64,000 bases of DNA from the IMG/VR virus record IMGVR_UViG_3300021963_000083, positions 1-64,000 of that record, one strand, 5' to 3'. Source of the stretch: a virus. The notes beneath the pieces are model-generated. The model had not been told where the DNA came from. It made no database searches and was given only the letters and a program-made list of their open reading frames with translations. Positions within the stretch are counted from its first letter, which is position 1. Each line of letters starts with the position of its first letter. This document shows, one piece after another, positions 1-64,000 of the stretch. The translations under genes and the position numbers were made by a program.

Positions 1-81
1 ACTATGAAGATCTAGACCAGCCGATCCGATTGTTTGGTATTGAGGAATAATTGCATCCTCATGTAACTTCTCAAATGTCAT
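1..81 (-). CDS. dut: dUTPase, N-terminal part (runs off the window)
   Basis: Trimeric-type dUTP pyrophosphatase, which hydrolyses dUTP to dUMP and pyrophosphate, keeps uracil out of DNA and supplies dUMP for thymidylate synthesis. Only the first 27 codons are inside the window. They contain the family motif 1, IPQYQTIGSAGLDLHS, at residues 12-27. The ATG at 81 overlaps the TGA of the upstream gene, which fits translational coupling. It is the last visible gene of the minus-strand unit that begins at 639. Its product fits the thyX gene at 4323. The identification rests on motif 1 alone because motifs 2-5 lie outside. Confidence 0.85.
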   Translation of the reverse strand, partial: MTFEKLHEDAIIPQYQTIGSAGLDLHS

Positions 82-274
82 CCAGTAACATTCCTTGTAA
101 GCATGTCATAATAGTTGCTCCATTTAGTTTAAACTTCATGGAATCAATATCCAATCCGTTATCTATGGCCCATGGAATTAACTGTTCCTGTACAAATTCT
201 AGTACAGGGTCGATTTCATCCACTATGGCTACAGTGGGATTATTCCCAAATAGCTTGACCACATTATCGTCCAT
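71..274 (-). CDS. Small hypothetical protein (67 aa)
   Basis: I do not recognise this protein. It is acidic and starts MDDNVVKLFG. It holds a run PTVAIVDEIDPVLEFVQEQLIPWA that looks partly helical. The frame is open further upstream, but the ATG at 274 is preferred because it sits inside the stop region of the preceding gene (stop 264-266), giving the short overlap seen throughout this phage. Its own stop overlaps the dUTPase start. It may be a small regulator or nucleotide-metabolism accessory, but nothing in the sequence decides this. Confidence 0.6.
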   Translation of the reverse strand: MDDNVVKLFGNNPTVAIVDEIDPVLEFVQEQLIPWAIDNGLDIDSMKFKLNGATIMTCLQGMLLDDI

Positions 275-479
275 TATGACAGACCCTAATAAACCTTGCT
301 TTAGTGTTAGTTTTGTCGGGATTAGGGATTGAAAAGCAAACCCGTTTTCCGGCAGCAAGGGCCTTGACTTTGAATATAGCTCGGTCTATAACTCCCCAAG
401 TGTCAAACGAATGTGCTGTCGAAACATTACGACGTTCGCCCTTAGAGACCTGCTTTGACCTTTTTCTCTTTTTACCCAA
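264..479 (-). CDS. Small basic conserved phage protein (71 aa)
   Basis: This protein has a very basic N-terminus (GKKRKRSKQVSKGERRNVS) followed by a KRVCFSIPNPDKTNTKARFIRV stretch. It resembles a small protein of unknown function that I have seen in many tailed phages, with the pattern KGER..VS then NPN...T..RFI.V. The start is TTG at 479, since no ATG in this frame gives the basic leader. It overlaps the end of the SANT-like gene by eight bases. The basic region suggests nucleic-acid binding; this is inference. Confidence 0.65.
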   Translation of the reverse strand: MGKKRKRSKQVSKGERRNVSTAHSFDTWGVIDRAIFKVKALAAGKRVCFSIPNPDKTNTKARFIRVCHNGR

Positions 480-639
480 AAGTCCATTTCCTTTTTCTTA
501 AATATGATACCTGATTATGTATGGCCTTTTCTGTTCGGCCTGGTAGCAGTTCAAGAAGTTCCTTCATCGGCTTGAGCTTATAATACTTTTTCAAAACGTA
601 ACGCTCCTCGTCCGTCCAAGGTCTCTTCTTGTACTGCAT
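472..639 (-). CDS. SANT/Myb-like DNA-binding protein (55 aa)
   Basis: The 55-residue product starts MQYKKRPWTDEERYVLKKYY and continues with two more helices ending in GRTEKAIHNQVSYLRKRKW. This is the SANT/Myb pattern: W near the start, an acidic pair, the GRT-A--N/R turn, and a last W. Phages use such single-repeat proteins as sequence-specific regulators or as the DNA-binding part of homing nucleases; no nuclease domain is present here. The ATG at 639 is only six bases after a -10 box (646-651), so the transcript should be leaderless. It heads the minus-strand unit towards dUTPase. Confidence 0.75.
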   Translation of the reverse strand: MQYKKRPWTDEERYVLKKYYKLKPMKELLELLPGRTEKAIHNQVSYLRKRKWTFG

Positions 640-645
640 TCATGT

Positions 646-674
646 AATATATGTGATTTTAGCTCGAAAGTCAA
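646..674 (-). promoter_or_regulatory. Sigma70 promoter for the leftmost minus-strand unit
   Basis: On the minus strand TTGACT (669-674) and TATATT (646-651) are separated by 17 bp. The expected transcription start falls on the A of the ATG at 639. It is divergent from the promoter at 730-758. Confidence 0.75.
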
Positions 675-729
675 GACATATTTTGGCCCAAACTAGGAAA
701 GATTTGTTTTGGGTTGCTTAATTTATTTC

Positions 730-758
730 TTGACATCAAGGCTCAAAGTGTGTATAGT
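730..758 (+). promoter_or_regulatory. Sigma70 promoter before the DUF1289-like gene
   Basis: TTGACA (730-735), 17 bp spacer, TATAGT (753-758). The downstream ATG at 766 is seven bases after the -10 box and has no Shine-Dalgarno sequence, so the message should have zero or one leader base. Confidence 0.8.
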
Positions 759-765
759 GCATAAC

Positions 766-906
766 ATGACTGAGAAGAAATGTCAAAAGAAGTGCAAGCT
801 AGACCAAGATAATTTGGTCTGCCTTGGATGTGGTAGAACCCTAATGGAGATTATAGATGCAGGAAACGCACACGCAAAAAATGGAAAGAAAAAGAAAGCA
901 ACGTGA
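766..906 (+). CDS. DUF1289-like small cysteine protein (46 aa)
   Basis: Four cysteines are arranged C6-x3-C10-x8-C19-x2-C22, the last two in CLGCGRTLMEI. This matches the DUF1289 family, small bacterial proteins with a CxxCGRT-x-E-I core that probably bind a metal or iron-sulfur cluster; their role is unknown. The C-terminus is lysine-rich. The ATG at 766 is chosen because an upstream extension would run through the -35 and -10 boxes. Transcription from 730-758 would give a leaderless message. DUF1289 genes are common in proteobacteria, which may mean acquisition from a host. Confidence 0.7.
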   Translation: MTEKKCQKKCKLDQDNLVCLGCGRTLMEIIDAGNAHAKNGKKKKAT

Positions 907-1033
907 TCTTTGGTATCGCTCGACAGGGCAAAAGCTCATTCTAGCTAATATCTCGAAGAATCACATGGACTACGGAATGAGCCCAGCTCAGCATCTACGT
1001 GCTAAGCAGGAACGCGCAGAAAATAATTCTTGA
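881..1033 (+). CDS. Small hypothetical protein (50 aa)
   Basis: A 50-residue basic product starting MERKRKQRDLWYRSTGQKLI overlaps the end of the DUF1289-like gene by 26 bases in another frame. It ends in TGA, which is part of the -35 box of the tmRNA promoter. No family is recognised. Support is positional: short overlap, same strand, and a gap that would otherwise be empty. There is no clear ribosome binding site, though the upstream AAAAAATGGAAAG region is purine-rich. Confidence 0.45.
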   Translation: MERKRKQRDLWYRSTGQKLILANISKNHMDYGMSPAQHLRAKQERAENNS

Positions 1034-1058
1034 CTTTTGGTGTAACTTTTGTTATATC
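1030..1058 (+). promoter_or_regulatory. Promoter of the permuted tmRNA
   Basis: TTGACT (1030-1035), 17 bp spacer, TATATC (1053-1058). A start near 1065 would place the 5' end of the precursor just before the acceptor piece. Confidence 0.65.
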
Positions 1059-1064
1059 AGATAC

Positions 1065-1345
1065 ATAGTCGCTGACAGCCGACAATAAAAGCGGACAAGA
1101 CCGGAGTTCGATTCTCCGCGGCTCCACCATAGACACACCACTGTTTGATCGACAGAGTATGGTACTAACTGGATCGTATGCCAGTAGATAGGGTTCGAGT
1201 CCCTTGGTGTGTCTTTGATGGGGCCGACCTGGGTTCGATTGACGTGTAATAGGAACGCCGAGACTATTGACTGGCAAAGTGCCACTAAACTAAATGCTAA
1301 CGATAACGATAGCTTTGCAGATATCCGCCTAGCGGCATAATCTAC
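1065..1345 (+). ncRNA. ssrA: Circularly permuted (two-piece) tmRNA
   Basis: The tmRNA rescues stalled ribosomes and adds a degradation tag. The 3' part comes first: a T-arm with stem CGGAG/CTCCG and loop TTCGATT, then CGGCTCC and ACCA ending at 1129. The 5' part follows at 1220 with GGGGCCGACCTGGGTTCGA, which matches the tmRNA 5' consensus. GGGGCCG (1220-1226) pairs with CGGCTCC (1119-1125) over seven base pairs with one G-U. The tag frame runs 1296-1340: GCT AAC GAT AAC ... GCG GCA TAA, giving ANDNDSFADIRLAA. A short hairpin CCGC-CTA-GCGG overlaps the tag end. The order acceptor piece, loop, coding piece is the permuted form known from alphaproteobacteria, some cyanobacteria and some betaproteobacteria; the ANDN tag start is alphaproteobacterial. 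The exact outer ends and the P2 helix are not resolved. Confidence 0.88.
1132..1213 (+). tRNA. tRNA-like element inside the tmRNA intervening segment, isotype unclear
   Basis: The segment between the two tmRNA pieces has an 8-bp terminal stem GACACACC/GGTGTGTC and a T-arm AGGG-TTCGAGT-CCCT, so it looks like a tRNA. The middle is atypical. One possible D-arm is CTGT/ACAG, and the anticodon stem could be ACTGG/CCAGT (8-base loop) or TGGTA/TGCCA (14-base loop). No CCA follows the stem (CTTTGATG instead). An 8-bp acceptor with an extra G:C pair recalls tRNA-His, but no GTG anticodon is present. It could be a decayed tRNA or a processing signal. Confidence 0.45.
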
Positions 1346-1399
1346 ACGGGTACGGCTCCACCTTGGAACAGAACGGGCCATTTTTCATAGGGAGATAAA

Positions 1400-1561
1400 A
1401 TGAGTAATCCATGGACTATACCTTTCGACGGCATCACGCATGTTTGTTGGAAAGATAAAGAAGGTACTCCACAGCACAGGAAGATGACATTCGCGGAAGA
1501 AAGCGCTTATTTCAAATCTAGTGACAAGGAGAAATACCTCAATGAACTACTCCGTATCTGA
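1400..1561 (+). CDS. Small hypothetical protein (53 aa)
   Basis: A 53-residue product starting MSNPWTIPFDGITHVCWKDK is preceded by a good ribosome binding site (AGGGAGAT, 1389-1396). It is the first protein gene after the tmRNA. The stretch RKMTFAEESAYFKSSDKEKYLNELL looks helical. It overlaps the next gene by 20 bases. No family is recognised. Confidence 0.6.
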   Translation: MSNPWTIPFDGITHVCWKDKEGTPQHRKMTFAEESAYFKSSDKEKYLNELLRI

Positions 1562-1829
1562 GGAAGTACCCCTAGCTTGGGATCATATCATCAATACCTT
1601 TATAACTATGGTAGAAAATGATGTTAACTTTAATAATGGGGTAGCAATTGAAGATGTTCAATGTTCAGTACGACACGGAACTTTAGCTATTATGTATAGA
1701 GGTGGAAGCAAGATAACAGATGCTTTCTCTATGTTTGCTAAAGAAATGTCTGCTAATACTTGTTCAGGATGTTCAATGCCTTCTACTAGGCGTATATTTG
1801 GATCTCCTAAATGTGATGACTGCTACTAG
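1542..1829 (+). CDS. Hypothetical protein with C-terminal zinc-ribbon-like cysteines (95 aa)
   Basis: The start at 1542 is preceded by AGGAGA (1527-1532) inside the previous gene; an upstream GTG in frame is less likely. The C-terminus has C74-x2-C77 and C91-x2-C94 (CSGC ... KCDDCY), a four-cysteine zinc-ribbon pattern. The N-terminal part shows no known domain. A strong hairpin terminator follows at once. The knuckle suggests a nucleic-acid-binding or protein-contact role; function is unknown. Confidence 0.65.
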   Translation: MNYSVSEEVPLAWDHIINTFITMVENDVNFNNGVAIEDVQCSVRHGTLAIMYRGGSKITDAFSMFAKEMSANTCSGCSMPSTRRIFGSPKCDDCY

Positions 1830-1856
1830 GGGGCTTAACAGCCCCCTATTTGCATT
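1829..1856 (+). terminator. Hairpin terminator
   Basis: GGGGGC (1829-1834), loop TTAACA, GCCCCC (1841-1846), then TATTTGCATTT. The U-tract is imperfect, so termination may be partial. Confidence 0.65.
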
Positions 1857-1892
1857 TGTCTGGCTGATTCGTAAGAATCACAGAGCAGAAAT

Positions 1893-2294
1893 ATGCTATT
1901 CTTCGCATTAAGGATGCTAGGATTCGGTAAAAAGTTACTAGAACTAGCTATTAAACATTGGAAGATAGTACTTCCGGTAGTTATAATTATAGTAGAGTTC
2001 TTTGTAGTATCCAATGTTTATTATAACAAAGGCGTTACAGAAGAACGCACTAAGTGGGAAAAGAAAATAGAAGAAGAAGGTGAGAAGAACAAAAAACTCA
2101 CAGATTCTATAGCGACCCAAGCAGTTAACTACGGTGAGCTTGCTAGAAAGCAAGATCAGGCTAGAGTACAAAAAGAAGTTATTCATGAAAATAGTATCAG
2201 AACTATTATTCAAGAAAAGCCTATATATAAAGAGTGTAAAACAGATGCAGATGTTCTAAAAGAACTTAATGCAATCAGAGGGTTAGGACAATGA
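1893..2294 (+). CDS. Inner-membrane spanin subunit (Rz-like)
   Basis: This 133-residue protein has one N-terminal membrane segment (about residues 24-43, IVLPVVIIIVEFFVVSNVYY) followed by a long charged, coiled-coil-like periplasmic part. That is the layout of i-spanins, which span the periplasm and, with the outer-membrane lipoprotein, fuse the two membranes in the last step of lysis. The next gene, overlapping by four bases, is a short proline-containing lipoprotein, which makes the pair convincing. The start could instead be the ATG at 1914, which would shorten the cytoplasmic tail by seven residues. Holin and endolysin are not seen nearby. Confidence 0.8.
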   Translation: MLFFALRMLGFGKKLLELAIKHWKIVLPVVIIIVEFFVVSNVYYNKGVTEERTKWEKKIEEEGEKNKKLTDSIATQAVNYGELARKQDQARVQKEVIHENSIRTIIQEKPIYKECKTDADVLKELNAIRGLGQ

Positions 2295-2575
2295 AAAAAC
2301 TAATATTAGCTTTGGCACTTCTTACTACCGCTTGTGCAGGTAAGGAGACAGGACTAGCCCCAGCGGTGCAAATTCCTCCTCTTCCAGGAAATCTCGCACA
2401 AAAAGCAGAGCCTCTACCTCCTATTACAGATCCAACTATGGGCGGACTTGTACAGGCTAATGTAGATACAAGTAAACGATATAATGCAGTATCTTTCCAA
2501 CTAAATAAGATCATAGATCTATATGTTTGCGTAAAAGATGCTGTAAATGACAAGAAGGAACTCAAATGTCAATAG
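2291..2575 (+). CDS. Outer-membrane spanin lipoprotein (Rz1-like)
   Basis: The product starts MKKLILALALLTTAC, a type II signal peptide whose lipobox cysteine is residue 15. The mature part is proline-rich at first (PAVQIPPLPGN, AEPLPPITDPT), as usual for o-spanins, then has a helical tail with two more cysteines. It overlaps the i-spanin gene by four bases, a common two-component arrangement. Acting with that protein it should bridge inner and outer membrane and disrupt the outer membrane of a Gram-negative host. Confidence 0.85.
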   Translation: MKKLILALALLTTACAGKETGLAPAVQIPPLPGNLAQKAEPLPPITDPTMGGLVQANVDTSKRYNAVSFQLNKIIDLYVCVKDAVNDKKELKCQ

Positions 2576-2841
2576 AAACTACACTAGCAGAACGTGGCGC
2601 TCGTTATGGCTCTTTTGAGGAGCACGCCACTATTGCTCAAGCTATTCAGGATGCCTTTCGTATCTATCCTGAGAAGTGGGAACGACTCCCTCCAGTAGTA
2701 AAGCAAGGATTCACCACACTAGCGGATAAGTTCGCTCGTGCTATTAATGGTGATCCTATGTATGATGATAACTACCATGACATTGGCGGGTACGCTAAGC
2801 TTATGGAAGACTGGGTTAAGAAGATTAATAATCTGTCTTGA
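2566..2841 (+). CDS. DUF6378-like conserved phage protein (91 aa)
   Basis: The product starts MSIETTLAERGARYGSFEEH and ends with DDNYHDIGGYAKLMEDW. I know this pattern from a family of small phage proteins, often labelled DUF6378, whose role is unknown. An internal ADKFARAINGDP segment is typical. It overlaps the o-spanin gene by ten bases. Its TGA stop forms part of the -35 box of the next promoter. It probably belongs to the same message as the spanins. Confidence 0.7.
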   Translation: MSIETTLAERGARYGSFEEHATIAQAIQDAFRIYPEKWERLPPVVKQGFTTLADKFARAINGDPMYDDNYHDIGGYAKLMEDWVKKINNLS

Positions 2842-2866
2842 CTTTACTACTGTTCTTTGCTATAAA
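2838..2866 (+). promoter_or_regulatory. Sigma70 promoter before the gene at 2875
   Basis: TTGACT (2838-2843), 17 bp, TATAAA (2861-2866). The ATG at 2875 lies eight bases beyond the -10 box, with no room for a ribosome binding site on a message from this promoter. Confidence 0.75.
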
Positions 2867-2874
2867 GGCTTACT

Positions 2875-3465
2875 ATGAATTTATTTTATCTTGACCATGA
2901 TTTAAACAAATGTGCCGAGTATCATATCGACAAGCACGTAGGTAAGATGCAGCTGGAAGCAGCGCAGCTTATGACTACTACACTGTGGGTCGATAAGTAT
3001 CTAGGCTTCATTCCACGTAAACTAACAAGCGAAGAACTAGGAGTTATTAATGAACATAAGCGTAATGAACCGGCTATTGACCAGCGTGTATTCACTCGAT
3101 ACCTGCCTACTCACATCAATCATCCCAGCGCTATTTGGGCACGTAGTAGCCTAGAGCATCACTACTGGATTATCAACTACATCAATGCTCTCAATGAGGA
3201 GACGATGTGGCGTGGTAATAAATCTCACGCATCCTGTGCAGAGGCCAATCGTATGCCAGAGCCTACTAGACTACCCAATGTAGGGTGGTCTACTCCAACT
3301 CTTGCAATGCCAGATCAGCTTAAGAGTGACGATGCTGTCGCTTCTTATCGCAAGTTCTATATGCTAGACAAAGGTCCGTTTGCTTCATGGAAAGTACGTG
3401 GTAAACCAGACTGGTGGGATGACGACATGGTAGCTGCACAGGCTGGAAGAATCTCAGGACGATAA
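2875..3465 (+). CDS. Conserved phage protein of unknown function (196 aa)
   Basis: The product starts MNLFYLDHDLNKCAEYHIDK, then HVGKMQLEAAQLM, and ends with AVASYRKFYMLDKGPFASW. This is a family I know from T4-like and marine phages (pattern FYLD.D...CA.Y..DKHV.KM..E.AQL), with no established function. Conserved H, D and K residues could suggest an enzyme, but I cannot name a reaction. Its ATG is directly behind a promoter, so the message is predicted to be leaderless. The next gene overlaps by one base (TAATG). Confidence 0.7.
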   Translation: MNLFYLDHDLNKCAEYHIDKHVGKMQLEAAQLMTTTLWVDKYLGFIPRKLTSEELGVINEHKRNEPAIDQRVFTRYLPTHINHPSAIWARSSLEHHYWIINYINALNEETMWRGNKSHASCAEANRMPEPTRLPNVGWSTPTLAMPDQLKSDDAVASYRKFYMLDKGPFASWKVRGKPDWWDDDMVAAQAGRISGR

Positions 3466-3587
3466 TGGATTTAGTTTTATCAATAATTCTCATTTTGGTT
3501 ATGATAGCTATATTAGCACAGATACCTTGGCAGATATGGTTAATTACCATTTTTATATTAGCTATAGTAGGGAGTATTAAAGAATAA
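3465..3587 (+). CDS. Small membrane protein (40 aa)
   Basis: The 40-residue product starts MDLVLSIILILVMIAILAQI and then has WQIWLITIFILAIVGSIKE, giving two short hydrophobic segments. Its ATG overlaps the stop of the previous gene (TAATG at 3463-3467) and its TAA overlaps the next ATG in the same way, so it looks translationally coupled on both sides. It could be a holin-like or superinfection protein; nothing decides this. Confidence 0.55.
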   Translation: MDLVLSIILILVMIAILAQIPWQIWLITIFILAIVGSIKE

Positions 3588-4132
3588 TGTTATATACTGG
3601 CTCTGGGAATATCCCACATCATATATACTGTTGGGTAGACTCATCATTCATTCGCAAGGATGTAGAGCCATATACCTTTGAACCCTGCATTTGGTTCGCT
3701 TTACATTCAAAACCTGGACACTCTTGGGGCTGTCATGTAATGCTAGAGTGCGGTGCTGTGTGGAGGGGTGTTCCTCCTCACGCTCTAGCATTCTCTCCGG
3801 AACCGAAACCTCTATGGTCTCTTGAAGATTCTCAGGTTTGGGACTGCTACGGCGATCAATTCTCAGTAATAAAGTATGACTATTTGAATAATCAAACAGC
3901 TGAGATACGTAGGAGCGGCGAGTTTGGCATGTATTTGTTTACTGCCGTTCCTATGAATGACGGATACACTATGGACCCATCCCAGTCGAAAGAGTTCATG
4001 TTCATAGAACTAGACAATGGCAGACTTTGTATCATGCCCACAAACGAGTTAAGATTTCATGATAAATCTTATACCGAAGGCGACTGGCCTACAAATATTA
4101 AATTAAACACAACATCATGGAGAGTCGAATGA
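3587..4132 (+). CDS. Hypothetical protein (181 aa)
   Basis: I do not recognise a family with certainty. The product is rich in aromatic residues and histidine. It contains WFALHSKPGHSWGCHVMLE followed by CGAVWRGVPPHAL, which looks like a compact beta fold, perhaps with a metal or thiol site. Later segments such as FGMYLFTAVPMNDGYTMDPS have no known motif. It is embedded in a chain of overlapping genes from 2875 to 5137 that ends with thyX and an AbrB-like gene. Confidence 0.65.
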   Translation: MLYTGSGNIPHHIYCWVDSSFIRKDVEPYTFEPCIWFALHSKPGHSWGCHVMLECGAVWRGVPPHALAFSPEPKPLWSLEDSQVWDCYGDQFSVIKYDYLNNQTAEIRRSGEFGMYLFTAVPMNDGYTMDPSQSKEFMFIELDNGRLCIMPTNELRFHDKSYTEGDWPTNIKLNTTSWRVE

Positions 4133-4326
4133 AAGATAAGATTAAAAGAGTGCTTAAGAAGCATTTCCAGGCCCATATTGATAAGCACGCAATGAACGTC
4201 CACATTATGATGGACAATCCAATGGCTATTCATGATCATACTGATTTTATGGCCGCTATTGAACTTGAGCTAGCACATATTGCCGAGTACAAGGATAAAC
4301 TAGAGGCACTGGAAGAGATTCAATGA
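4129..4326 (+). CDS. Small conserved helical protein (65 aa)
   Basis: The product starts MKDKIKRVLKKHFQAHIDKH and continues with several histidines (MNVHIMMDNPMAIHDHTD), then an acidic helical end (ELAHIAEYKDKLEALEEIQ). Similar short proteins occur in cyanophages and other marine phages, with unknown function. The second ATG (4129) is chosen: it forms an ATGA overlap with the upstream stop and has GGAG about seven bases before it. The next gene, thyX, overlaps by four bases. Confidence 0.6.
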   Translation: MKDKIKRVLKKHFQAHIDKHAMNVHIMMDNPMAIHDHTDFMAAIELELAHIAEYKDKLEALEEIQ

Positions 4327-4994
4327 GTGAAGTAAACCTAATCTCTATCTCTAAGCCCAGTGCCTATACAGACTGTAACACAGCCGAAGAACTAGTAGCT
4401 TGGGGAGCTAGAGTATCTAATCCCTCGAATCAAAATAATATGGCGACAGCTAATAAATTGGTTAGTTATCTAATTAAGAATCAGCACTGGTCGCCACTGG
4501 AGATGGTCCATGTCAGCATGGAAATTAAAACAACTAGAGATATTGCTCGCCAAATCTTACGACACAGAAGCTTCGCCTTCCAAGAATATAGCCAACGTTA
4601 TGCTGATCCAACAAGAGATCTTGGCTTTGTTACAAGGGAAGCTCGCTTACAAGATCGGAAGAATAGACAGAACTCCGTCGAAGTAGATGACGCAAGGTTG
4701 GTCGAAGAGTGGAACATGATGCAACACTATGCCATTCAAACTGCTTCGGAAGCATATGAGTGGGCAGTTCGTAATGGTATTGCCAAGGAACAAGCACGTT
4801 CTGTGCTTCCAGAAGGCTGTACAGAATCAACCATGATTATGGCGGGAACTCTTCGTAGCTGGATTCATTATTGCCAGCTTCGTATGGATAAAGCCACTCA
4901 AAAGGAACATCGCATTGTTGCAGAACAGTGCTGGAACATTATTCAACAACATTTTCCAAATGTTGTTGAGGCCTGTCAAGGAACAGTGGAATGA
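4323..4994 (+). CDS. thyX: Flavin-dependent thymidylate synthase
   Basis: ThyX makes dTMP from dUMP using methylene-tetrahydrofolate, FAD and NADPH. The signature RHRSFAFQEYSQRY lies at residues 80-93 (family pattern RHRxxSxxExSxRY). The C-terminal half has VLPEGCTESTMIMAGTLRSWIHYCQLR, where R and the following S/H residues bind dUMP in the family. Length, 223 residues, is usual for phage ThyX. It follows the preceding small gene with an ATGA overlap and itself overlaps the next. Together with dUTPase (1-81) and the class II RNR (35224) it secures thymidine nucleotides. Confidence 0.95.
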   Translation: MSEVNLISISKPSAYTDCNTAEELVAWGARVSNPSNQNNMATANKLVSYLIKNQHWSPLEMVHVSMEIKTTRDIARQILRHRSFAFQEYSQRYADPTRDLGFVTREARLQDRKNRQNSVEVDDARLVEEWNMMQHYAIQTASEAYEWAVRNGIAKEQARSVLPEGCTESTMIMAGTLRSWIHYCQLRMDKATQKEHRIVAEQCWNIIQQHFPNVVEACQGTVE

Positions 4995-5137
4995 ATATGG
5001 AACTAGAATATAACGAAGACCTCGATGAATACTTTATTGTTATACCAGAGAGCATGCTTAGAAGGCTCGATTGGGAAGAGGGTGATATGCTTGACTACGA
5101 TCTAGATGAGGAAGTGCTTAGGATCTTCAAAATTTAA
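4991..5137 (+). CDS. Small AbrB/SpoVT-like protein (48 aa)
   Basis: The 48-residue product contains YFIVIPESMLRRLDWEEGDM, resembling the swapped-hairpin AbrB/MazE fold (VxIPxxxLxxLxWxxGDxL). AbrB-like domains bind DNA as dimers or act as antitoxins. It is very acidic, unlike most DNA-binding members, so it may instead bind a protein partner. The start overlaps the thyX stop (ATGA). It is the last gene before a strong promoter. Confidence 0.6.
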   Translation: MNMELEYNEDLDEYFIVIPESMLRRLDWEEGDMLDYDLDEEVLRIFKI

Positions 5138-5138
5138 C

Positions 5139-5167
5139 TTGACATTACGAGTCTTTGTTAGTATAAT
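5139..5167 (+). promoter_or_regulatory. Consensus sigma70 promoter
   Basis: TTGACA (5139-5144), 17 bp, TATAAT (5162-5167): both boxes match consensus perfectly. It leaves a leader of about 20 bases with GGGAGAT before the ATG at 5195. Confidence 0.9.
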
Positions 5168-5194
5168 AGCAATTCATTTTTCAGGGAGATAATC

Positions 5195-5905
5195 ATGGCA
5201 ATCCGTAGTAAAGTAAAGGTTAAGGAAGGCGAAAACCTTACTGAAACCACTATTAAGAGGGTTATCGAACTTCTAGAAGCTCAGAAGCCTATCTCTAAGA
5301 AAGACGCTTGTGATATTCTTAATATCTCATATAATACTACACGTCTTACCAAGATTATCGAACAGTTTAAGCAAGACCAAGATGAGCAGCAGCGTCGTCG
5401 CGCTGCAAATCGTGGCAAAGCTGCAACCCCATTTGAGATTCAGGCCATTATTGAGGGCTATCTCGATGGAGACGCAATAGCAGACATTTCAAAGCGTATA
5501 TTCCGTTCTACGGGCTTTGTGAAGGAAGTTATTGAGTCGGTAGGCGTTCCACAGAAAGTTGTAGGTGCCAACTATTGGCAGCCTGGAATTATTCCGGAAC
5601 CCTGTGCACGAGAAGAATTCGAGCTAGGCCAAGTTGTTTGGCATGCTCGTAGGCATTGTATGGCCATCGTGTTAGAACGTAAGCATACGGTAAGTGAAAA
5701 GCACATCGCTAATTACTACCAAGTTTACGTTGTTGAGCCGATTGAAGAAGTTTCACCTTATTTTCCTCAGATTGATGGATATGGTGGCTACTACGACGGT
5801 GCCTATGCGTACGATCTAGGATCACTAGATCACCTTAAACAATATGGAGTGGACGTATATCGTCCATATAGACCCTACTTTAAAAAGTGGCTTGAAGGAA
5901 AATAA
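5195..5905 (+). CDS. Helix-turn-helix DNA-binding protein (236 aa)
   Basis: The N-terminal half has two helix-turn-helix-like segments: residues about 32-60 (PISKKDACDILNISYNTTRL) and about 80-118 (IIEGYLDGDAIADISKRIFR then STGFVKEVIESVGVP). The second resembles resolvase-type HTHs. The C-terminal half is aromatic and tyrosine-rich (YGGYYDGAYAYDLG, VYRPYRPYFKKW) and carries no known domain. It is probably a sequence-specific phage regulator. It has the strongest promoter of the window and a good ribosome binding site, suggesting early and high expression. Confidence 0.65.
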   Translation: MAIRSKVKVKEGENLTETTIKRVIELLEAQKPISKKDACDILNISYNTTRLTKIIEQFKQDQDEQQRRRAANRGKAATPFEIQAIIEGYLDGDAIADISKRIFRSTGFVKEVIESVGVPQKVVGANYWQPGIIPEPCAREEFELGQVVWHARRHCMAIVLERKHTVSEKHIANYYQVYVVEPIEEVSPYFPQIDGYGGYYDGAYAYDLGSLDHLKQYGVDVYRPYRPYFKKWLEGK

Positions 5906-5906
5906 A

Positions 5907-6272
5907 TTGCTTGTACATCATCACCTTGTAGTGAGGGCAGAATTAGCTGCCCCACCAACTGACCCAACTTATATTACTATCTGGAAGAAGAACCTAGTAG
6001 AAGCTATTGGAATGAAAATTCTAATGGGCCCATATGCTACGTATTCTGATATGGAGGGTAATCGTGGATTAACCGTAGCGACAGTCATTGAGACTAGTCA
6101 TATAGTTCTGCACGTCTGGGACGAAGAAAGTCCTGGCCTGATGCAACTTGATGTGTACTCTTGTGCCGAGTTTGATAAAAATACTATTTTTGCTGCAATT
6201 CAAGAGTTTCTGCCCACAAAAATAGACTACAAATTTCTAGACCGTACAGGCGACTTTATCCTAGCCTCGTAG
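5907..6272 (+). CDS. S-adenosylmethionine-decarboxylase-like protein (121 aa)
   Basis: The fold pattern fits short bacterial SpeD/SpeH proenzymes: an N-terminal histidine-rich strand HHHLVVRAEL, then IETSHIVLHVWDE and QLDVYSCAEFD. In true enzymes a Glu-Ser bond in E-S-H is cleaved and the Ser becomes the pyruvoyl cofactor. Here S and H are kept, but the position before Ser is Thr (ETSH). The later Cys of the Y/F-S/T-C motif is present. It may be an enzyme feeding spermidine synthesis or a non-catalytic relative; no SpeE homologue is nearby. Start: TTG at 5907 with AAGGA upstream; no usable ATG exists after the previous stop. Confidence 0.65.
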   Translation: MLVHHHLVVRAELAAPPTDPTYITIWKKNLVEAIGMKILMGPYATYSDMEGNRGLTVATVIETSHIVLHVWDEESPGLMQLDVYSCAEFDKNTIFAAIQEFLPTKIDYKFLDRTGDFILAS

Positions 6273-6281
6273 AAAAATAAC

Positions 6282-6310
6282 TTGACTTCACATCCTTTTT
6301 GGAGTAACAT
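6282..6310 (+). promoter_or_regulatory. Promoter-like sequence overlapping the next start
   Basis: TTGACT (6282-6287), 17 bp, TAACAT (6305-6310). The ATG at 6314 lies upstream of the expected start of transcription, so this promoter would serve genes further down or is not used. Confidence 0.45.
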
Positions 6311-6313
6311 TAC

Positions 6314-6511
6314 ATGTTAGAAAAAACTTTCACAGCTCTTGGCATTGGCGGAGTTATCCTACTGATTGTAGGAGTATTCGTTCTAGGCCCTTGGCTATCT
6401 ATTTTAGCGGTTAACCAGCTATTTGGCACAACTATCCAGCTTACATTCTGGAATTGGTTGAGCGCATTTTGGCTCCATATTATAGTAGCCAGCACCACAT
6501 CTAAGAGCTAG
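6314..6511 (+). CDS. Small membrane protein (65 aa)
   Basis: Two hydrophobic stretches are visible: ALGIGGVILLIVGVFVLGPW and the FWNWLSAFWLHIIVAS region. Very similar short proteins are frequent in cyanophages, annotated only as hypothetical. A ribosome binding site GGAG (6301-6304) sits nine bases before the ATG but inside the promoter-like sequence, so translation would need a message from further upstream. A holin role is possible but unsupported. Confidence 0.55.
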   Translation: MLEKTFTALGIGGVILLIVGVFVLGPWLSILAVNQLFGTTIQLTFWNWLSAFWLHIIVASTTSKS

Positions 6512-6529
6512 GCTGCATTAGCGGCAAGC

Positions 6530-6547
6530 ACGTACTCTTCGGTACGT
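6530..6547 (+). other. Perfect 6-bp hairpin before the fibre cassette
   Basis: ACGTAC-TCTTCG-GTACGT. No U-tract follows, so it is not a standard terminator. It lies between the small membrane gene and the first fibre gene and could mark an RNA processing site. Confidence 0.35.
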
Positions 6548-6558
6548 TATAGTTGGAC

Positions 6559-6894
6559 ATGGTACAAACTATACAAATAAAACGAGGTACGCGAGCTCAA
6601 ATTGAGGCTGCTAAGGCAGCAGGTCAGCTAAGAGACGGTGAGCCTTACTTAATCACAGACGAAAACAGATTGGCCGTTGGTACTAGTACCAGCGGCTATT
6701 CGTCGTTTGCAAAAACAGAAGAACTAAAAGACGAAAAAGTAGCCGTTGTTGCAAATGGTACCCCAGGATATTTAGGAGGCACTACTGGAACAAATGGGGT
6801 ACTTAGAACTAACAGTAGTATAACAATTCAAAAAGATATCAACAACAGCTTCATGGAATTAGCTGTAGCGAATGTAGACTTCGGCACATTCTGA
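6559..6894 (+). CDS. Short tail-fibre protein with Mtd-like N-terminal module (111 aa)
   Basis: The product starts MVQTIQIKRGTRAQIEAAKA and has DGEPYLITDENRLAVG, the module found at the N-terminus of many fibre proteins and of the major tropism determinant (Mtd_N-like). Nearly the same module begins the next gene. The C-terminus ends in DFGTF, like the GGTF end of the next product. It is probably a structural fibre or collar subunit, or a shortened copy of its neighbour. The ATG at 6559 has no strong ribosome binding site; an in-frame TTG lies two codons upstream. Confidence 0.7.
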   Translation: MVQTIQIKRGTRAQIEAAKAAGQLRDGEPYLITDENRLAVGTSTSGYSSFAKTEELKDEKVAVVANGTPGYLGGTTGTNGVLRTNSSITIQKDINNSFMELAVANVDFGTF

Positions 6895-6904
6895 GAATAA
6901 ATAA

Positions 6905-8731
6905 ATGGCAAATCTTTTAAAGATTAAAAGAGGTACTAGAGCTCAACTTAATGCTGCTGTCACAGGTAATACATTAAATCTTGGCGAACCGTACCTAATT
7001 ACAGACGAAAATCGTATCGCAGTAGGTACAGGATCAAACAGTTATGAAGTATTCGCTAAATCTAGCGAAGTTCAGGCACTAGATGCCGACCTTACTTCAA
7101 TTTCTGGACTAACAGGTACAGGATTCCTAAAGAGAAGCGGTGTCGACACTTATGTACTAGATAATAGTACATACTTAACAGCAGAGAGTGATACATTAGC
7201 TACAGTAACTGGTCGTGGAGCATCTACTGCTACCGCAGTTACATTAACTGGAGGTGTAACTCTCAACGCTGCTGGCTCAACAAATGGCGCTATCTTTGCT
7301 GGTTCCACAAGTGGAACGACCAAAGTAGTAGCAAGTGCTGTTGCAGGTACAACTACTCTAACATTGCCTGCAAGTACTGGTACAGTAGCTTTAACAAGTG
7401 ATCTACCTACAGTAAACAACGGTACTCTTACATTTTCAATAGGTGCTGCAGGCGCAAGTAATACAACAGTTACAGTTGGTACTGGTACTGGATATAGTGC
7501 AAATACAGCAACTAATACAACATATAGTATTAGTGTAGGTCCGGCACTCACAGCCCTAGCCACATTCATGAATACAGCTACCGCTGGTTTCATTAGACGT
7601 ACAGGTACTGATACTTATGCTATTGATACAAGTACGTATCTAACTGGCAACCAGTCAATTTCTATTTCTGGGGACGCTTCTGGTAGTGGTACTACCGCAA
7701 TTACACTAACACTAGCAAACTCTGGTGTTACTGCGGGTACATATACTAAAGTACAGGTTGATGCTAAAGGACGTGTAATTGCTAGCAGCTCACTGGCTGC
7801 TTCAGATATACCTACACTTACTGCTGCAAAGATTAGTGATTTTGATACTCAGGTAAGAACATCACGTCTAGACCAAATGGCAGCTCCTACAGCTTCTGTT
7901 GCTTTCAACTCACAAAAGATCACAGGTCTTGCTGATCCTACCGCTGCACAAGATGCAGCTACTAAGAACTACGTGGATCTTGCTATTCAAGGACTCGATC
8001 CTAAAGCAAGCACTGTAGTAGCAACAACTGCTAACTTAACAGTAACAGCTACTACACAAACACTAACTAATAGTGGGACTCAAGCCGCACTAGCTATTGA
8101 TGGTGTCACACTAGCGGCGAATGATCGCGTACTTGTTAAAGATCAGACTACTCCTGCACAAAATGGTATTTTCGTAGTAACCAACATTGGTTCCGGATCT
8201 ACAAACTGGGTACTTACTCGCTCAGATGATGCCAGTTTATGGTCTGAACTACCTGCTGCGTTTGTATTCGTTGAAAAAGGCTCCACAAATGCTGATAACG
8301 GTTTTCTATTCACAGTAGAGCAGGGTGGTACACTTGGTACAACTCCAATTACAATTACACAGTTCTCCGGAGCTGGACAAATTACCGCAGGTAATGGTCT
8401 AACTAAGACAGGCAATACAATCGACGTTGTAGGTACTGCTAACCGCATTACAGTTGCAGCCGATGCGGTTGACATTGCCTCTACCTATGTGGGTCAAACT
8501 TCGATCACTACACTTGGTACAGTAGGTACCGGTACCTGGAACGCTACAGCTATTGGCGCAATTTATGGTGGTACAGGACAGACAACATATGCAGCCGGTG
8601 ACATCCTTTATGCTAATGGTACCAATACTTTGACCAAGCTTACTAAGCCAGCGTCATTAGATTCATTTTTACAAATGACCAGTGCTGGTGTTCCATCATG
8701 GGTCAGCACAATTGACGGCGGAACATTCTAA
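6905..8731 (+). CDS. Tail-fibre protein (608 aa)
   Basis: The N-terminus (LLKIKRGTRAQLNAA, GEPYLITDENRIAVG) repeats the module of the previous gene and probably attaches the fibre. The body is rich in Thr, Ala, Gly and Ser with many short beta repeats (GTVALTSDLPTVNNGT, LDQMAAPTASVAFNSQKITG, GLADPTAAQDAATKNYVD). The last of these is a segment very common in phage fibres and phage tail-collar-like proteins. The C-terminus GGTGQTTYAAGDILYANG ... IDGGTF is also fibre-like. No enzyme domain is seen. It is transcribed on the plus strand, away from the minus-strand tail genes. Confidence 0.8.
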   Translation: MANLLKIKRGTRAQLNAAVTGNTLNLGEPYLITDENRIAVGTGSNSYEVFAKSSEVQALDADLTSISGLTGTGFLKRSGVDTYVLDNSTYLTAESDTLATVTGRGASTATAVTLTGGVTLNAAGSTNGAIFAGSTSGTTKVVASAVAGTTTLTLPASTGTVALTSDLPTVNNGTLTFSIGAAGASNTTVTVGTGTGYSANTATNTTYSISVGPALTALATFMNTATAGFIRRTGTDTYAIDTSTYLTGNQSISISGDASGSGTTAITLTLANSGVTAGTYTKVQVDAKGRVIASSSLAASDIPTLTAAKISDFDTQVRTSRLDQMAAPTASVAFNSQKITGLADPTAAQDAATKNYVDLAIQGLDPKASTVVATTANLTVTATTQTLTNSGTQAALAIDGVTLAANDRVLVKDQTTPAQNGIFVVTNIGSGSTNWVLTRSDDASLWSELPAAFVFVEKGSTNADNGFLFTVEQGGTLGTTPITITQFSGAGQITAGNGLTKTGNTIDVVGTANRITVAADAVDIASTYVGQTSITTLGTVGTGTWNATAIGAIYGGTGQTTYAAGDILYANGTNTLTKLTKPASLDSFLQMTSAGVPSWVSTIDGGTF

Positions 8732-8771
8732 TAATTAAAGCCCCGCTTATATAAGCACTGGAGGGAGGCAT

Positions 8772-10166
8772 ATGCCAAATACAATTCAATTAAGAAGGTC
8801 GGCTACTGCAAATGCGGTGCCGACCACCGCGCAGCTAGCCCTTGGTGAGCTGGCTATTAATACGACTGATGGTAAGTTATACTTAAAGAAAAACGTTAGT
8901 GGTACAGAATCAATCGTAGAAATAGGTGCTGGTGGGGCAAGCATTAGTGTATCTGATACAGCCCCATCATCCCCAGGTAATGGCTCACTATGGTGGAACA
9001 GCACTGTTGGTGTTCTAAAAATTTACTATAATGATGGTACATCTAGTCAATGGGTCGATGCCTATGCGACACCTGTAGGCGTTACATCTGGCGGAGTGGC
9101 ATACCCACAGAACGTCCAAAACGGCAACTACACTCTCGTTTTGGGTGACGCTGGTAAGCATATTTACTCCAGTAATACCGGCGCACAGACCATTACAATC
9201 CCGACAAACGCGTCGGTGGCCTTCCCAATCGGGACGCTGGTTACGATTGTGAACGATGGTACTACTGATATTTCGCTTTCTGTTACAGGAGTGTCTGTCT
9301 ATAATAACGGTGCTATTTTTACTCTTGGTAATCCACAGATAGCTTCCGGCATGGCGGTTCAGCTTATTAAAACTGGAACTAATGCTTGGAAAGCAACATT
9401 CGGCACAATGCTTAACATTATACCTCTTCAGTATCTTGTTATTGGTGGCGGCGGTGGTGGTAACTCATCGAATGGCGGTGGTGGCGGCGCTGGCGGGTAT
9501 GTAACTGGTTCTCAAACATTTACCGGAGGAACCATTGCGGTAACTGTAGGTGCTGGTGGGAGCGTGAACGTCAATGGCGCTAATTCATCCTTGGGTGCAA
9601 TTTCTACTGCAATAGGTGGTGGTCGCGGCGGCGGTGATGGAGGCGGCGGCGTTACTGGAAGCTCTGGCGGCTCTGGCGGTGGCGGTGGTGGCTATGGGCC
9701 TTCTGCTGGTGGCTCAGGTACTGCTGGACAAGGTAATAATGGCGGCAATAGCGGTGACGGTTATGGGTGTGCAGGTGGTGGAGGCGCAGGTGAAGCTGGG
9801 CCAAACGGAGCGCAATATACACCAACCCGTGGAGGAAATGGCCTCGCATCATCAATTACAGGTACATCTGTAACACGCGCTGGTGGCGGTGGCGGCGGAA
9901 ATATTTTTGGGGCTCCCAAGGCTGGTGGTGATGGCGGCGGCGGTGCTGGTGGCGGTTCAGGAAGCGCTGCTGTATCAGGCACAGCCAATACAGGCAGCGG
10001 TGGTGGCGGACAGGCACAGACAGGCACTGGCGGTTCTGGTGGCTCTGGTGTAGTTATCATAAGTTCGCCTTTCGCCGCGGGTTCAACCACAGGCTCACCA
10101 ACAATTACAACATCAGGTGGGAACACAATTTACCAATTCAACTCATCTGGCACTATTACATTTTAA
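8772..10166 (+). CDS. Tail fibre with glycine-rich receptor-binding region (464 aa)
   Basis: The N-terminus IQLRRSATANAVPTTAQLAL then GELAINTTDGKLYLKKN is the usual fibre-attachment repeat. From about residue 220 the protein becomes glycine-rich (runs such as GGGGGGNSSNGGGGGAGGYV), ending GSGVVIISSPFAAGS and a small beta end. Glycine-rich polyproline-II-like segments are known as host-range tips, for example in T-even gp38. The end is clearly related to the end of the product at 14484. A GGAGGGAGG ribosome binding site precedes the start. It is likely a receptor-binding fibre. Confidence 0.8.
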   Translation: MPNTIQLRRSATANAVPTTAQLALGELAINTTDGKLYLKKNVSGTESIVEIGAGGASISVSDTAPSSPGNGSLWWNSTVGVLKIYYNDGTSSQWVDAYATPVGVTSGGVAYPQNVQNGNYTLVLGDAGKHIYSSNTGAQTITIPTNASVAFPIGTLVTIVNDGTTDISLSVTGVSVYNNGAIFTLGNPQIASGMAVQLIKTGTNAWKATFGTMLNIIPLQYLVIGGGGGGNSSNGGGGGAGGYVTGSQTFTGGTIAVTVGAGGSVNVNGANSSLGAISTAIGGGRGGGDGGGGVTGSSGGSGGGGGGYGPSAGGSGTAGQGNNGGNSGDGYGCAGGGGAGEAGPNGAQYTPTRGGNGLASSITGTSVTRAGGGGGGNIFGAPKAGGDGGGGAGGGSGSAAVSGTANTGSGGGGQAQTGTGGSGGSGVVIISSPFAAGSTTGSPTITTSGGNTIYQFNSSGTITF

Positions 10167-10175
10167 GGAAACATC

Positions 10176-10523
10176 ATGGCACATTTTGCAAAAGTTATTG
10201 ACGGCATCGTCACAGAAGTACTTGTTATCGAGCAAGACGTTATCGACACTGGTATGTTCGGCGACCCAGCACTTTGGGTGCAAACATCATACAACACTTA
10301 TGGCGGTCAGCATCCAGAAGGACGTCCGCTGCGTAAAAACTACGCAGGTGTTGGGTATACATACGATGCAGAGCGCGATGCGTTTATCCCACCACAACCA
10401 TTCCAATCATGGGAATTAAACGAAACAACTTGTTTATGGGAATCTCTTGTCGAATATCCAAATGACGGAAACCTATATTCATGGAACGAGGACTCACTTA
10501 ACTGGGACTTACAACAACCGTAA
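10176..10523 (+). CDS. Conserved fibre-associated protein (115 aa)
   Basis: The product starts MAHFAKVIDGIVTEVLVIEQ and contains LRKNYAGVGYTYDAERDAFIPPQPF and a W-rich end (SWNEDSLNWDLQQP). Close relatives are common in cyanophages and pelagiphages next to fibre genes, without a proven role; a fibre-assembly or fibre-tip function is likely from context. AAGGAAAC precedes the ATG. It sits between the glycine-rich fibre and the largest fibre gene. Confidence 0.7.
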   Translation: MAHFAKVIDGIVTEVLVIEQDVIDTGMFGDPALWVQTSYNTYGGQHPEGRPLRKNYAGVGYTYDAERDAFIPPQPFQSWELNETTCLWESLVEYPNDGNLYSWNEDSLNWDLQQP

Positions 10524-10574
10524 GCATAATTTGCTTGTGCGATTGCTCAGCCAAGGCAGTCCTTAGGATACTAT

Positions 10575-13500
10575 ATGGCATTAGATTTTCCGTCTAGTCC
10601 AACTAATGGACAGACTTTTACATCAGGAAGTAGAACCTGGACTTATAATACTACAACATCCTCTTGGGAGTCTACTAGCCCTGCTACTAGTCCGCAAACA
10701 GCTAACTATGTTTATGCGGCTCCAAATGGTGCGACAGGTCTTCCTACATTTCGTGCGATAGTCGCTGCTGATATACCTACACTTAACCAGAATACTACAG
10801 GAACAGCAGCTACAATTACTGGGGTTTACTCTGGTACAATAACTTCTTCGCAAGTAACAACTGGTCTTGGATTCACTCCATATAATGCGACCAACCCAAG
10901 TGGTTATACATCAAATCTTGGCACTGTAACGTCGGTTGGTGGAACTGGTACCGTCAGCGGACTTACTCTGTCAGGAACTGTTACTGGAAGTGGTAATTTA
11001 ACACTAGGTGGAACACTTTCAGTAACTGCATCAAATTTTGCATCACAAACAGCAAATACTTTTTTATCTGCTCCAAACGGGGCAGCAGGCACACCAACCT
11101 TCCGTGCGATAGTTGCTGCTGATATACCTACACTCAATCAAAATACAAGCGGCAGTGCCGGTAGTTTATCCGATTTCAGTAATTACATGGTTAATAGAGG
11201 TACTGTAGCCCAGGCTAATGTAGATACTGCTATTTTGAATGGTTTTTATACTCAGACTAACGCTTTAGATAGTCAGGCATTACTAGTATTTAATGCAGGG
11301 GGTTCTCTAGGCCCGCTTCAAATGACATTTACCTATGGTGGGTTAATGCAGTTTAGAAACAAAACAGATTCCGCAAACTTTACAGCATGGAAAACAGTTG
11401 TAACTGGGGTTTCTGGAACAGCCCCTATAGTTTCAAGCGGTGGAGCTACTCCGGCTATCTCTATAAGTGCAGCTACAACATCAGCAGCCGGCTCTATGAG
11501 TGCTGCCGATAAAACCAAATTAGATGGCATAGCTGCTAGTGCTAATAACTACGTTCTGCCAAAAGCAACCGCCTCAGCATTAGGTGGCGTGGAAGTATTT
11601 GATGCCACTGTTCAAACTGTAGCAGCAAACGCTGTTACTACCACAGCATCACGTACTTACGGCGTTCAATTAAATGCTGCTGACCAAATGGTTGTGAACG
11701 TGCCGTGGAGTGATACAACAGGAGACGCTACAAAGCTACCTCTCTCTGGTGGAACTCTTACAGGCGTACTTACTGTCCCAGCTAATGCTACAACATCTGG
11801 CGGAGGTATTAATTTCTCGGGCACGGGGAGCACCTTCATTCGTGGAACTAGCGGGGATGGTGCGAGCAGCACTACATCCAACCTACAGCTTCAATCGTGG
11901 TTTGGGATTGGGTTTGGCCCAAGCATTTCAGGACAAACTGTTCCAATTGGCGAAAATGCTGCTTGGCTTGATTGCCGTAGTGGTAGCTTTAGCGCAAGAG
12001 CGGATTTCCGCGCACCCATTTTCTACGACAGCAACAATACCTCTTATTATAGTGATCCAAGTAGCACCTCAAGGTTTTCCAATTTTCTTTTAGGCGGAAA
12101 TGAAGTTTATGTCTATGAAGGTACTACAAACGTATTAAATATTCGTACAGGGGCGAGTCCAAACCACAAATACTTTGGTTTTGGAACTGATGGTAGATTC
12201 ACAGCAAGTAATGGTGGTATTACATCTACTAGCGATGCACGTGCAACAATATTTTATGATGTTGATAACACAGCTTATTACATGAACCCCCTGGGAACAA
12301 CCAATCTTCTTGGAAATCTATACATAGCAAGAGATGGAACATCTAACGATGTGTTTGGTGGTTTAGAAGTCCGTGAGTACTCTTATGCTGGTGCAGCTAC
12401 TGGTGCAGCAACTGAGGCGCCAGGTATTAACTTCCACTGGTCAAACCGTGGAGCCGCTCGTATCTATATGAACGGCGCTGGTAACTTTGTATTTGCTGGC
12501 CAAAGTGATATTACAAATAATAGAAGAGATATTATCTTTGCTTCTGGCTATGCAGCAACCCGTGTTGACGCCCCAATCTTCCGTGATAGTGATGATACAG
12601 CCAGATTCTTTAATGGTACTGGCGGAATTAACTTCCTAACAGGTTCTAGCAACCGTGTCACAGTTTACAGCGATGACTCTGGTTTATACGTAAACAATGC
12701 TGAAGGGGCTGGTGGTCTTTTACGTCTTGGTGCCGCTTACAATCTTACAGGAATATACGTTAACCCAAGTCTTTATCTACAGTCAGAAAACACTATCTTC
12801 TTCCGTACTCAAAATGTACAAAGAATGTCTATTGACAGCAGTGGAATACTTACAGTATCTGGTTCTGCAAGAGCACCTATTTTCTATGATACCGACAATA
12901 CTGGTTTTTATGTAAATCCCGCTGGTGACACAAACCTTAACAAAACATTCACATATTTGGGTGGAAAGGACGTAAACACTAACTGGAATACTGGTTTCCA
13001 AAATACACCAGCTCAGTCCTACAATTTTCATGGAGATGTTTCTTCAGGTGGCCCAGCAGGTACATGGTGGTTCTACGAAAGTATGCGTCACTCAAACGCA
13101 AGTAATTATTGGGGTACGCAGATTGCTTGGGGCTGGGAAGATAATGCGAACAGACTACAACAGCGTAACGTTACAAACGGATCGTTCGGTGGATGGGTTG
13201 AGTATCTAAACACGTCCGATCGTACGTACAATGGTAACTTATATATGACCGGCTCCATCAGGTCTACGTCTAGTGATATGAGGGCACCTGTATTTTATGA
13301 CCAGGATAATACTGGCTACTACATAAACGCCGCGGGTACATCATACATCAATGCTTTAAATATTGGTCCTACTGCTAACGGTGCCTCATACCTAAATATT
13401 AATGGTTACAATGCCTATGGAGGTACAGGTTTTCATGGATTCCTGACAATCTATAACACATATGCTTCGGCAACAAATCCACAGCAATTTTGGAGATTGA

Positions 13501-13913
13501 ACGGTGCTGGTGGGTTTGAAATTGTTAACTCACCATACAATGCTGTGTTGTTTACATTTACACAGGGAGGCGACTTTACTGCTGCTGGTAACGTCACAGC
13601 TTATTCTGATCGTAAGTTAAAAGATAACTTCGAACCAATCTCCGATGCCATACAGAAAGTAATGCAACTTAACGGCGTAACCTTTACACGTATTGATAAA
13701 GAAGACACAACAACTCGTTATGCAGGTCTAATTGCCCAGGATGTAGAGCCAGTATTGCCTGAAGCTGTACAGAAGAACGATACCATGTCTTATGGGGAAG
13801 TACTCTCAGTGGACTACAATGGTACTATTGCTCTTCTGGTTGAGGCGATCAAAGAACAACAATTCCAAATCATTGAGCTTAAAAAAGAGCTTAATAAATT
13901 ATTAGGAGAATAA
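10575..13913 (+). CDS. Large tail fibre with C-terminal S74 chaperone (1112 aa)
   Basis: A long beta-structured fibre. Residues about 45-75 and 155-185 repeat (YAAPNGATGLPTFRAIVAAD / SAPNGAAGTPTFRAIVAAD). Further on five copies of an AP[IV]FYDxDNTxYY segment occur, coded near 12010, 12240, 12570, 12870 and 13280. From about residue 1010 the S74 intramolecular chaperone follows: SDRKLKDNFEPI, then RYAGLIAQDVEPVLPEAV, YGEVLSVDYNGTIALLVEAI and a terminal coiled coil. S74 domains help the fibre trimer to fold and then cleave themselves off at the Ser of the SDRKLKDN motif. It is the main candidate for a side fibre. Confidence 0.88.
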   Translation: MALDFPSSPTNGQTFTSGSRTWTYNTTTSSWESTSPATSPQTANYVYAAPNGATGLPTFRAIVAADIPTLNQNTTGTAATITGVYSGTITSSQVTTGLGFTPYNATNPSGYTSNLGTVTSVGGTGTVSGLTLSGTVTGSGNLTLGGTLSVTASNFASQTANTFLSAPNGAAGTPTFRAIVAADIPTLNQNTSGSAGSLSDFSNYMVNRGTVAQANVDTAILNGFYTQTNALDSQALLVFNAGGSLGPLQMTFTYGGLMQFRNKTDSANFTAWKTVVTGVSGTAPIVSSGGATPAISISAATTSAAGSMSAADKTKLDGIAASANNYVLPKATASALGGVEVFDATVQTVAANAVTTTASRTYGVQLNAADQMVVNVPWSDTTGDATKLPLSGGTLTGVLTVPANATTSGGGINFSGTGSTFIRGTSGDGASSTTSNLQLQSWFGIGFGPSISGQTVPIGENAAWLDCRSGSFSARADFRAPIFYDSNNTSYYSDPSSTSRFSNFLLGGNEVYVYEGTTNVLNIRTGASPNHKYFGFGTDGRFTASNGGITSTSDARATIFYDVDNTAYYMNPLGTTNLLGNLYIARDGTSNDVFGGLEVREYSYAGAATGAATEAPGINFHWSNRGAARIYMNGAGNFVFAGQSDITNNRRDIIFASGYAATRVDAPIFRDSDDTARFFNGTGGINFLTGSSNRVTVYSDDSGLYVNNAEGAGGLLRLGAAYNLTGIYVNPSLYLQSENTIFFRTQNVQRMSIDSSGILTVSGSARAPIFYDTDNTGFYVNPAGDTNLNKTFTYLGGKDVNTNWNTGFQNTPAQSYNFHGDVSSGGPAGTWWFYESMRHSNASNYWGTQIAWGWEDNANRLQQRNVTNGSFGGWVEYLNTSDRTYNGNLYMTGSIRSTSSDMRAPVFYDQDNTGYYINAAGTSYINALNIGPTANGASYLNINGYNAYGGTGFHGFLTIYNTYASATNPQQFWRLNGAGGFEIVNSPYNAVLFTFTQGGDFTAAGNVTAYSDRKLKDNFEPISDAIQKVMQLNGVTFTRIDKEDTTTRYAGLIAQDVEPVLPEAVQKNDTMSYGEVLSVDYNGTIALLVEAIKEQQFQIIELKKELNKLLGE

Positions 13914-13914
13914 A

Positions 13915-14289
13915 ATGATATACACATGGAAAATTAATACCATAAAAAAGCAGGATGATCCTTCCACAGAACTAAATGATATTATCGTGCAGACCTACTG
14001 GGAATGCACTGGCACTGACGAAAACGGTAATAGTGGCACTTTTAATGGTGCCACCCCATTTCAGCCAGACCAAATAGATGCAGCTAATTTTACTGCTTAT
14101 GAAAATCTAACTGAAGCGCAAGTTATTGGTTGGATTCAATCAGTAGTCAATGCAAATCCTGGCTACAAGGCTCATATCGAGGAGCAGATTCAGAAGCAGA
14201 TTGATGCTATTGTCACACCAATCACCGAAGTAACAGATGGAGCACTGCCATGGGCTCCTCCATCAGAAACTACACCACTAACCGCATAA
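13915..14289 (+). CDS. Conserved phage protein, DUF7936-like (124 aa)
   Basis: The product starts MIYTWKINTIKKQDDPSTEL, contains IIVQTYWECTGTDENGNSGT, and ends in a helical VIGWIQSVVNANPGYKAHIEEQI region with a proline-rich tail. This is a family frequent in marine phages near fibre genes; I am fairly sure of the resemblance but no function is known. It starts one base after the stop of the large fibre gene, so it is co-translated with it. Confidence 0.65.
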   Translation: MIYTWKINTIKKQDDPSTELNDIIVQTYWECTGTDENGNSGTFNGATPFQPDQIDAANFTAYENLTEAQVIGWIQSVVNANPGYKAHIEEQIQKQIDAIVTPITEVTDGALPWAPPSETTPLTA

Positions 14290-14299
14290 AGGAGAATTT

Positions 14300-14479
14300 A
14301 TGAATAACCCAGAATTAGACCCAAAGCTTGAAGATAACCAGCAAGTACCTACAGTTAATCTTCAACTAAACATTAATGAATTAAACATCATACTAGCGGG
14401 TCTACAGGAGCTTCCGCACAAAGCGTCGGATCCTATTATACGCAAACTAATGCAGGAAGCCCAGGCTCAATTAGGATAA
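14300..14479 (+). CDS. Small conserved phage protein (59 aa)
   Basis: The 59-residue product contains VNLQLNINELNIILAGLQELPHKASDPIIRKL, a helical pattern I recognise from small proteins of unknown role in cyanophages and related marine phages. The ribosome binding site AAAGGAG (14288-14294) is well placed. It lies between the DUF7936-like gene and the second glycine-rich fibre, so it is probably a structural or assembly accessory. Confidence 0.6.
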   Translation: MNNPELDPKLEDNQQVPTVNLQLNINELNIILAGLQELPHKASDPIIRKLMQEAQAQLG

Positions 14480-14483
14480 TAAA

Positions 14484-15455
14484 ATGGCACTACCAACGAG
14501 CACAATCAGCATGTCTCAGGTTAATACAGAACTGGGCCGTAGTGCTACTGCTTCTATAAATCTAAATGAATCGGCTGTGCGCTCGTTGGCAGGTGTTGCC
14601 TCGGGGGCTATTTCTATGAATAACCTTCGAGGTAAGTCCGCGGCACCAGCTACATATACAGCATCTTACTTAATTGTTGCTGGTGGTGGTGGCGGTGGTA
14701 CGTGGCAAGGGGGCGGAGGTGGAGCAGGCGGTCTAAGGTCTGGCTCTACTACATTAAATAGAAATACAGTGTACACAGTTACCGTCGGTGCTGGAGCTGC
14801 TCTAGTTACCAACAGTGCTGGTAATAACGGCTCTGGATCTTCTGCTTTAGGCGTCTCTACAACAGGCGGCGGTGGCGGCGGCTATGGAGGCGGCGCTGCA
14901 GGAAAAAATGGTGGTTCCGGCGGCGGTGGCGGTGGATATAATTATGTTGCCAGTACTAATGGCAGTGGAATAAGTGGTGAAGGTACATATGGCGGAACCG
15001 GTAGCGATGCTGATAGCGGTGGCGTTTACGGTGGCGGCGGGGGCGGCGGTAGCTTATATCCTGGACAAGGTGGTTCTGACTTTGCCGGAGGTGATGGCGG
15101 TAGTGGTTCAACATCAAGTATTACCGGCTCATCTATAGTATATGCCGGTGGTGGTGGTGGAAGTAGTTATGGTACTAGCTCACCAGGAAATGGTGGAGAT
15201 GGTGGAGGCGGATCAGCAGGCACAAACTTTGTAGCTGGGCAACCTGGGTTTACAAACAGAGGCGGCGGCGGTGGCGGTGGATTTAATGCCGGAGGTGGTT
15301 CGACTAACGCTGGTGGCGCAGGAGGTTCTGGCGTAGTTATTATTTCAGTACCAACATCATCCTACACGGGAACTACAACCGGATCACCAGTAATCACAAC
15401 AAGTGGTGCAAATACTATTCTTAAATTTAATTCATCAGGAAGTTACACAGCGTGA
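14484..15455 (+). CDS. Second glycine-rich tail protein (323 aa)
   Basis: The N-terminus MALPTSTISMSQVNTELGRS with a SLAGVASGAISMNNLRGKS segment is a short attachment module seen in several phage fibre tips. The rest is a glycine-rich domain (YLIVAGGGGGGTWQGGGGGA, many GGGGGG runs), ending GVVIISVPTSSYTGTTTGSP. The last 60 residues are clearly related to the end of the product at 8772, so the two fibres probably arose by module exchange. It is the last gene of the fibre cassette. Confidence 0.75.
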   Translation: MALPTSTISMSQVNTELGRSATASINLNESAVRSLAGVASGAISMNNLRGKSAAPATYTASYLIVAGGGGGGTWQGGGGGAGGLRSGSTTLNRNTVYTVTVGAGAALVTNSAGNNGSGSSALGVSTTGGGGGGYGGGAAGKNGGSGGGGGGYNYVASTNGSGISGEGTYGGTGSDADSGGVYGGGGGGGSLYPGQGGSDFAGGDGGSGSTSSITGSSIVYAGGGGGSSYGTSSPGNGGDGGGGSAGTNFVAGQPGFTNRGGGGGGGFNAGGGSTNAGGAGGSGVVIISVPTSSYTGTTTGSPVITTSGANTILKFNSSGSYTA

Positions 15456-15498
15456 ATCATTTCACAAAAGCTATAAACAGGCCTTTTTAAAAAATGTC

Positions 15499-15527
15499 TT
15501 GACTTTCGATCTATTTTGCATTATATT
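15499..15527 (+). promoter_or_regulatory. Promoter of the first tRNA cluster
   Basis: TTGACT (15499-15504), 17 bp, TATATT (15522-15527), 13 bases before the tRNA-Leu. Confidence 0.75.
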
Positions 15528-15540
15528 GATAATAACAAAT

Positions 15541-15623
15541 GAGGGCGTGGCGAAATGGTAGACGCAAGAGACTTAAAATCTCTCGGTTCATCCGTGCGGG
15601 TTCGAGTCCCGCCGCCCTTACCA
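15541..15623 (+). tRNA. tRNA-Leu (anticodon TAA)
   Basis: The acceptor GAGGGCG pairs with CGCCCTT, followed by A and encoded CCA. The anticodon stem is GAGA/TCTC-like with loop TTAAA centre, giving TAA. The variable arm is long as usual for leucine tRNAs (CGGTTCATCCG), and the T-loop is TTCGAGT. It decodes UUA and UUG, which suit this AT-rich phage. Confidence 0.9.
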
Positions 15624-15624
15624 T

Positions 15625-15715
15625 AGTCCTATAGCTTAAAGGTAGAGCGGTCGGATTTATATCCCGAAGCCCAGATTAGGGATCGGTCTCGGTTCGAATC
15701 CGAGTAGGACTACCA
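15625..15715 (+). tRNA. tRNA with long variable arm, apparent anticodon TAT
   Basis: The acceptor AGTCCTA/TAGGACT plus ACCA, D-arm GCTTAAAGGTAGAGC and T-arm CTCGG-TTCGAAT-CCGAG are clear. The anticodon loop centres on TTTATAT, giving TAT (Ile, AUA codon), but base pair 31-39 is an A-C mismatch. The variable region is about 20 bases with its own CCC-AGATTA-GGG hairpin, as in class II tRNAs (Leu, Ser, Tyr), which does not fit isoleucine. The tRNA call is firm; the isotype is not. Confidence 0.75.
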
Positions 15716-15729
15716 GTTTTGGAGGAAGT

Positions 15730-15912
15730 ATGAAAGTAGTTATCACAAGTAGTTATCCTCTTCGGGATGGAAATATTACTTCTTATTACAGTTTTCCCGT
15801 ATACTCTACTGATATAGAGGAAACTCTGTGCAGACAGCTAGAGTTCCTTAAGCAGTATGATAAATTCTCTCTCGAAATGAAGATTACACAGGGATCTGAA
15901 AAAAGTTCTTGA
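15730..15912 (+). CDS. Small hypothetical protein (60 aa)
   Basis: The product starts MKVVITSSYPLRDGNITSYY and has an acidic middle (YSTDIEETLCRQLEFLKQY). A GGAGGAAG ribosome binding site precedes the ATG directly after the second tRNA. Its stop lies inside the -35 box of the next promoter. No family recognised. Confidence 0.6.
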   Translation: MKVVITSSYPLRDGNITSYYSFPVYSTDIEETLCRQLEFLKQYDKFSLEMKITQGSEKSS

Positions 15913-15937
15913 CATTATAGTATAACTTAGCTATAGT
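15909..15937 (+). promoter_or_regulatory. Sigma70 promoter
   Basis: TTGACA (15909-15914), 17 bp, TATAGT (15932-15937), then a leader of about 20 bases with AAAGGAAAG before the ATG at 15963. Confidence 0.8.
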
Positions 15938-15962
15938 ATGTTTTCAATGAAAGGAAAGCCCA

Positions 15963-16229
15963 ATGAACATCGAAGCTATTCGAAACCTGCTAAAAACAGA
16001 TTTAGTTACTGTAGTCTTTACCAAAAAGGACGGGACTAAGCGCGAGATGCATTGCACTACTATTTCTGAGTATCTCCCTGAGATAGCTCGTAGTATTACT
16101 AATATGCCACCAAAAGAAGATGTTGTAACTGTATGGGATCTAGAGCAGAACGCTTGGCGTTCATTCTTGCTCGATTCTATCGTATCTATTGAGACGGATG
16201 ATTTTAAATATGTGGTTGAACGCGCGTAA
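15963..16229 (+). CDS. DUF2693-like small protein (88 aa)
   Basis: The product contains VTVVFTKKDGTKREMHCT and, near the end, VVTVWDLEQNAWRSFLLDSI. I know this SH3-like pattern (FTK.DG..R.M.CT ... VWD.E...WRSFR.DSI) from T4-like and marine phages, usually labelled DUF2693. The function is unknown; the fold suggests a small binding module. It has its own promoter and ribosome binding site and overlaps the following gene. Confidence 0.7.
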   Translation: MNIEAIRNLLKTDLVTVVFTKKDGTKREMHCTTISEYLPEIARSITNMPPKEDVVTVWDLEQNAWRSFLLDSIVSIETDDFKYVVERA

Positions 16230-16638
16230 GGCAATTCTAGCGTCTAGTGAACACTCGTCGATTTACATTGGCTGTGACTCCTTACGTATCCCTAAAAAGA
16301 ATAAGGCTCTGTACTCTACAGTAGTAGTTCTACACATGGACTCAAAGCATGGATGTAAGATTTTCCATAATCAGATAACTGTTCCAGACTATGGTCAGAT
16401 GCGTCCACGACTTCTTATGGAAGTGCAATACGCTCTTGAGGCTTTCTACGCTATCGAAGATATAGTAGGAAATCGACGTCTAGAGGTTCATCTAGATGTT
16501 AACCCGGATCCTCGCCATGCAAGTAACGTAGTTACTAGTGAAGCACTAGGGTGGGTTAGAGGACTAGGTATTCAGGCTAGAATTAAGCCAGATAGTTTCG
16601 CTGCTACTACAGCGGCCGACCATTTCGTAAGACACTAG
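16210..16638 (+). CDS. RNase-H-like protein of the YkuK/DUF458 family (about 142 aa)
   Basis: The visible pattern is SSIYIGCDSLRIPKKNKALY, then YSTVVVLHM, EVHLDVNPDPRHASN and a KPDSFAATTAADHFV end. The D of IGCDS, the D of HLDVNP and the terminal D/H match the acidic positions of DUF458, a predicted RNase-H-fold family related to B. subtilis YkuK. Nuclease activity on RNA or DNA is inferred. The start is uncertain: ATG at 16210 is used; ATG at 16198 is possible. Both overlap the previous gene. The last base of its TAG is the first base of a tRNA. Confidence 0.75.
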   Translation: MWLNARKAILASSEHSSIYIGCDSLRIPKKNKALYSTVVVLHMDSKHGCKIFHNQITVPDYGQMRPRLLMEVQYALEAFYAIEDIVGNRRLEVHLDVNPDPRHASNVVTSEALGWVRGLGIQARIKPDSFAATTAADHFVRH

Positions 16639-16714
16639 GTCCCGTAGCTCAGCTGGATAGAGCACGAGCCTTCTAAGCTTGGGGTCACAGGTTCGAATCC
16701 TGTCGGGATCACCA
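16638..16714 (+). tRNA. tRNA-Arg (anticodon TCT)
   Basis: Acceptor GGTCCCG/CGGGATC, D-arm GCTCAGCTGGATAGAGC, anticodon stem CGAGC/GCTTG with loop CTTCTAA, T-loop TTCGAAT, encoded CCA. It reads AGA/AGG. The first base is shared with the TAG of the preceding gene. Confidence 0.93.
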
Positions 16715-16724
16715 TTTCTAATAT

Positions 16725-16799
16725 TCCCTGATGGCGCAGCGGTAGCGCAGTTGACTGTTAATCAATTGGTCGGAGGTTCGAATCCTTCTCAGGGAGCCA
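16725..16799 (+). tRNA. tRNA-Asn (anticodon GTT)
   Basis: Acceptor TCCCTGA/TCAGGGA with G and encoded CCA, D-arm GCGCAGCGGTAGCGC, anticodon stem GTTGA/TCAAT with loop CTGTTAA, T-arm GGAGG-TTCGAAT-CCTTC. Confidence 0.93.
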
Positions 16800-16807
16800 G
16801 GACATTT

Positions 16808-16978
16808 ATGATTGAATATGCACTTTTAGGGTACGCCCTTACAATTCTTATATTTTTTGGTTGGGTAATAAAGGATGCCAAAAGGTACTCTCCTTCATTC
16901 ATCCTAGCTGTTACCTTATTTAGCTTATTTTGGCCAATAGTTTTGGTCATATATTTGCTAGATAACAAAGAAGCCTAG
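16808..16978 (+). CDS. Small membrane protein between tRNAs (56 aa)
   Basis: The product starts MIEYALLGYALTILIFFGWV and has a second hydrophobic stretch FILAVTLFSLFWPIVLVIYL, so two membrane segments joined by a basic loop (KDAKRYSPS). It lies between tRNA-Asn and tRNA-Met with only a few bases on each side. There is no clear ribosome binding site. Function unknown. Confidence 0.55.
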   Translation: MIEYALLGYALTILIFFGWVIKDAKRYSPSFILAVTLFSLFWPIVLVIYLLDNKEA

Positions 16979-16979
16979 T

Positions 16980-17055
16980 ACTCCTGTAGCTCAATGGTTA
17001 GAGCTGACCGCTCATAACGGTTAGGTTAGGGGTTCGAGTCCCTTCGGGAGTACCA
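16980..17055 (+). tRNA. tRNA-Met (anticodon CAT)
   Basis: Acceptor ACTCCTG/CGGGAGT, D-arm GCTCAATGGTTAGAGC, anticodon loop CTCATAA flanked by ACCG/CGGT, T-loop TTCGAGT, encoded CCA. The first acceptor pair A-T is intact, so it is not a typical initiator. It could also be tRNA-Ile2 with lysidine-modified CAT. Confidence 0.9.
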
Positions 17056-17074
17056 TTATTTTCATTACTATTAT

Positions 17075-17150
<76 letters not shown>

Positions 17151-17183
17151 GTAACAATAAATAGCTAGTTATATACTAACTCT

Positions 17184-17257
17184 TGCCCCTTCCTCTAATG
17201 GTAAGAGAGCGGACTTTGAATCCGTCAATTTAGGTTCGAGTCCTAGAGGGGCATCCA
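17184..17257 (+). tRNA. tRNA-Gln (anticodon TTG)
   Basis: Acceptor TGCCCCT/AGGGGCA, discriminator T, encoded CCA, D-arm CCTCTAATGGTAAGAGA, anticodon stem CGGA/TCCG with loop CTTTGAA, T-arm TAGG-TTCGAGT-CCTA. The acceptor resembles proteobacterial tRNA-Gln. Confidence 0.92.
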
Positions 17258-17278
17258 AAAAGAAAGGAGAACTAATAT

Positions 17279-17494
17279 ATGTGGCGTCTATGGTGTAAAG
17301 CACTTGGTCAAAAGGCTACAGAATGTAATAAAGAGTCAGATAGAGTAGCTATTATACGCACTATAATTCTAGTCGCATATATGATTGCTAACGCCTTCAT
17401 CGTGGCGGGTGTCATTAGACACTGGAACGATGGTAATAATACAGCCGAACTTCAGATTGAAGTAGAAGTTCAAGAAAAACAATTCATGCCGTAA
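17279..17494 (+). CDS. Small conserved membrane protein (71 aa)
   Basis: The product starts MWRLWCKALGQKATECNKES and has one membrane helix IIRTIILVAYMIANAFIVAG followed by an acidic soluble tail. Very similar proteins occur in cyanophages and other T4-like marine phages with no assigned role. AAAGGAG lies 8-10 bases before the ATG. It starts 21 bases after the tRNA-Gln. Confidence 0.65.
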   Translation: MWRLWCKALGQKATECNKESDRVAIIRTIILVAYMIANAFIVAGVIRHWNDGNNTAELQIEVEVQEKQFMP

Positions 17495-17529
17495 GGGTGA
17501 ATAAATAATCTCGCTTAAGGAGGAGATAT

Positions 17530-17967
17530 ATGATGAATAATGATTTTGCACGTTTCTTTGTTGGGTACGACAAAGTACTAGATAAACTAACTAATATTGC
17601 GGATCAATCCGCCAGACTAATACAGAATTATCCACCGTTTAATCTTAAAAAAGTCGATGAGAATAAGTACGCTATCGAGATAGCTCTAGCTGGCTTTAGT
17701 AAAGAAGATGTTCAGATTGAAATAGATGGCTCAAAGTTAGTTATTACAGGGAACGTAGAATCTAAAGATGCGGAAGATACTTTTGTGTTTAAGGGAATCT
17801 CTAATAAGCCGTTTACCCGAGAGTTTACACTAGCAGACAATGTTGAAGTTCAGGGAGCTGAATTTATTAATGGTATGCTAATAATTGCACTCACCACTAT
17901 AACGCCACAATCTAATAAGAAAAAGATTAATATTAAAGAAGCAGCCAAAGCTAAAACCGTGTCTTAA
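17530..17967 (+). CDS. Small heat-shock protein (Hsp20 / alpha-crystallin family)
   Basis: The 145-residue product has the alpha-crystallin domain at about residues 38-125: PPFNLKKVDENKYAIEIALAG, then FSKEDVQIEIDGSKLVITG and the beta strands to NGMLIIALTT. The C-terminal IxI-like element is weak (KKINIKEAA). Family members are ATP-independent holdases. Phage copies are common in cyanophages, where they may protect scaffold or capsid proteins; that role is not shown here. AAGGAGGAG precedes two ATGs; the first is used. Confidence 0.9.
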   Translation: MMNNDFARFFVGYDKVLDKLTNIADQSARLIQNYPPFNLKKVDENKYAIEIALAGFSKEDVQIEIDGSKLVITGNVESKDAEDTFVFKGISNKPFTREFTLADNVEVQGAEFINGMLIIALTTITPQSNKKKINIKEAAKAKTVS

Positions 17968-17977
17968 AACTAGCCTT

Positions 17978-18021
17978 ATGTCAATTTTATTGTTGACATG
18001 TGTGCTGATTTTTGCTAGATT
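17978..18021 (+). promoter_or_regulatory. Promoter with its -35 box in a dyad
   Basis: TTGACA (17993-17998), 17 bp, TAGATT (18016-18021). The -35 box is the right arm of an inverted repeat ATGTCAA (17978-17984) / TTGACAT (17993-17999) with an 8-base spacer, which could be an operator or a weak hairpin after hsp20. Confidence 0.65.
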
Positions 18022-18046
18022 GTTAATCTAATTTGAAAGGAAGGTT

Positions 18047-18271
18047 ATGACTGAACCAAAACTAATGGAAATCTGGTGTGAAGGCGATCCCCGTCGCGAT
18101 TACACCGCCTGCCATCTTGGGTATGGAAAGGGAACCACACTAGCGGAAGCTTGTGAAGATTGGTCCTCACGAAATAACTACTTTAAAGAGCACTATAATC
18201 CACACAATATGACGTATTGTGGGTGCAAAGTATTCGATAATGAATCGGATGCGAGGGAATTGTATAACTAA
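18047..18271 (+). CDS. Hypothetical protein (74 aa)
   Basis: The product starts MTEPKLMEIWCEGDPRRDYT and has four cysteines, including YCGC near the end, plus GKGTTLAEACEDWSSRN, which looks like a helix after a glycine turn. I recall similar unassigned phage proteins that combine EIWxEG and a C-terminal CxCKxFDxE.ARE; the family has no function. AAGGAAGG precedes the ATG. tRNA-Trp follows directly. Confidence 0.6.
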   Translation: MTEPKLMEIWCEGDPRRDYTACHLGYGKGTTLAEACEDWSSRNNYFKEHYNPHNMTYCGCKVFDNESDARELYN

Positions 18272-18274
18272 TGC

Positions 18275-18349
18275 GTCGGTGTAGTGAAATGGCTATCATT
18301 ACGGTCTCCAAAACCGTCGTTCTGGGTTCGAATCCCAGCACCTTCGCCA
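18275..18349 (+). tRNA. tRNA-Trp (anticodon CCA) with imperfect acceptor stem
   Basis: The anticodon arm ACGGT-CTCCAAA-ACCGT and T-arm CTGGG-TTCGAAT-CCCAG are perfect and CCA is encoded. The acceptor GTCGGTG/CACCTTC has mismatches at pairs 2-71 (T-T) and 3-70 (C-T). The D-stem is GTGA/TCAT. Confidence 0.85.
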
Positions 18350-18364
18350 GTTACTAAATCAAAG

Positions 18365-18408
18365 AAGGCATAGGTCAAAATATATCTTGACTTATGCCTT
18401 TTGTTTTT
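18365..18408 (+). terminator. Strong intrinsic terminator closing the tRNA region
   Basis: Left arm AAGGCATAGGTCAA (18365-18378), 8-base loop, right arm TTGACTTATGCCTT (18387-18400), 14 bp with one G-U, then TTGTTTTT. The right arm also supplies the next promoter's -35 box. Confidence 0.85.
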
Positions 18409-18415
18409 ATATAAT
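18387..18415 (+). promoter_or_regulatory. Promoter nested in the preceding terminator
   Basis: TTGACT (18387-18392), 17 bp, TATAAT (18410-18415). The -35 box is the start of the terminator's right arm and the spacer contains its U-tract. Confidence 0.8.
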
Positions 18416-18469
18416 TATGAAATCGACGAACAAATAGTCGATATTATTTATTCAAAAAGGAGAATTATT

Positions 18470-18820
18470 TTGGCGTGGGATGACGACAAGAAGGCTCAAG
18501 CGATCGGCATGTACGAAGACCGCGAGCCTACACCTGAGAACTCGATGGACATTGTATCGGAAATTGCTGATGAACTTGGCGAAAGTCCGAACGGCGTCCG
18601 TATGATTCTTAGCAAAGCTGGTGTCTACATTAAGAAAGAAGCTGCAGCGGGTGCTGCAAAATCTAAGACTACTAAGACCGCCTCAACACGAGTTAGCAAG
18701 GAAGATGCTCAGGCTCAACTTATCGCAGCTATCGAAGCCGCTGGTAAGGAAGTAGACTCTGACATTATCTCAAAGCTAACTGGTAAGGCCGCAGTTTATT
18801 TTGCTGGTCTATTCGCCTAA
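18470..18820 (+). CDS. Probable helix-turn-helix protein (116 aa)
   Basis: The start is TTG at 18470 with AAAGGAG (18456-18462) upstream; the frame is open further, but that part holds the promoter. The product begins MAWDDDKKAQAIGMYEDREP, continues MDIVSEIADELGESPNGVRM (helix-turn-helix-like), then ILSKAGVYIKK, an Ala/Lys-rich linker and a helical end. Related proteins occur in marine phages. It resembles the repeats of the larger HTH protein at 21812 (ADELxxSxxxVRxxLxxxG), so both may read similar DNA sites. Very probably early and regulatory. Confidence 0.65.
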   Translation: MAWDDDKKAQAIGMYEDREPTPENSMDIVSEIADELGESPNGVRMILSKAGVYIKKEAAAGAAKSKTTKTASTRVSKEDAQAQLIAAIEAAGKEVDSDIISKLTGKAAVYFAGLFA

Positions 18821-18829
18821 CTCATCGGT

Positions 18830-18851
18830 GCCAGCCCTTAAACGGGCTGGC
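18830..18851 (+). other. GC-rich hairpin between genes
   Basis: GCCAGCCC-TTAAAC-GGGCTGGC, 8 bp, followed by GCTCGCG rather than a U-tract. It may be a weak terminator or an RNA stability element after the HTH gene. Confidence 0.45.
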
Positions 18852-18892
18852 GCTCGCGTCTGCAAGTATGCCAACCTGCTGACAAGAGAAAT

Positions 18893-19165
18893 ATGACAAA
18901 AGACGAATTAATTACCACAGTAAGAGAATTCGGGGACGCAACAATAACTTACAGAAGCCTTGAGTCGAAGAAGTTAAAATATAATGTATGCACCCTTGAC
19001 TACTCTAATGAGTACATTCAAACAAAATCAAATAGAGCGAAAGAAACAGACGATACTGTTTTACTTTTCTGTTGGGATGCAGATTCCTTCAGATTAATTC
19101 GGCCCAGTAGTGTAACTAGTGTTGTTCCACTGTCTGCCTCGCTCAAGGGAAGGGCCAATGGATGA
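18893..19165 (+). CDS. Conserved phage protein (90 aa)
   Basis: The product contains KDELITTVREFGDATITYRS and ends with VLLFCWDADSFRLIRPSSVTSVVPLSA. The end pattern (W.TDSFR.L.P..V.SV.PL) is one I know from T4-like marine phages and may be an SH3-like fold related to the DUF2693-like protein at 15963. Function unknown. It overlaps the following PC4 gene by eight bases. Confidence 0.6.
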   Translation: MTKDELITTVREFGDATITYRSLESKKLKYNVCTLDYSNEYIQTKSNRAKETDDTVLLFCWDADSFRLIRPSSVTSVVPLSASLKGRANG

Positions 19166-19445
19166 TGATGAGGAAATTTATTCTCGCATAATCCATGCCA
19201 CCGACGATTTCCAAGTAAGACTTACAATCAATAGATTTAGGGGCGTAGAATATATGCACTTACGTAAGTATTACTTGGACTTCTCAGAAGAATGGATGCC
19301 CACCAAAGATGGTGTAGCTATGCCACTAGACTTGAATAACTCTAAGGAGCTATTTATCGGCTTAGTCGAAATCTTGTCTTTAGCTGAGTCTAAAGATGTG
19401 ATAGTCTCTAATTTCAGTGAACTTCTACAGGATATTTATCAATGA
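19158..19445 (+). CDS. PC4-like ssDNA-binding transcription cofactor (95 aa)
   Basis: The product has the PC4 core: FQVRLTINRFRGVEYMHLRK, then YYLDFSEEWMPTKDGVAMPL and a C-terminal helix ELFIGLVEILSLAES. PC4-type proteins form dimers with curved beta sheets that bind single-stranded DNA. Phage copies (for example T5 p5.11) are thought to act in replication or transcription. The ATG at 19158 starts MDDDEEIYS and has GGAAGGG upstream; it overlaps the previous gene. The split ligase gene follows with a four-base overlap. Confidence 0.88.
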   Translation: MDDDEEIYSRIIHATDDFQVRLTINRFRGVEYMHLRKYYLDFSEEWMPTKDGVAMPLDLNNSKELFIGLVEILSLAESKDVIVSNFSELLQDIYQ

Positions 19446-20386
19446 AACTCTTTCTAGATTACGCGAGTTCTAAATACTACGCTGGTGATCCTATCATTAG
19501 CGATGAGGAATTTGATAAACTAGCGGAGTATCATGGCTATGAGAGCGTGGGTGCTCCGGTCACTGGTGATCGGATTGCTCACGCTTTTTCTATGTGGAGC
19601 CTACAGAAATGTTACGACGACGAGCCTAGGATTGAGCTTGGTGGAGCAATAGCTGCTACTCCCAAGCTAGATGGGGCTGCTGTTGCTAACTATTATGTTT
19701 ATGGTAGGCACGTACTATCACTAACTCGTGGCGATGGTAAAGAAGGACTAGATATTACTGATAAGATGCGAACTCTTGTTCCACAAGAGATTGCTTACAG
19801 TGAAGTAGAACTTCTACAGATTACCGGCGAAGTCGTTGCTCCTAAGAGCATTGATAACGCCCGTAACTATGCAGCAGGAGCCTTAAATCTAAAATCAGTG
19901 GATGAATTTAGAAATCGTGATGTAGTATTTATTGCATACGGAGTTACTCCTAATCAATATGATACTTGGACAGAGGAGATGGCTAAGCTAAGTCTTAGTT
20001 CAGAGTTCCGCACTGTATACACTACTCTACCAGATATTCTAGAGAAGTATCCACAAGATGGGATTGTATTCCGTCTAGATGAGTATGCCAAGTTTAATGA
20101 ACTTGGTTATACCGCAAAGCATCCTCGCGGTGCATTTGCTTTAAAAGAGCGCAAGGGTGGAGTTATCACTAAGCTGCTCGATGTAGAATGGCAGGTTGGC
20201 CGAAGTGGGGTGGTAAGTCCCGTTGCAATCTTAGAGCCTGTTATTATCGGTGAAGCCACGGTAGCCCGTGCTACACTACATAACATGAAATACATCCAAG
20301 AACTGGATCTAGAACTTGGATGCCTTGTGGAAGTTATACGCTCGGGAGAGATTATTCCACGAGTAGTAAGGAGAATTTATGAATAA
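19442..20386 (+). CDS. ligA: NAD-dependent DNA ligase, adenylation and OB part (LigA-N)
   Basis: This 314-residue protein covers only the catalytic half of an NAD-dependent ligase. It has domain Ia (YYAGDPIISDEEFDKL, about 12-27), the adenylation lysine K75 in PKLDG, the RGDG.EG loop (TRGDGKEG), DGIVFRLD, and an OB fold starting WQVGRSGVVSPVAILEP. It ends right after the OB fold, whereas bacterial LigA continues with a zinc finger, HhH and BRCT, found here as a separate gene at 21055. T5 splits its ligase in the same way. It should seal nicks only together with the second subunit. Confidence 0.92.
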   Translation: MKLFLDYASSKYYAGDPIISDEEFDKLAEYHGYESVGAPVTGDRIAHAFSMWSLQKCYDDEPRIELGGAIAATPKLDGAAVANYYVYGRHVLSLTRGDGKEGLDITDKMRTLVPQEIAYSEVELLQITGEVVAPKSIDNARNYAAGALNLKSVDEFRNRDVVFIAYGVTPNQYDTWTEEMAKLSLSSEFRTVYTTLPDILEKYPQDGIVFRLDEYAKFNELGYTAKHPRGAFALKERKGGVITKLLDVEWQVGRSGVVSPVAILEPVIIGEATVARATLHNMKYIQELDLELGCLVEVIRSGEIIPRVVRRIYE

Positions 20387-20624
20387 ACTATTAGTATTCA
20401 GTGCTAGTTGGTGTGCGCCTTGCAAGGCCATGAAACCAATGTTAGATGAATTAGATCAAGATCGGTTAGTAAGATACGATATTGATGAGGCTACGAATGA
20501 GCGCGCGCAATACGATGTACGCGCAGTACCGACTCTAATTTTAGTAAATGAAACAGGTGAAGAACTAGAGCGCTTGATTGGGTCTCAATCACTTAGCGCG
20601 ATACAAAAGCTGTTAGATGTCTAA
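20379..20624 (+). CDS. Thioredoxin-like protein (81 aa)
   Basis: A minimal thioredoxin fold with the active site W11-C12-A-P-C15 and the conserved cis-proline region VRAVPTLILVNETGEEL. At 81 residues it lacks the first strand and helix of standard thioredoxins, like phage glutaredoxin/thioredoxin hybrids such as T4 NrdC. It may reduce the ribonucleotide reductase coded at 35224, or serve polymerase processivity as host thioredoxin does for T7; both are inference. It overlaps ligA by eight bases and the next gene by eight. Confidence 0.9.
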   Translation: MNKLLVFSASWCAPCKAMKPMLDELDQDRLVRYDIDEATNERAQYDVRAVPTLILVNETGEELERLIGSQSLSAIQKLLDV

Positions 20625-20988
20625 AGGTATCTATAACGCTACTTACTTTAAGAACAATCCAGAGGAGTCAGCTCTCGAAGGAGTGCTCTATATTGTGGTT
20701 TTAGTTAATAAAATTACTAATAAAAGAGAGTGCGTTAAGATAGGGATTACCAAAGGTCGTAACTGGAAGGCAGCTATCAAAAGGTCTAGCGGCTTTATTG
20801 GTTATGATATTAGGATTCAAAAAATAGTTTCAGGAACTCTTGAGGAAGTATTTTACTTAGAGGACTACCTACACGAACTATGGGCAGACCACAGATATTA
20901 TGATAGTCATCGGTTCGGTGGACATACGGAATTATTTACTATTGACAAGTTATCTGATATACTTGCAAGCGTGCCAAATGAGCTTTAA
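20617..20988 (+). CDS. T5orf172 / GIY-YIG-superfamily protein (123 aa)
   Basis: The core GVLYIVVLVNKITNKRECVK with VKIGITKG, a basic helix (NWKAAIKRS), and a late acidic LEEVFYLEDYLHELW matches the T5orf172 (MUG113) branch of the GIY-YIG nuclease superfamily. In this branch the first tyrosines become LYI and KIGIT, and a conserved E (here about residue 74) may complete the site. Small free-standing members can be DNA nucleases or homing elements. It sits exactly between the two ligase halves, sharing the ligA message. Confidence 0.75.
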   Translation: MSKGIYNATYFKNNPEESALEGVLYIVVLVNKITNKRECVKIGITKGRNWKAAIKRSSGFIGYDIRIQKIVSGTLEEVFYLEDYLHELWADHRYYDSHRFGGHTELFTIDKLSDILASVPNEL

Positions 20989-20999
20989 AAAAATACTTC

Positions 21000-21028
21000 T
21001 TGACTTTGACCCCTATTATGAGTATAAT
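21000..21028 (+). promoter_or_regulatory. Promoter of the second ligase gene
   Basis: TTGACT (21000-21005), 17 bp, TATAAT (21023-21028), with a 20-base leader holding AGAGAGAT before the ATG at 21055. Confidence 0.85.
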
Positions 21029-21054
21029 GGCTTTATCAAGAGCAGAGAGATAAT

Positions 21055-21804
21055 ATGCAAATAAACATTCCAACAAATTGTCCATCATGCAACAGCTCTC
21101 TTGTTCTTATTAACGATCTTCTCTATTGTCGGAATACAGACTGTGGCTCAATGAGTCGTAAGCGTGTCGAGCATTTTGCATCAACGCTTAAAATCAAAGG
21201 TCTGGGTCCAGCAGCAGTGGAGAAGTTAGAACTATCTAGTCCTCTAGATATTTATAACCTAAGCCTTGAGGATATTTCTGAAGGCTTAAACTCGGAGAAG
21301 TTAGCAGCTAAGCTGTTTGATGAGATTGAGCAATCTAAGTCTAAACAACTTAATGATGTGCTACCTGCTCTGGGTATTCCGCTAATCGGTAAAACGGCTA
21401 CAGATAAACTTGCTAAGATTTGTGATGACATTGAGTCCATTACAGAACAAACGTGTAGTGATGCTGGCCTTGGGCCGAAGGCTACAGAAAACCTTATCAA
21501 TTGGCTAAATGATAACGACTGGTACTTATTCTTACCGCACAATCTTAGTTTCGGAAGTACCAAGGCTATTAGTCAAGTAAGTAAAGGTGTAGTCTGTATC
21601 ACAGGAAAGCTTAACAGCTTCAAGACAAAAGCGGAAGCCCAAGTCGAACTAGAACGACTAGGTTATGTAGTTAAGTCCTCTATAACGAAGGATGTAACTA
21701 TTCTAGTAAATGAGAGTGGTAAAGAAACCACAAAAACGCAAAAAGCCAGAGAGTCTGGTGTTTTTGTTATCACAGACCTAAATCTATTTATCAATGGAGA
21801 ATAA
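21055..21804 (+). CDS. ligB: NAD-dependent DNA ligase, zinc finger, HhH and BRCT part (LigB)
   Basis: Residues C9, C12, C25 and C30 form the ligase zinc finger (NCPSC ... LYCRNTDC). Helix-hairpin-helix repeats follow (LKIKGLGPAAVEKL, LPALGIPLIGKTATDKL, DAGLGPKATENLINWL), then a BRCT domain from about residue 177 (VVCITGKLNSFKTKAEAQVE to VFVITDLNLFI). These are precisely the parts missing from the product at 19442. Both genes together equal one bacterial LigA; T5 has the same division. It has its own promoter, so subunit amounts could be set separately. Confidence 0.92.
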   Translation: MQINIPTNCPSCNSSLVLINDLLYCRNTDCGSMSRKRVEHFASTLKIKGLGPAAVEKLELSSPLDIYNLSLEDISEGLNSEKLAAKLFDEIEQSKSKQLNDVLPALGIPLIGKTATDKLAKICDDIESITEQTCSDAGLGPKATENLINWLNDNDWYLFLPHNLSFGSTKAISQVSKGVVCITGKLNSFKTKAEAQVELERLGYVVKSSITKDVTILVNESGKETTKTQKARESGVFVITDLNLFINGE

Positions 21805-21811
21805 TTAAATT

Positions 21812-22528
21812 ATGACTACCCCAAAATGGACCGAAGAACGCACCGCACAACTAGTTGATGGCGTTGCCGACGAGTCCCCAGTAAGCCGCGCAACTGTTGC
21901 GGAACTAGCCGATGAGCTAGAAACAAGCACTCGTTCAATTTCATCGAAGCTGCGTAAGCTAGGCTACGACGTTGAGTTGGCTTCTGCTGCTCCTCGTGCG
22001 TTCTCTGATGAAGTTACTGCCGAATTGCGTGATTTCGTTCTCGACAACAGCGGTGAATACACCTATGCTGAGATCGCAGAAAACTTCCCAGGCGACTACA
22101 CTGCCAAGGCTATCCAAGGCAAGATCCTTTCGATGGAACTTACCAGCCACGTTAAGGAAGCTCCTAAGGTTGAGCATGCCAAGTCGTATACTGCTGAAGA
22201 AGAAGCACTTGTTCTTAACTTCATCCGTAGCGGCAAGTTCGTAGAAGAAATTGCTGACGCAGTTGGCAAGTCAGTTCAGTCAGTTCGTGGTAAGGCTCTA
22301 AGCCTGCAGCGCGCTGGTGAAATCGACGCAATGCCAAAGCAGCGTGATGTTAAGGGTCCAGCTGCTGATCCACTAGAATCTATCGGTGACGTAGCTGCTA
22401 TGTCGGTTGCTCAGATCGCTGAAAAGATTGGCAAGACCGAGCGCGGTGTAAAGACCATGCTAACACGTCGTGGCCTCAAGGCTGCTGACTATGACGGTGC
22501 AGCTAAGAAAGAGAAAGCTGCTGCTTAA
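21812..22528 (+). CDS. Repeated helix-turn-helix DNA-binding protein (238 aa)
   Basis: Three or four related HTH units are visible: ATVAELADELETSTRSISSKLRKLGY, the FSDEVTAELRDFVLDNSG / YTYAEIAENFPGDYTAKAIQGK unit, KFVEEIADAVGKSVQSVRGK and SVAQIAEKIGKTERGVKTML. Each ends like a recognition helix. The protein is acidic with an Ala/Lys tail. Similar multi-HTH proteins are frequent in marine phages; the repetition suggests binding to repeated sites or wrapping of DNA. It resembles the product at 18470. A terminator-like hairpin follows. Confidence 0.7.
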   Translation: MTTPKWTEERTAQLVDGVADESPVSRATVAELADELETSTRSISSKLRKLGYDVELASAAPRAFSDEVTAELRDFVLDNSGEYTYAEIAENFPGDYTAKAIQGKILSMELTSHVKEAPKVEHAKSYTAEEEALVLNFIRSGKFVEEIADAVGKSVQSVRGKALSLQRAGEIDAMPKQRDVKGPAADPLESIGDVAAMSVAQIAEKIGKTERGVKTMLTRRGLKAADYDGAAKKEKAAA

Positions 22529-22546
22529 GTTTTCTCTTTAAGTGAA

Positions 22547-22586
22547 AGCCGGAGCAGCTTAAATGCTGCTTCGGCTAAACTTGTTT
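22547..22586 (+). terminator. Hairpin terminator before the helicase gene
   Basis: AGCCGGAGCAGC (22547-22558), loop TTAAAT, GCTGCTTCGGCT (22565-22576), 12 bp with one G-U, then AAACTTGTTTT. The delayed U-tract suggests partial termination. Confidence 0.65.
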
Positions 22587-22599
22587 TAAGGAGATAACT

Positions 22600-23997
22600 T
22601 TGAACCTCGCTAGTGCACTTTTCAAAAGGATTCTCGAAACAGAAGACTTTGATACTTGGTCCAGCTTAAGACGGCACTATCTGCCTAGTGAGTATCACGT
22701 AATTTATGATGTTATCGACAAACAAATCGACTCATACCATAAGTTACCAACGATCGAAGAACTTAAGCTGGCAGTTAGAGACGCACCTACCTTAGACAAA
22801 GTCTATGCTATTCAAGCAGTTGAGGTAGATGCAGAACCCTTTCTTCTGTTAGACTATCTAAAGAACGAATTTACACAAAAAGAGACTCTATTCCAACTAC
22901 ATAGATATGTAGAAAACTCTATCTCGTTTGAGACGGCAGAAGAAACATTAGAGTCTCTATACGATATTATCTCTAGGATTGAAGATAAGGTAGAATTAAA
23001 AGCTATCGAAGACAATCTACAGAAGATGAACCTATTCGAGTCGGATAGTGAGATTGCCGAGTATATTCCTCTCGGACTTAACGCAGAGTTTGACAATAAA
23101 GTCCGCTTTAAAAGTTCAGACTATATTCTTATGGGCGGTAAGCGCGGCTCAGGTAAGTCAATTACCTGCTCTAATTTAGCGAATACTGTCTATAATCGTA
23201 ATAAATCTGTGCTATTCTTCACTATCGAAATGCCGACTCGTGAAGTCCTTCAGCGTCAATGCGCTATTGGATCGGGTGTTCCACACTCTAAGATTAAGTA
23301 TAGAACACTCGACAATTTAGAATGGTTTAAGGTTGCTCAATGGTGGGCTGATCGCTATGAAAATGGTGATGTTCACTTAGAAACCTATAAAAAGCATAGG
23401 GACTTTGATAAGTTTCATGCTGCCCTTCAGAAAGAAAATCTTAACTCAGTACAGATAGATATTGTGTATGACCCTGTACTAACTCTACCGAAACTAAAAG
23501 CCGAGATCATTAAAAGAACTAGGAAACTAGGTAATGTTGGCTTAATTATCGTTGACTATGTTAACCAGATTAAGAGAACAACTTCCTCAGAAGATCGCTT
23601 TGACTGGAAAGATCAGATTGTGGTTAGTACCGCTCTGAAAACTATTGCTGGTGAACTTCAAATTCCTGTGTTCTCGCCGTATCAAATTGATGCTAGTGGT
23701 GAGGCCCGTTTCGCTAAGGGTATTCTAGACTCTGCGGATGCCGCATTTATTCTAGAAGCTGGCCCCGATTCCGTACAATTTACTTGTACTAAGATGCGTG
23801 GTGATGCTAAGATTAATTTCACATCTAAAACTGACTGGAATACACTGACTATCGGCCCAGCAAATGGAATGGAGATCACTGTAGAGTCAGCGGAGGAAAC
23901 TCCAAAGAAGTCAAGTTTTAAGAAAAAGAAAGCACCAAGAGAGGATGAAGATACTAAACCTATTATGGATGGTATTTATGACGATCCTCCCTTTTAA
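22600..23997 (+). CDS. Replicative DNA helicase (DnaB/gp41-like, 465 aa)
   Basis: A RecA-fold hexameric helicase. The Walker A motif GGKRGSGKS is at residues 179-187, after an N-terminal helical domain. FFTIEMPTREVLQRQ is the DnaB H1a-like motif and GLIIVDYVNQIK the Walker B region; IPVFSPYQID follows as in DnaB motif H3 (sensor Q). The C-terminus is a lysine-rich then acidic tail. The start is TTG at 22600 with AAGGAGAT. It is followed by primase and polymerase genes and should unwind DNA at the fork. Confidence 0.9.
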   Translation: MNLASALFKRILETEDFDTWSSLRRHYLPSEYHVIYDVIDKQIDSYHKLPTIEELKLAVRDAPTLDKVYAIQAVEVDAEPFLLLDYLKNEFTQKETLFQLHRYVENSISFETAEETLESLYDIISRIEDKVELKAIEDNLQKMNLFESDSEIAEYIPLGLNAEFDNKVRFKSSDYILMGGKRGSGKSITCSNLANTVYNRNKSVLFFTIEMPTREVLQRQCAIGSGVPHSKIKYRTLDNLEWFKVAQWWADRYENGDVHLETYKKHRDFDKFHAALQKENLNSVQIDIVYDPVLTLPKLKAEIIKRTRKLGNVGLIIVDYVNQIKRTTSSEDRFDWKDQIVVSTALKTIAGELQIPVFSPYQIDASGEARFAKGILDSADAAFILEAGPDSVQFTCTKMRGDAKINFTSKTDWNTLTIGPANGMEITVESAEETPKKSSFKKKKAPREDEDTKPIMDGIYDDPPF

Positions 23998-24011
23998 CAT
24001 GAGGCAGGCAA

Positions 24012-24845
24012 ATGATTGTTGATGAACTTTTAACAGCGCAAGGAATAGAGTTCAGACCCAGTGGTAAAGATTATCTTATTAGGTGTCTTAGTCCAGATCA
24101 TGAAGATAGAAACCCTAGTCTTAGAATTGATAAGACTACTGGTATCTTCAATTGCCTGTCTTGTGGTTACTCTGGTAATTTATTCAATCACTTCGGTGAA
24201 AAGCCAGACTGGCTACAGATTAGACGAGAGAGGCTAAAAGGCATGATCTCTGACAAACTTGTGGAAACATCGGGACTTAGTATCCCAGAAAATGCCGTGT
24301 CATTCAATCAGGAATGGCGCGGTATATCTGCCTCTACTTTCAACAGGTTTGAGGCATTTCAACATAGTAACTCTGAATATATTGGTCGAGTAGTATTTCC
24401 CATACGAGGAATTACTAATAAGATCGTCGCATTTTGCGGTAGACACCAAGGTCAGGTAGACCCTAAGTATCTATTCCACCCTGCTGGCGCTAAATTACCA
24501 TTATTTCCTATTGTTAAACCAATACAAGGACGAATAATCCTAGTAGAAGGTATCATGGATATGATTAATCTTCACGACAAAGGACTGACTAATGCTGTTT
24601 GTGCATTTGGAGTCAACAAGGTTACAGTAGATAAAATAAATATCTTGAAAATTCAAGGAATTTCTGGTATAGATATATTCTTCGATAATGATGATGCTGG
24701 GCAGAATGGATCAACAGCATTAAAAGACTTACTAGAGCGTAATGAGCTGACTTCTCGTAATATTACATTCGGTAAAGTTAAAGACCCAGGTGAATTGACA
24801 GCCTTACAAGTGATCAAATTAAAGGAGACCTTATACAATGGCTAG
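24012..24845 (+). CDS. DNA primase (DnaG-type, 277 aa)
   Basis: The N-terminus has a CHC2-type zinc finger with C25, H30, C48 and C51 (CLSPDH ... FNCLSCG). A TOPRIM domain follows: GRIILVEGIMDMINL with catalytic E, and IDIFFDNDDAGQNG with the DxD metal site. At 277 residues it is much shorter than bacterial DnaG and has no helicase-binding domain, like T4 gp61-type phage primases. It should lay RNA primers together with the helicase upstream. It overlaps the polymerase gene by eight bases. Confidence 0.9.
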   Translation: MIVDELLTAQGIEFRPSGKDYLIRCLSPDHEDRNPSLRIDKTTGIFNCLSCGYSGNLFNHFGEKPDWLQIRRERLKGMISDKLVETSGLSIPENAVSFNQEWRGISASTFNRFEAFQHSNSEYIGRVVFPIRGITNKIVAFCGRHQGQVDPKYLFHPAGAKLPLFPIVKPIQGRIILVEGIMDMINLHDKGLTNAVCAFGVNKVTVDKINILKIQGISGIDIFFDNDDAGQNGSTALKDLLERNELTSRNITFGKVKDPGELTALQVIKLKETLYNG

Positions 24846-27126
24846 TGTAGCAATTATTGAGACTAAACCAAGTCGTAGTGACTTCCATAAAAGTTTCAAG
24901 GAGGCATTTGAGTTTGATAGGTATTGCCTATGCTCAGATCCTTCAATCAAGAAGGTTCTTAAAAAGAACGTAGATATTGAATTCGATCCAGATAACTATG
25001 AATGGGTTATTTTGGTGGGGTCGGATGCGTGTAAGTATTACACTAAGAACGCTTCCGTAACAGATTATAGTGGTAAGATTGTAGAAGACAAGTTTCTTCC
25101 AGTCATTAATCCAGCTATGGTATCATTCAAGCCAGAGTCGGCTCGACTTTGGGAAGAATCACGAGATAATATTATTGGCTATGTAACTGGCGCGAAGCGA
25201 GTTGTAAAGTATTCCACAGATCGAATCTATGGTATTACTGACTCAGAGCATCTAAAGCAGTTTCTTCGCGATGCAATTGCCAGCCCCAACCCTTTTATCG
25301 GTCTTGACTCTGAAACTACAGCACTATATCCACGTGATGGGTATGTGCTAGGTATTAGCCTTTCTTACGAACGAGATCACGGAGCATATATTGACTCCGA
25401 CTGCATTGATGATGAAGCATCAGAGCTATTCCAGCAACTATTCAACAAGAAGACTGTAGTATTTCATAACGCTAAGTTCGACTTGGCCTTCATGACTTTT
25501 CACTTTGGCTGGAACTTTCCGGTATATGAAGATACTATGCTTCTACACTATTGCATTGATGAAAACCCAGGTACTCACGGCCTAAAGCAATTGGCTCTAC
25601 AACTCACCGACTATGGTGACTATGAGCAGCCCATGTATGAGTGGATTGACGAATATCGTAAGAAGACTGGATGCTTGAAGGATGACTTCTCCTTTGATCT
25701 TATTCCATTCGATATTATCAAGAATTACGCAGCTATCGACGCTGTAGTAACATTCCTCATTTATGCAAAGCTAAAACCTGCTGTTACTAAGAATAAGAAG
25801 CTGAATCAAGTATATAATGGTATACTTATTCCGGCCTCTACCTTCCTAATTGAGATTCAGGACAATGGCGTTCCATTTGATATGGCCCGCCTAAAGTTTG
25901 CTCAAGGTGAAATGCAGAAAAGCATTGATGAATCTATTGAAGAACTATATAAGGAACCTAAAGTACGTGAATTCGAAGAAGCACAGGGGAAACCCTTCAA
26001 TCCAAACAGTGTTATGCAGCTTCGTAGTTTCTTATTCGATTACCTTGGCTTGCAACCTATTGGCAAGAAAACTAGCACAGGTGCTAATTCAACAGACGCT
26101 GAAGTCTTGCAAGAACTTGCCGACCAGCACCACGTACCGCAGCTAATTCTAAATATTCGCCAGAAAAGTAAGATTAAGAACACATACCTTGATAAAATTA
26201 TTCCACAACTCGATCGTGATGGTCGCCTACGTACTAATTTTAACATCCATGGTACTACTAGTGGACGGCTCAGTTCTTCTGGCAAGCTTAACCTTCAGCA
26301 GCTTCCTCGTGATAACCCAGCTGTCAAGGGTAGTATCAAGGCATCGCCAGGACATAAGATCGTAGCGGTCGACTTGACCACAGCAGAAGTCTACATTGTA
26401 GCAGTTCTGTCTGGTGATAAGGAGTTGATGGGTGTGTTCAAGAGTGGAGGTGACTTCCACTCTACAATGGCTAAGAAAGTATTCGGACTAGACTGTCCTG
26501 TTGCGGAAGTAAAGGCATTACACCCTCTACTACGTCAGGCTGCTAAGGCCATTACCTTCGGTATTCTTTATGGGTCTGGGCCTTCTAAGGTTAGTGAGAC
26601 TGTTAATAAGGAAGCCAAGGCTAATAATATGGACTACTACTTCAGTATTGAAGACGCCCAAGAAGCTATTAAGTCTTACTTCAAAGAATTTAGAAAGCTG
26701 CGCGAGTGGCTAACTACTAATCAGGAGTTCATTTCTAAAAATGGATATACCTATTCTTACTTTGGCCGTAAGCGTCGTCTTCCTAATGTTCTTTCAACAG
26801 ATGGTGGGATTAAGTCCCATGCTGTACGCTCAGGACTAAACTTCCTAGTTCAGTCTCCTGCTAGTGACGTCAATCTGCTTGCAGGTATTGAAATGCAGCA
26901 GCATATTAAAAAGACTGGCATGAAGGCTCGTATCTTCGCACTTGTTCATGACTCTATTCTAGCAGAGGTGCCAGAGGATGAGATCGAGAAGTACATGGAA
27001 GACCTAGAAGGATTTATTAAAACGGACCGAGGACTATCTATTCCAGGTTGCTCCATCGGATGTGATTTTGAGGTGGGTGATGATTATTCATTCGGAAAGT
27101 TTGAAAAGCAATACGGACTGGTATGA
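24838..27126 (+). CDS. DNA polymerase, family A (762 aa)
   Basis: The N-terminal 3'-5' exonuclease has DSE (157-159) in FIGLDSETTALYP, VVFHNAKFDLAFM, and NYAAIDAVVTF. The polymerase domain has motif A VDLTTAEVYIVAVLSGD (catalytic D; differs from the usual DYSQIELR), motif B RQAAKAITFGILYG, and motif C FALVHDSILAEV (HDS in place of HDE). There is no 5' nuclease domain; that is a separate gene at 34388. The residue equal to E. coli Pol I F762 is Phe, the form usually linked to virulent phages. AAAGGAG precedes the ATG. Confidence 0.96.
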   Translation: MASVAIIETKPSRSDFHKSFKEAFEFDRYCLCSDPSIKKVLKKNVDIEFDPDNYEWVILVGSDACKYYTKNASVTDYSGKIVEDKFLPVINPAMVSFKPESARLWEESRDNIIGYVTGAKRVVKYSTDRIYGITDSEHLKQFLRDAIASPNPFIGLDSETTALYPRDGYVLGISLSYERDHGAYIDSDCIDDEASELFQQLFNKKTVVFHNAKFDLAFMTFHFGWNFPVYEDTMLLHYCIDENPGTHGLKQLALQLTDYGDYEQPMYEWIDEYRKKTGCLKDDFSFDLIPFDIIKNYAAIDAVVTFLIYAKLKPAVTKNKKLNQVYNGILIPASTFLIEIQDNGVPFDMARLKFAQGEMQKSIDESIEELYKEPKVREFEEAQGKPFNPNSVMQLRSFLFDYLGLQPIGKKTSTGANSTDAEVLQELADQHHVPQLILNIRQKSKIKNTYLDKIIPQLDRDGRLRTNFNIHGTTSGRLSSSGKLNLQQLPRDNPAVKGSIKASPGHKIVAVDLTTAEVYIVAVLSGDKELMGVFKSGGDFHSTMAKKVFGLDCPVAEVKALHPLLRQAAKAITFGILYGSGPSKVSETVNKEAKANNMDYYFSIEDAQEAIKSYFKEFRKLREWLTTNQEFISKNGYTYSYFGRKRRLPNVLSTDGGIKSHAVRSGLNFLVQSPASDVNLLAGIEMQQHIKKTGMKARIFALVHDSILAEVPEDEIEKYMEDLEGFIKTDRGLSIPGCSIGCDFEVGDDYSFGKFEKQYGLV

Positions 27127-27631
27127 GTATAGGAACGAGCTTCCTTTAAATACCTTGAAGGCGTGGCGAGAAGAAATTCTCGCCACAGCCCGATTTGAAC
27201 ACACAGGATGGACTGGTGCGCCGAAGGAACCATATCGGCATTGGTGTTACGCGCCCGACTATGAAGGTCTATTTGTAAAAATATTTGAGTGCCTAAACGA
27301 ATCCTTTAAAGAAGAAGGATTGAATCTAAAACCAGAACGATTATTACTAAATGTATATAATCATGGGGATAGCTCATGGCTTCATACAGATACAGAAAAG
27401 CCAGGTTACTGGACTGCCATATTATTCATGAATGAATATTGGGATGTTAACTGGGGAGGAGACTTCGTTCTTGTTAAGAACAATGAAATATATAAGTCAT
27501 TCGCACCCACCCCAGGAAAGTTTGTACTATTTCAATCTAATATCCTACACGGCGCTAGACCCGTATCTAGAGAAGCACAGTTTCCTAGGGCGGCACTAGC
27601 TATACAATGTTCAAACGATTCCAAGATATAA
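27080..27631 (+). CDS. 2-oxoglutarate/Fe(II)-dependent oxygenase (about 183 aa)
   Basis: The double-stranded beta-helix signature is visible: HTD in DSSWLHTDTEKPGYWTAI, GGDFVLV, and FVLFQSNILHGARPVS with the second His, then R in FPRAALAI for 2-oxoglutarate. It resembles prolyl-4-hydroxylase/AlkB-like phage oxygenases. The substrate (protein, nucleobase or small molecule) cannot be read from the sequence. The ATG at 27080 with GAGGTGGG upstream lies inside the polymerase end; a TTG at 27152 is an alternative. It overlaps the next gene by 25 bases. Confidence 0.82.
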   Translation: MIIHSESLKSNTDWYEYRNELPLNTLKAWREEILATARFEHTGWTGAPKEPYRHWCYAPDYEGLFVKIFECLNESFKEEGLNLKPERLLLNVYNHGDSSWLHTDTEKPGYWTAILFMNEYWDVNWGGDFVLVKNNEIYKSFAPTPGKFVLFQSNILHGARPVSREAQFPRAALAIQCSNDSKI

Positions 27632-28104
27632 AGACAATAAAGTTTCCTGTATATGCTCTTCCATCTGTGGATTGGTATATGCAGGATGGTGTGCTGTTTA
27701 TAGACGATGGCAAAGTACTAGATGATAAGAATATGCCGGGAGCTACTCTTGGCATTAGAAGAATACAGTGTGGAAGAAAAGATCTATGTAGGCTTAAAAA
27801 AGCCTATACAGATTTTAATTCTATGATTAAGGGCAAGCACAAAATCTTCATAGATAGTAATGGAAATCCATTCGTATATAAACGAACTATAAACAGTCCT
27901 CTTATTCACCATAGAGTAGATAAACTTGAACTAAAGGGAGATTGCTCCGTCATTTGGTTCAAGAATATTAGTCATCCAATGACTATACCTCGACCTCCAT
28001 ATGGTGATGCTAGATATGCTAGAATACTATATTACAAAGGGTTTCCTTGGCTAATATATGACTTCGTACTAGAAAGAGGTAAGGACTCGTATCGACGAGT
28101 ATGA
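27607..28104 (+). CDS. Conserved phage protein of unknown function (165 aa)
   Basis: I know similar proteins from T4-like and marine phages but no function. Visible features are PSVDWYMQDGVLFIDDGKVL, a central basic region, and PRPPYGDARYARILYYKGFP WLIYDFV near the end, suggesting a compact beta-rich fold. The start overlaps the oxygenase gene. It precedes phoH with a six-base gap, so it is part of the replication message. Confidence 0.65.
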   Translation: MFKRFQDIKTIKFPVYALPSVDWYMQDGVLFIDDGKVLDDKNMPGATLGIRRIQCGRKDLCRLKKAYTDFNSMIKGKHKIFIDSNGNPFVYKRTINSPLIHHRVDKLELKGDCSVIWFKNISHPMTIPRPPYGDARYARILYYKGFPWLIYDFVLERGKDSYRRV

Positions 28105-28110
28105 GAAGAT

Positions 28111-28797
28111 ATGCGAAATAGTAAGAAGGGTCCAGGAAGGTTTGCTAAACAGCAGCACTCCATGGATTTCAAAGTAAAGAACATAACTGCACTAAATGAT
28201 AGACAGTCAAAAGTATTACGTAGCGATAAGAACCTAGTTCTAACTGGTTACGCTGGGACGGGTAAGACCTTCCTGACTTCGTATATTGCATATCATGAAA
28301 TGTTTGCAGGAAACTATGACAGACTAATCTATATGAGAAGTGCTGTGCCAACTAGAAACACTGGGTTCCTGCCTGGTACTCAAGAAGAAAAACTAGCTAT
28401 ATACGAGGCTCCATATATTGATATTGCCTCTGAGCTATTTGGCCGCGGTGATGCATATGACATTCTCAAGAAAAAAGGATTAGTACACTTTACCTCTACT
28501 TCTTATGTTAGAGGCATAAATCTTAGAAATGCTGTAATCATAGTAGACGAGACTCAGAACATGACTTATCATGAACTAGACTCAATTATTACGAGACTTA
28601 ATGATAACTGCAGAATTATGTTCTGTGGTGATATTAGACAGGCCGATCTTTATAAGAACGGACTCGAAGACTTCTATAGTGTTTTGAAGAAGATGGACGA
28701 ATTTGATTTCGTTGATTTCAAGAAAGAAGATATTGTACGTAGTGATCTAGTTAGAAACTATATCATTAAGAAAGAGCAAATTCTAAATAAAATGTAA
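28111..28797 (+). CDS. phoH: PhoH-like P-loop ATPase (228 aa)
   Basis: Walker A GYAGTGKT is at residues 46-53. MRSAVPTRNTGFLPGTQEEK is the PhoH-typical segment, NAVIIVDETQNMTYHELDSI the Walker B motif and IMFCGDIRQADL the following conserved motif. PhoH proteins are related to superfamily 1 helicases and are very common in marine phages, where they are used as a marker gene; RNA helicase or nuclease-linked roles have been proposed. It lacks the N-terminal PIN domain of PhoH2. Its role here is unknown. Confidence 0.92.
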   Translation: MRNSKKGPGRFAKQQHSMDFKVKNITALNDRQSKVLRSDKNLVLTGYAGTGKTFLTSYIAYHEMFAGNYDRLIYMRSAVPTRNTGFLPGTQEEKLAIYEAPYIDIASELFGRGDAYDILKKKGLVHFTSTSYVRGINLRNAVIIVDETQNMTYHELDSIITRLNDNCRIMFCGDIRQADLYKNGLEDFYSVLKKMDEFDFVDFKKEDIVRSDLVRNYIIKKEQILNKM

Positions 28798-28840
28798 GGC
28801 TAGTAAATAGCTAAGGGGATATATCCCGGGGATTGAATTA

Positions 28841-30142
28841 ATGAAGGCTATCATTAGCAACAAGATTTACATGACGGTAGAGCCTTCGATGTATAAGTAC
28901 CTTGATAAGGAGCTTACATATCATATTCCGTCATATAATGAGCCAGAGAAATTTGTAAGTATTAAGAACTTAAAAGTCATAAACTACAATATAGCTGGTG
29001 GAAAAATGCTGGTAGCGTTTCCAGTTGGTCGTATAGATCTTATACCAAAAACTTTTGAAATAGTTGATAAACGAGCTTATAACTACTTGGAAGACTTTCC
29101 TAAGTTTAAGTTCGAACTAAGACCAAGCCAGCAAGAGATTCATAATGAAGTAGAAGATAACTGCATCATCAATGCAAAAGTTGGTTACGGTAAAACATTT
29201 ACGGCTTTAGCTATCGCTGCTAAATTGCAACAGAAGACTCTTGTGGTAACTCACACAGTCGCTCTTCGTAATCAGTGGGAAAAAGAAGTAGTAAATACTC
29301 TAGGAATAAAACCTGGAGTAATTGGAAGTGGTAAGTTTAATATGGATAGCCATGTAGTAGTGGCTAATATACAAAGTCTTATTAAGCACGTCGGAAGAAT
29401 AAGCAGGGAATTTGGAACTGTTATTTTGGACGAAATGCACCACGTATCTAGTCCTACTTTTTCTAAAGTTATAGATGCTATGTTCTGTCGTTATAAGATT
29501 GGGCTATCTGGTACTATTGAACGCAAAGATCAGAAGCACGTAGTATTTAAAGATTATTTTGGTTCGAAGTTATTTAAGCCAGATAAAGAAAATACTATGG
29601 TTCCTGAGGTTCATGTTATCAACTCTGGGATATATTTCTCTGACAGCTCCGGAGCATCTTGGGCAGAGAAAATTAATGTGTTAAAGGAATCCTATCTATA
29701 CAAAGACTTAGTGGTTGCATTGGCAGATAAATACGCTAGTGAAGGGCACAAGGTCATCATAGTATCTGATAGGGTTGACTTTTTAAGAGCATGTAATCAT
29801 AACTCTACTTATCCCTCCGATTTAATTATTGGAGAAGTAAAGGATAGAGACGAGATAATTAGAAAGATATTTGAAGATGAGATTGACCAAATATGGGGAA
29901 CTCAAAGTCTAGTATCTGAGGGTTTGTCAATTAATCCTTTAAGCTGCTTAATACTTGCTACTCCACTTAATAATATGCCTCTACTAGAACAGTTGATAGG
30001 TCGTATTATTCGTGAGTATCCAGATAAACTGAAACCAGTCGTAGTGGACATTAGACTAGAGGGTAATACTGTCAGTAGGCAATATAACAATCGTCTAGGT
30101 CACTACATGAAAGAAGGCTATGAGATAAAATTCATAAAATAG
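28841..30142 (+). CDS. SF2 DNA helicase (UvsW / T5 D10-like, 433 aa)
   Basis: Walker A AKVGYGKT (112-119), TLVVTHTVALRNQWEKE (motif Ia), DEMH box at 197-200, GLSGTIERKD (motif III) and LEQLIGRIIREYPDK (motif VI) are all present. The N-terminal 90 residues resemble the double-stranded DNA-binding domain of T4 UvsW. T4 UvsW and T5 D10 unwind branched DNA such as D-loops and stalled forks and help recombination-dependent replication. A GGGGA ribosome binding site is near a small hairpin GGGGATATATCCC in the leader. Confidence 0.92.
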   Translation: MKAIISNKIYMTVEPSMYKYLDKELTYHIPSYNEPEKFVSIKNLKVINYNIAGGKMLVAFPVGRIDLIPKTFEIVDKRAYNYLEDFPKFKFELRPSQQEIHNEVEDNCIINAKVGYGKTFTALAIAAKLQQKTLVVTHTVALRNQWEKEVVNTLGIKPGVIGSGKFNMDSHVVVANIQSLIKHVGRISREFGTVILDEMHHVSSPTFSKVIDAMFCRYKIGLSGTIERKDQKHVVFKDYFGSKLFKPDKENTMVPEVHVINSGIYFSDSSGASWAEKINVLKESYLYKDLVVALADKYASEGHKVIIVSDRVDFLRACNHNSTYPSDLIIGEVKDRDEIIRKIFEDEIDQIWGTQSLVSEGLSINPLSCLILATPLNNMPLLEQLIGRIIREYPDKLKPVVVDIRLEGNTVSRQYNNRLGHYMKEGYEIKFIK

Positions 30143-30145
30143 TTC

Positions 30146-30174
30146 TTGACTTTTATCCTTATTTTTGGTAATAT
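30146..30174 (+). promoter_or_regulatory. Promoter-like sequence overlapping the next start
   Basis: TTGACT (30146-30151), 17 bp, TAATAT (30169-30174). The -10 box shares two bases with the ATG at 30173, so transcripts would start after that codon and are more likely to serve the ssDNA-binding-protein gene at 30568. Confidence 0.6.
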
Positions 30175-30568
30175 GCTATTATACAGTTGGAAGAAAATAC
30201 TAAGAAAGTCGGGTGGCAGCTCTAAAAGGATATTAACTATCCTAAAAGCTATAACTCAACGGGAACTACCCAGACATGTATACGATCCAGTGTATAAGTA
30301 TTATTATACTGACTTTTCGGGGAACAGTTTTCTAGTAAATCCAAGTGCTCTGCTTATAAATAGATATAAGTGGAAAGATAAAGAAATAGCAGACTATATC
30401 GGTCTAGCTAGCTTTAGAAGCACCGGAGATTACATGGCAACTGGAAAAGTAACATTAGACTTAGCCCATAGCCCCATGGGACAAGACGCAATCAACAACA
30501 ACAGACTACTTCGTATTGACAGAGGTGAAATCCACTTCCTTTACGAAGATTACACAGGAGAAAAATAA
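30173..30568 (+). CDS. Hypothetical protein (131 aa)
   Basis: The product has a basic N-terminus (MLLYSWKKILRKSGGSSKRI), then YKYYYTDFSGNSFLVNPSAL, then IADYIGLASFRSTGDYMATG and an end IDRGEIHFLYEDYTGEK. The pattern FLVN...L ... YIGL.S.R suggests a family seen in other phages without function. No better start codon exists between the -10 box and the conserved part, so translation must rely on readthrough messages from upstream. It overlaps the ssDNA-binding protein gene by one base. Confidence 0.55.
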   Translation: MLLYSWKKILRKSGGSSKRILTILKAITQRELPRHVYDPVYKYYYTDFSGNSFLVNPSALLINRYKWKDKEIADYIGLASFRSTGDYMATGKVTLDLAHSPMGQDAINNNRLLRIDRGEIHFLYEDYTGEK

Positions 30569-31203
30569 TGGCAGGTTTAGGCTTTGGTTCAGTTAAGGGT
30601 TCAGCTAAGAAAGAAAAAGCTGAATCATACAAAATGATTGATGGAGACAATTCAGTTCGTCTCTTCGGAAATATCCTAGCACGTTACGTGTACTGGATTA
30701 AGGGTACGAATGGTAAGAATCTTCCGTTCGAGTGCCTTGAGTTCAATCGTGAAACTGAAACTTTCGATAAGGCTGAAAAAGATTGGGTTAAAGAATTTTA
30801 TCCCGATATTAAGTGCGGCTGGTCATACTCAATGATGTGCCTTGATAATGGTGTTCCAAAGATCTTCAACTTCAAGAAGAAGCTCTTCGATCAGATTATG
30901 GCTAACATTGAAGACCTTGGTGATCCTACAGACCTCGACAATGGTTGGGTTCTAAAGTTCAGCAAGAAGAAGACTGGTCCTCTACCAATCAACGTGGAGT
31001 ACACTCTACAGACCATTAAGTGTCAGAAGTCGAAGGGTCCAGCTACTCAAGAAGAGCGTGATGCTATTGAAGCATCAAAGACCATTGAAGAACTTCTACC
31101 TCGCGCAACCCCAGCAGCTCAGAAGGAACTTCTAGAGAAGCTACTAAGCGGTGATGCGGACGCTATTGATGAGTCAGTAGAAGAAGAGCTCAACGTTCAG
31201 TAA
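30568..31203 (+). CDS. Single-stranded DNA-binding protein (211 aa)
   Basis: The product has GDNSVRLFGNILARYVYWIK, then PFECLEFNRETETFDKAEKD and GVPKIFNFKKKLFDQIMANI, a pattern of the phage SSB family found in T5-like and marine phages (OB fold). The C-terminus is strongly acidic (SGDADAIDESVEEELNVQ), as in SSB and T4 gp32, where it recruits replication partners. The start has GGAG nine bases upstream (AGGAGAAAAATAATG). A perfect terminator follows, in keeping with high, separate expression. Confidence 0.85.
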   Translation: MAGLGFGSVKGSAKKEKAESYKMIDGDNSVRLFGNILARYVYWIKGTNGKNLPFECLEFNRETETFDKAEKDWVKEFYPDIKCGWSYSMMCLDNGVPKIFNFKKKLFDQIMANIEDLGDPTDLDNGWVLKFSKKKTGPLPINVEYTLQTIKCQKSKGPATQEERDAIEASKTIEELLPRATPAAQKELLEKLLSGDADAIDESVEEELNVQ

Positions 31204-31209
31204 TCAAGT

Positions 31210-31245
31210 AAGCCCAGCTAATCTCGGTTAGCTGGGCTTCTTATT
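31210..31245 (+). terminator. Intrinsic terminator after the ssDNA-binding protein gene
   Basis: AAGCCCAGCTAA (31210-31221), loop TCTCGG, TTAGCTGGGCTT (31228-31239), a perfect 12-bp stem, then CTTATT. The next ATG at 31255 is only ten bases later, so readthrough must feed SbcD. Confidence 0.8.
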
Positions 31246-31254
31246 CGGAGAATT

Positions 31255-32214
31255 ATGAGTAAATTACTAATAGCCGATATACACATTAAGCTAGGACAGA
31301 AGAATGTACCACGTGAATGGGCGTTAAAACGCTACGATATGTTCTTCGACCAAGTAGCTGAAGTGGAAGATGATGTGGATGAGATTATCATCCCAGGCGA
31401 CTTGTTCGATAGGATGCCTACTCTAGATGAGTTATCCCTATACTTCAAGTTTATTTCGCAACGTACTAAGCGAACGATTATTAGTACAGGCAATCACGAA
31501 GCCACAAAGAAAGGTAGAAGCTTCTTCACGGAACTCAAAGGAGTTACAGAAAGACTTAATCCTAATGTGGAAATAGTGGTTGATTATATTCACGAATCAG
31601 AAGAGTACTATGTAGTTCCTTATGAGTTCGTGAAGAATAAAAGCACGTGGGACGACCTAGACCCTAGGTATGTGTTTACCCATGTTCGTGGAGAAATTCC
31701 CCCACACGTTAAGCCAGAGATTAATTTGGACTGGCTTGATAAGTTTCCTATAGTATTTGCTGGTGACTTACACTCACACTCTAACACTCAGAGAAACATA
31801 GTATATCCTGGTAGTCCTATGACTACTTCCTTTCATAGAAATGAAGTACAGGCTGGATATATTATTATTAATGACGACTGGACTTGGACATGGAAGGCTT
31901 TTGATCTTCCACAGCTTATTCGTAAGACAGTCTCAGATCCGTCTGAAATGCTGCCTACAGATTTCCACCATACAATATATGAGTTGGAAGGCAATATTAA
32001 GGACCTAAGTAAAATCGAACATAGTGATCTACTAGATAAAAAGCTAGTAAAACGTAGCAGTGATACTGCTCTCGTCTTAGATAAAAAGATGACTATTTCC
32101 GAGGAACTAACAGAGTATCTACGGTATATTCAGGAACTACCTGATATTGAAATAGATAACATTATGGAGGTGTTTAATGAGTACGGTGGTACTTCAATCA
32201 ATCAAATGGGATAA
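31255..32214 (+). CDS. SbcD/Mre11-like nuclease subunit (T4 gp47, T5 D12 type)
   Basis: Calcineurin-type phosphoesterase motifs in order: D8-I-H10, PGDLFDR (GD at 48-49), STGNHE (79-82), THVRGE region and AGDLHSH. These bind two manganese ions. With the SbcC-like partner, whose gene overlaps by 38 bases, it processes DNA ends, blocked ends and hairpins and is needed for recombination-dependent replication in T4. Length, 319 residues, fits T4 gp47. Confidence 0.93.
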   Translation: MSKLLIADIHIKLGQKNVPREWALKRYDMFFDQVAEVEDDVDEIIIPGDLFDRMPTLDELSLYFKFISQRTKRTIISTGNHEATKKGRSFFTELKGVTERLNPNVEIVVDYIHESEEYYVVPYEFVKNKSTWDDLDPRYVFTHVRGEIPPHVKPEINLDWLDKFPIVFAGDLHSHSNTQRNIVYPGSPMTTSFHRNEVQAGYIIINDDWTWTWKAFDLPQLIRKTVSDPSEMLPTDFHHTIYELEGNIKDLSKIEHSDLLDKKLVKRSSDTALVLDKKMTISEELTEYLRYIQELPDIEIDNIMEVFNEYGGTSINQMG

Positions 32215-33979
32215 GTGCTTTAGCTTTGGTGAAGATAACTTCATCGACCTTAGCACTGAGCCACTAACACAAATTATCGCCCCTAATGGTTATGGTAAGT
32301 CCTCTATCCCACTTATTATGGAGGAAGCCCTCTACAATAAGAACTCTAAAGGAGTAAAGAAAAGTGACATTCCTAATCGTTTACTTGATGGTAGTTATTC
32401 TGTTAAACTTCAGTTCTCCGTCGATAATGATATATACTTGGTATCTACTGAACGTAGTTCCGGTATTAAAATCCGTCTCTTCAAAAATGATGAAGATATT
32501 AGTAGCCACACTGCCACCAATACCTTCAAACAAATCGAAGAACTAATTGGAATAGACTTTAAGACATTTCAACAGTTGGTATATCAATCGACAAATAGTA
32601 GTTTGCAATTTTTGACGGCTACTGACACTAACCGGAAAAAATTTCTAATAGATCTATTTGACCTAAGCGAGTATACGAAGTTGTTTGAGGTTTTTAAAGA
32701 AGCCGCTAAACACTTAGGACTGGAAGTCAATACGTTAGAGAGTCGGATTGAAACTATTAACAAGTGGGTTAGCAATAACTCTACGTTAGATTTGGTAAAA
32801 TACGATTTAGAAGAAATTCCAGAACGGCCTGATTTCGGCACAGAAGTCGGGGATTTGAACTCCAAACTCTCAAATATAAAATCTCACAATACAGCAATTC
32901 AAAAGAATAATCTACTGAAGAAGCAGTTGAGTGAAATTGATATTGAGGAGCTACGTAGTGTTGATATTGTAAAAGAATCTTACGACGAATATCAAGGCGA
33001 GATTGGTGAATTAAAGTCTGCCAAGACTGCCGCGGATGCAGTCATTAAGAAGCTAAAAGGCCTAGAAGATAAGTGTCCTACTTGTCTACAGGACATTGAT
33101 AGAAATTTTTATGATGATCTGCTAACAACTAATACTGCTGATTCTGCTACATACGCTGGTCGTATATCAATGCTAGAAACTGCGGTTGAGCAAATTAAAA
33201 AGAATAACCGTCTTTTTGATATGACTCAAGCAGAGATCAAAGAATGGGAACAGCTTAATAAAATGGTAGATCACACTATGGGTGATGATCTGCTTAGTGC
33301 TTCTGATATTGAAGAAGAACTGAAGATAATTAAGAATACCCTATCTAAAGTTGATGCTGAAATTACTAAGCTGACAGCCGCTAATAATGAGGCTATCAAG
33401 CACAACAGTAAGATTGATATTTATCTGGAACAGAACGAGGCGTTTGCGGAACAGCTTAAAGAAGCTAAAGAGCAAGTCTGGGTTCTAAATGATAAGTATA
33501 AAAATCTTGAAGTATTAAAGAAAGCCTTCAGCACTAATGGTCTGATTGCCTACAAACTAGAGAACCTCGTTAAGGACTTGGAAGTATTTACAAATGAGTA
33601 CCTATCAGAACTATCAGACGGACGCTTTACGATTGAGTTCAGCATATCCAGTGATAAGCTTAATGTTGTTGTCACAGATGAAGGCAAAGAGATCAGTATC
33701 AGTGCGCCTTCGAGTGGAGAAATGGCTAGGATCAACATTAGTACACTACTTGCCATCCGAAAGCTCATGTCTAGCATCTCAAGGAACACCATCAACGTCC
33801 TATTTCTCGACGAGGTCATTAGCGTCCTCGACGATTACGGACGGGAACGTCTCGTTGAGGTATTGTTACAAGAAGAAGGCCTTAATACTTTCCTCGTTAG
33901 TCACTCCTGGACACACCCCTTGGTGGATAAATTAACCATCAAGAAGAAAGATAGCATTAGCTGGATTGATCGTGGTTAA
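32177..33979 (+). CDS. SbcC/Rad50-like ATPase subunit (T4 gp46, T5 D13 type)
   Basis: The P-loop APNGYGKSS is at residues 35-43. Long coiled coils flank a zinc-hook CPTC at about 300-303. The C-terminal half has the ABC signature region (PSSGEMARINISTLLAI) and Walker B NVLFLDEVISVLD, then VSHSWTHP. At 600 residues it is close to T4 gp46. It should clamp DNA ends and control the nuclease partner. The start overlaps the partner gene, which favours equal amounts. Confidence 0.93.
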   Translation: MSTVVLQSIKWDKCFSFGEDNFIDLSTEPLTQIIAPNGYGKSSIPLIMEEALYNKNSKGVKKSDIPNRLLDGSYSVKLQFSVDNDIYLVSTERSSGIKIRLFKNDEDISSHTATNTFKQIEELIGIDFKTFQQLVYQSTNSSLQFLTATDTNRKKFLIDLFDLSEYTKLFEVFKEAAKHLGLEVNTLESRIETINKWVSNNSTLDLVKYDLEEIPERPDFGTEVGDLNSKLSNIKSHNTAIQKNNLLKKQLSEIDIEELRSVDIVKESYDEYQGEIGELKSAKTAADAVIKKLKGLEDKCPTCLQDIDRNFYDDLLTTNTADSATYAGRISMLETAVEQIKKNNRLFDMTQAEIKEWEQLNKMVDHTMGDDLLSASDIEEELKIIKNTLSKVDAEITKLTAANNEAIKHNSKIDIYLEQNEAFAEQLKEAKEQVWVLNDKYKNLEVLKKAFSTNGLIAYKLENLVKDLEVFTNEYLSELSDGRFTIEFSISSDKLNVVVTDEGKEISISAPSSGEMARINISTLLAIRKLMSSISRNTINVLFLDEVISVLDDYGRERLVEVLLQEEGLNTFLVSHSWTHPLVDKLTIKKKDSISWIDRG

Positions 33980-34427
33980 CCCTCGACAAAAAGGCGCTAT
34001 AGGAGAAAACAAAGTTAAGGAGTTCCTAGATTCTAGGACTCCTTATACTTTCGAACGCACTCCTGGGTCAGGAAGCGGAAGCATAAAGGGAGACTTATAC
34101 ATTCCGAAATACAGGAATGTATTCTGCATAGAGGTTAAGAACTATGCGGAGTCTCCCTTTAATGATAAAATTTTAACAAACAAAACGAACGACTTTGTAC
34201 TATGGTGGACTAAGCTACAGAAACAATCTGGAGTAATGAGACCGCTTCTTTTCTTTAGGTACAATCGTTCAAAGATATTCGTCGCTACAGATATAAAGCC
34301 AGCTAATGTTGAAAAATATATTGACATTCCGTGGCTAAATTGCTATGTTATGTTATCAGACGAATGGATAGAAAGGGAAACAATTCAATGGCTAATTTTG
34401 CCAACAATAGGCGGTCAGAAAATCTGA
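33966..34427 (+). CDS. PD-(D/E)XK nuclease, Holliday-junction-resolvase-like (153 aa)
   Basis: The visible active site pattern is GAIGENKVKEFL (E14), then RTPGSGSGSIKGDLYIP (D43) and FCIEVKNY (E56, K58): E, D, E-x-K as in archaeal Hjc and phage relatives. These cut four-way junctions or process recombination intermediates. The placement between SbcC and the flap nuclease fits a recombination role. The start is TTG at 33966 or GTG at 33972; neither has a strong ribosome binding site, and translation is probably coupled to the overlapping SbcC stop. Confidence 0.8.
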   Translation: MIVVNPRQKGAIGENKVKEFLDSRTPYTFERTPGSGSGSIKGDLYIPKYRNVFCIEVKNYAESPFNDKILTNKTNDFVLWWTKLQKQSGVMRPLLFFRYNRSKIFVATDIKPANVEKYIDIPWLNCYVMLSDEWIERETIQWLILPTIGGQKI

Positions 34428-35221
34428 TGATCGTCGACACGATGAACCTCGCTTTCCGATGGAAACACGCGGGACAGAGTCGTTTCTCACACGACTATCT
34501 TAGTACAGTATTATCACTTGCCACGTCCTATGACGCTGGCACAATTATTGCTGCTGCTGACTGGGGTGGTTCTTCTTATCGCAAGGGAATCTACCCAGAG
34601 TACAAAGCTAATCGTAAAGAACTAGTAGAAAAGCAAACTGCTGAAGAGAAGGAACAGGCCCGCCTATTCTTCGATGAGTATGAACGCACTTTAGAGGTTC
34701 TAGATCAGCATAAAGATATTCAAGTGTTTAGATATAAAGGTGTGGAGGCAGATGATATTGCAGCGTATATATGCTCTAGGCTATATGACTATGGCTTTAA
34801 TCAAGCTTGGCTTATCAGCTCTGATCGTGACTGGGATCTTCTTATTAGTGAGTATGTTTCTCGTTTTTCTTATGTTACTAGAAAAGAGCACACGCTCGAT
34901 ACGTGGGATTATCCAGTAACACCAGACCAATACATTTCATACAAGGTTCTAACTGGAGACGCTGGAGACAATATTCTCGGTGTGCCCGGTATAGGACCAA
35001 AACGTGCAGCCGCTCTCATAGAACAATATGGTAGCGCGCTTGACATACACGATCAACTCCCTCTGCCTGGTAAACAAAAGTTTATACAAGCACTAAATGA
35101 CAGTAAGGATCTAATCCCCCTCAATTATGAACTAATGGATCTTGTTAGCTTCTGTCAAGAAGCTATAGGATACGACAACGTTCAAGATATTGGCCGCAGA
35201 CTGGCCTTTGGAGAAAAATAA
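34388..35221 (+). CDS. 5'-3' exonuclease / flap endonuclease (T5 D15-like)
   Basis: Acidic metal sites are in LMIVDTMNLAFRW, GVEADDIAAYI and ISSDRDWDLL; TGDAGDNILGVPGIGPKRAA is the H3TH DNA-binding motif. The protein removes RNA primers and flaps, a job the polymerase here cannot do since it lacks its own 5' nuclease. The ATG at 34388 with AGGGAAA upstream is preferred to an in-frame ATG at 34331. Length, 277 residues, is near T5 D15 (about 290). Confidence 0.93.
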   Translation: MANFANNRRSENLMIVDTMNLAFRWKHAGQSRFSHDYLSTVLSLATSYDAGTIIAAADWGGSSYRKGIYPEYKANRKELVEKQTAEEKEQARLFFDEYERTLEVLDQHKDIQVFRYKGVEADDIAAYICSRLYDYGFNQAWLISSDRDWDLLISEYVSRFSYVTRKEHTLDTWDYPVTPDQYISYKVLTGDAGDNILGVPGIGPKRAAALIEQYGSALDIHDQLPLPGKQKFIQALNDSKDLIPLNYELMDLVSFCQEAIGYDNVQDIGRRLAFGEK

Positions 35222-35223
35222 GC

Positions 35224-37188
35224 ATGGTTAGTACCCGCGCACAAATTATTACAAGACGTACATATAATCGCCCACTTAATGAAGAGGGCACAGAATTTGA
35301 AACATGGGCACAAACAGTAGCACGAGTTATTGACCATCAAGAATGGCTGTGGACACGAGCCGTAAATGGTCGTGAACTAACTGATATTGAATACGCAGAA
35401 CTGTACGACCTAGAGCGACTTATGCTAGAGCGTAAGGTATCTATGTCGGGCCGCACACTATGGCTCGGAGGAACTAAGGTTGCTAAGACTCGTGAAGCTA
35501 GTCAGTTTAACTGTAGCTTTACAGAAGTAGAAACAGCATACGATGTAGTTGACTGTCTATGGCTACTTCTACAAGGCTGTGGCGTTGGCTTCAAGCCTGT
35601 AATCGGTACTCTTAATGGCTTCTCAAAGCCTATTAGAAATATCGAAGTTGTTCGCAGCACCCGCACAGAAAAGGGAGGCAAGGAATACAATGAAGAATTT
35701 TGGGACGAAGAATCAAAAATCTGGGTCATCAAAGTTGGTGACAGCGCCGAAGCATGGGCAAAGTCCATTGGAAAGTTACTCGCGGGTAAGTACCCAGCCA
35801 ACACACTGGTACTGGACTTCTCGGAGCTACGTCCTGCAGGAGAACGACTAAAAGGTTACGGCTGGATTAGTAGTGGTGATACTGCGATCTCCAAGGCATA
35901 TCTAGCTATTGCTAATATCCTTAATGGCCGCGCTGACTCGCTTCTAACCCGTATGGACATTCTAGATATTGTCAACTGGCTTGGCACTATTCTAAGTTCA
36001 CGTCGTAGTGCTGAAATCGCACTATTCGAGTATGGACAGCCTGAATGGGAAGAATTCGCTGTAGCTAAGAAAGACTTCTGGCTCTATGACCGTGCACATC
36101 GCACTCAGTCAAACAATAGCTTAGTATTCAACGATAAGCCTACTCGCCAAGAACTATCAGATATCTTTGCACTAATGCAAGAAGCTGGCGGTTCTGAGCC
36201 TGGCTTTATTAACGCCGTAGAAGCACGTCGTCGTGCTCCTTGGTTCAAGGGTTGCAACCCTTGTGTAGAAATTTTATTAGGAAACAAAAGTTTCTGTAAC
36301 TTAACGGAGATTGACATTGGAAAATTCAAAGGCGATACAGCCGGACTGCATTATGCAGTTAGACTTGCATCAAGGGCTAACTACAGACAAACATGCGTTA
36401 ACTTGCGCGACGGTATCCTTCAAGAAGCTTGGCACCTCAACAACTACTTCCTTAGATTGTGTGGTGTGGGACTTACCGGGATCGCTAAGCGCCCCGACAT
36501 GGATTCCTACGCATACGAATACTTAAGCCGTACCGCTACAGCTAGTGCTGTTTCAATGGCCGAAGAGCTGGGTCTTCCATATCCAAAGAATGTTACTTGC
36601 GTTAAGCCAAGTGGCACTTTATCGAAGATTATGGATACGACCGAGGGTGTGCATAAGCCACTAGGTAAGTATATTTTCAACAATGTTACTTTTAGTAAGT
36701 ATGATCCTATTATTGATAAGCTTCGTGAGGCTAAGTACGTTGTTGTAAATCACCCGACAGATCCAGATGGCGTACTAGTAACCTTCCCTGTTGCTTATGA
36801 GGATGTTCCGTTTGATAATTTCAACGGAATGGAAGTTAACTTGGAGTCAGCTCTTGCACAGCTTGAGCGCTATAAGCTGCTTCAGACTAGCTGGACTCAG
36901 CAGAACACTTCGGTAACTATCAGCTATGACCCTACGGAAATTGATGATATTATTGACTGGCTTCTAGCTAACTGGGATATTTATGTAGGAGTTAGCTTCC
37001 TATATAGGAATGACCCAACTAAAACTGCCAAGGATCTCGGTTATCTATATCTTCCACAAGAAGTAGTAACCAAGGAAACCTACGACAAATATGTATCTAC
37101 ACTACTTCCAGTAAGTCTTGAGAATACTGAGAGTTTTGAAGAGCTTGTTCAGGATGATTGCGCTACTGGCGCTTGTCCAATCAAGTAA
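35224..37188 (+). CDS. nrdJ: Class II (adenosylcobalamin-dependent) ribonucleotide reductase
   Basis: A monomeric 654-residue enzyme of the Lactobacillus leichmannii type that makes deoxynucleotides from ribonucleotides using B12. Active-site features: the first redox cysteine C97 (FNCSF), GCGVGFKP, N345-P-C347-V-E349 with the radical cysteine and glutamate, VKPSGTLSKIM, and a C-terminal redox pair C646/C651 (CATGACP). No activase or small subunit is needed, so it works anaerobically and aerobically if cobalamin is available. It ends the plus-strand replication region just before the two-way terminator. Confidence 0.94.
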   Translation: MVSTRAQIITRRTYNRPLNEEGTEFETWAQTVARVIDHQEWLWTRAVNGRELTDIEYAELYDLERLMLERKVSMSGRTLWLGGTKVAKTREASQFNCSFTEVETAYDVVDCLWLLLQGCGVGFKPVIGTLNGFSKPIRNIEVVRSTRTEKGGKEYNEEFWDEESKIWVIKVGDSAEAWAKSIGKLLAGKYPANTLVLDFSELRPAGERLKGYGWISSGDTAISKAYLAIANILNGRADSLLTRMDILDIVNWLGTILSSRRSAEIALFEYGQPEWEEFAVAKKDFWLYDRAHRTQSNNSLVFNDKPTRQELSDIFALMQEAGGSEPGFINAVEARRRAPWFKGCNPCVEILLGNKSFCNLTEIDIGKFKGDTAGLHYAVRLASRANYRQTCVNLRDGILQEAWHLNNYFLRLCGVGLTGIAKRPDMDSYAYEYLSRTATASAVSMAEELGLPYPKNVTCVKPSGTLSKIMDTTEGVHKPLGKYIFNNVTFSKYDPIIDKLREAKYVVVNHPTDPDGVLVTFPVAYEDVPFDNFNGMEVNLESALAQLERYKLLQTSWTQQNTSVTISYDPTEIDDIIDWLLANWDIYVGVSFLYRNDPTKTAKDLGYLYLPQEVVTKETYDKYVSTLLPVSLENTESFEELVQDDCATGACPIK

Positions 37189-37190
37189 AG

Positions 37191-37230
37191 AAAAAGCCCC
37201 GCTAGAGCGATCTAGCGGGGCTATTTTTTT
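37191..37230. terminator. Two-way terminator between converging transcripts
   Basis: AGCCCCGCTAGA (37195-37206), loop GCGA, TCTAGCGGGGCT (37211-37222), a perfect 12-bp stem, with ATTTTTTT on the right and AAAAA on the left. It stops both the plus-strand replication message and the minus-strand tail message. Confidence 0.92.
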
Positions 37231-37906
37231 AATAATTAGTAACATCTATGGCAATTAGCCCACCATTATATACAGGTCCGCTGCTAGATAATCTCTCCCC
37301 TCTTATGCTCGAGAATTGGGCACTAACTCCCCCAGAGTATGTTCTTATAACAGGGAAAATCTTTACATCTGGTGCAGCCTTAGTAGGTGCTACAGCTGTA
37401 TTATATACCGAACCATAGAGCAAGAAAGCAAACCTTCTATCTGTTGGTAAAGAATAATTCTGAGTAGTACTTAAAGTTGTTATTGGTATAGTTGAAAAAG
37501 ACCTCATTAGTTTTGGATAATTACTGCTAAAAGCTACTCCGCCAGTACTATTATATATTTCTATACCGTATCCGGATGTAGATGGCGACAAAGAAGTATA
37601 TTTTTTAAATAACCAATATTTAACGGTGGTCTGTGTACTTAGCTCGTTACTAGTTATAGTTGTAGAAGTTGTACTTTGAGAGAATACAGCTTTAGGTATT
37701 ACGAGACCGTCTTCGGTAGCAACACATATGGCATCGAAGGCGATAGGGTGAGATACAGTTACTACAGTACCCCTATTAATACTAGTGGATAGTGGAGATT
37801 TGGGCGGAACAATTATTGTGCCTGAGTATAGCATATAATAATTAGCTACTGAGTCGCTTATTTGTATATACCCATTGTCATTTTTAGATTCAAAACCGTA
37901 AGCCAT
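37229..37906 (-). CDS. Tail protein, last gene of the late operon (225 aa)
   Basis: The product starts MAYGFESKNDNGYIQISDSV and contains YSGTIIVPPKSPL, then SHPIAFDAICVATEDGLVI. It resembles small beta-rich tail proteins of marine phages (DUF6453-like), placed after large fibre genes; I cannot confirm the family. The rest is Ser/Thr/Tyr-rich. The TAA stop lies in the U-tract of the shared terminator. It is likely a tail decoration, fibre cap or receptor-contact protein. Confidence 0.6.
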   Translation of the reverse strand: MAYGFESKNDNGYIQISDSVANYYMLYSGTIIVPPKSPLSTSINRGTVVTVSHPIAFDAICVATEDGLVIPKAVFSQSTTSTTITSNELSTQTTVKYWLFKKYTSLSPSTSGYGIEIYNSTGGVAFSSNYPKLMRSFSTIPITTLSTTQNYSLPTDRRFAFLLYGSVYNTAVAPTKAAPDVKIFPVIRTYSGGVSAQFSSIRGERLSSSGPVYNGGLIAIDVTNY

Positions 37907-37910
37907 ATTA

Positions 37911-40658
37911 TCACCTATAATCCATTAAATTTATTGTAGCCAAGAACCCGGATCCTCCGGATACAACTAGTAGTTTATTTATATAATCTATACTAACACT
38001 TCCAACAGCGAGTGGGTCTGTTCCTGAGCTTAGTTCTATTACTTGAGCTACGGTATCGGATATTATGCTTGGTACACTTATTGAGGTGGAAGCAGTGACT
38101 GAGACTGAATACTTAACCTCTTTTACTGTATAAGTGCTCGTATCCATTACTATATTTCCATTTGAGTCAAGTATCTGCATACCATACGCGTTCGCAGGAG
38201 GATCAGTAACTAAAACCGTTGAGGTAGTTAATACTGTTCCTGAAGTAGACCCAGATCTTACTGCTAATGTATAAGTTTCTGTACCTTCCGTTAAAGCATC
38301 TGGTGAGGCTGTAATACTAAAGGTCCCTGTGTCAGAATTTACAGTGAAAGACCCACTAACCGCAGAAAAGTCAGCAGTTGTGGCCCCATTTAAAGTCCAA
38401 TATAAAGTAGTACCATTAGCCACTCCTACTGTTTCTAACACTAGAGGCATCGTACTTCCTTCATACATGCTTATAAAGTTTGGCGTAAGTGAGTAGTCAA
38501 ACCTCCGAGTAGTTACAGTAAAAGTATCTGATATAATTGCGCCTGTAGTTGTATAGATATATAATTGAGCACCTAGTGAAGTACTGTAGTTAGGGCTACT
38601 TGTGGCTCTAACTGTTATAGTATCATTATTTGTTACAGAACCGGGACTAGACGTATATGCTAGCCCGTTTTTACTGTACGTACCATTGTTAATAGTTACT
38701 GTGGCTGATAATCCAGTATTTAAACCTGATACAGTTATAGTATTGGAAGTATAAACCGTACTAAAAGCTGCATTGGTTATATCATCAAAGGTGAACTGAT
38801 TTACTTGATTTCCAGAAGAAAATGTAGTTACTGAGAAAGTATCAGACAGAGTGCCAATAGTAACTACACAATTAACTGTAGTACCAGCACTAGCACTACT
38901 TGTCACTCTTGCAGAGACAACTATAGAACCCAAGGCATCTGTAGTTACCGTTTTACTAGTAGCGAAAGTGCCTGATAGAGCTGAGGTACCAGCATCTACT
39001 GTTCCACCACTTGCTGTTACGGTTATACTATAATTTGGCTGTAATCCAGTAATAGTTACATTGTCAGTAGTATATACTGTATTAGTTGTGGCCCCGCCAA
39101 CATCAGTGAAGCTAAATGCATCAGGTGTAGTATCACTAACGAAAGCCAGTGTAGTACTGGTAAAAATATCTGATACTCCACCAATTGTTAGTGTAGTATT
39201 AGTAGCCGTACTATTACTTGCTGAACTAGTATGCCTTACTGATACTGTCTGACCGTTGGTTACTGTTCCGGATGTTGAAGTATAGGCGCCACCATTAATA
39301 CTATATGTACCGCCACTGATAGATATGGCTGATGCCGCATTAATACCAGATACCGTTATAGTATTGGATGTTATAGTATCATTTAATGCGACGTTAGTTT
39401 GGTCAGTAAACGTGAAAGCATCTGGGGTAGTATCAGCAACAAAAGCTAGCGTAGTGCTTGTGAAAGTATCTGATACGCCACCAATAGTTAGTGTTGTATT
39501 AGTAGCTGTACTATTGCTTGCTGAACTTGTATGTCGTACTGAGACTGTCTGACCGTTTGTAATGGTCCCAGATGTGGCAGTATACGCTCCACCATTTATA
39601 CTGTACGTGCCTCCACTGATAGATATAGCCGAAGCTGCACTTATGCCGGAGACAGTGATAGTATTAGAAGTAATTGTGCTACTTAAGGCAACGTTAGTTT
39701 GATCAGTGAATGTAAATGCATCAGGCGTAGTATCTGCTGGTGATGTACTAGTATCATTTATTGTTATGGCTGAACTAGCTAGAACTGTGCCCGATACTGA
39801 ACCACTTCTAATATAAACAGTTAAAGACTCAGGATTACTTTCTGTAAGAGAGTCTGCCGATATAGTAAAATTAAATAGTCCAAAAGTTGAACTGACAGCA
39901 AAGCTACCGTCGACAGGAGATACCAAGTCGGAACCACTAGAAGTATTCCAATAATATGTACCATCGGGGGCTGTAGTAGATAGAAAGGCGTATACAAGTT
40001 CGCCTTCGTTGAAGTTGGTTCTTACACTAGCAAAAGACGAGTCATAAAAGTTTAAAGTATACGTTGCTGCTGCGGCCGTAGTACTAGTGAATGTATCTGA
40101 TACGCCACCAATAGTTAGTGTTGTATTAACAGCCGTGTTGTTGCTTCCGGAGCTAGTATGCGCTACTGATACGGTCTGGCCATTTGTAACTGTACCGGAG
40201 GAGCTTGTGTAAGCCCCTCCGTTTATACTGTAAGTACCTCCAGAGATAGATATAGCCGAAGCAGCATTTATGCCAGATACTGTTATAGTGTTGGATATAA
40301 TAGTACTATTTAAAGCTACTCCAGTTTGGTCAGTAAAAGTGAACGCATCTGGAGTTGTGTCAGATGCGCCACTACTTATAGTTCCACTTAGTACACTAGA
40401 GTACCATATGGCTTGCTCTGTATCACGAGTACGAAACGTAACAGAATAGCTTGTAGCACCCGATATGGGAGTAAGAGTAGTAGTCGATCCGTCTGACCCA
40501 GTAGTAAAGTTTAAAGTACAGCCAGTAGGACTTAGGGATAGCCAGGTACCAGTAGTACCAAAGGTAGTACCAACGGTTACTAGTATAGTATCTGTGGGGC
40601 TTATATTTTGAACGACATTTGGATCGCCACATTCTACGAATACTGAATAAGTTGTCAT
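37911..40658 (-). CDS. Repetitive Ig-like / Calx-beta-like tail adhesin (915 aa)
   Basis: A long Ser/Thr-rich beta protein. Three near-identical 95-residue units (about residues 100-194, 309-403 and 409-503) each hold TTPDAFTFTDQT, SNTITVSG, SGGTYSINGGAYT and LTIGGVSD. Two more diverged units follow. Two segments (near 205-305 and 705-800) look like Calx-beta domains (for example TESNPESLTVYIRSGS, TEGTETYTLAVRSGS). The C-terminal part ends with NAYGMQILDSNGNIVMDTS, a motif common in marine phage tail proteins. It probably contacts the cell surface or extends a fibre. Confidence 0.75.
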   Translation of the reverse strand: MTTYSVFVECGDPNVVQNISPTDTILVTVGTTFGTTGTWLSLSPTGCTLNFTTGSDGSTTTLTPISGATSYSVTFRTRDTEQAIWYSSVLSGTISSGASDTTPDAFTFTDQTGVALNSTIISNTITVSGINAASAISISGGTYSINGGAYTSSSGTVTNGQTVSVAHTSSGSNNTAVNTTLTIGGVSDTFTSTTAAAATYTLNFYDSSFASVRTNFNEGELVYAFLSTTAPDGTYYWNTSSGSDLVSPVDGSFAVSSTFGLFNFTISADSLTESNPESLTVYIRSGSVSGTVLASSAITINDTSTSPADTTPDAFTFTDQTNVALSSTITSNTITVSGISAASAISISGGTYSINGGAYTATSGTITNGQTVSVRHTSSASNSTATNTTLTIGGVSDTFTSTTLAFVADTTPDAFTFTDQTNVALNDTITSNTITVSGINAASAISISGGTYSINGGAYTSTSGTVTNGQTVSVRHTSSASNSTATNTTLTIGGVSDIFTSTTLAFVSDTTPDAFSFTDVGGATTNTVYTTDNVTITGLQPNYSITVTASGGTVDAGTSALSGTFATSKTVTTDALGSIVVSARVTSSASAGTTVNCVVTIGTLSDTFSVTTFSSGNQVNQFTFDDITNAAFSTVYTSNTITVSGLNTGLSATVTINNGTYSKNGLAYTSSPGSVTNNDTITVRATSSPNYSTSLGAQLYIYTTTGAIISDTFTVTTRRFDYSLTPNFISMYEGSTMPLVLETVGVANGTTLYWTLNGATTADFSAVSGSFTVNSDTGTFSITASPDALTEGTETYTLAVRSGSTSGTVLTTSTVLVTDPPANAYGMQILDSNGNIVMDTSTYTVKEVKYSVSVTASTSISVPSIISDTVAQVIELSSGTDPLAVGSVSIDYINKLLVVSGGSGFLATINLMDYR
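39150..39734 (-). repeat. Two tandem 300-bp coding repeats (third copy at 40077-40361)
   Basis: Units 39450-39734 and 39150-39434 start 300 bp apart and encode 95 residues that differ at only a handful of positions. A third copy lies at 40077-40361, separated from them by a Calx-beta-like segment. Such repeats can expand or shrink by recombination. Confidence 0.85.
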
Positions 40659-43636
40659 GCCGCTAGATTTCCTATCTTCACTCTAAGGTTCGCACCTTCA
40701 AAGATTTTTATAACTTGACCATCCATCTCTATTCTAGACAGAGAAGTATTAGTAGATGTTCTTACACTAAAATTACTTGTGCCAGTAAGCGCTATACTTC
40801 CTATTTGTGCGGATCCAATCGCGGCGTTAGCAATAAAAGTGCTTGCATTACCTGCCGTAATCTGACCACTAATATTGGTTCCAAAAGTTGCACCATACGT
40901 AGCATTGAGATCACCAGTGTATCCGAGACCTCCAATAGTAACCTGACCACTACCCCCTCCACTTAGAGTACCATTGTTATTAATACTAATATTGGAGTTA
41001 TTGATTGAAGAGGCCGCAGTAGTACTAGAAATTACTATCTCACCACTGGTATTTCTTATCTGGAATCCTACTGTGTTTGCATCTACGTAACCTAATTTAA
41101 TTAAATCGTAAGTGCCGTTACTTACAGTAAGAGTACCTTTGCCTGCACCTTGTTCGGCACCATTTATTCTAAAGTTTGTACCGCCGACATATAGTCTATT
41201 ACCAATTACACTATCGGCTTTAAATCTATCAGCGTTTACAGTACCAGTAGTAATTTGACTTCCGTCAATTATGGTTCTGCCGTAATTTGCTACAAAGTCT
41301 ACGCCACCTCTATATGTGGCAAATACTATGTTGTCAGCACCGTATGCTGTACCTGTAGCGGTACTAGACTGAAGCGTAGTATTTGGAGTCGTGTCGTTTT
41401 TTACCCAGTAAATATATAATGTGCCTGAGGACCAAGTAGTATTACCTGCTGCAATATTAACTACTAATATTGCACCGTCATCTTTGGTATATGTTATAGT
41501 ACCTGCGGTCCAGCTTAAAGTATTAGTGGCTTCATTTGCTTGAAACTGAATACCTGCTATATCTACGCCACGCATACCTATCTGTAGCTTATTAGCTGAA
41601 ACGGTATTCGTAGCAAGAGACCCACCCTCTATCTTGGTAGCATCACTGCCATTTCTCCAATTAGCGAGAGTTGTTGATCCACTTATAAGAATCTTACCAG
41701 GATCAATAGTAGTTGCTCCAGCGTTAATTCTTGTAGTAGGATTAGTAGCACCTGTAGCGGCATCAGTCTGTACGGTTCCTATGCTTACACCAGTTGCCCC
41801 TACTGTGATAGTGCCCGGAAGACTTGTGGTAGTGTTAAATCTATCTCCAGTTAAGCTCCCTGCTTGTACTCTATCAGCAGTTATAGATCCTACTACAATA
41901 TCTGAAGTTCCGACTGCTGCTGGAATAGCGGCTGATCTAACTACTGTGAAAGTTAATCCAGTAATCGAACCAACACCTGTTGTTAATGTAGTACCATTAG
42001 CAGCTACTAGAGTGGCTGTAGTGGATCCATTAGTAGCACTTACTACATAGTTAGTACCACTAGTATATCCAGAAATAGTGGCACCTCCTAGAGTACCAGT
42101 GATCGTCACAACATTACCTAGACTTAGTGGAGTAGAATTTCCTGTGAATGTAAATACTCCACCAGCTGCTACAGTTACTGAGGATTGATTGGTGGCCGCG
42201 CTATTTGTTGATGTGAACGCTGAAATATTGTTTGAAGTATCTACTGACTTTAAGAAGTAATAATAAGTAGTACCATTTGCTACGCCTGATCTAGTAAATC
42301 CGCCAGGGGCACCTTTTACAGCGTTAACTGTAGCTATTTTAGTAGCTGAAGCAGAGTTATTAGTTGTTGCTTCCCATATTTCTACAGCTGCTAAATCTGT
42401 ATCCGTAGCTCCATCAGTATTTGTCCAAGATAAGAATATATTCTTAAAAGTAGCTATAGCAGTTAGTGTCGTAGGTATTCCAGGTGCTACACTATCTGTG
42501 CCGGATATAAGGGCAACCGGGGCAGAATATGCACCTTTATTGTCACTCTTATCGGCAGCTCTCACTCTTACAGTATAGCTTGTACCTGCTGTTACTGGCC
42601 ATTCGTAAGAGTTAGTAGCAGTCTGATAACCAATGTAAGTAGCGTCTCCTGCGGCTGTTAGTTTTATCTCTGGTTCATAGTAGGATAGATCCGCCTCAGT
42701 ATTAGCCGTCCAAGTTGCTTTAAGTTTAACTTGAATACTTCCACCAGCCAGAGTCTCAGTACTCGTAGTAAGAGTTAATCCAGCTACTTGTCCTGGTGGG
42801 GTAGTGTCTACTACTGCTCCAATTAAGCGAGTAAACGTCTGTACAACAGAAGTAGTAAATACTACGCCAGAGCTATTTTTACCACTAATATTATAAGTAA
42901 TACTAGCTGTAGCTGCTGATATAGCGCTATGGTCATTTATTATAGCATAAGATGCTGAGTCAACAGCCGTAGTCCCGGCAGTTATACCACTAGCCACGAC
43001 TGATAATATTTTCCAAGTACCTGAGGAAGTGCCTACACCATCATACTCTAGAGTAGTTAACCCCTCTATTACTGATATATTTGTACCTGAATTTGTGTAG
43101 ATTCCATTATTACCATTACTGTCAGTCATGATATTAACGGTTGGTCTACTTAAACTTACTAGTATAGGAGATACGCCTGAGGTTCCGTCTGCTCCCTTAA
43201 ATCTAGACCATACGTAGTCGACATAACTATTACTTTCAACAGCCGATGTTTTATTAACAGCTATACCTATATACGCTCTTGTTATACCTCCGGAATCATA
43301 TGTTCCAGTAGTAAAGTCTGTGGCTCCGTCCGCACTATTAGCATAGGCTATCCACACGAAAGTCTGAGTAGTCTGTGTACCTACTAACTCCCAATATGCG
43401 TTAGATATTGTAGGAAGTGTTGGAGGCGGATTACCAGAGGAAGAAGTATTATTTATGTATACCCATATTGAATTCTGGTCATATGCAAGATCACCCTTTT
43501 TATAGGTTACTCCTGCAGCATAGTTAGTTGCTTGTGCAAATAACTCTGCAAAAGACGTTGACGTAAGATCAATTAGGGAGGTGCCTAAGACACCTCCCGT
43601 AACATTCTCTGGATGATAAATAGAGTTAAAGATCAT
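40655..43636 (-). CDS. Tail fibre / host-specificity protein with fibronectin III-like domains (993 aa)
   Basis: The N-terminus (FAELFAQATNYAAGVTYKKGD) is an attachment segment; then PPGQVAGLTLTTSTETLAGG and SVAPGIPTTLTAIATFKNIF start two fibronectin type III-like domains with W and Y strands. The C-terminal half has TADRVQAGSLTGDRFN, repeated GSITADR/ITTGTVNADR segments and FRINGAEQGAGKGTLTVSNG, typical of the C-terminal part of lambda J-like proteins. It overlaps both neighbours by four bases. It is probably a central tail-tip fibre following the J-like protein. Confidence 0.75.
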   Translation of the reverse strand: MIFNSIYHPENVTGGVLGTSLIDLTSTSFAELFAQATNYAAGVTYKKGDLAYDQNSIWVYINNTSSSGNPPPTLPTISNAYWELVGTQTTQTFVWIAYANSADGATDFTTGTYDSGGITRAYIGIAVNKTSAVESNSYVDYVWSRFKGADGTSGVSPILVSLSRPTVNIMTDSNGNNGIYTNSGTNISVIEGLTTLEYDGVGTSSGTWKILSVVASGITAGTTAVDSASYAIINDHSAISAATASITYNISGKNSSGVVFTTSVVQTFTRLIGAVVDTTPPGQVAGLTLTTSTETLAGGSIQVKLKATWTANTEADLSYYEPEIKLTAAGDATYIGYQTATNSYEWPVTAGTSYTVRVRAADKSDNKGAYSAPVALISGTDSVAPGIPTTLTAIATFKNIFLSWTNTDGATDTDLAAVEIWEATTNNSASATKIATVNAVKGAPGGFTRSGVANGTTYYYFLKSVDTSNNISAFTSTNSAATNQSSVTVAAGGVFTFTGNSTPLSLGNVVTITGTLGGATISGYTSGTNYVVSATNGSTTATLVAANGTTLTTGVGSITGLTFTVVRSAAIPAAVGTSDIVVGSITADRVQAGSLTGDRFNTTTSLPGTITVGATGVSIGTVQTDAATGATNPTTRINAGATTIDPGKILISGSTTLANWRNGSDATKIEGGSLATNTVSANKLQIGMRGVDIAGIQFQANEATNTLSWTAGTITYTKDDGAILVVNIAAGNTTWSSGTLYIYWVKNDTTPNTTLQSSTATGTAYGADNIVFATYRGGVDFVANYGRTIIDGSQITTGTVNADRFKADSVIGNRLYVGGTNFRINGAEQGAGKGTLTVSNGTYDLIKLGYVDANTVGFQIRNTSGEIVISSTTAASSINNSNISINNNGTLSGGGSGQVTIGGLGYTGDLNATYGATFGTNISGQITAGNASTFIANAAIGSAQIGSIALTGTSNFSVRTSTNTSLSRIEMDGQVIKIFEGANLRVKIGNLAA

Positions 43637-46600
43637 TGTTGTGTTATCCTATATCTTACCCAGTAGTACTGATTAATACTACTTACTCCCCCAGCCACTG
43701 GAGTTATTGAATCTACATATCGATTTTGTCCAGTTGCTACGGGAACTATAGCTATGATACTAGCAGTACTTAGATTGTTGGTTGTTGACCTCCAAATCTC
43801 AGTTACCATGTTTTCTATCCCTGTGTTGGAGTCATTTTGCCAAGTGAGAGTAATTTGATTATACTGATTAGTCGTTGCTACAAGCGAGGTAGGTCCAGAA
43901 GTACTTGGGTAAATTACTTTACCAGGATTTGTAGTTGCTCCTGTACCTTCTACTCTTTTAATGTTTGATAGAGTATAAAAACTATCATCATATTCTTTAG
44001 CTACAATGTCTACTAGTCCATCCGGTTGATAATTCACTGATTCTACTCGGAAGTTCTTTCCTGGAGCTGTCCAGTCATACCTAGGATAAATCACTTGTAT
44101 AATTGTACCCGCTAGTATCAAGAATCCGGAGGGCCTTATCGTCATACTAATACTTAGACCAAAACGAGACTTGTTTAAGAAACTATCGGCTAGTAATCTA
44201 GTATTATAGTAATTGGTTATTCCTGGTACGGATAGATTGCCTTTCTTGAATACATTCCTATCAGTTTTTAAATAATCGGAATTAAAGAAACTAACATTAC
44301 GAGCTTCGAACTTATTCGCTGGGTCAGCAAATGAGGCTGTTAATGAGTTGAAAGCGGATCTTGTACCCTCGTCGGATAGTTGAATCTTTCCAATTATATC
44401 ATCAACAGTAATAGTTCTTATATCTAGTTCCCAAGCATTTGATTCATTGTATCTATATCTTCTCTTGTCAGTAGTTAATAATACGCTTCTTCCAATATAA
44501 TTATTGCTAGATGGTAGCGAAGCAAAGGATTCATAGGAATCTATTTCCTCTACATCCAAAGAATACTTACCTGCGCTATATCTTAGTATACCACTAAAGT
44601 GGTCCAATAATGCATTCGTATTATCAAACAATGGTAGAGAAGTATCTAGGGTGATATTACACTGATTTCTAGTAACGTATCTCTGAGCATGTTCATCCCA
44701 TCCTGACATTCTCCAGTAATTTACGTCATCACAATCATAAATAGAATAACCTGATATAGATTGTCCATCTGCGTTTATTCCCTTAATAGGATTTCCAGAA
44801 GTAGTAGGGGATAATGTCGCGCTTCCAGTTCCAGATACTCTTGTAAGAATAAATGAAGTCAGGGTGCTAGTCATGCCTGAAGGTGCTGTGGTAGGGCTCG
44901 ACGCCCACGTATTATCTTGTGCTGTAGCATATACGCCCGCAGTATTAACTATAAATAGTGAGCCTGCGCTATTATATACTACTTCATTTTGTTTCCATGA
45001 TTTCCAAGAATTCCACTTATTGGTTAATTTACCTATAACATCAGTAAATTTAATATAAGAGCCTGAAATTGAGCTGACAGTACCCTGCCATAGTATATTG
45101 CCAGTAGCAGGATATTTATATACATCACCAACTACTGGAGTACCTGCTGATGTTAATACTGTTACATCGGATCTTGTATCACACTTTCTGGCGGATTCTG
45201 TAAAAGAAGGTAGAATTAGATCGTCTGTATAGTCTAATCCTTTGCCGTATGTTTGTGATGTTAGATAATCCAATGTTTGTATTGCTGGATTTATGCTTAC
45301 TCGTCTATCCGAATATTTAGGGTAGATTCTTACATAATCAGATGCAACTGGAATAAAGTCCCAAATGCCATCAATAGCTGCTACTTTGTTAGTGCCATCA
45401 TAAGCTGATATAACCCCTGATTGAGTAATTAGCTTTCCAGTACCCGCAATGTATCTGGTTATCTCTATATTATCGCCCACATAAAAAGTATTATCACTAC
45501 TTGCTGTATTAGGCAATTTTACAGTATTTTTAGATGCTATAAGTAATGTACCTGTTGTACCATTTATTGTCTTTCCGCTTGTACTTGCTAGTGCCGTTGC
45601 TTCTGATCCGTATGACGCTGAAGTATAGTAACTAACCAATGATGTACTAGTAGGTGTGGAGCTGCCTTCCATTATAGCATATGGGAATGTATTACTTCCA
45701 GTTATATTATCATATACTGAATTATTTAAATAAACTATTTGATAAGTCTTTGTTGCAGATGCAGGATAAGTCATATCGTTATTTGCAGTGTAATTAAAGG
45801 TTACATATGTTCCTGCTGTCGAAGGTGTAGAACTTAATCTGGCTACTATAGCTCCACCTAGAGTTACTCTATTTGCGCTATCTGAAAATTCTGAACCTAA
45901 CTTGTTATAGTTGAAAGTATTCATGGTCCAAGTATTGGTACCACTTTTCATATAGAACTTTTTAATAAGTGGTTTACCGTTTGAATCATACATAAGACTA
46001 GGTGGAGTACTAAATCTAAATCTAACATTCTCAGATCCGTCTGGATTATAGAAAGTCCACTTATCAATAATTTGTACGTTTGAATTCAATAAAGTCTCTG
46101 TTCCATCATAGTTAGTGCCAGTCTTATAGTATAGTGATACAGTCTGACCCAATACAAAGTTATCTGCAGATTCTCCAGTAACTTTATTATCATGAATATA
46201 ACTATAATCATAGTTATAGCAGTCTAACAGCTTTCCTCTCACTACTACATTCATTTCTGGAATAGTGGTTTCGCCCTCTTTAATGATGAACTTACCAACT
46301 ATATAAGCAGTGTCTAGTAGTCTGTGGTTTGGACCCCAGTATTCATAAGTATTGCTACCAGTCCAGTACGATTTTTGTATCTTGAATTTCTCTTCAAATG
46401 CTAGGCTTGATAGTTGAGCTGAGGCTTTCTGTCCTGGCTTGCCTGTAAATATATCTAGTGTTATTTCTTGTTGACTTGTTGGAGGAGCTAGTCTTAGCGA
46501 GTCTCCGTCTTTTAGTCCATATCCTGTTGGTGCTTGTGTAACTATTGGATTAGTACCTAAATAATTAAAGCCTCTCCATTCTGTAACATAGTTAGCTATA

Positions 46601-48084
46601 CCAGGCTCAGAGATAGATATGGCTTCTCCATCAGGCCCATAAAAAGTATATGGTGTGCCTATTAACTGTTCTCCACCAAGAGCATCACCTCTATCGGCTC
46701 TTCCTCTACATACTAATTCTACTGTATTTTCTGCAGACTGACTACCTCTAGCATCAGAGTCTGCTTTGTCGCTGCATAAAAGGCTGTTGCCATTTATGCT
46801 GACGTCGTATATTCCGCCAATCTCACCTTCTGATATAGCTGCTACTACATAGACCTCACTACTGTCTGAGGATAGTGTATCAGCGAATACAGGTATTAGG
46901 GTTTCAGGCTTTCTAACTCCATAAATTACTGGAATAGCCTTGGCTTGTATTTGGAAATCTAAGTTGGTAAAACGATCTTCTGGAACATTGTACTTCTTTA
47001 CTTTTACACTGGCTCCAATACCTAGAACGCCTTTCTTCGATTTAATATCTTGTTTCTCTACCTGCACAACATATTTTGTGAGCATGTTAACCGAAGTTTC
47101 ACCATGAATGAAACCCTTATCGTATGCATAAATAGGTTTTAGTGCAGAGTTAGGTTGTGGCGCTCCATTAGCATCCAGCGCTCTATGTGCCGAGTCAGAA
47201 GTTACTCTTCCTTTTACCTGGGCAAAATCTGCCCAGTGGCTAGAAAGATTCCAGCTTACTCTGATAGCGCCTTCTGAGTCTTCGAACCCTACACCACTTA
47301 TGATGCCCTTGAATAGTAATACAGCTCCATCTTTTTTGGTAGTAGTATTTTGACCCACCATTATGCCATCTTTGAAATACGCTCTGTAGATAAATACTTC
47401 TCTGTTAATAAAGGAAGCATAGTCAGCTGCATTCTTATTTAAAAGAATACTAATAATTTCTTCTGAGGCTAGTTTAAGCTGAGTAGATTGAGTAGCTGTA
47501 GTTAGATTTTCGTCGATTTTTGAGACTCTTAACACATTGCCGGATCTAAACGAGGTTATGTTAACTGTAATTCCGTTACCAGAAACACCTAAGTTAGAGG
47601 CACCTTTAACAGTTACTTTGTCTCCCTCTCTAAAGCCTTCAGCGAGTAAGTCGTCTAAAGAAATTGGTGCTGCATAAGTAATGTCCCATAATGCAAGTCC
47701 AGTAATAGGATCAATACCGGCGGAGGCTATAGTAGCAGTGCCAGTAATATCTGCACCTAGACCATTCCCATCTAGTACTACTGTGGTATTAGATGGGGTT
47801 GCTCGTGTCTGCTCTTGAATAGCACCAACATTTAAAACCTTATTAGCTAGATATGTTTGTATGCCATTAGCTACGCCATCTAGACTGTTACTAGCATCAT
47901 CAAAGGATACATTTATGCTGGCATCTGTTAAGTATGTGTATCTTTGTTCAGAAGTAGAGACCTGCCCGAATTCATCCGGTCTTGAAGGTCTTTCGAACTT
48001 TATAAGATGTGCATACTGAAACGGCTCGTTATTAACAAGCATAGTTTTCAGAGCTGTCGATACTGGTCTTTCTGTTGCGCTCAT
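43633..48084 (-). CDS. Tail tip attachment protein, lambda J-like (1483 aa)
   Basis: The N-terminal part has KTMLVNNEPFQYAHLIKFER; the middle contains IPVIYGVRKPETLIPVFADT, EVYVVAAISEGEIGGIYDVS and YNYDYSYIHD, which match the central hub of lambda gpJ-like proteins (the VVY-LSEGPI-G region). Later LASFTESA-like (LPSFTESARKCDTRSDVTVL) is another J-family landmark. The C-terminus has an FN3-like domain (SGPTSLVATTNQYNQITLTW). It forms the tip that probably contacts the receptor and starts DNA ejection. ATGA overlaps join it to both neighbours. Confidence 0.85.
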   Translation of the reverse strand: MSATERPVSTALKTMLVNNEPFQYAHLIKFERPSRPDEFGQVSTSEQRYTYLTDASINVSFDDASNSLDGVANGIQTYLANKVLNVGAIQEQTRATPSNTTVVLDGNGLGADITGTATIASAGIDPITGLALWDITYAAPISLDDLLAEGFREGDKVTVKGASNLGVSGNGITVNITSFRSGNVLRVSKIDENLTTATQSTQLKLASEEIISILLNKNAADYASFINREVFIYRAYFKDGIMVGQNTTTKKDGAVLLFKGIISGVGFEDSEGAIRVSWNLSSHWADFAQVKGRVTSDSAHRALDANGAPQPNSALKPIYAYDKGFIHGETSVNMLTKYVVQVEKQDIKSKKGVLGIGASVKVKKYNVPEDRFTNLDFQIQAKAIPVIYGVRKPETLIPVFADTLSSDSSEVYVVAAISEGEIGGIYDVSINGNSLLCSDKADSDARGSQSAENTVELVCRGRADRGDALGGEQLIGTPYTFYGPDGEAISISEPGIANYVTEWRGFNYLGTNPIVTQAPTGYGLKDGDSLRLAPPTSQQEITLDIFTGKPGQKASAQLSSLAFEEKFKIQKSYWTGSNTYEYWGPNHRLLDTAYIVGKFIIKEGETTIPEMNVVVRGKLLDCYNYDYSYIHDNKVTGESADNFVLGQTVSLYYKTGTNYDGTETLLNSNVQIIDKWTFYNPDGSENVRFRFSTPPSLMYDSNGKPLIKKFYMKSGTNTWTMNTFNYNKLGSEFSDSANRVTLGGAIVARLSSTPSTAGTYVTFNYTANNDMTYPASATKTYQIVYLNNSVYDNITGSNTFPYAIMEGSSTPTSTSLVSYYTSASYGSEATALASTSGKTINGTTGTLLIASKNTVKLPNTASSDNTFYVGDNIEITRYIAGTGKLITQSGVISAYDGTNKVAAIDGIWDFIPVASDYVRIYPKYSDRRVSINPAIQTLDYLTSQTYGKGLDYTDDLILPSFTESARKCDTRSDVTVLTSAGTPVVGDVYKYPATGNILWQGTVSSISGSYIKFTDVIGKLTNKWNSWKSWKQNEVVYNSAGSLFIVNTAGVYATAQDNTWASSPTTAPSGMTSTLTSFILTRVSGTGSATLSPTTSGNPIKGINADGQSISGYSIYDCDDVNYWRMSGWDEHAQRYVTRNQCNITLDTSLPLFDNTNALLDHFSGILRYSAGKYSLDVEEIDSYESFASLPSSNNYIGRSVLLTTDKRRYRYNESNAWELDIRTITVDDIIGKIQLSDEGTRSAFNSLTASFADPANKFEARNVSFFNSDYLKTDRNVFKKGNLSVPGITNYYNTRLLADSFLNKSRFGLSISMTIRPSGFLILAGTIIQVIYPRYDWTAPGKNFRVESVNYQPDGLVDIVAKEYDDSFYTLSNIKRVEGTGATTNPGKVIYPSTSGPTSLVATTNQYNQITLTWQNDSNTGIENMVTEIWRSTTNNLSTASIIAIVPVATGQNRYVDSITPVAGGVSSINQYYWVRYRITQQ

Positions 48085-48860
48085 GGTAATATTTCTTCCA
48101 ATGATAGAGAGAATTGATAGAGATTATCAGTATCTAGATCATACTCCATCGTATCTCCTTTTTGAATTACTCTGAATTGTGGATTTATAAAATTAATAAC
48201 AGCAGTAGCAGCTACAGCTCTTGAGATCGGAGGCTGAGTCCAGACACGTCTCTGAGTATTTAACGCTGGTGCTGTAGTTCCAGCCTGATATGTGCCGTTG
48301 TCTTCTACTCTTATTACTTTATAAGCTTTCTTGTGATTTACATCAGAAGAATCAGTAATAGTAAAGAAGTCTCCTGGACTAGGGCTTCCTGATATTGCTG
48401 AGAACCCATTTAACATAAGAGTAGGCGAACCTGCAGCAGTTGCTGATGCAACAGTTATAGCACTAAGATTGGCTAGTGTATATGCTGCGAAGGTAGCATT
48501 CTTCGGTTTAGCGTGCTGTGGTAAAATAACATAAAAAGGGTTTAATCTTCCTCTGCGACTCTCAAGAAATGAACCTACAGGATCAAACTCATCACGAGTT
48601 AGTGGATTGTAAGATATATCGAAGGACCACTTATGATAACTGGGAGAGGCGGTTACGCCCCTCCCACTTATTGTTCTTGACACCTGTGTAGTGTTATCTG
48701 ATGTAAACTTTACTTTAGTAAAGCCAGGACCAGCTACGCCGTCCGTAACTTTAGTAGACGTTGTGCTAAATTGAGAGCTATTACTAAAAGTAGCTCCTGC
48801 GCTATTGATACCAAAGTTTGGATCTGGTAACAAGTCTGAAAAGTTTGTAAAAGTTGCCAT
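48081..48860 (-). CDS. Distal tail / minor tail protein (259 aa)
   Basis: The protein has a beta-rich pattern with YHKWSFDISYNPLTRDEFDP, then SFLESRRGRLNPFYVILPQH and a C-terminal QFRVIQKGDTMEYDLDTDNL YQFSLSLEEI. Its position, between tape measure and tip protein, is that of the distal tail (Dit-like) or lambda gpM/gpL-type proteins, which connect tube and tip. I rely mainly on position; the sequence is not diagnostic. Its stop overlaps the tip protein start by four bases. Confidence 0.65.
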   Translation of the reverse strand: MATFTNFSDLLPDPNFGINSAGATFSNSSQFSTTSTKVTDGVAGPGFTKVKFTSDNTTQVSRTISGRGVTASPSYHKWSFDISYNPLTRDEFDPVGSFLESRRGRLNPFYVILPQHAKPKNATFAAYTLANLSAITVASATAAGSPTLMLNGFSAISGSPSPGDFFTITDSSDVNHKKAYKVIRVEDNGTYQAGTTAPALNTQRRVWTQPPISRAVAATAVINFINPQFRVIQKGDTMEYDLDTDNLYQFSLSLEEILP

Positions 48861-51800
48861 TAGAGTTTCCCTACTGAAGGACGAGTATAAACATTAACGT
48901 TTACATCTTCCATGAATGTCTTGCCACTAGCATTGGCTGCTTCGCGTAGCATCTTGATTATGTTACCCTTCTGACTTACAAGAACATCTTGGATGCCTTG
49001 TGAGTCGATAGCATTGATGGAGAAGTTGGCATTGATTGGCGATCCGCCTCCAACATCATTAGCTGGTGTTACTGAGATTGGAGTTTCTGGAGTAATAACT
49101 TCAGGACCCTTCTCACCAACAACGAAGCCTCGGTTTCCATATCCTCTCATTAGCTCACCACCGTAAGCCGAGCCTACTGTGCGATAATTTGAGGCATTTG
49201 AGCCTGTGCCCTGTGAGCCACGTAGATAAGCTACTTCTCCGCCTGCGCTAGCATTTGGACCCTTAGCTAAGTCTACTGTATCTGAGCGCTTGCCTATTGA
49301 TAGTGATGTTGGCATAGATGCTGCTTTTGGAGTATAGCTGCTTTCGTATTGAGTACCAGAAATAATCGCTATCTGAGCAAGACCCATAGCACCTATCATA
49401 CCTGCTAATATAGCTGCTGCAATAGGACCTACTTGTGCTGATGAAGCAAGAGCCCCAGCCACACCAGCTGCTGTTGACATAACTGCTTGTGCCATCATTA
49501 GCTTTTTGTTAGTATTGAACTGCTTTCTAGCTATTCCGTCCTTTTTCTTTTCTAGAGCATCTAATTTGGCCACGCTAGCGGCCGATTTACCATCTCTCTT
49601 TTCTTCTGCCGATATTTCTTTGTCTATGTTCTCTATCTTAGCTTTGGAAGTAGCATTTAGTATGCTCATTACTCCACCAATAACAGAAGATATAGCAGAA
49701 GCTACAGCGGCTACCTTATCGCCGGCACTAGCACCTGCGTCAGCTAATACGGCGAAAGTATCTTGGAAAGAATTGGAAATATTGACAGCGGACTGACCTA
49801 TCGCCAGTACTATCTCTCCTTGCGGACCAAGGGCCTGTAATGACTCTTTCATTTGATTAACGAAAGCTCCGAGTCCTTCGGTAACAAATTCCGTTCTAGT
49901 CATTAGCCCGTCTTTTACATCAGCAGCCATGTTTCTTACATTATTATACATGGAGATTAAGCCGTCGGGAGACTTTAATCCTTTTTCCATTGCTTTCTGT
50001 AAGTTTATACCTAAAGTATCTAAAGCCTTCTGTACAGTATCTACAGCATTAGTTTCGGCTCTATCTATAGACTCGTTAGTAACTTTGCCTAGCCTTGTAC
50101 TGGCGTCTTTAAATGTAGCTATCTGAGTATCTACAGCGGCAAGTCTTGCAGTTAGACCTTCTACTGAATCCTGCTGTGCGGTAACTACTATATCACCAGG
50201 AGCTTTTGTGCCTGCGGCAGCGGTAGTTGCTGCTGGAGCCTCTGCTTTCTTTGTTTTTGCTGCTGCTAGTTTATCCGCTATATCTTTTCTTTCGTCGGCT
50301 AATACCTTGGATCTACTTTCTATATCTGCTAGCATAGTATCTCGTTTAGCTTTTAGAAGAGCAAATTCTAGACGAATTATAGCTATTTTACCTTCGGCCT
50401 CTGCCTTTGCAATATCAAAAGCATCCTGAGCAGCCTGGACTTGTCTACGATACTGTACAGCTTCGGTATTTTCTATGCCCTTTCTCTTGGCCATGAGATC
50501 GAATACTGCGAGATTGTAGTCTTTCTGGGCCTTTATAGCCTCTGTAGCAGCCGATACTATTTGCTGCTCTATATTTAGAACTTCTTTCTTAAAATTTAGT
50601 CTATCTTCTTCGTTCTTAAAAGCGGCTAAAGCTATTCTCTGGCCTCTTTCTTCTACATCGACTAATGCGTCTGCGGCATCGTATCTTTCTTTTTCTATAT
50701 CACGAAGATTAGTATAATACTTTACTTGAGAGGAATTTCCACGTCCAGTCGCTCTCTTTATTTCCTGATCTAGAATCTGCTGTCTAATGTCCCACTCTTC
50801 TGACAGAGAGTCTCTCTTTTGCCGAGCAATTCTACCAATGTTGTCCAATTCTCTGGCGGTACTGTCATTAGCCATAGTTAGTAGACTTAAGGACTCTGCT
50901 TCTGACTTGGTTATGCTATCTTTTACCGCTCTAGTTTCTCTTTGTATTGCTAAAGACTCTCTTTCGTTTTCTAAGTCTTTAATTTTACTTGCTACTGACC
51001 TCTCCAGGGCCGAATTGCCTTGCATTAGTGCGGCGGTTATTTGCTTTTGTAGTGCTACGCTCTGTGCGTCTCCTACTCTTAGTTCATCCTTCTTATCTGA
51101 TATAGCGTCCGTTAATCTTTGCTGCTCTTTATTATAGTTTAATTTGGCCTGCTCCAAGCTAACTATTTTACCTTCTGCAGCTGCGACAGCTACAGCTTTT
51201 TTAGGGTCATTACTGTCAGTCTTAACTTGAGTACGTAATATAGAAAGTTGATCCTCTATATTTTGTTTCTCTTTTTCTGCTGTTATGTCCTTTAAGCTTT
51301 TAAGAAGTTCTAGAGTATCCTCTAGCTCTTTTAGTCTATTTCTCTGTTTTTGTAGATCAATATCCAAAAAGCTTTTTTGTATTTTTAGCTGCTCTACTTG
51401 TAGCGCGATGATTGCATTCTCAGCTTTCATCTGTCTAGCAACATCGTCTCCGGTTACGATACCCTGCTTTTGTATAACGTTTAACTGCGCCTGAGCTATT
51501 GCTAAGTTACCTTGAGCTAATATACTTTGTTCTTGAGCGTTTGCTAATAACTTATTATAATCCTGTACCTGCTTTGAGATTAGAGGAGTTATAGCCGTCA
51601 TTATCTTTGAGCGTTTGTCCTCAACTGGCCCTATTTGATTAGCTAAAGCACTGTACTCTTTCGTTCCCTCATTATACTTAGCTTGTTCTGCCTTTAGATT
51701 TTGTAGTTTAAGATCTACGTCATCAAATACAGATAAATTAGCTTGTACATCTAATGAGAAAATGTTTCTTGCATCGCCCTTAAATCCTGTGAGAGTTTCA

Positions 51801-54169
51801 GATAATCTCTTATTAAGATCAGTAGTTGATGTGCCTATAGATCCTGAATCTTCAATTGCCGCATTTACTTCTCTGAAAGAAGTCTTGAACGACTTGAATT
51901 TATCTATGATCGTATCATAAGCGGTTGTAGGAGTTATGCTCTTAATAAAGTCGGTATAGCCAGTATTAATACCAGATATAGATTTAGATAGAGAGTCAAA
52001 TCCTGATTCTATTCTTTTTAATGCAGTACTTGTTATACCAGCTTGTTGTGCTATGGCAGCTAGTTTTTTATCTGTATCGAGCTTATTGAACTTCTCTGCA
52101 CCCCCTTGAGCAGCATAAAATGCTTTAGCTACTCCAGGTAGTTGTTTCTCTAAATTATCTAGATACTGTGCGCCTGCTTCTGCATCATTCGACAGGTATA
52201 ATCCACTAGCCTCGTTTTGGAAAGCTTGAGCTGCTTGTGTGCTTGAGGATACGCCGAGTCTGTTCGCGTTATTTAGAAGTTTTTGCTTATTCTGTAAATT
52301 TCTAACTTCCTCAGCATCACCTTTATTAGTGGCTTCTATCAGCTTCTTTTGTAACTCTAATCTTTCATTTACCTTCTCTTTTGCTGAGGAGTCTTCCTTT
52401 TCTGATTTTCGTCTAGCCTCATAAACAGCTACGTATGCGTCGGCTAGTTCATAGATTGTAGCTGATTGGTTTTTAACTGCAGCTACGGCTCTATCAGCCG
52501 CGCTAGCTGTGCTTGCTTCTATTTTCTTTAATCCATCTATTTTTTTAGAAGTAGAATCTAGTACAGTATTGAATTCTTCGAAGGCTTTAATTGTATCTTC
52601 TGTTTGTCCGGTTAGTTTGTTAAATAACGGTCTTCCTATAAATTCCCAGAGTATACTTACAACGGCAATAACTTGACCTATTACTGGAAGGAAGTTTAAG
52701 AATCCAATTGCGGCTACTTTACCGGCCGCAGCTATACCCTTACCAGTAGCTGTGGCTGTATTAAGTAAGCCTTTTAATGATTTTTCTGAAGTCTTAGCTG
52801 CATTATAATTGACTGTAAACGAGTTACTTAGTGCTCTTACTGTTTCACCTAATTTTTGCTTACTATTAGCTAAGCCCACTCCCTCCGAGGCTGCGAAGCC
52901 CTGTGCTTTAGCTTCTTCAAGTAATACTTTCGACTGAGTTTTCTGTATTGACTCTAAACTTTTTCTTCTAGCTATTTCAGCTTCTTGTACTTTCTCTTTA
53001 TTTTTAGCATTTCTATCCATCGAAGCTTTTTCTCTGGCTTCGGACTCTTCTCTGGCAGCCTTATACTGCTCCGTAGTAGCCTGACCCTGCTTAGCGGCAA
53101 GTATATAGTCATTAATAGCTTTTCTTTTACCGCCAGCTAGTGTTTTCTGTCCTTCTAATTCTGTTACGGCGGCTTTCTTATTATTTTCCGCTGCCTTTAA
53201 AGCTGTCTTAGATGCGTCCTGCAATCCAGGAATAATTTGTCCACGTATACTACTTACGAATAGAGTAGAGAATCCAAGTAGTATCATCTGACTAGAGGAT
53301 AAGAAAGATACTAATGGTTTTAGTAGAACATTTATTATGCCTAATCCTGATTTTATTAAGTTATCAAATGTTGATGCTAACTGGTTATATGGATTTGGGT
53401 CTACTTCTTCTGCTAATCCACCGAATTTTAAAGTACCCTGCTCAACCCAAGCATTTAGTAGTGCTTGTTGTTTTTGCATTTGAGTCATACTGCCAGCAGT
53501 TATATTATTCTGTCTAGCATACTTTTCGGAAGCTTCTGTTATCTTGGTGGTTAATCCAAGTTCGTCGACTAGTTCTGGCTCCATCTTAGTGACGGCTAGT
53601 ATCATACGATTTAACGAATCCGGAACATCTCTACCGAGGGCTAATGAGGCTTCATAAGCTACTTTTGTAAGTTTTTCTAAATCGGCTGAGCTTATACCTG
53701 AGGTGGAACCTTGTGCTGTAGCTCTCATAGCTTCGGTCGTACTGATTGAGTCTTTTGTTATATCTTTTAGTCTTGAACTAAGTACACTAAGTGTCTTACC
53801 AGTTCTTGCTCCTTGAGCTTCTAATCCTTGTAATAAAGATTCTGCTTGTGCTGCATTATTTAATGCACTAAAAGCGGCCGACACGGCGAAGGCGTTCGCT
53901 GCAAGTGCTGCGTATGCGCCAACTAAACCATTATTCCCATCTCCGATAGTCTGGCTTAATTTAGCGAAACTTTTAGTAGAATTAGCAGTACCAATTATAC
54001 CTTTATTCTGCTTAGAATAGTGATCGTCCGCCTGCTTTCCAGCAGCAACTTGTGCGTTGCCTAAGCCAGTTACAGCTTTACCAGCTTTATTGATTTGCTT
54101 TTCAGCTAATGCTAAGGATCCGTCTTCACGGACCTTGAATGTCATTGTAAATGTTGCGTCGTTAGCCAT
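48860..54169 (-). CDS. Tape measure protein (1769 aa)
   Basis: The longest gene, as usual for long-tailed phages. The product is mostly helical and Lys/Ala/Glu-rich, with a central coiled coil of roughly 600 residues and hydrophobic stretches that could insert in the membrane (IINVLLKPLVSFLSSSQMIL, AAIGFLNFLPVIGQVIAVVS, VMSTAAGVAGALASSAQVGP). It fixes tail length and is ejected before DNA. By the usual 0.15 nm per residue, the tail would be about 265 nm. It starts inside the end of the chaperone frame at 54162, as in lambda. Confidence 0.92.
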   Translation of the reverse strand: MANDATFTMTFKVREDGSLALAEKQINKAGKAVTGLGNAQVAAGKQADDHYSKQNKGIIGTANSTKSFAKLSQTIGDGNNGLVGAYAALAANAFAVSAAFSALNNAAQAESLLQGLEAQGARTGKTLSVLSSRLKDITKDSISTTEAMRATAQGSTSGISSADLEKLTKVAYEASLALGRDVPDSLNRMILAVTKMEPELVDELGLTTKITEASEKYARQNNITAGSMTQMQKQQALLNAWVEQGTLKFGGLAEEVDPNPYNQLASTFDNLIKSGLGIINVLLKPLVSFLSSSQMILLGFSTLFVSSIRGQIIPGLQDASKTALKAAENNKKAAVTELEGQKTLAGGKRKAINDYILAAKQGQATTEQYKAAREESEAREKASMDRNAKNKEKVQEAEIARRKSLESIQKTQSKVLLEEAKAQGFAASEGVGLANSKQKLGETVRALSNSFTVNYNAAKTSEKSLKGLLNTATATGKGIAAAGKVAAIGFLNFLPVIGQVIAVVSILWEFIGRPLFNKLTGQTEDTIKAFEEFNTVLDSTSKKIDGLKKIEASTASAADRAVAAVKNQSATIYELADAYVAVYEARRKSEKEDSSAKEKVNERLELQKKLIEATNKGDAEEVRNLQNKQKLLNNANRLGVSSSTQAAQAFQNEASGLYLSNDAEAGAQYLDNLEKQLPGVAKAFYAAQGGAEKFNKLDTDKKLAAIAQQAGITSTALKRIESGFDSLSKSISGINTGYTDFIKSITPTTAYDTIIDKFKSFKTSFREVNAAIEDSGSIGTSTTDLNKRLSETLTGFKGDARNIFSLDVQANLSVFDDVDLKLQNLKAEQAKYNEGTKEYSALANQIGPVEDKRSKIMTAITPLISKQVQDYNKLLANAQEQSILAQGNLAIAQAQLNVIQKQGIVTGDDVARQMKAENAIIALQVEQLKIQKSFLDIDLQKQRNRLKELEDTLELLKSLKDITAEKEKQNIEDQLSILRTQVKTDSNDPKKAVAVAAAEGKIVSLEQAKLNYNKEQQRLTDAISDKKDELRVGDAQSVALQKQITAALMQGNSALERSVASKIKDLENERESLAIQRETRAVKDSITKSEAESLSLLTMANDSTARELDNIGRIARQKRDSLSEEWDIRQQILDQEIKRATGRGNSSQVKYYTNLRDIEKERYDAADALVDVEERGQRIALAAFKNEEDRLNFKKEVLNIEQQIVSAATEAIKAQKDYNLAVFDLMAKRKGIENTEAVQYRRQVQAAQDAFDIAKAEAEGKIAIIRLEFALLKAKRDTMLADIESRSKVLADERKDIADKLAAAKTKKAEAPAATTAAAGTKAPGDIVVTAQQDSVEGLTARLAAVDTQIATFKDASTRLGKVTNESIDRAETNAVDTVQKALDTLGINLQKAMEKGLKSPDGLISMYNNVRNMAADVKDGLMTRTEFVTEGLGAFVNQMKESLQALGPQGEIVLAIGQSAVNISNSFQDTFAVLADAGASAGDKVAAVASAISSVIGGVMSILNATSKAKIENIDKEISAEEKRDGKSAASVAKLDALEKKKDGIARKQFNTNKKLMMAQAVMSTAAGVAGALASSAQVGPIAAAILAGMIGAMGLAQIAIISGTQYESSYTPKAASMPTSLSIGKRSDTVDLAKGPNASAGGEVAYLRGSQGTGSNASNYRTVGSAYGGELMRGYGNRGFVVGEKGPEVITPETPISVTPANDVGGGSPINANFSINAIDSQGIQDVLVSQKGNIIKMLREAANASGKTFMEDVNVNVYTRPSVGKL

Positions 54170-54584
54170 TTCCCTTCTTTTTGACGGAATCCCGTGCTTT
54201 TTTCATTTGCTCTGCCGATCTCTGTATTAAATGAGCATCAAGGCGAACTAGAGCTTCTAGAAAAATATCTTTCTCTGTTACCCCGACTACATCCATGTGT
54301 AGTGGTAATGATGTATAATCTTTACCCATATAACCTATATCGGGGTAAACTCTATCGCCGAGCCTGTTAAAGACTTCGATTGCTTGCTGCAATGGTATCG
54401 GGAAATCTCCGTATTCAGGAGGACATTTATCTTCGGAAGGATCCTGACCCATCTGGTCACAGAGGGTCAGGTATTTATCCTTCGTCATCCCGATATCAAG
54501 GTTCTTGTGCCACTTTTCCAGCCTTTCCCACATCTGCTCCCTTTGTTCCTGAACGAAAGTTCTCAAGATCGAACACCGTATCAT
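54162..54584 (-). CDS. Tail assembly chaperone, second frame (gpGT-like extension)
   Basis: Open in a frame shifted by +1 from the gene at 54496-54948 and directly upstream of the tape measure, which is the place of lambda gpT. Visible features are TKDKYLTLCDQMGQDPSEDK, PPEYGDFPIPLQQAIEVFNRL and a basic helical C-terminus. The frame is open from 54584, but the first part is probably only read-in; the likely product is a fusion made by frameshifting near 54496-54501, adding 111 residues. An independent start is possible but no good ribosome binding site is seen. Confidence 0.7.
   Translation of the reverse strand: MIRCSILRTFVQEQREQMWERLEKWHKNLDIGMTKDKYLTLCDQMGQDPSEDKCPPEYGDFPIPLQQAIEVFNRLGDRVYPDIGYMGKDYTSLPLHMDVVGVTEKDIFLEALVRLDAHLIQRSAEQMKKARDSVKKKGNG
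54496..54501 (-). other. Candidate +1 frameshift site CCT-TGA
   Basis: The first chaperone frame ends GAA CCT TGA. A P-site tRNA slipping from CCT to CTT while the ribosome waits at TGA would continue as GAT ATC GGG in the second frame and give a 261-residue fusion. The logic is like prfB (CTT-TGA) and the CCC-TGA shift of Listeria phage PSA. Another candidate is the AAA-G step about 15 bases upstream. Confidence 0.5.
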
Positions 54585-54948
54585 TTACCCAGGTATCAAA
54601 CTCTGATGAGTTAGTAACTAGTAGCTTGGCGTTGTCTTGTGAGTAAGGAAGGAGATCTTCTGGATTAACTGAAGATAAGTTAACTAGAATGAAGTCTTCG
54701 AGATACTTATACTTAAATCCTTTCCAGTTCTTGATTGTAGCCTTAGTGAACTCTGAAATGAATTTTTCTTCATTTAGTTCTTCTACTGGCTTACGTGTAG
54801 CCTTATCATATTTAGTAATTAGGCAGCGCTTACGTAGCGCTGTTAATTCTGGGCGAGAGAGGTTTACTACCTCTACTTCGAAGCCTTCGTAGCCTGGATA
54901 TTCTACCCACGCTGACTTTGTATCGACCATTAGTTCACTTAAATTCAT
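54496..54948 (-). CDS. Tail assembly chaperone, first frame (gpG-like, 150 aa)
   Basis: The product starts MNLSELMVDTKSAWVEYPGY and contains EVEVVNLSRPELTALRKRCL and KWNGFK-like KATIKNWKGFKYKYLEDFIL, resembling the G-type chaperones that coat the tape measure (the pattern W.GF....L is typical). Its position between tail-tube genes and the tape measure and its overlap with an open second frame support this. It ends CCT TGA, where a share of ribosomes may shift into the second frame. Confidence 0.75.
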   Translation of the reverse strand: MNLSELMVDTKSAWVEYPGYEGFEVEVVNLSRPELTALRKRCLITKYDKATRKPVEELNEEKFISEFTKATIKNWKGFKYKYLEDFILVNLSSVNPEDLLPYSQDNAKLLVTNSSEFDTWVNDTVFDLENFRSGTKGADVGKAGKVAQEP

Positions 54949-55872
54949 TTATGCTCCTTTGTAAAGAGGTTTTACAATTGTTGAGTTGGAATTGAGTCTA
55001 AAATCGTAGACTCTGTTAATAAGCTCCTCAAAATTCAATCTTCTTGTAAATACTGTAGAAGGTAAGTTGAATTGTAATATTGGAGTTGTTGTTGAATATG
55101 ACTGCTCGTATATTTCTATATTAACGGCTGCAGTCGTACTTGAATCTGATATTGAATCTACGTTATCAGACGTAATAAATTGAGTTACTGAACCAGAGAA
55201 AGTTCTTTTCTCTAATACATATGAAGTAAGATATTTAATAGTATTCTCTGCTAGAGACTCCTGTAAGGTGTTCCCATCGTACCATTTTATATCATTTTTT
55301 AAATCCATGTTAATGGACGCTATACTATCTAATACTGTACCACCTATTGTGACTCTCATAGTATCAATAGTAGCGTACTTATTGCCTACTCCATATGTTG
55401 GAGTAAATACTGTGCCTGGTATTGCTGTTGGTACATTTCCATGCTTAGAAATCTTAGACGCAGTACCAGAAACTGACATAGTTATAACAGATCTCATTTC
55501 TAAATTAAAAGTAATGGATTCTATAACGCACTTAGCAATCTTATATATAACATTGTCCGATTCTATATACATATCGAAATTAGTTATAGTGCCAGTACTA
55601 TATTCTCTAGCTAATGTTAACACTATTGGTGTTGTAGTAATATTTAATACAGGAGTAGTAAAACTAAAATTGGCCACATTAGCACTATTAACTACAGCGT
55701 ATTCATGTAGAGATGTTTGGCTGTGCAGTGTTTTTCTAGGGGCGCTTTGCTCGTCAAATGTCTGAGAAGCACTAATGTCGGAATATATTTCTATAGAGTG
55801 CTTATTGGTAGCAGTACCAGTAGCATCTAACTCTACAATATACAGTTTTGCGTTTTTCTTAAGGTTGTACAT
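54949..55872 (-). CDS. Tail-tube-like protein (307 aa)
   Basis: A beta-rich protein with IAKCVIESITFNLEMRSVIT MSVSGTASKI and, later, DTMRVTIGGTVLDSIASINM DLKNDIKW, a layout that resembles its neighbour at 55966 (VNFEIDGIATVSWSGMGRTI then KTYAVTLTGGSITISNNMSF). So it is probably a paralogue: a tube-end, tail-completion or collar-like tube protein. It has its own promoter and a 5' hairpin in the leader (55885-55952), and a weak ribosome binding site. Confidence 0.6.
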   Translation of the reverse strand: MYNLKKNAKLYIVELDATGTATNKHSIEIYSDISASQTFDEQSAPRKTLHSQTSLHEYAVVNSANVANFSFTTPVLNITTTPIVLTLAREYSTGTITNFDMYIESDNVIYKIAKCVIESITFNLEMRSVITMSVSGTASKISKHGNVPTAIPGTVFTPTYGVGNKYATIDTMRVTIGGTVLDSIASINMDLKNDIKWYDGNTLQESLAENTIKYLTSYVLEKRTFSGSVTQFITSDNVDSISDSSTTAAVNIEIYEQSYSTTTPILQFNLPSTVFTRRLNFEELINRVYDFRLNSNSTIVKPLYKGA

Positions 55873-55884
55873 ATCTTACACGAA

Positions 55885-55912
55885 GGGGGAGCAAAATTTC
55901 TTCTGCTCCCCC
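55885..55912 (-). other. Hairpin at the 5' end of the tail message
   Basis: GGGGGAGCA and TGCTCCCCC form a 9-bp stem with a 10-base loop. It starts about five bases after the transcription start expected from the promoter at 55924-55952. There is no U-tract, so an mRNA-stabilising 5' stem-loop is more likely than a terminator. Confidence 0.6.
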
Positions 55913-55923
55913 GAGTTTCTATA

Positions 55924-55952
55924 ATTATAGAATGGTTGGTCCTTAATGTCAA
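55924..55952 (-). promoter_or_regulatory. Late-region sigma70 promoter
   Basis: On the minus strand TTGACA (55947-55952), 17 bp, TATAAT (55924-55929): a perfect match inside the late operon, between the major tail protein and the rest of the tail genes. Confidence 0.88.
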
Positions 55953-55965
55953 GAACTATTTTTTA

Positions 55966-57387
55966 TTAGGCTACGTAACGAATTTTTGTTAGTTCATCTG
56001 TGCCACTAATAGTTGTTGGCAGGGCGGTGAAGTTTACTTCGAATGCGATTACATCGTCAATATTAATGCTAGGAATTTCTAAGTGACACTGGCCCATTTC
56101 GAACATAATACCTGGAGAGGCCGGATACCCAGCAGTATTGCCCTTTCCACCTACAAAGAATTCTAGATCGAACTTGTTAGTAACAGTTGTGGTAGCACCT
56201 AGAAGATCCTGATAAAGATCTATACTTCCGTTTGTTGCCTCGTCCAGGTAGCAAGTGAATGATCCTGAAACAGAGCGAGTACCTGTTACGTGCTCAAGTG
56301 GCTGATTAACAACACCAATTACTTCTGGTGTTAGGAAACTCATGTTATTACTAATCGTGATGCTTCCTCCAGTTAGAGTAACTGCGTAAGTCTTAGCGTT
56401 AGGTGTTACACCAACAGCGTTTAGAGCAGTTAGACGGTTACGAATCATGTTACTTGTTGAAGTAACACCATTAGTGATTAGGGTATAACCAGCAGCTGAG
56501 AAGTCTACAGAAGCTACTTCTGAGATTGTTCTACCCATTCCTGACCAAGAAACTGTTGCGATACCGTCAATTTCAAAGTTAACAGTAGCTTCATTAACAC
56601 AAGCATTGGCAATTCTATAAATTGTTGTGGCTTCACTTGCAGGGAATACGCCGTTTGTTGCCCCATCCTGGATGGCTTTATTGGCACCTAGAACAAAATA
56701 AAGGTCAAAAGTACCTAGTCTTGTTTTATTTGACCCGGTTGTAAAGAAGTCCAGTTCTGTTGCTGTTGTAGCGAAGGCAGTAGAAGCTACCTTACCAGAA
56801 GTTGCGGTTACTGCTGTTGTACCTGCTGGTGCAGCATAGCTTACTGTGGTATTTGTTACGGCTGTAACTACGAAGGTATTTGTACCAGTAACTGCAGGGC
56901 TACTGTTAGTATAGGTTACTCCAGATACTGAGATTGGATCTCCGACCTTGAAGTATGTTCCTCCTGCTGATGCAGCTGTTGTAAATGTAAGTGTAACTAC
57001 GCCTGAAGCCAGTGCAGCGCCTGTACCAAAAGGAAGACCTGCGGTTTGACCTGCTGTTGCTGTGTAGTTAGTTTCTGCAAACATAGAGTGCCATAGAATT
57101 TCTTCTGGTGCACGAACTACGGTAGCTAGAGTTGGGCGAGCATATGTATCGAAGCTCCACTCAGCTGGTGCTAGTGAGTCATTGAATGAGCGCTGACCAC
57201 GACGGCTTCTGCCAGTAGCATCTGCCATTTCATTTAGCGTAATCTGACTTGAATTTGTTGATTGACTGAATGAGTAACCACTTAGAACTGGGATTTCCCA
57301 TACGTTGAATGTTGAGGTACCTACAGCCTGAACTGCGTATACCTTTGTATCTCTATTGAAGAAGAGGTTTGAATCACCTACTGCCAT
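55966..57387 (-). CDS. Major tail tube protein (473 aa)
   Basis: The product starts MAVGDSNLFFNRDTKVYAVQ and has AEWSFDTYARPTLATVVRAP EEILWHSMF, a pattern of large tail-tube proteins like T5 pb6. A central Thr/Val-rich insert (GVTYTNSSPAVTGTNTFVVTA) looks like a surface Ig-like addition. Its second half repeats the tube fold (VNFEIDGIATVSWSGMGRTI; FEMGQCHLEIPSINIDDVIAFEVNF). AGGAGATT precedes the ATG. Its place after the tail terminator gene and the strong expression signals downstream fit a major structural protein. Confidence 0.8.
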   Translation of the reverse strand: MAVGDSNLFFNRDTKVYAVQAVGTSTFNVWEIPVLSGYSFSQSTNSSQITLNEMADATGRSRRGQRSFNDSLAPAEWSFDTYARPTLATVVRAPEEILWHSMFAETNYTATAGQTAGLPFGTGAALASGVVTLTFTTAASAGGTYFKVGDPISVSGVTYTNSSPAVTGTNTFVVTAVTNTTVSYAAPAGTTAVTATSGKVASTAFATTATELDFFTTGSNKTRLGTFDLYFVLGANKAIQDGATNGVFPASEATTIYRIANACVNEATVNFEIDGIATVSWSGMGRTISEVASVDFSAAGYTLITNGVTSTSNMIRNRLTALNAVGVTPNAKTYAVTLTGGSITISNNMSFLTPEVIGVVNQPLEHVTGTRSVSGSFTCYLDEATNGSIDLYQDLLGATTTVTNKFDLEFFVGGKGNTAGYPASPGIMFEMGQCHLEIPSINIDDVIAFEVNFTALPTTISGTDELTKIRYVA

Positions 57388-57409
57388 TTTAATCTCCTAA
57401 AGTACTTCA

Positions 57410-57856
57410 CTAGTACTTTACCTGTAGGGTCATCTCTCCGACTCCAAGTGGTGCGAGAGCTCCCTGATCTGTATCTATGTCTGTTATAATAATATCTCTT
57501 GTGTGACCACTGTTACCGGAAGAGTCGACGTATGCCAACCTGCCATTTCTGTCTATGATTAATTCGACATCTTCCAGTAACTTTTCAAGAGCCATCGTTG
57601 AATCTTCTTCGTTAACGTAAGCACGAAGGATGACGTCTAGGTATCTATCCTTAGCTCCTCCGCCTTGGTGGACGATAGATTCTGCTCCGGCGACTAAACA
57701 TATACAAGGAAATTCTTGGATCTCGTCCCAGAATCTCATTTTAGGATATGCCTGTTCGCCTAAATCTGTTGAATAACCATTAGCATAGCTAACGGTTTTT
57801 AGCTTGTCCGTAAGAGCTTCTACAATTGAGCTTCTACGAGTTCTATTTGTAACCAT
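57410..57856 (-). CDS. Tail terminator / tail completion protein (148 aa)
   Basis: The pattern SSIVEALTDKLKTVSYANGY (helix), then FPCICLVAGAESIVHQGGGAKDRYLDVILRAYV and LEKLLEDVELIIDRNG resembles the gpU / gp17-like tail terminators (DUF3168-like), which cap the tube at the head end. The position between the connector genes and the major tube gene agrees. It starts directly after the upstream stop (57857). Confidence 0.72.
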   Translation of the reverse strand: MVTNRTRRSSIVEALTDKLKTVSYANGYSTDLGEQAYPKMRFWDEIQEFPCICLVAGAESIVHQGGGAKDRYLDVILRAYVNEEDSTMALEKLLEDVELIIDRNGRLAYVDSSGNSGHTRDIIITDIDTDQGALAPLGVGEMTLQVKY

Positions 57857-59257
57857 TTAGGCTCTCCTTGTGTAGAATCGACCTATTGCCATTGCCTGTA
57901 CGATTTCTCGTACGGATTTGTCAACCAAAGTTCTTGGATCTCTTGCTGGAGTGTTCCATGGCGGCGCTCCTTTTGTCCTATCAAATACATCGTATGGATC
58001 TCTTTGATAATCAAATACAACGCTTGGGTATCCATCTTTTGTAGTCTCTACATTAACTATTCGGGTACTGTTTGCAAAACGACCAGTTCTATATACCAGT
58101 CCTGGTGCTCCCATGTTATTGGCCACTTGTTCTGGTAGTCTTTTATTAATGATAGCTATTAATGATGCCCAATTAGTTTTTGGTCTAGCCGTTGCCTCCT
58201 CTTTAGGGGCAGATAACTTATTACCTTTAAGTGACTCTTTTTCGGCACTAGTGCTTGATCGTCCTGTTATTTTTGATTGGGCCTGGCTTTTAGATGAAGT
58301 AGCTTTGCTTATTTTTGAGGTCTTGGCTCCACTATTTTTAGCTGCGGTACCTAGTCTAGAAACTGCTATTTCTACGGCACTGCTGGAACTTTTTGTAGTA
58401 AATAGATTTGTACTTTTTAATAAGTACCTTTCCACTTCTTTACTTAATGCATTAAGAGTAGCTTTTTCCCTGCTAGAATCTCTTTGGTTTCTAAAGGCTG
58501 ATTCTTCGTTGAGCTTCAAAGTAGTAGTAAATTGCTTTATTAAATTACCTGCCTCTTTTTTCGCATAGCTAGCTACTTGTATCTTTAATTCTGCTCTATC
58601 TTCTTTACTGGCTTTTATTCCAGATAATGCTGTCGAAGCTCCCTTTATAGAAGATAGCTTCTTAAGTATTTCAGCCTTTCTTCTAATACTTACTGATCCA
58701 CTCTTGTCATGACCTAACTGAAATAGACCACTACTTCTTACCTCGTTTCCGTATTCGTTTATGTATTTATTACCATATAAGGCTTTATCCACAGATTCGG
58801 AGTCATCAGCAAAAAATACGTCTAAATGAATCTTATCTCTTAGTCCTGGTAATTTACGTGCTCTAACTTGGTTAATAGATCTAAATACATCTATATTTCC
58901 TGACCCAGATTTTTTCTTACCACCAGTAGCTATAACTACAAAAGACTCGGCCGTACTACCTTTGGAGAATCTTAAAGAAGCCTCTCCCTTAAACTTACGC
59001 ATTGAATCGTATAAATCTTTTACATAATCTTTTAATAGTGCATGTAGGACTTGTTTGCGTCTGGCTATTTCACCAGCAGTAGGATTTCCTACAGTCATTA
59101 TTAGATTATCTAACTGGTATAGAGCCTCTTCGTTTAGACTATTAAGATCTACACTAAATTCATGTTTATAAGAGTTTAAGGTCTCTCTTAAAGTACTATT
59201 AGCCTCTATCTGTTTGGTTATATTACCTACTATAATAGATAGATTGCGACTAGACAT
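57857..59257 (-). CDS. Neck / head-tail joining protein with Lys/Ser-rich middle (466 aa)
   Basis: The C-terminal part (RPKTNWASLIAIINKRLPEQ, NNMGAPGLVYRTGRFANSTRI, VVFDYQRDPYDVFDRTKGAP) looks like HK97 gp10-type or neck proteins. The middle is Lys/Ser/Ala-rich and repetitive (SKISKATSSKSQAQSKITGR). The N-terminal 200 residues have IHLDVFFADDSESVDKALYG, not recognised. It is over twice the length of usual gp10 proteins, so an additional domain has been joined. The role is inferred mainly from position between adaptor and terminator genes. Confidence 0.6.
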   Translation of the reverse strand: MSSRNLSIIVGNITKQIEANSTLRETLNSYKHEFSVDLNSLNEEALYQLDNLIMTVGNPTAGEIARRKQVLHALLKDYVKDLYDSMRKFKGEASLRFSKGSTAESFVVIATGGKKKSGSGNIDVFRSINQVRARKLPGLRDKIHLDVFFADDSESVDKALYGNKYINEYGNEVRSSGLFQLGHDKSGSVSIRRKAEILKKLSSIKGASTALSGIKASKEDRAELKIQVASYAKKEAGNLIKQFTTTLKLNEESAFRNQRDSSREKATLNALSKEVERYLLKSTNLFTTKSSSSAVEIAVSRLGTAAKNSGAKTSKISKATSSKSQAQSKITGRSSTSAEKESLKGNKLSAPKEEATARPKTNWASLIAIINKRLPEQVANNMGAPGLVYRTGRFANSTRIVNVETTKDGYPSVVFDYQRDPYDVFDRTKGAPPWNTPARDPRTLVDKSVREIVQAMAIGRFYTRRA

Positions 59258-59828
59258 TACGGTACATATCTAATATTCTAATAATATGTACTGGCCACTC
59301 CGTAGCTAGGCTCGATCCTTTGCTAGTGCTATTATCAATAGAGGTATTACCAAGTGTACGCTTTTCTTTATACTCTTCTTTGACATACATATGTATTAAG
59401 TCTAAGCAGGCCATTCTTAGATCGAGAGGTACAGTAGCGTAGCCAGCTGTATAAGTTACTTTTACAGCGCCATAGCCTTCAGGCCAGTATGCTGATTTTC
59501 CGTGTATGTATATGCAGTCTACATCAGGGTCCACGTAGTATTCTACAGGATCCATAGTCACATATGCTTTATCGTAGTCTTCTCTAGTCTGTACGCTCAC
59601 TACTGCTTTTATTGGCCATTCATTTAATTGTAAGGAAGCCTGGCCCTGTTGTACATTAAATGTTTCAACACGTGGAGTAGTGTAGTAGTCTATAATAGAG
59701 TGTCCCACGAAAGTTCTTACAAGAACATTTACAGAGTTGATAATGTACTGTAGTTCAGTATCTGCGTCTGTTTTAGTAATCTTCTTATAAGTTTTGTAAT
59801 CTTCTAAAGTTACTAATGGTGCTCCCAT
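59250..59828 (-). CDS. Head-tail adaptor (HK97 gp6-like, 192 aa)
   Basis: The product starts MGAPLVTLEDYKTYKKITKT DADTELQYIINSVNVLVRTF, the helical gp6 start, then YYTTPRVETFNVQQGQASLQ LNEWPIKAV and YYVDPDVDCIYIHGKSAYWP with VKVTYTAGYATVPLDLRMAC. This is the DNA-packaging adaptor family that forms a 12-13-mer ring under the portal. A terminator lies between it and the capsid gene, so its level can be lower than that of capsid. It overlaps the next gene by eight bases. Confidence 0.85.
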   Translation of the reverse strand: MGAPLVTLEDYKTYKKITKTDADTELQYIINSVNVLVRTFVGHSIIDYYTTPRVETFNVQQGQASLQLNEWPIKAVVSVQTREDYDKAYVTMDPVEYYVDPDVDCIYIHGKSAYWPEGYGAVKVTYTAGYATVPLDLRMACLDLIHMYVKEEYKEKRTLGNTSIDNSTSKGSSLATEWPVHIIRILDMYRNV

Positions 59829-59838
59829 GGTGTCTCCT

Positions 59839-59873
59839 AATAAGAAAGGGGGCTGCTGGTAGCAGCAACCCCC
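59839..59873 (-). terminator. Terminator after the major capsid gene
   Basis: On the minus strand GGGGGTTGCTG, loop CTAC, CAGCAGCCCCC, then TTTCTTATT. The 11-bp stem has one G-U pair. It would lower transcription into the connector genes. Confidence 0.8.
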
Positions 59874-59890
59874 TCCCAGTTAATGTAGAA

Positions 59891-62530
59891 TTAAGCGTAC
59901 TTAAGACCGATAACTGACTTAGCGTTTGGAATGATTTCCTTGAAGCCAAGACGCTGAGTTGTTGCAAGAACCTTGTGCTGATTTTCAACTAGGTACTGGC
60001 TCTCAACTGTTACGCCACGCTGACGTGGAACAACGAAGTTACGTGTGTTAACTGCTAGCGCGTGGTACTTACCAGTTGCTGCTGCTGGGAATTCGTCGCA
60101 AACCATTACGGATGAACCGAAGATCTGACCTACTTCACCAGTTAGCTTTGTAGCCTGCTGGTTAACTAGGTTGAAGTCCTGGAATTCAGCATCTTCTAGT
60201 AGTTCGAAGTAGCACTGCTGTGAAACGATGTATGCAACGTCATTTGGACGTAGACCATACTTGCCCATGTTCTTACGTAGGCCTAGTAGAGCAGCTGCGG
60301 TTAGCGGTGTTGCTGTACCAGCGGCTGTTACTGTGCGGCTCTGTGTAGAAGCGTACTTTAGAAGACCTGATGCAGCTGTTGCTGAAACTGAAGGATATGC
60401 ACCATCAGCGTGTCCACCAAGAAGGATTAGGTTTTCAACACCACGTGCGTGCTGACGGATCATGCCTTCGCGTAGTAGTGGAAGAATTGGGATAATTCCA
60501 TCTTCTTCTGTTTCGTTACCTAGGTAGCTCTTAGCAATCATCTTGATTGTGCGTAGTTCGATTTCAGTTAGTGCTATACCATCTTCTGAACCTACTGCAA
60601 CGCCACGTGAATCAAGAGTACCAGCTGGTGCTGTACCTGGAAGCGCAGCATTACCTGTGATAGTTGCATAGTTGGTGTCTGGCATGATCGGTAGAACCAT
60701 GCTTGCAGTTGTCATCGCGATTTCACGGAACATAGGAGCTAGGATTAGTTCTAGCTGGATATCACGTTCGATATTGATTGAAACTTCGCGCTCGAAGTTA
60801 TCGCTTGATACAGCAACGGATGACATTGTGTTGACCTTCTGAAGAAGATTCTTTGCAAACTCTGTGTTATATCCCTTTCCAGTGATACGACCTAGTAGGA
60901 ATGCATCGTCCATTTCCTGGGCGAATTGCTTCTGCCATTCGTTGCTGTTGCCGCCACGGTCAGCGAATACACGCTTGCTGTTAGCAATGTTCTGTAGTTC
61001 AGCTGACTTTTCAGCTAGTTCTGTACGTAGACCTTCGAGCTTTGTATTTAGGTCTGTGTTGTCATCCTTGAAGCGCTTTTCTAGTTCTGCGAATAGCTTT
61101 TCTTCTGAAGATGCGATAACTTGTGCTACGATCTTTTCGTTAGCAGCCTTTTCGTCAGCAGCCTTCTGTGCAGCAGCTGCATCAGCGGCAGCCTTTGCTG
61201 CCATTGCGTCTGCAATGCCTTTCTGAATCTGTGCGTTAATTGTTTCGTCGTCCATTTTAATTTTCCTCGACGCCATTTCAGCGCCCTCTGATGAGCCTCC
61301 GGTTTCAGCGAGAGGCTGACCACCTAGAGCATTTTCGAATTGTTTTCTAAAAGTAAGATAGTCGCTTTGACTATCGAATGATTTAGCTACAGAGAATGTA
61401 GCGTCTTGATTACAAGGTATAGAAACTACTGATACCTCAAGTAATTCTGCATCTTTAACGATTAAGCCATCAACTGACTTATCGTATTCCGCATCTTTAA
61501 TTAAAAAGCCTACAGAGAATGTCGAAAGAACTCCTTCTTTGACTAAGTTGTGAATATCTCCAGCACTCTTGCTGATGATTCCCTTGATCTTTAGTCCTGT
61601 ATTATCTGTAAGTATTTCTACAACCTTGCCTATTGGTTTATCATAATTATGATTGAATAGTAAGATTGGATTGGTTTGAAAGTTTTTTAGGCCTCCCTTA
61701 GTCCATGCAGTAGATAAGATTCTATCAGCTGAACGGTCAATAGCGTTTGTGCTAGCATAACCTGCTATAATAAGCTCACCGTCACTATCTTCGTGCATGT
61801 CCTTGATGGAGGAATCAAGCTTAAATATTTTATTCACACTATTCTCCTCTGGAGCAGGCACATTTTCGATACCTTTTCTCTTAACTTTAGTAAGCGTAGA
61901 AAAACGATGACCTACAAGAGTATCAGTTTCTACTTCATCCTTATATATCCGAATGAGTGCCGCGGGGTCTTCTTTAGTTGCATCTATGGAGAAGCTGCTA
62001 TCAGGAATACCTAAAGTGCCTTCTCTCATAATGTGCTCTATACGGCCCATTGCCTTTCCGCCAGAAGAGTTCCACTCTACAAAATCACCAAGTTTTAAAT
62101 CTTTTGGACCTGCTGTTTCATGTACGTCTTCTAGACCGTCCTCGTCTTCATCTTCAGAGTATTCTTTAGTATAGTCTAGGGATTTACCTTCTAGCCTATC
62201 TAGCGTCTCACTCTTGGCTCTAGCCCATGTCTGGCCGGGGTCTCCACCCCAAAGTGCCCAAGCAACTCTACCGTTAGAAGGAAAACCAGGCTCTCCAGGA
62301 CTAAATCCTTCGCCTTGTTTATCTACTTCGTGTCTGCTGAAAAAGCTATGCATCCTACGTACAGTACTTGGTGATAGTTCTTGCTTATTTACAAGTTGCC
62401 TTGCACGAGCTAGACCTACCGGAGTACCTCCGTCGAATCCATCCTTTCTCCAGTCGAGAGCTTTTTGTGCCTCTTTTGCCATGCCATCGGTAGGAGTTAA
62501 ATCAATATCTTCTCCACCTACTCTCGCCAT
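59891..62530 (-). CDS. Prohead protease joined in frame to HK97-fold major capsid protein (879 aa)
   Basis: Domains in order. Residues 1-115: a helical DNA/packaging-associated domain with RQLVNKQELSPSTVRRMHSFF and PSNGRVAWALWGGDPG. About 147-217: a Tudor-like domain (LGDFVEWNSSGGKAMGRIEH). About 240-385: S78 prohead protease with H294 (LLFNHNYDKPIG) and S339 (LSTFSVGF). From M426: a coiled coil rich in Ala/Lys/Glu (delta or scaffold domain), then the HK97-fold capsid (RDIQLELILAPMFREIAMTT, ALPGTAPAGTLDSRGVAVGS, RQHARGVENLILLGG). A ribosome binding site sits before M426, so capsid can also be made alone. The protease should cut off residues up to the mature capsid. Confidence 0.88.
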   Translation of the reverse strand: MARVGGEDIDLTPTDGMAKEAQKALDWRKDGFDGGTPVGLARARQLVNKQELSPSTVRRMHSFFSRHEVDKQGEGFSPGEPGFPSNGRVAWALWGGDPGQTWARAKSETLDRLEGKSLDYTKEYSEDEDEDGLEDVHETAGPKDLKLGDFVEWNSSGGKAMGRIEHIMREGTLGIPDSSFSIDATKEDPAALIRIYKDEVETDTLVGHRFSTLTKVKRKGIENVPAPEENSVNKIFKLDSSIKDMHEDSDGELIIAGYASTNAIDRSADRILSTAWTKGGLKNFQTNPILLFNHNYDKPIGKVVEILTDNTGLKIKGIISKSAGDIHNLVKEGVLSTFSVGFLIKDAEYDKSVDGLIVKDAELLEVSVVSIPCNQDATFSVAKSFDSQSDYLTFRKQFENALGGQPLAETGGSSEGAEMASRKIKMDDETINAQIQKGIADAMAAKAAADAAAAQKAADEKAANEKIVAQVIASSEEKLFAELEKRFKDDNTDLNTKLEGLRTELAEKSAELQNIANSKRVFADRGGNSNEWQKQFAQEMDDAFLLGRITGKGYNTEFAKNLLQKVNTMSSVAVSSDNFEREVSINIERDIQLELILAPMFREIAMTTASMVLPIMPDTNYATITGNAALPGTAPAGTLDSRGVAVGSEDGIALTEIELRTIKMIAKSYLGNETEEDGIIPILPLLREGMIRQHARGVENLILLGGHADGAYPSVSATAASGLLKYASTQSRTVTAAGTATPLTAAALLGLRKNMGKYGLRPNDVAYIVSQQCYFELLEDAEFQDFNLVNQQATKLTGEVGQIFGSSVMVCDEFPAAATGKYHALAVNTRNFVVPRQRGVTVESQYLVENQHKVLATTQRLGFKEIIPNAKSVIGLKYA
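61253..61268 (-). promoter_or_regulatory. Internal ribosome binding site and start of the capsid part
   Basis: On the minus strand GAGGAAAATTAAA precedes ATG GAC GAC (ATG at 61253-61255). GAGG is nine bases from the ATG. Starting here gives a 454-residue product (59891-61255) equal to scaffold plus capsid. Confidence 0.7.
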
Positions 62531-62532
62531 TA

Positions 62533-62841
62533 TTAAGCTCCTTTAGTCTTTTCGACTGCTGGCTTAACTGCTGGTGCCGGTGCTTCTACTGGAGCCTCTA
62601 CTGGAGCTTCTGTAGACTGGGCTGGAGCTGAAGGAGTAGTTGGTACTGATGTGGAACCATCATACTGCTTAATATCTCCAACCATATTTAATAAACGTGA
62701 CCATGATCCGATTCCTCTTTTTACGAGTTGGAATCTAATTGGAACATCATTAGCGTTTTTATATTCTTCTGCAGTTAGTACTCTACCTTTAGAGGCAAAA
62801 TATGCACCAATCTGCTCTACGATATTTGTTCGTCTAGTCAT
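62533..62841 (-). CDS. Small conserved protein between portal and protease-capsid genes (102 aa)
   Basis: The product starts MTRRTNIVEQIGAYFASKGR and contains EYKNANDVPIRFQLVKRGIG SWSRLLNMV, a helical region with a helix-turn-helix look that I know from small proteins in this position in marine phages. The C-terminal third is Pro/Ala/Glu-rich (APVEAPVEAPAPAVKPAVEK) and disordered. Head assembly or DNA packaging is likely from its position. Its ATG overlaps the portal stop. Confidence 0.65.
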   Translation of the reverse strand: MTRRTNIVEQIGAYFASKGRVLTAEEYKNANDVPIRFQLVKRGIGSWSRLLNMVGDIKQYDGSTSVPTTPSAPAQSTEAPVEAPVEAPAPAVKPAVEKTKGA

Positions 62842-64000
62842 TAGTTGTTTCCTGTGTTATCATCTTGAGGTGGTGCGCCCCCTTGTGAAGGATCTACTGC
62901 ACTTCCTGCTATATTTTGAGGTATACGTATACCATCATTTCCAGGCAGTACATCCCTACCCAATCCGATTCTAGCTTCATTGGCAGTAATAATACCGCCA
63001 TTGACTAGTGTTGAGTAGAAGGCTGCTTCGTCTCTTAACTCTGGCTGTAGAGCGGGTATTCCGGATACGTTCTCTATAATCTCAAATCCAAAGAACATTT
63101 GTAACGCAGAGTTCACCTTCTTAATAATAGGAATGATGGTCTCTAAGTAGTATAGTCTATGGTTTGGTCTAAGATTAGCGTTATTACCGCTATCAACTAG
63201 GACAGGTGGTACGCCTAAAGCCTTTAAAATTACTTTTTCGTTGGTGTCTATTGACCCAGCGAAATCTAAATCTTTAAAACTGACAGTAGTTAGTGGATCT
63301 ACCACCATACCGCCGTCTAGAATTAATGGACTTCTTCCGCCAGACTGAGGTCTGTAAGAAGTCTTCCAATCTTCTTTCATTCTTTCTTTAATACGGTGAC
63401 TTAGTACGTCCGGACTTCTAATCACTAGGCCCGGTACTGCTCCGTTTGTAAAGAAGTTATCTTGAAAATCTCTCATTGACTTCATAAGCTTCATTGTTCG
63501 TAAAGCTGGTTTCAGTCGAGATGCGCCTCTATAAAGTGAGATAGCGCTATTATCTTTGATATGAATAATTTCATTAACATTGAAATCTATAGTCCCTTGG
63601 AACGTATATTTTTCAACATATGTCTTTTCGTCTGAGTAGATAGTTACCTTATTCGCTGGTAGCTGATATAAGTGCTGACCGTCCCAATATAGGAAGATGT
63701 TACCATCAATAATCAGGTCCATAATCATATTTCGTCTAAACGAGTGAATGTCTTGGAAAGGGTTAGGCTGAACATTTAGTAATGTTTCTACCGTTTTCTT
63801 CTTTACTCCGCTTACTTTAGGAAATCCAATCTTGTCAGATCCTACTTTGAAATTTATCTCAGCGGCATCGTCAATAATCATATTAACTGCGCGATTAACA
63901 ATTTCTAAGTTTTCATAATAATAAATGTAAGTGCGTTCTGGCTCAGTGCTAGGACTTTGTGACTCCATATAGGAGATCCAGCGCTGACCAGGATTTAGTT
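62841..64000 (-). CDS. Portal protein, partial (start lies outside the window)
   Basis: The visible frame is open to the right edge with NPGQRWISYMESQSPSTEPE and then TYIYYYENLEIVNRAVNMII, the usual start region of HK97-family portals. DFQDNFFTNGAVPGLVIRSP, LDFAGSIDTNEKVILKALGV PPVLVD and GGIITANEARIGLGRDVLPG are typical portal segments. The portal is the 12-subunit ring through which DNA enters and leaves the head. At least 386 residues are present. The terminase genes should follow beyond 64000. Confidence 0.9.
   Translation of the reverse strand, partial: LNPGQRWISYMESQSPSTEPERTYIYYYENLEIVNRAVNMIIDDAAEINFKVGSDKIGFPKVSGVKKKTVETLLNVQPNPFQDIHSFRRNMIMDLIIDGNIFLYWDGQHLYQLPANKVTIYSDEKTYVEKYTFQGTIDFNVNEIIHIKDNSAISLYRGASRLKPALRTMKLMKSMRDFQDNFFTNGAVPGLVIRSPDVLSHRIKERMKEDWKTSYRPQSGGRSPLILDGGMVVDPLTTVSFKDLDFAGSIDTNEKVILKALGVPPVLVDSGNNANLRPNHRLYYLETIIPIIKKVNSALQMFFGFEIIENVSGIPALQPELRDEAAFYSTLVNGGIITANEARIGLGRDVLPGNDGIRIPQNIAGSAVDPSQGGAPPQDDNTGNN

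What the first reader, a model, noticed from the sequence alone, without database searches (positions are those of the whole stretch)
1065..1345. A phage carries a circularly permuted, two-piece tmRNA with an alphaproteobacterial tag
The acceptor end (T-arm, CGGCTCC, CCA) comes before the GGGGCCG 5' end and the tag reading frame ANDNDSFADIRLAA, and the two distant ends pair over seven bases. Permuted ssrA is known from alphaproteobacteria, some cyanobacteria and some betaproteobacteria. Here it has its own promoter in a phage. It could keep ribosomes recycling during infection, replace a host tmRNA that fails, or tag proteins with a LAA end chosen by the phage.
Basis: partly seen in the sequence, partly recalled or inferred. 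Interest (0 to 1): 0.92.

Follow-up and report, generated by a model that had tools for sequence, protein, structure and literature searches.

The report
Phage split tmRNA with swappable insert
A virus of bacteria carries its own two-piece ribosome-rescue RNA gene, which is a known kind of gene, but the throw-away stretch between its two pieces turns out in such viruses to be an exchangeable slot that holds folded RNAs and even small protein genes.

Summary
Window 1067-1340 matches Rfam tmRNA_permuted (92.6 bits, cut-off 47), and 1026-1382 matches alpha_tmRNA (69.9, cut-off 50). ARAGORN misses it. Acceptor and T stems covary across related phages. All 13 closest virus records carry the gene, with tags of the form AND(N)...(L/V)AA. 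Phage two-piece tmRNAs are already known (Melnitz; the tmRNA database), so the gene itself is a new member of a known kind.

What looks new is the intervening segment (IVS, 1130-1219), which mature tmRNA lacks. Here it is a 90-nt folded element closed by a 10-bp stem, with a tRNA-type T-arm, but it is not a tRNA gene. A sister phage has identical flanking tmRNA halves and a wholly different IVS. Other phages share near-identical IVSs inside tmRNAs that are only 53-70% alike. Viral IVSs have median length 93 nt against 36 in alphaproteobacteria. In 18 of 76 viral cases (0 of 78 bacterial) the IVS holds a ribosome-site-preceded small ORF. One such family is under purifying selection, one ORF is DUF6356, and cultured phage Melnitz has an unannotated one. 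I read the IVS as an exchangeable cargo slot excised by tRNA processing. The role of this window's own insert is unknown.

The parts
1030..1058 (+). Promoter-like TTGACT, 17-nt spacer, TATATC. Transcript start inferred near 1065.
   Evidence: Position and 17-nt spacing kept in all ten sequences compared, 70-72 nt before the CCA end; not called by the consensus scan.
1065..1129 (+). Acceptor piece (3' half of the tRNA-like domain): T stem 1102-1106/1114-1118, T loop 1107-1113, acceptor 3' strand 1119-1125, ACCA 1126-1129. The 5' end is inferred.
   Evidence: RF04321 and RF01849 matches; T stem and acceptor covariation.
1130..1219 (+). Intervening segment (IVS), expected to be removed in processing: 90-nt structured, exchangeable insert.
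   Evidence: Folds at -31.6 kcal/mol, z -2.57. Wholly different 53-nt segment at this place in L019/L113, whose flanking tmRNA halves are identical.
1131..1140 (+). 5' strand of the 10-bp stem that closes the IVS (AGACACACCA).
   Evidence: a closing stem of median 10 bp in viral IVSs against 4 in shuffles.
1141..1185 (+). Three hairpins inside the IVS: 1141-1155, 1156-1166 and 1168-1185 (5-bp stem, 8-nt loop, anticodon-arm-like).
   Evidence: Minimum-energy fold; inference from one sequence.
1190..1204 (+). tRNA-type T-arm hairpin AGGG-TTCGAGT-CCCT inside the IVS.
   Evidence: GGGTTYGAGTCCC also in the IVSs of L162 and L108/L174.
1205..1214 (+). 3' strand of the IVS closing stem (TGGTGTGTCT), followed by TTGAT before GGGG.
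1220..1382 (+). mRNA-like piece: acceptor 5' strand GGGGCCG 1220-1226, D-loop analogue, tag frame, and conserved 3' motif CACCTTGGAACAGAA. The 3' end is approximate.
   Evidence: RF01849 match to the last model position at 1382.
1296..1340 (+). Tag reading frame ANDNDSFADIRLAA plus TAA; resume codon GCT at 1296-1298.
   Evidence: Sequence; tag conserved in ten relatives as AND(N)...(L/V)AA.

Best explanation
This is a functional, phage-borne, alphaproteobacterial-type permuted ssrA gene. Its precursor is transcribed from its own promoter. Host tRNA-processing enzymes are expected to make the CCA end at 1129 and the GGGGCCG 5' end at 1220, leaving a two-piece tmRNA held together by the 7-bp acceptor stem. 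It would be charged with alanine through G3-U70, would work with the host's SmpB (the phage record has none), would rescue ribosomes stalled during infection, and would add an ANDND...LAA tag. The excised intervening segment is an exchangeable cargo slot. As long as the insert folds on a closing stem and leaves the CCA and GATGGGG edges alone, it is free to vary, and phages fill it with structured RNAs or small genes. In this window the insert is a 90-nt cloverleaf-like RNA with a T-arm. It is probably a degenerate tRNA or tRNA mimic that was captured there, or a structured spacer that helps the processing enzymes. Shown here: gene identity, covariation, tag conservation, insert turnover and transfer, and coding inserts in other phages. 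Inferred: promoter use, processing, rescue activity, and the role of this particular insert.
For: tmRNA models. Covariation: (98.8% of cells paired, 7 of 12 pairs changed on both sides, score 0.510 against below 0.10 when slid). Tags and promoter position. Same gene in 13 of 13 closest virus records, one of them cut by a contig end. No SmpB in the 84,655-base record. Insert turnover: the sister contig L019 has 100% identical exon ends and an unrelated IVS. Insert transfer: L143 against L140/L173, IVS 99% and exons 53%; L124/L116 100% and 69%; L197/L198 95% and 70%. The 37-nt cassette core occurs in 8 viral contigs, always inside a tmRNA IVS, with two compensated stem pairs and an unchanged loop in the L120/L125 group. 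Length: viral median 93 against bacterial 36 nt, p 8e-15; SD-preceded ORF in 18 of 76 viral, 0 of 78 bacterial, 1.25 expected in shuffles. Coding inserts: pN/pS below 0.65 in all 28 pairs of one family; PF19883 DUF6356 at 46 bits in the L207 insert; cultured phage Melnitz has an SD-preceded ORF in its 142-nt IVS homologous to the one in L192. Closing stems.
Against: No expression or processing data. The insert of this window is known from one assembly only, it has no Rfam match, and its resemblance to L162 is weak (score 24.0 against a 99.9% null of 23.5). Long IVSs are not confined to phages: about 14% of alphaproteobacterial matches have spans that suggest 60 nt or more, and one bacterial contig, L308, holds a 49-aa ORF there. 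The bacterial control is mostly Rhizobiales and is not matched to the phages' hosts.
Confidence: 0.78

Rival explanations
1. Ordinary phage copy of a host ssrA: the IVS is unconstrained junk that only has to form a closing hairpin, so its variety is neutral drift and any resemblance to tRNA or genes is chance.
For: Closing stems are the one shared feature; many viral and most bacterial IVSs are short hairpins; no Rfam match in this IVS.
Against: Inserts are shared almost unchanged between tmRNAs that are only 53-70% alike. A 25-nt loop is kept while its stem covaries. ORFs show purifying selection and a curated Pfam match. All five IVSs tested fold better than shuffles, z -2.6 to -3.8. Three IVSs in 9,052 nt carry the 13-base T-arm GGGTTYGAGTCCC.
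Confidence: 0.2
2. The IVS in this window is a genuine tRNA gene nested between the two tmRNA pieces.
For: T-arm next to the closing stem, 5-bp anticodon-like arm and a four-nucleotide variable region in the fold. A nested intact tRNA-Ala is reported for one permuted tmRNA in PMC11915505.
Against: No ARAGORN tRNA in any viral IVS. The Rfam search on the IVS alone gives only tRNA-Sec at 11.8 bits, E 5.5. 8-nt anticodon loop, no U8/A9, an extra hairpin, no CCA.
Confidence: 0.05
3. The locus is a decaying relic with no function in the phage, a by-product of acquiring host DNA.
For: No SmpB in the phage; host ssrA is a common integration site for genomic islands (PMC11915505).
Against: Intact acceptor, T-arm, resume codon, tag and stop; covariation and conserved synteny over divergent relatives.
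Confidence: 0.04

Closest known systems
Two-piece tmRNA of phage Melnitz and pelagimyophages (PMC9004378)
   Same: Permuted alpha-type ssrA in a phage, with an upstream promoter. Melnitz also proves to hold a long IVS (142 nt).
   Different: Different phage group (DNA polymerase nearest to T5-like phages, about 44% identity). No glutamine riboswitch here. The IVS is a non-coding fold, whereas that of Melnitz holds an unannotated ORF.
Rfam RF04321 tmRNA_permuted and RF01849 alpha_tmRNA
   Same: Full-length matches over both gathering scores.
   Different: Lower score than typical bacterial members (about 115-165 bits with RF04321, against 92.6 here). ARAGORN misses it.
Permuted tmRNA with an intact tRNA-Ala in its IVS (GCA-2688965, PMC11915505)
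   Same: A tRNA-like element inside the intervening sequence.
   Different: [quoted passage not shown] This one is only tRNA-like and is in a phage.
Group I introns in tmRNA genes, some with homing endonuclease genes (PMC11915505)
   Same: Removable insert in a tmRNA gene that can carry an ORF.
   Different: Those sit in the T loop and self-splice. Here the insert lies between the ends that tRNA processing makes anyway, so no splicing is needed; no group I intron match.
tmRNA-like RNA of mycobacteriophage DS6A (PMC11915505)
   Same: Phage-encoded tmRNA form.
   Different: It lacks the tag frame and inhibits host tmRNA when expressed in E. coli. This gene has a complete tag.

Membership tests
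Permuted (two-piece) tmRNA | Covariance-model match over the curated cut-off | tested here: met
   RF04321 92.6 bits (cut-off 47); RF01849 69.9 (cut-off 50)
Permuted (two-piece) tmRNA | Acceptor 3' strand with CCA lies upstream of the 5' strand, and the two pair | tested here: met
   Seven pairs including G3-U70; three pairs covary; 100% of acceptor cells paired in 14 sequences
Permuted (two-piece) tmRNA | Tag frame with Ala resume codon, hydrophobic end and stop | tested here: met
   ANDNDSFADIRLAA*, conserved in ten relatives
Permuted (two-piece) tmRNA | Intervening segment absent from mature RNA; two processed pieces | not testable with these tools
   Only indirect: the IVS is replaced wholesale while the exons stay identical
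Permuted (two-piece) tmRNA | Works with SmpB | not testable with these tools
   No SmpB in the phage record; host unknown
Alphaproteobacterial subtype | Alpha model preferred over the beta and cyano models | tested here: met
   alpha_tmRNA is the best of its clan over full length
tRNA gene (for the IVS alone) | tRNA model or ARAGORN call | tested here: not met
tRNA gene (for the IVS alone) | T-arm adjoining the acceptor-like stem | tested here: met
   Fold; T-arm 1190-1204
Group I intron in tmRNA | Intron in the T loop with intron-core match | tested here: not met
   T loop intact; no intron family in Rfam scans

The most novel reading that the evidence does not exclude
The intervening segment of phage permuted tmRNA genes is a landing place for transferable cassettes. 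Small RNAs and small proteins ride inside a stable-RNA gene, are released by host tRNA processing, and do a job of their own in infection, for example as tRNA-like decoys, regulatory or anti-defence RNAs, or small membrane proteins. In this window the passenger would be a released tRNA-like RNA of about 80 nt.
Probability: 0.35. Interest if true: 0.8.

Novelty: new variant of a known kind. Interest (0 to 1): 0.6.

Why it matters
Two-piece tmRNAs are a textbook oddity, and their intervening segment is treated as waste. If phages use it as a cargo slot, a stable-RNA gene doubles as a carrier for small genes and RNAs that ordinary annotation skips: the Melnitz ORF lies unannotated under 'SsrA'. 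It gives a built-in release mechanism that needs no splicing, and it offers natural insert swaps with identical exons for testing what the insert does to tmRNA processing and to infection. It also makes the old question of why circularly permuted tmRNAs persist directly testable.

Tried and rejected
(1) tRNA nested in the IVS: refuted as a canonical tRNA. (2) Known riboswitch, ribozyme or other Rfam RNA in this IVS or the relatives' IVSs: none. The glutamine riboswitch of Melnitz lies after the tmRNA, not in its IVS. (3) A window-type IVS elsewhere, by the pattern anticodon-like arm plus T-arm: no match in IMG/VR. (4) Derivation of the IVS from one of the eight tRNAs of the phage: only the T-arm of tRNA-Met matches (15 of 15), local score 17.0 against a shuffle maximum of 16.0; not convincing. 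(5) The second CGGCTCC at 1353-1359 as a relic of a standard-form 3' end: relative L114 keeps it although its acceptor is GGGGGCG, so it does not pair there; probably coincidence or pseudoknot sequence. (6) T-arm hairpins as a general feature of viral IVSs: only 3 of 86 against 0.6 in shuffles, so not general. (7) Close isolates in the phage collection: no nucleotide match to the replication region. (8) The Bfd-like look of the ORF in the L111 IVS (CxC...CCxxC): no Pfam or PHROG match, left open.

Full report
Identity. Rfam's tmRNA_permuted model matches 1067-1340 over its full length at 92.6 bits (cut-off 47), and alpha_tmRNA matches 1026-1382 at 69.9 bits (cut-off 50). ARAGORN does not see it, even with its tmRNA options. 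The window lies in an IMG/VR virus record of 84,655 bases. Its gene content is that of a tailed phage: portal, tail fibres, DNA polymerase, ThyX, RNR, SbcCD and NAD-dependent ligase. Its DNA polymerase is nearest, at about 44%, to Aeromonas and Enterobacter phages of the T5-like type ('T5-like' is my own knowledge of those phages). The host is unknown.

Is it under selection? All 13 closest virus records carry the gene (one is cut by a contig end), at the same syntenic place in those compared with the window by BLAST. On 14 sequences the T stem and the acceptor stem pair in 98.8% of cells. Seven of 12 pairs change on both sides, and the covariation score is 0.510 against at most 0.096 when the partners are slid. 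The acceptor G3-U70 pair never varies. Tags run ANDNDSFADIRLAA, ANDNDVAFALAA, ANDNVAFALAA, ANDNNAYEGLALAA, AANDNSSVEFALAA and ANDNDVAFAVAA. A TTGACT-17 nt-TATATC element (or close variant) stands 70-72 nt before the CCA end in every relative compared, though the consensus scan does not call it. There is no SmpB in the record, so the RNA would have to use the host's.

Known precedent. Phage two-piece tmRNAs are described: PMC9004378 counts 53 by ARAGORN, mostly aquatic, and PMC11915505 lists 79 unique phage tmRNAs. The gene as such is therefore a new member of a known kind.

The intervening segment (IVS). The 90 nt between CCA (1129) and GGGG (1220) fold, with a base or two on either side, at -31.6 kcal/mol (z -2.57). 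The fold has a 10-bp closing stem, three hairpins and a tRNA-type T-arm AGGG-TTCGAGT-CCCT directly beside the closing stem. It is not a tRNA gene: ARAGORN finds none, and Rfam on the IVS alone gives at best tRNA-Sec at 11.8 bits, E 5.5. The same 13-base T-arm (GGGTTYGAGTCCC) recurs in the IVSs of L162 and L108/L174 (one contig fetched twice), and nowhere else in 9,052 nt of viral IVS.

The IVS turns over as a unit. Contig L019 is 100% identical to the window over 990-1130 and resumes at 1216 (95% over the next 1.6 kb). Its tmRNA halves and tag are identical, but its IVS is an unrelated 53-nt hairpin. That 53-nt IVS is found with its 37-nt core intact in 8 viral contigs, always between CCA and GGGG of a permuted tmRNA. 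One of these, L124, shares the whole IVS letter for letter with L116 although their exons are 69% alike. The L120/L125 group shows two compensated pairs in the stem and an unchanged 25-nt loop. Further pairs of the same kind are L143 against L140/L173 (IVS 99%, exons 53%), L197/L198 (95%, 70%) and L132/L180 (100%, 60%). So inserts and exons have different histories.

Wider survey and control. With one pattern for the alpha-type 5' end I took permuted tmRNAs from viral contigs and from bacterial genomes. Viral IVSs have median 93 nt (29-266), bacterial 36 (25-184) (Mann-Whitney p 8e-15). A class-wide RF04321 search of 115 alphaproteobacterial genomes agrees: 106 matches over the cut-off have median span 217.5, against 277 in a convenience sample of 26 viral genes. 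The closing stem is a constant: uninterrupted terminal stem of median 10 bp in viral IVSs against 4 in shuffles.

Coding inserts. An ORF of at least 20 codons behind a Shine-Dalgarno-like motif lies in 18 of 76 viral IVSs, in 0 of 78 bacterial ones, and in 1.25 +/- 1.2 of shuffled viral ones. One family (L151, L154, L168, L176, L178, L186, L187, L209; MKNPLV...WSICAD...) ends on the TGA of the conserved TGAT|GGGGG edge and is preceded by an overlapping short frame. Its pN/pS is 0.14-0.63 in all 28 pairs. The L207 insert encodes a DUF6356 protein (PF19883, 46 bits, cut-off 24.4). The cultured phage Melnitz has an ORF in its 142-nt IVS (MFKWLSKTRLVVITRDYFRERNRKADAKIPKYLSG...) that is not annotated and is homologous to the IVS ORF of L192. 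Among 50,697 phage records the translated match lies only under the SsrA feature of the four Melnitz genomes. I found no report of this. The nearest are one nested tRNA-Ala and one repeat element in PMC11915505; a full-text search brought nothing closer. That library lacks most subscription papers, so novelty is not proven.

Mechanism. Shown: gene identity, covariation, tag conservation, insert turnover and transfer, and coding inserts in other phages. Inferred from established tmRNA biology: cleavage by host tRNA-processing enzymes at both edges, alanylation, SmpB-dependent entry into stalled ribosomes, and tagging. Inferred from anatomy: because the insert is removed anyway, it is a site where sequence can be carried at little cost, provided the edges and a closing stem are kept. 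Whether the insert of this window does anything of its own is open. My order of likelihood is: degenerate tRNA or tRNA mimic or structured spacer aiding processing; then a released functional RNA; then junk.

Limits. The insert of this window is seen in one assembly only. The viral sample appears rich in marine phages and the bacterial one in Rhizobiales. One bacterial contig with clear chromosomal genes (L308: PrmA, UvrD, fumarase, SspB) also holds a 49-aa ORF in its IVS, so coding inserts are not strictly viral. No expression data exist here.

Noticed in passing
MZ577097 46096-46200 (L374): Cultured phage Melnitz carries an unannotated SD-preceded ORF inside the intervening segment of its tmRNA, homologous to the ORF in the L192 IVS.
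   Followed up: yes
L151, L154, L168, L176, L178, L186, L187, L209 (IVS): Two overlapping small frames inside the IVS: an SD-led ...LGDxDEEP... peptide and a conserved single-helix protein (WSICAD) whose stop is the TGA of the TGAT|GGGGG edge.
   Followed up: partly
L207 (IVS): IVS ORF belongs to PF19883 DUF6356.
   Followed up: partly
L308 (Rhodobiaceae MAG MED766): Bacterial chromosomal contig (PrmA, UvrD, fumarase, SspB neighbours) whose tmRNA IVS holds a 49-aa membrane-like ORF; the exception to the viral pattern.
   Followed up: partly
L111/L115 (IVS): 57-aa ORF with a CxC...CCxxC pattern reminiscent of Bfd-type iron-sulphur proteins, running from the IVS into the tmRNA body; no Pfam or PHROG match.
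   Followed up: partly
L019, L116, L120, L124-L130: 53-nt IVS cassette with an almost invariant 25-nt loop (CGATAGAGGGTTCAGTYGCCGAAAA) and covarying stem; looks like a sequence-specific RNA element, no Rfam family.
   Followed up: partly
L316 genome bin (handle G035): A Rhodobacteraceae metagenome bin with eight permuted tmRNA matches over the cut-off, probably phage contigs binned with the host.
   Followed up: no
window 15541-18349: Eight phage tRNA genes (Leu, Ile, Arg, Asn, Met, Thr, Gln, Trp), away from the tmRNA.
   Followed up: no
window 59891-62530 (-): 879-aa protein with a prohead protease domain (Peptidase_S78, residues 243-384), a capsid-like match at 733-864 and a Hva1_TUDOR domain: an apparent protease-capsid fusion.
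   Followed up: partly
window 8772-10166 and 14484-15455: Two proteins of the same PHROG (phrog_2295, unknown function) flank the large tail-fibre gene; a possible duplication.
   Followed up: no
L003 1181-1531 (MT835879): Human-gut phage contig with a standard-form tmRNA, unannotated in its record, whose T-arm and CCA resemble those of the window.
   Followed up: no
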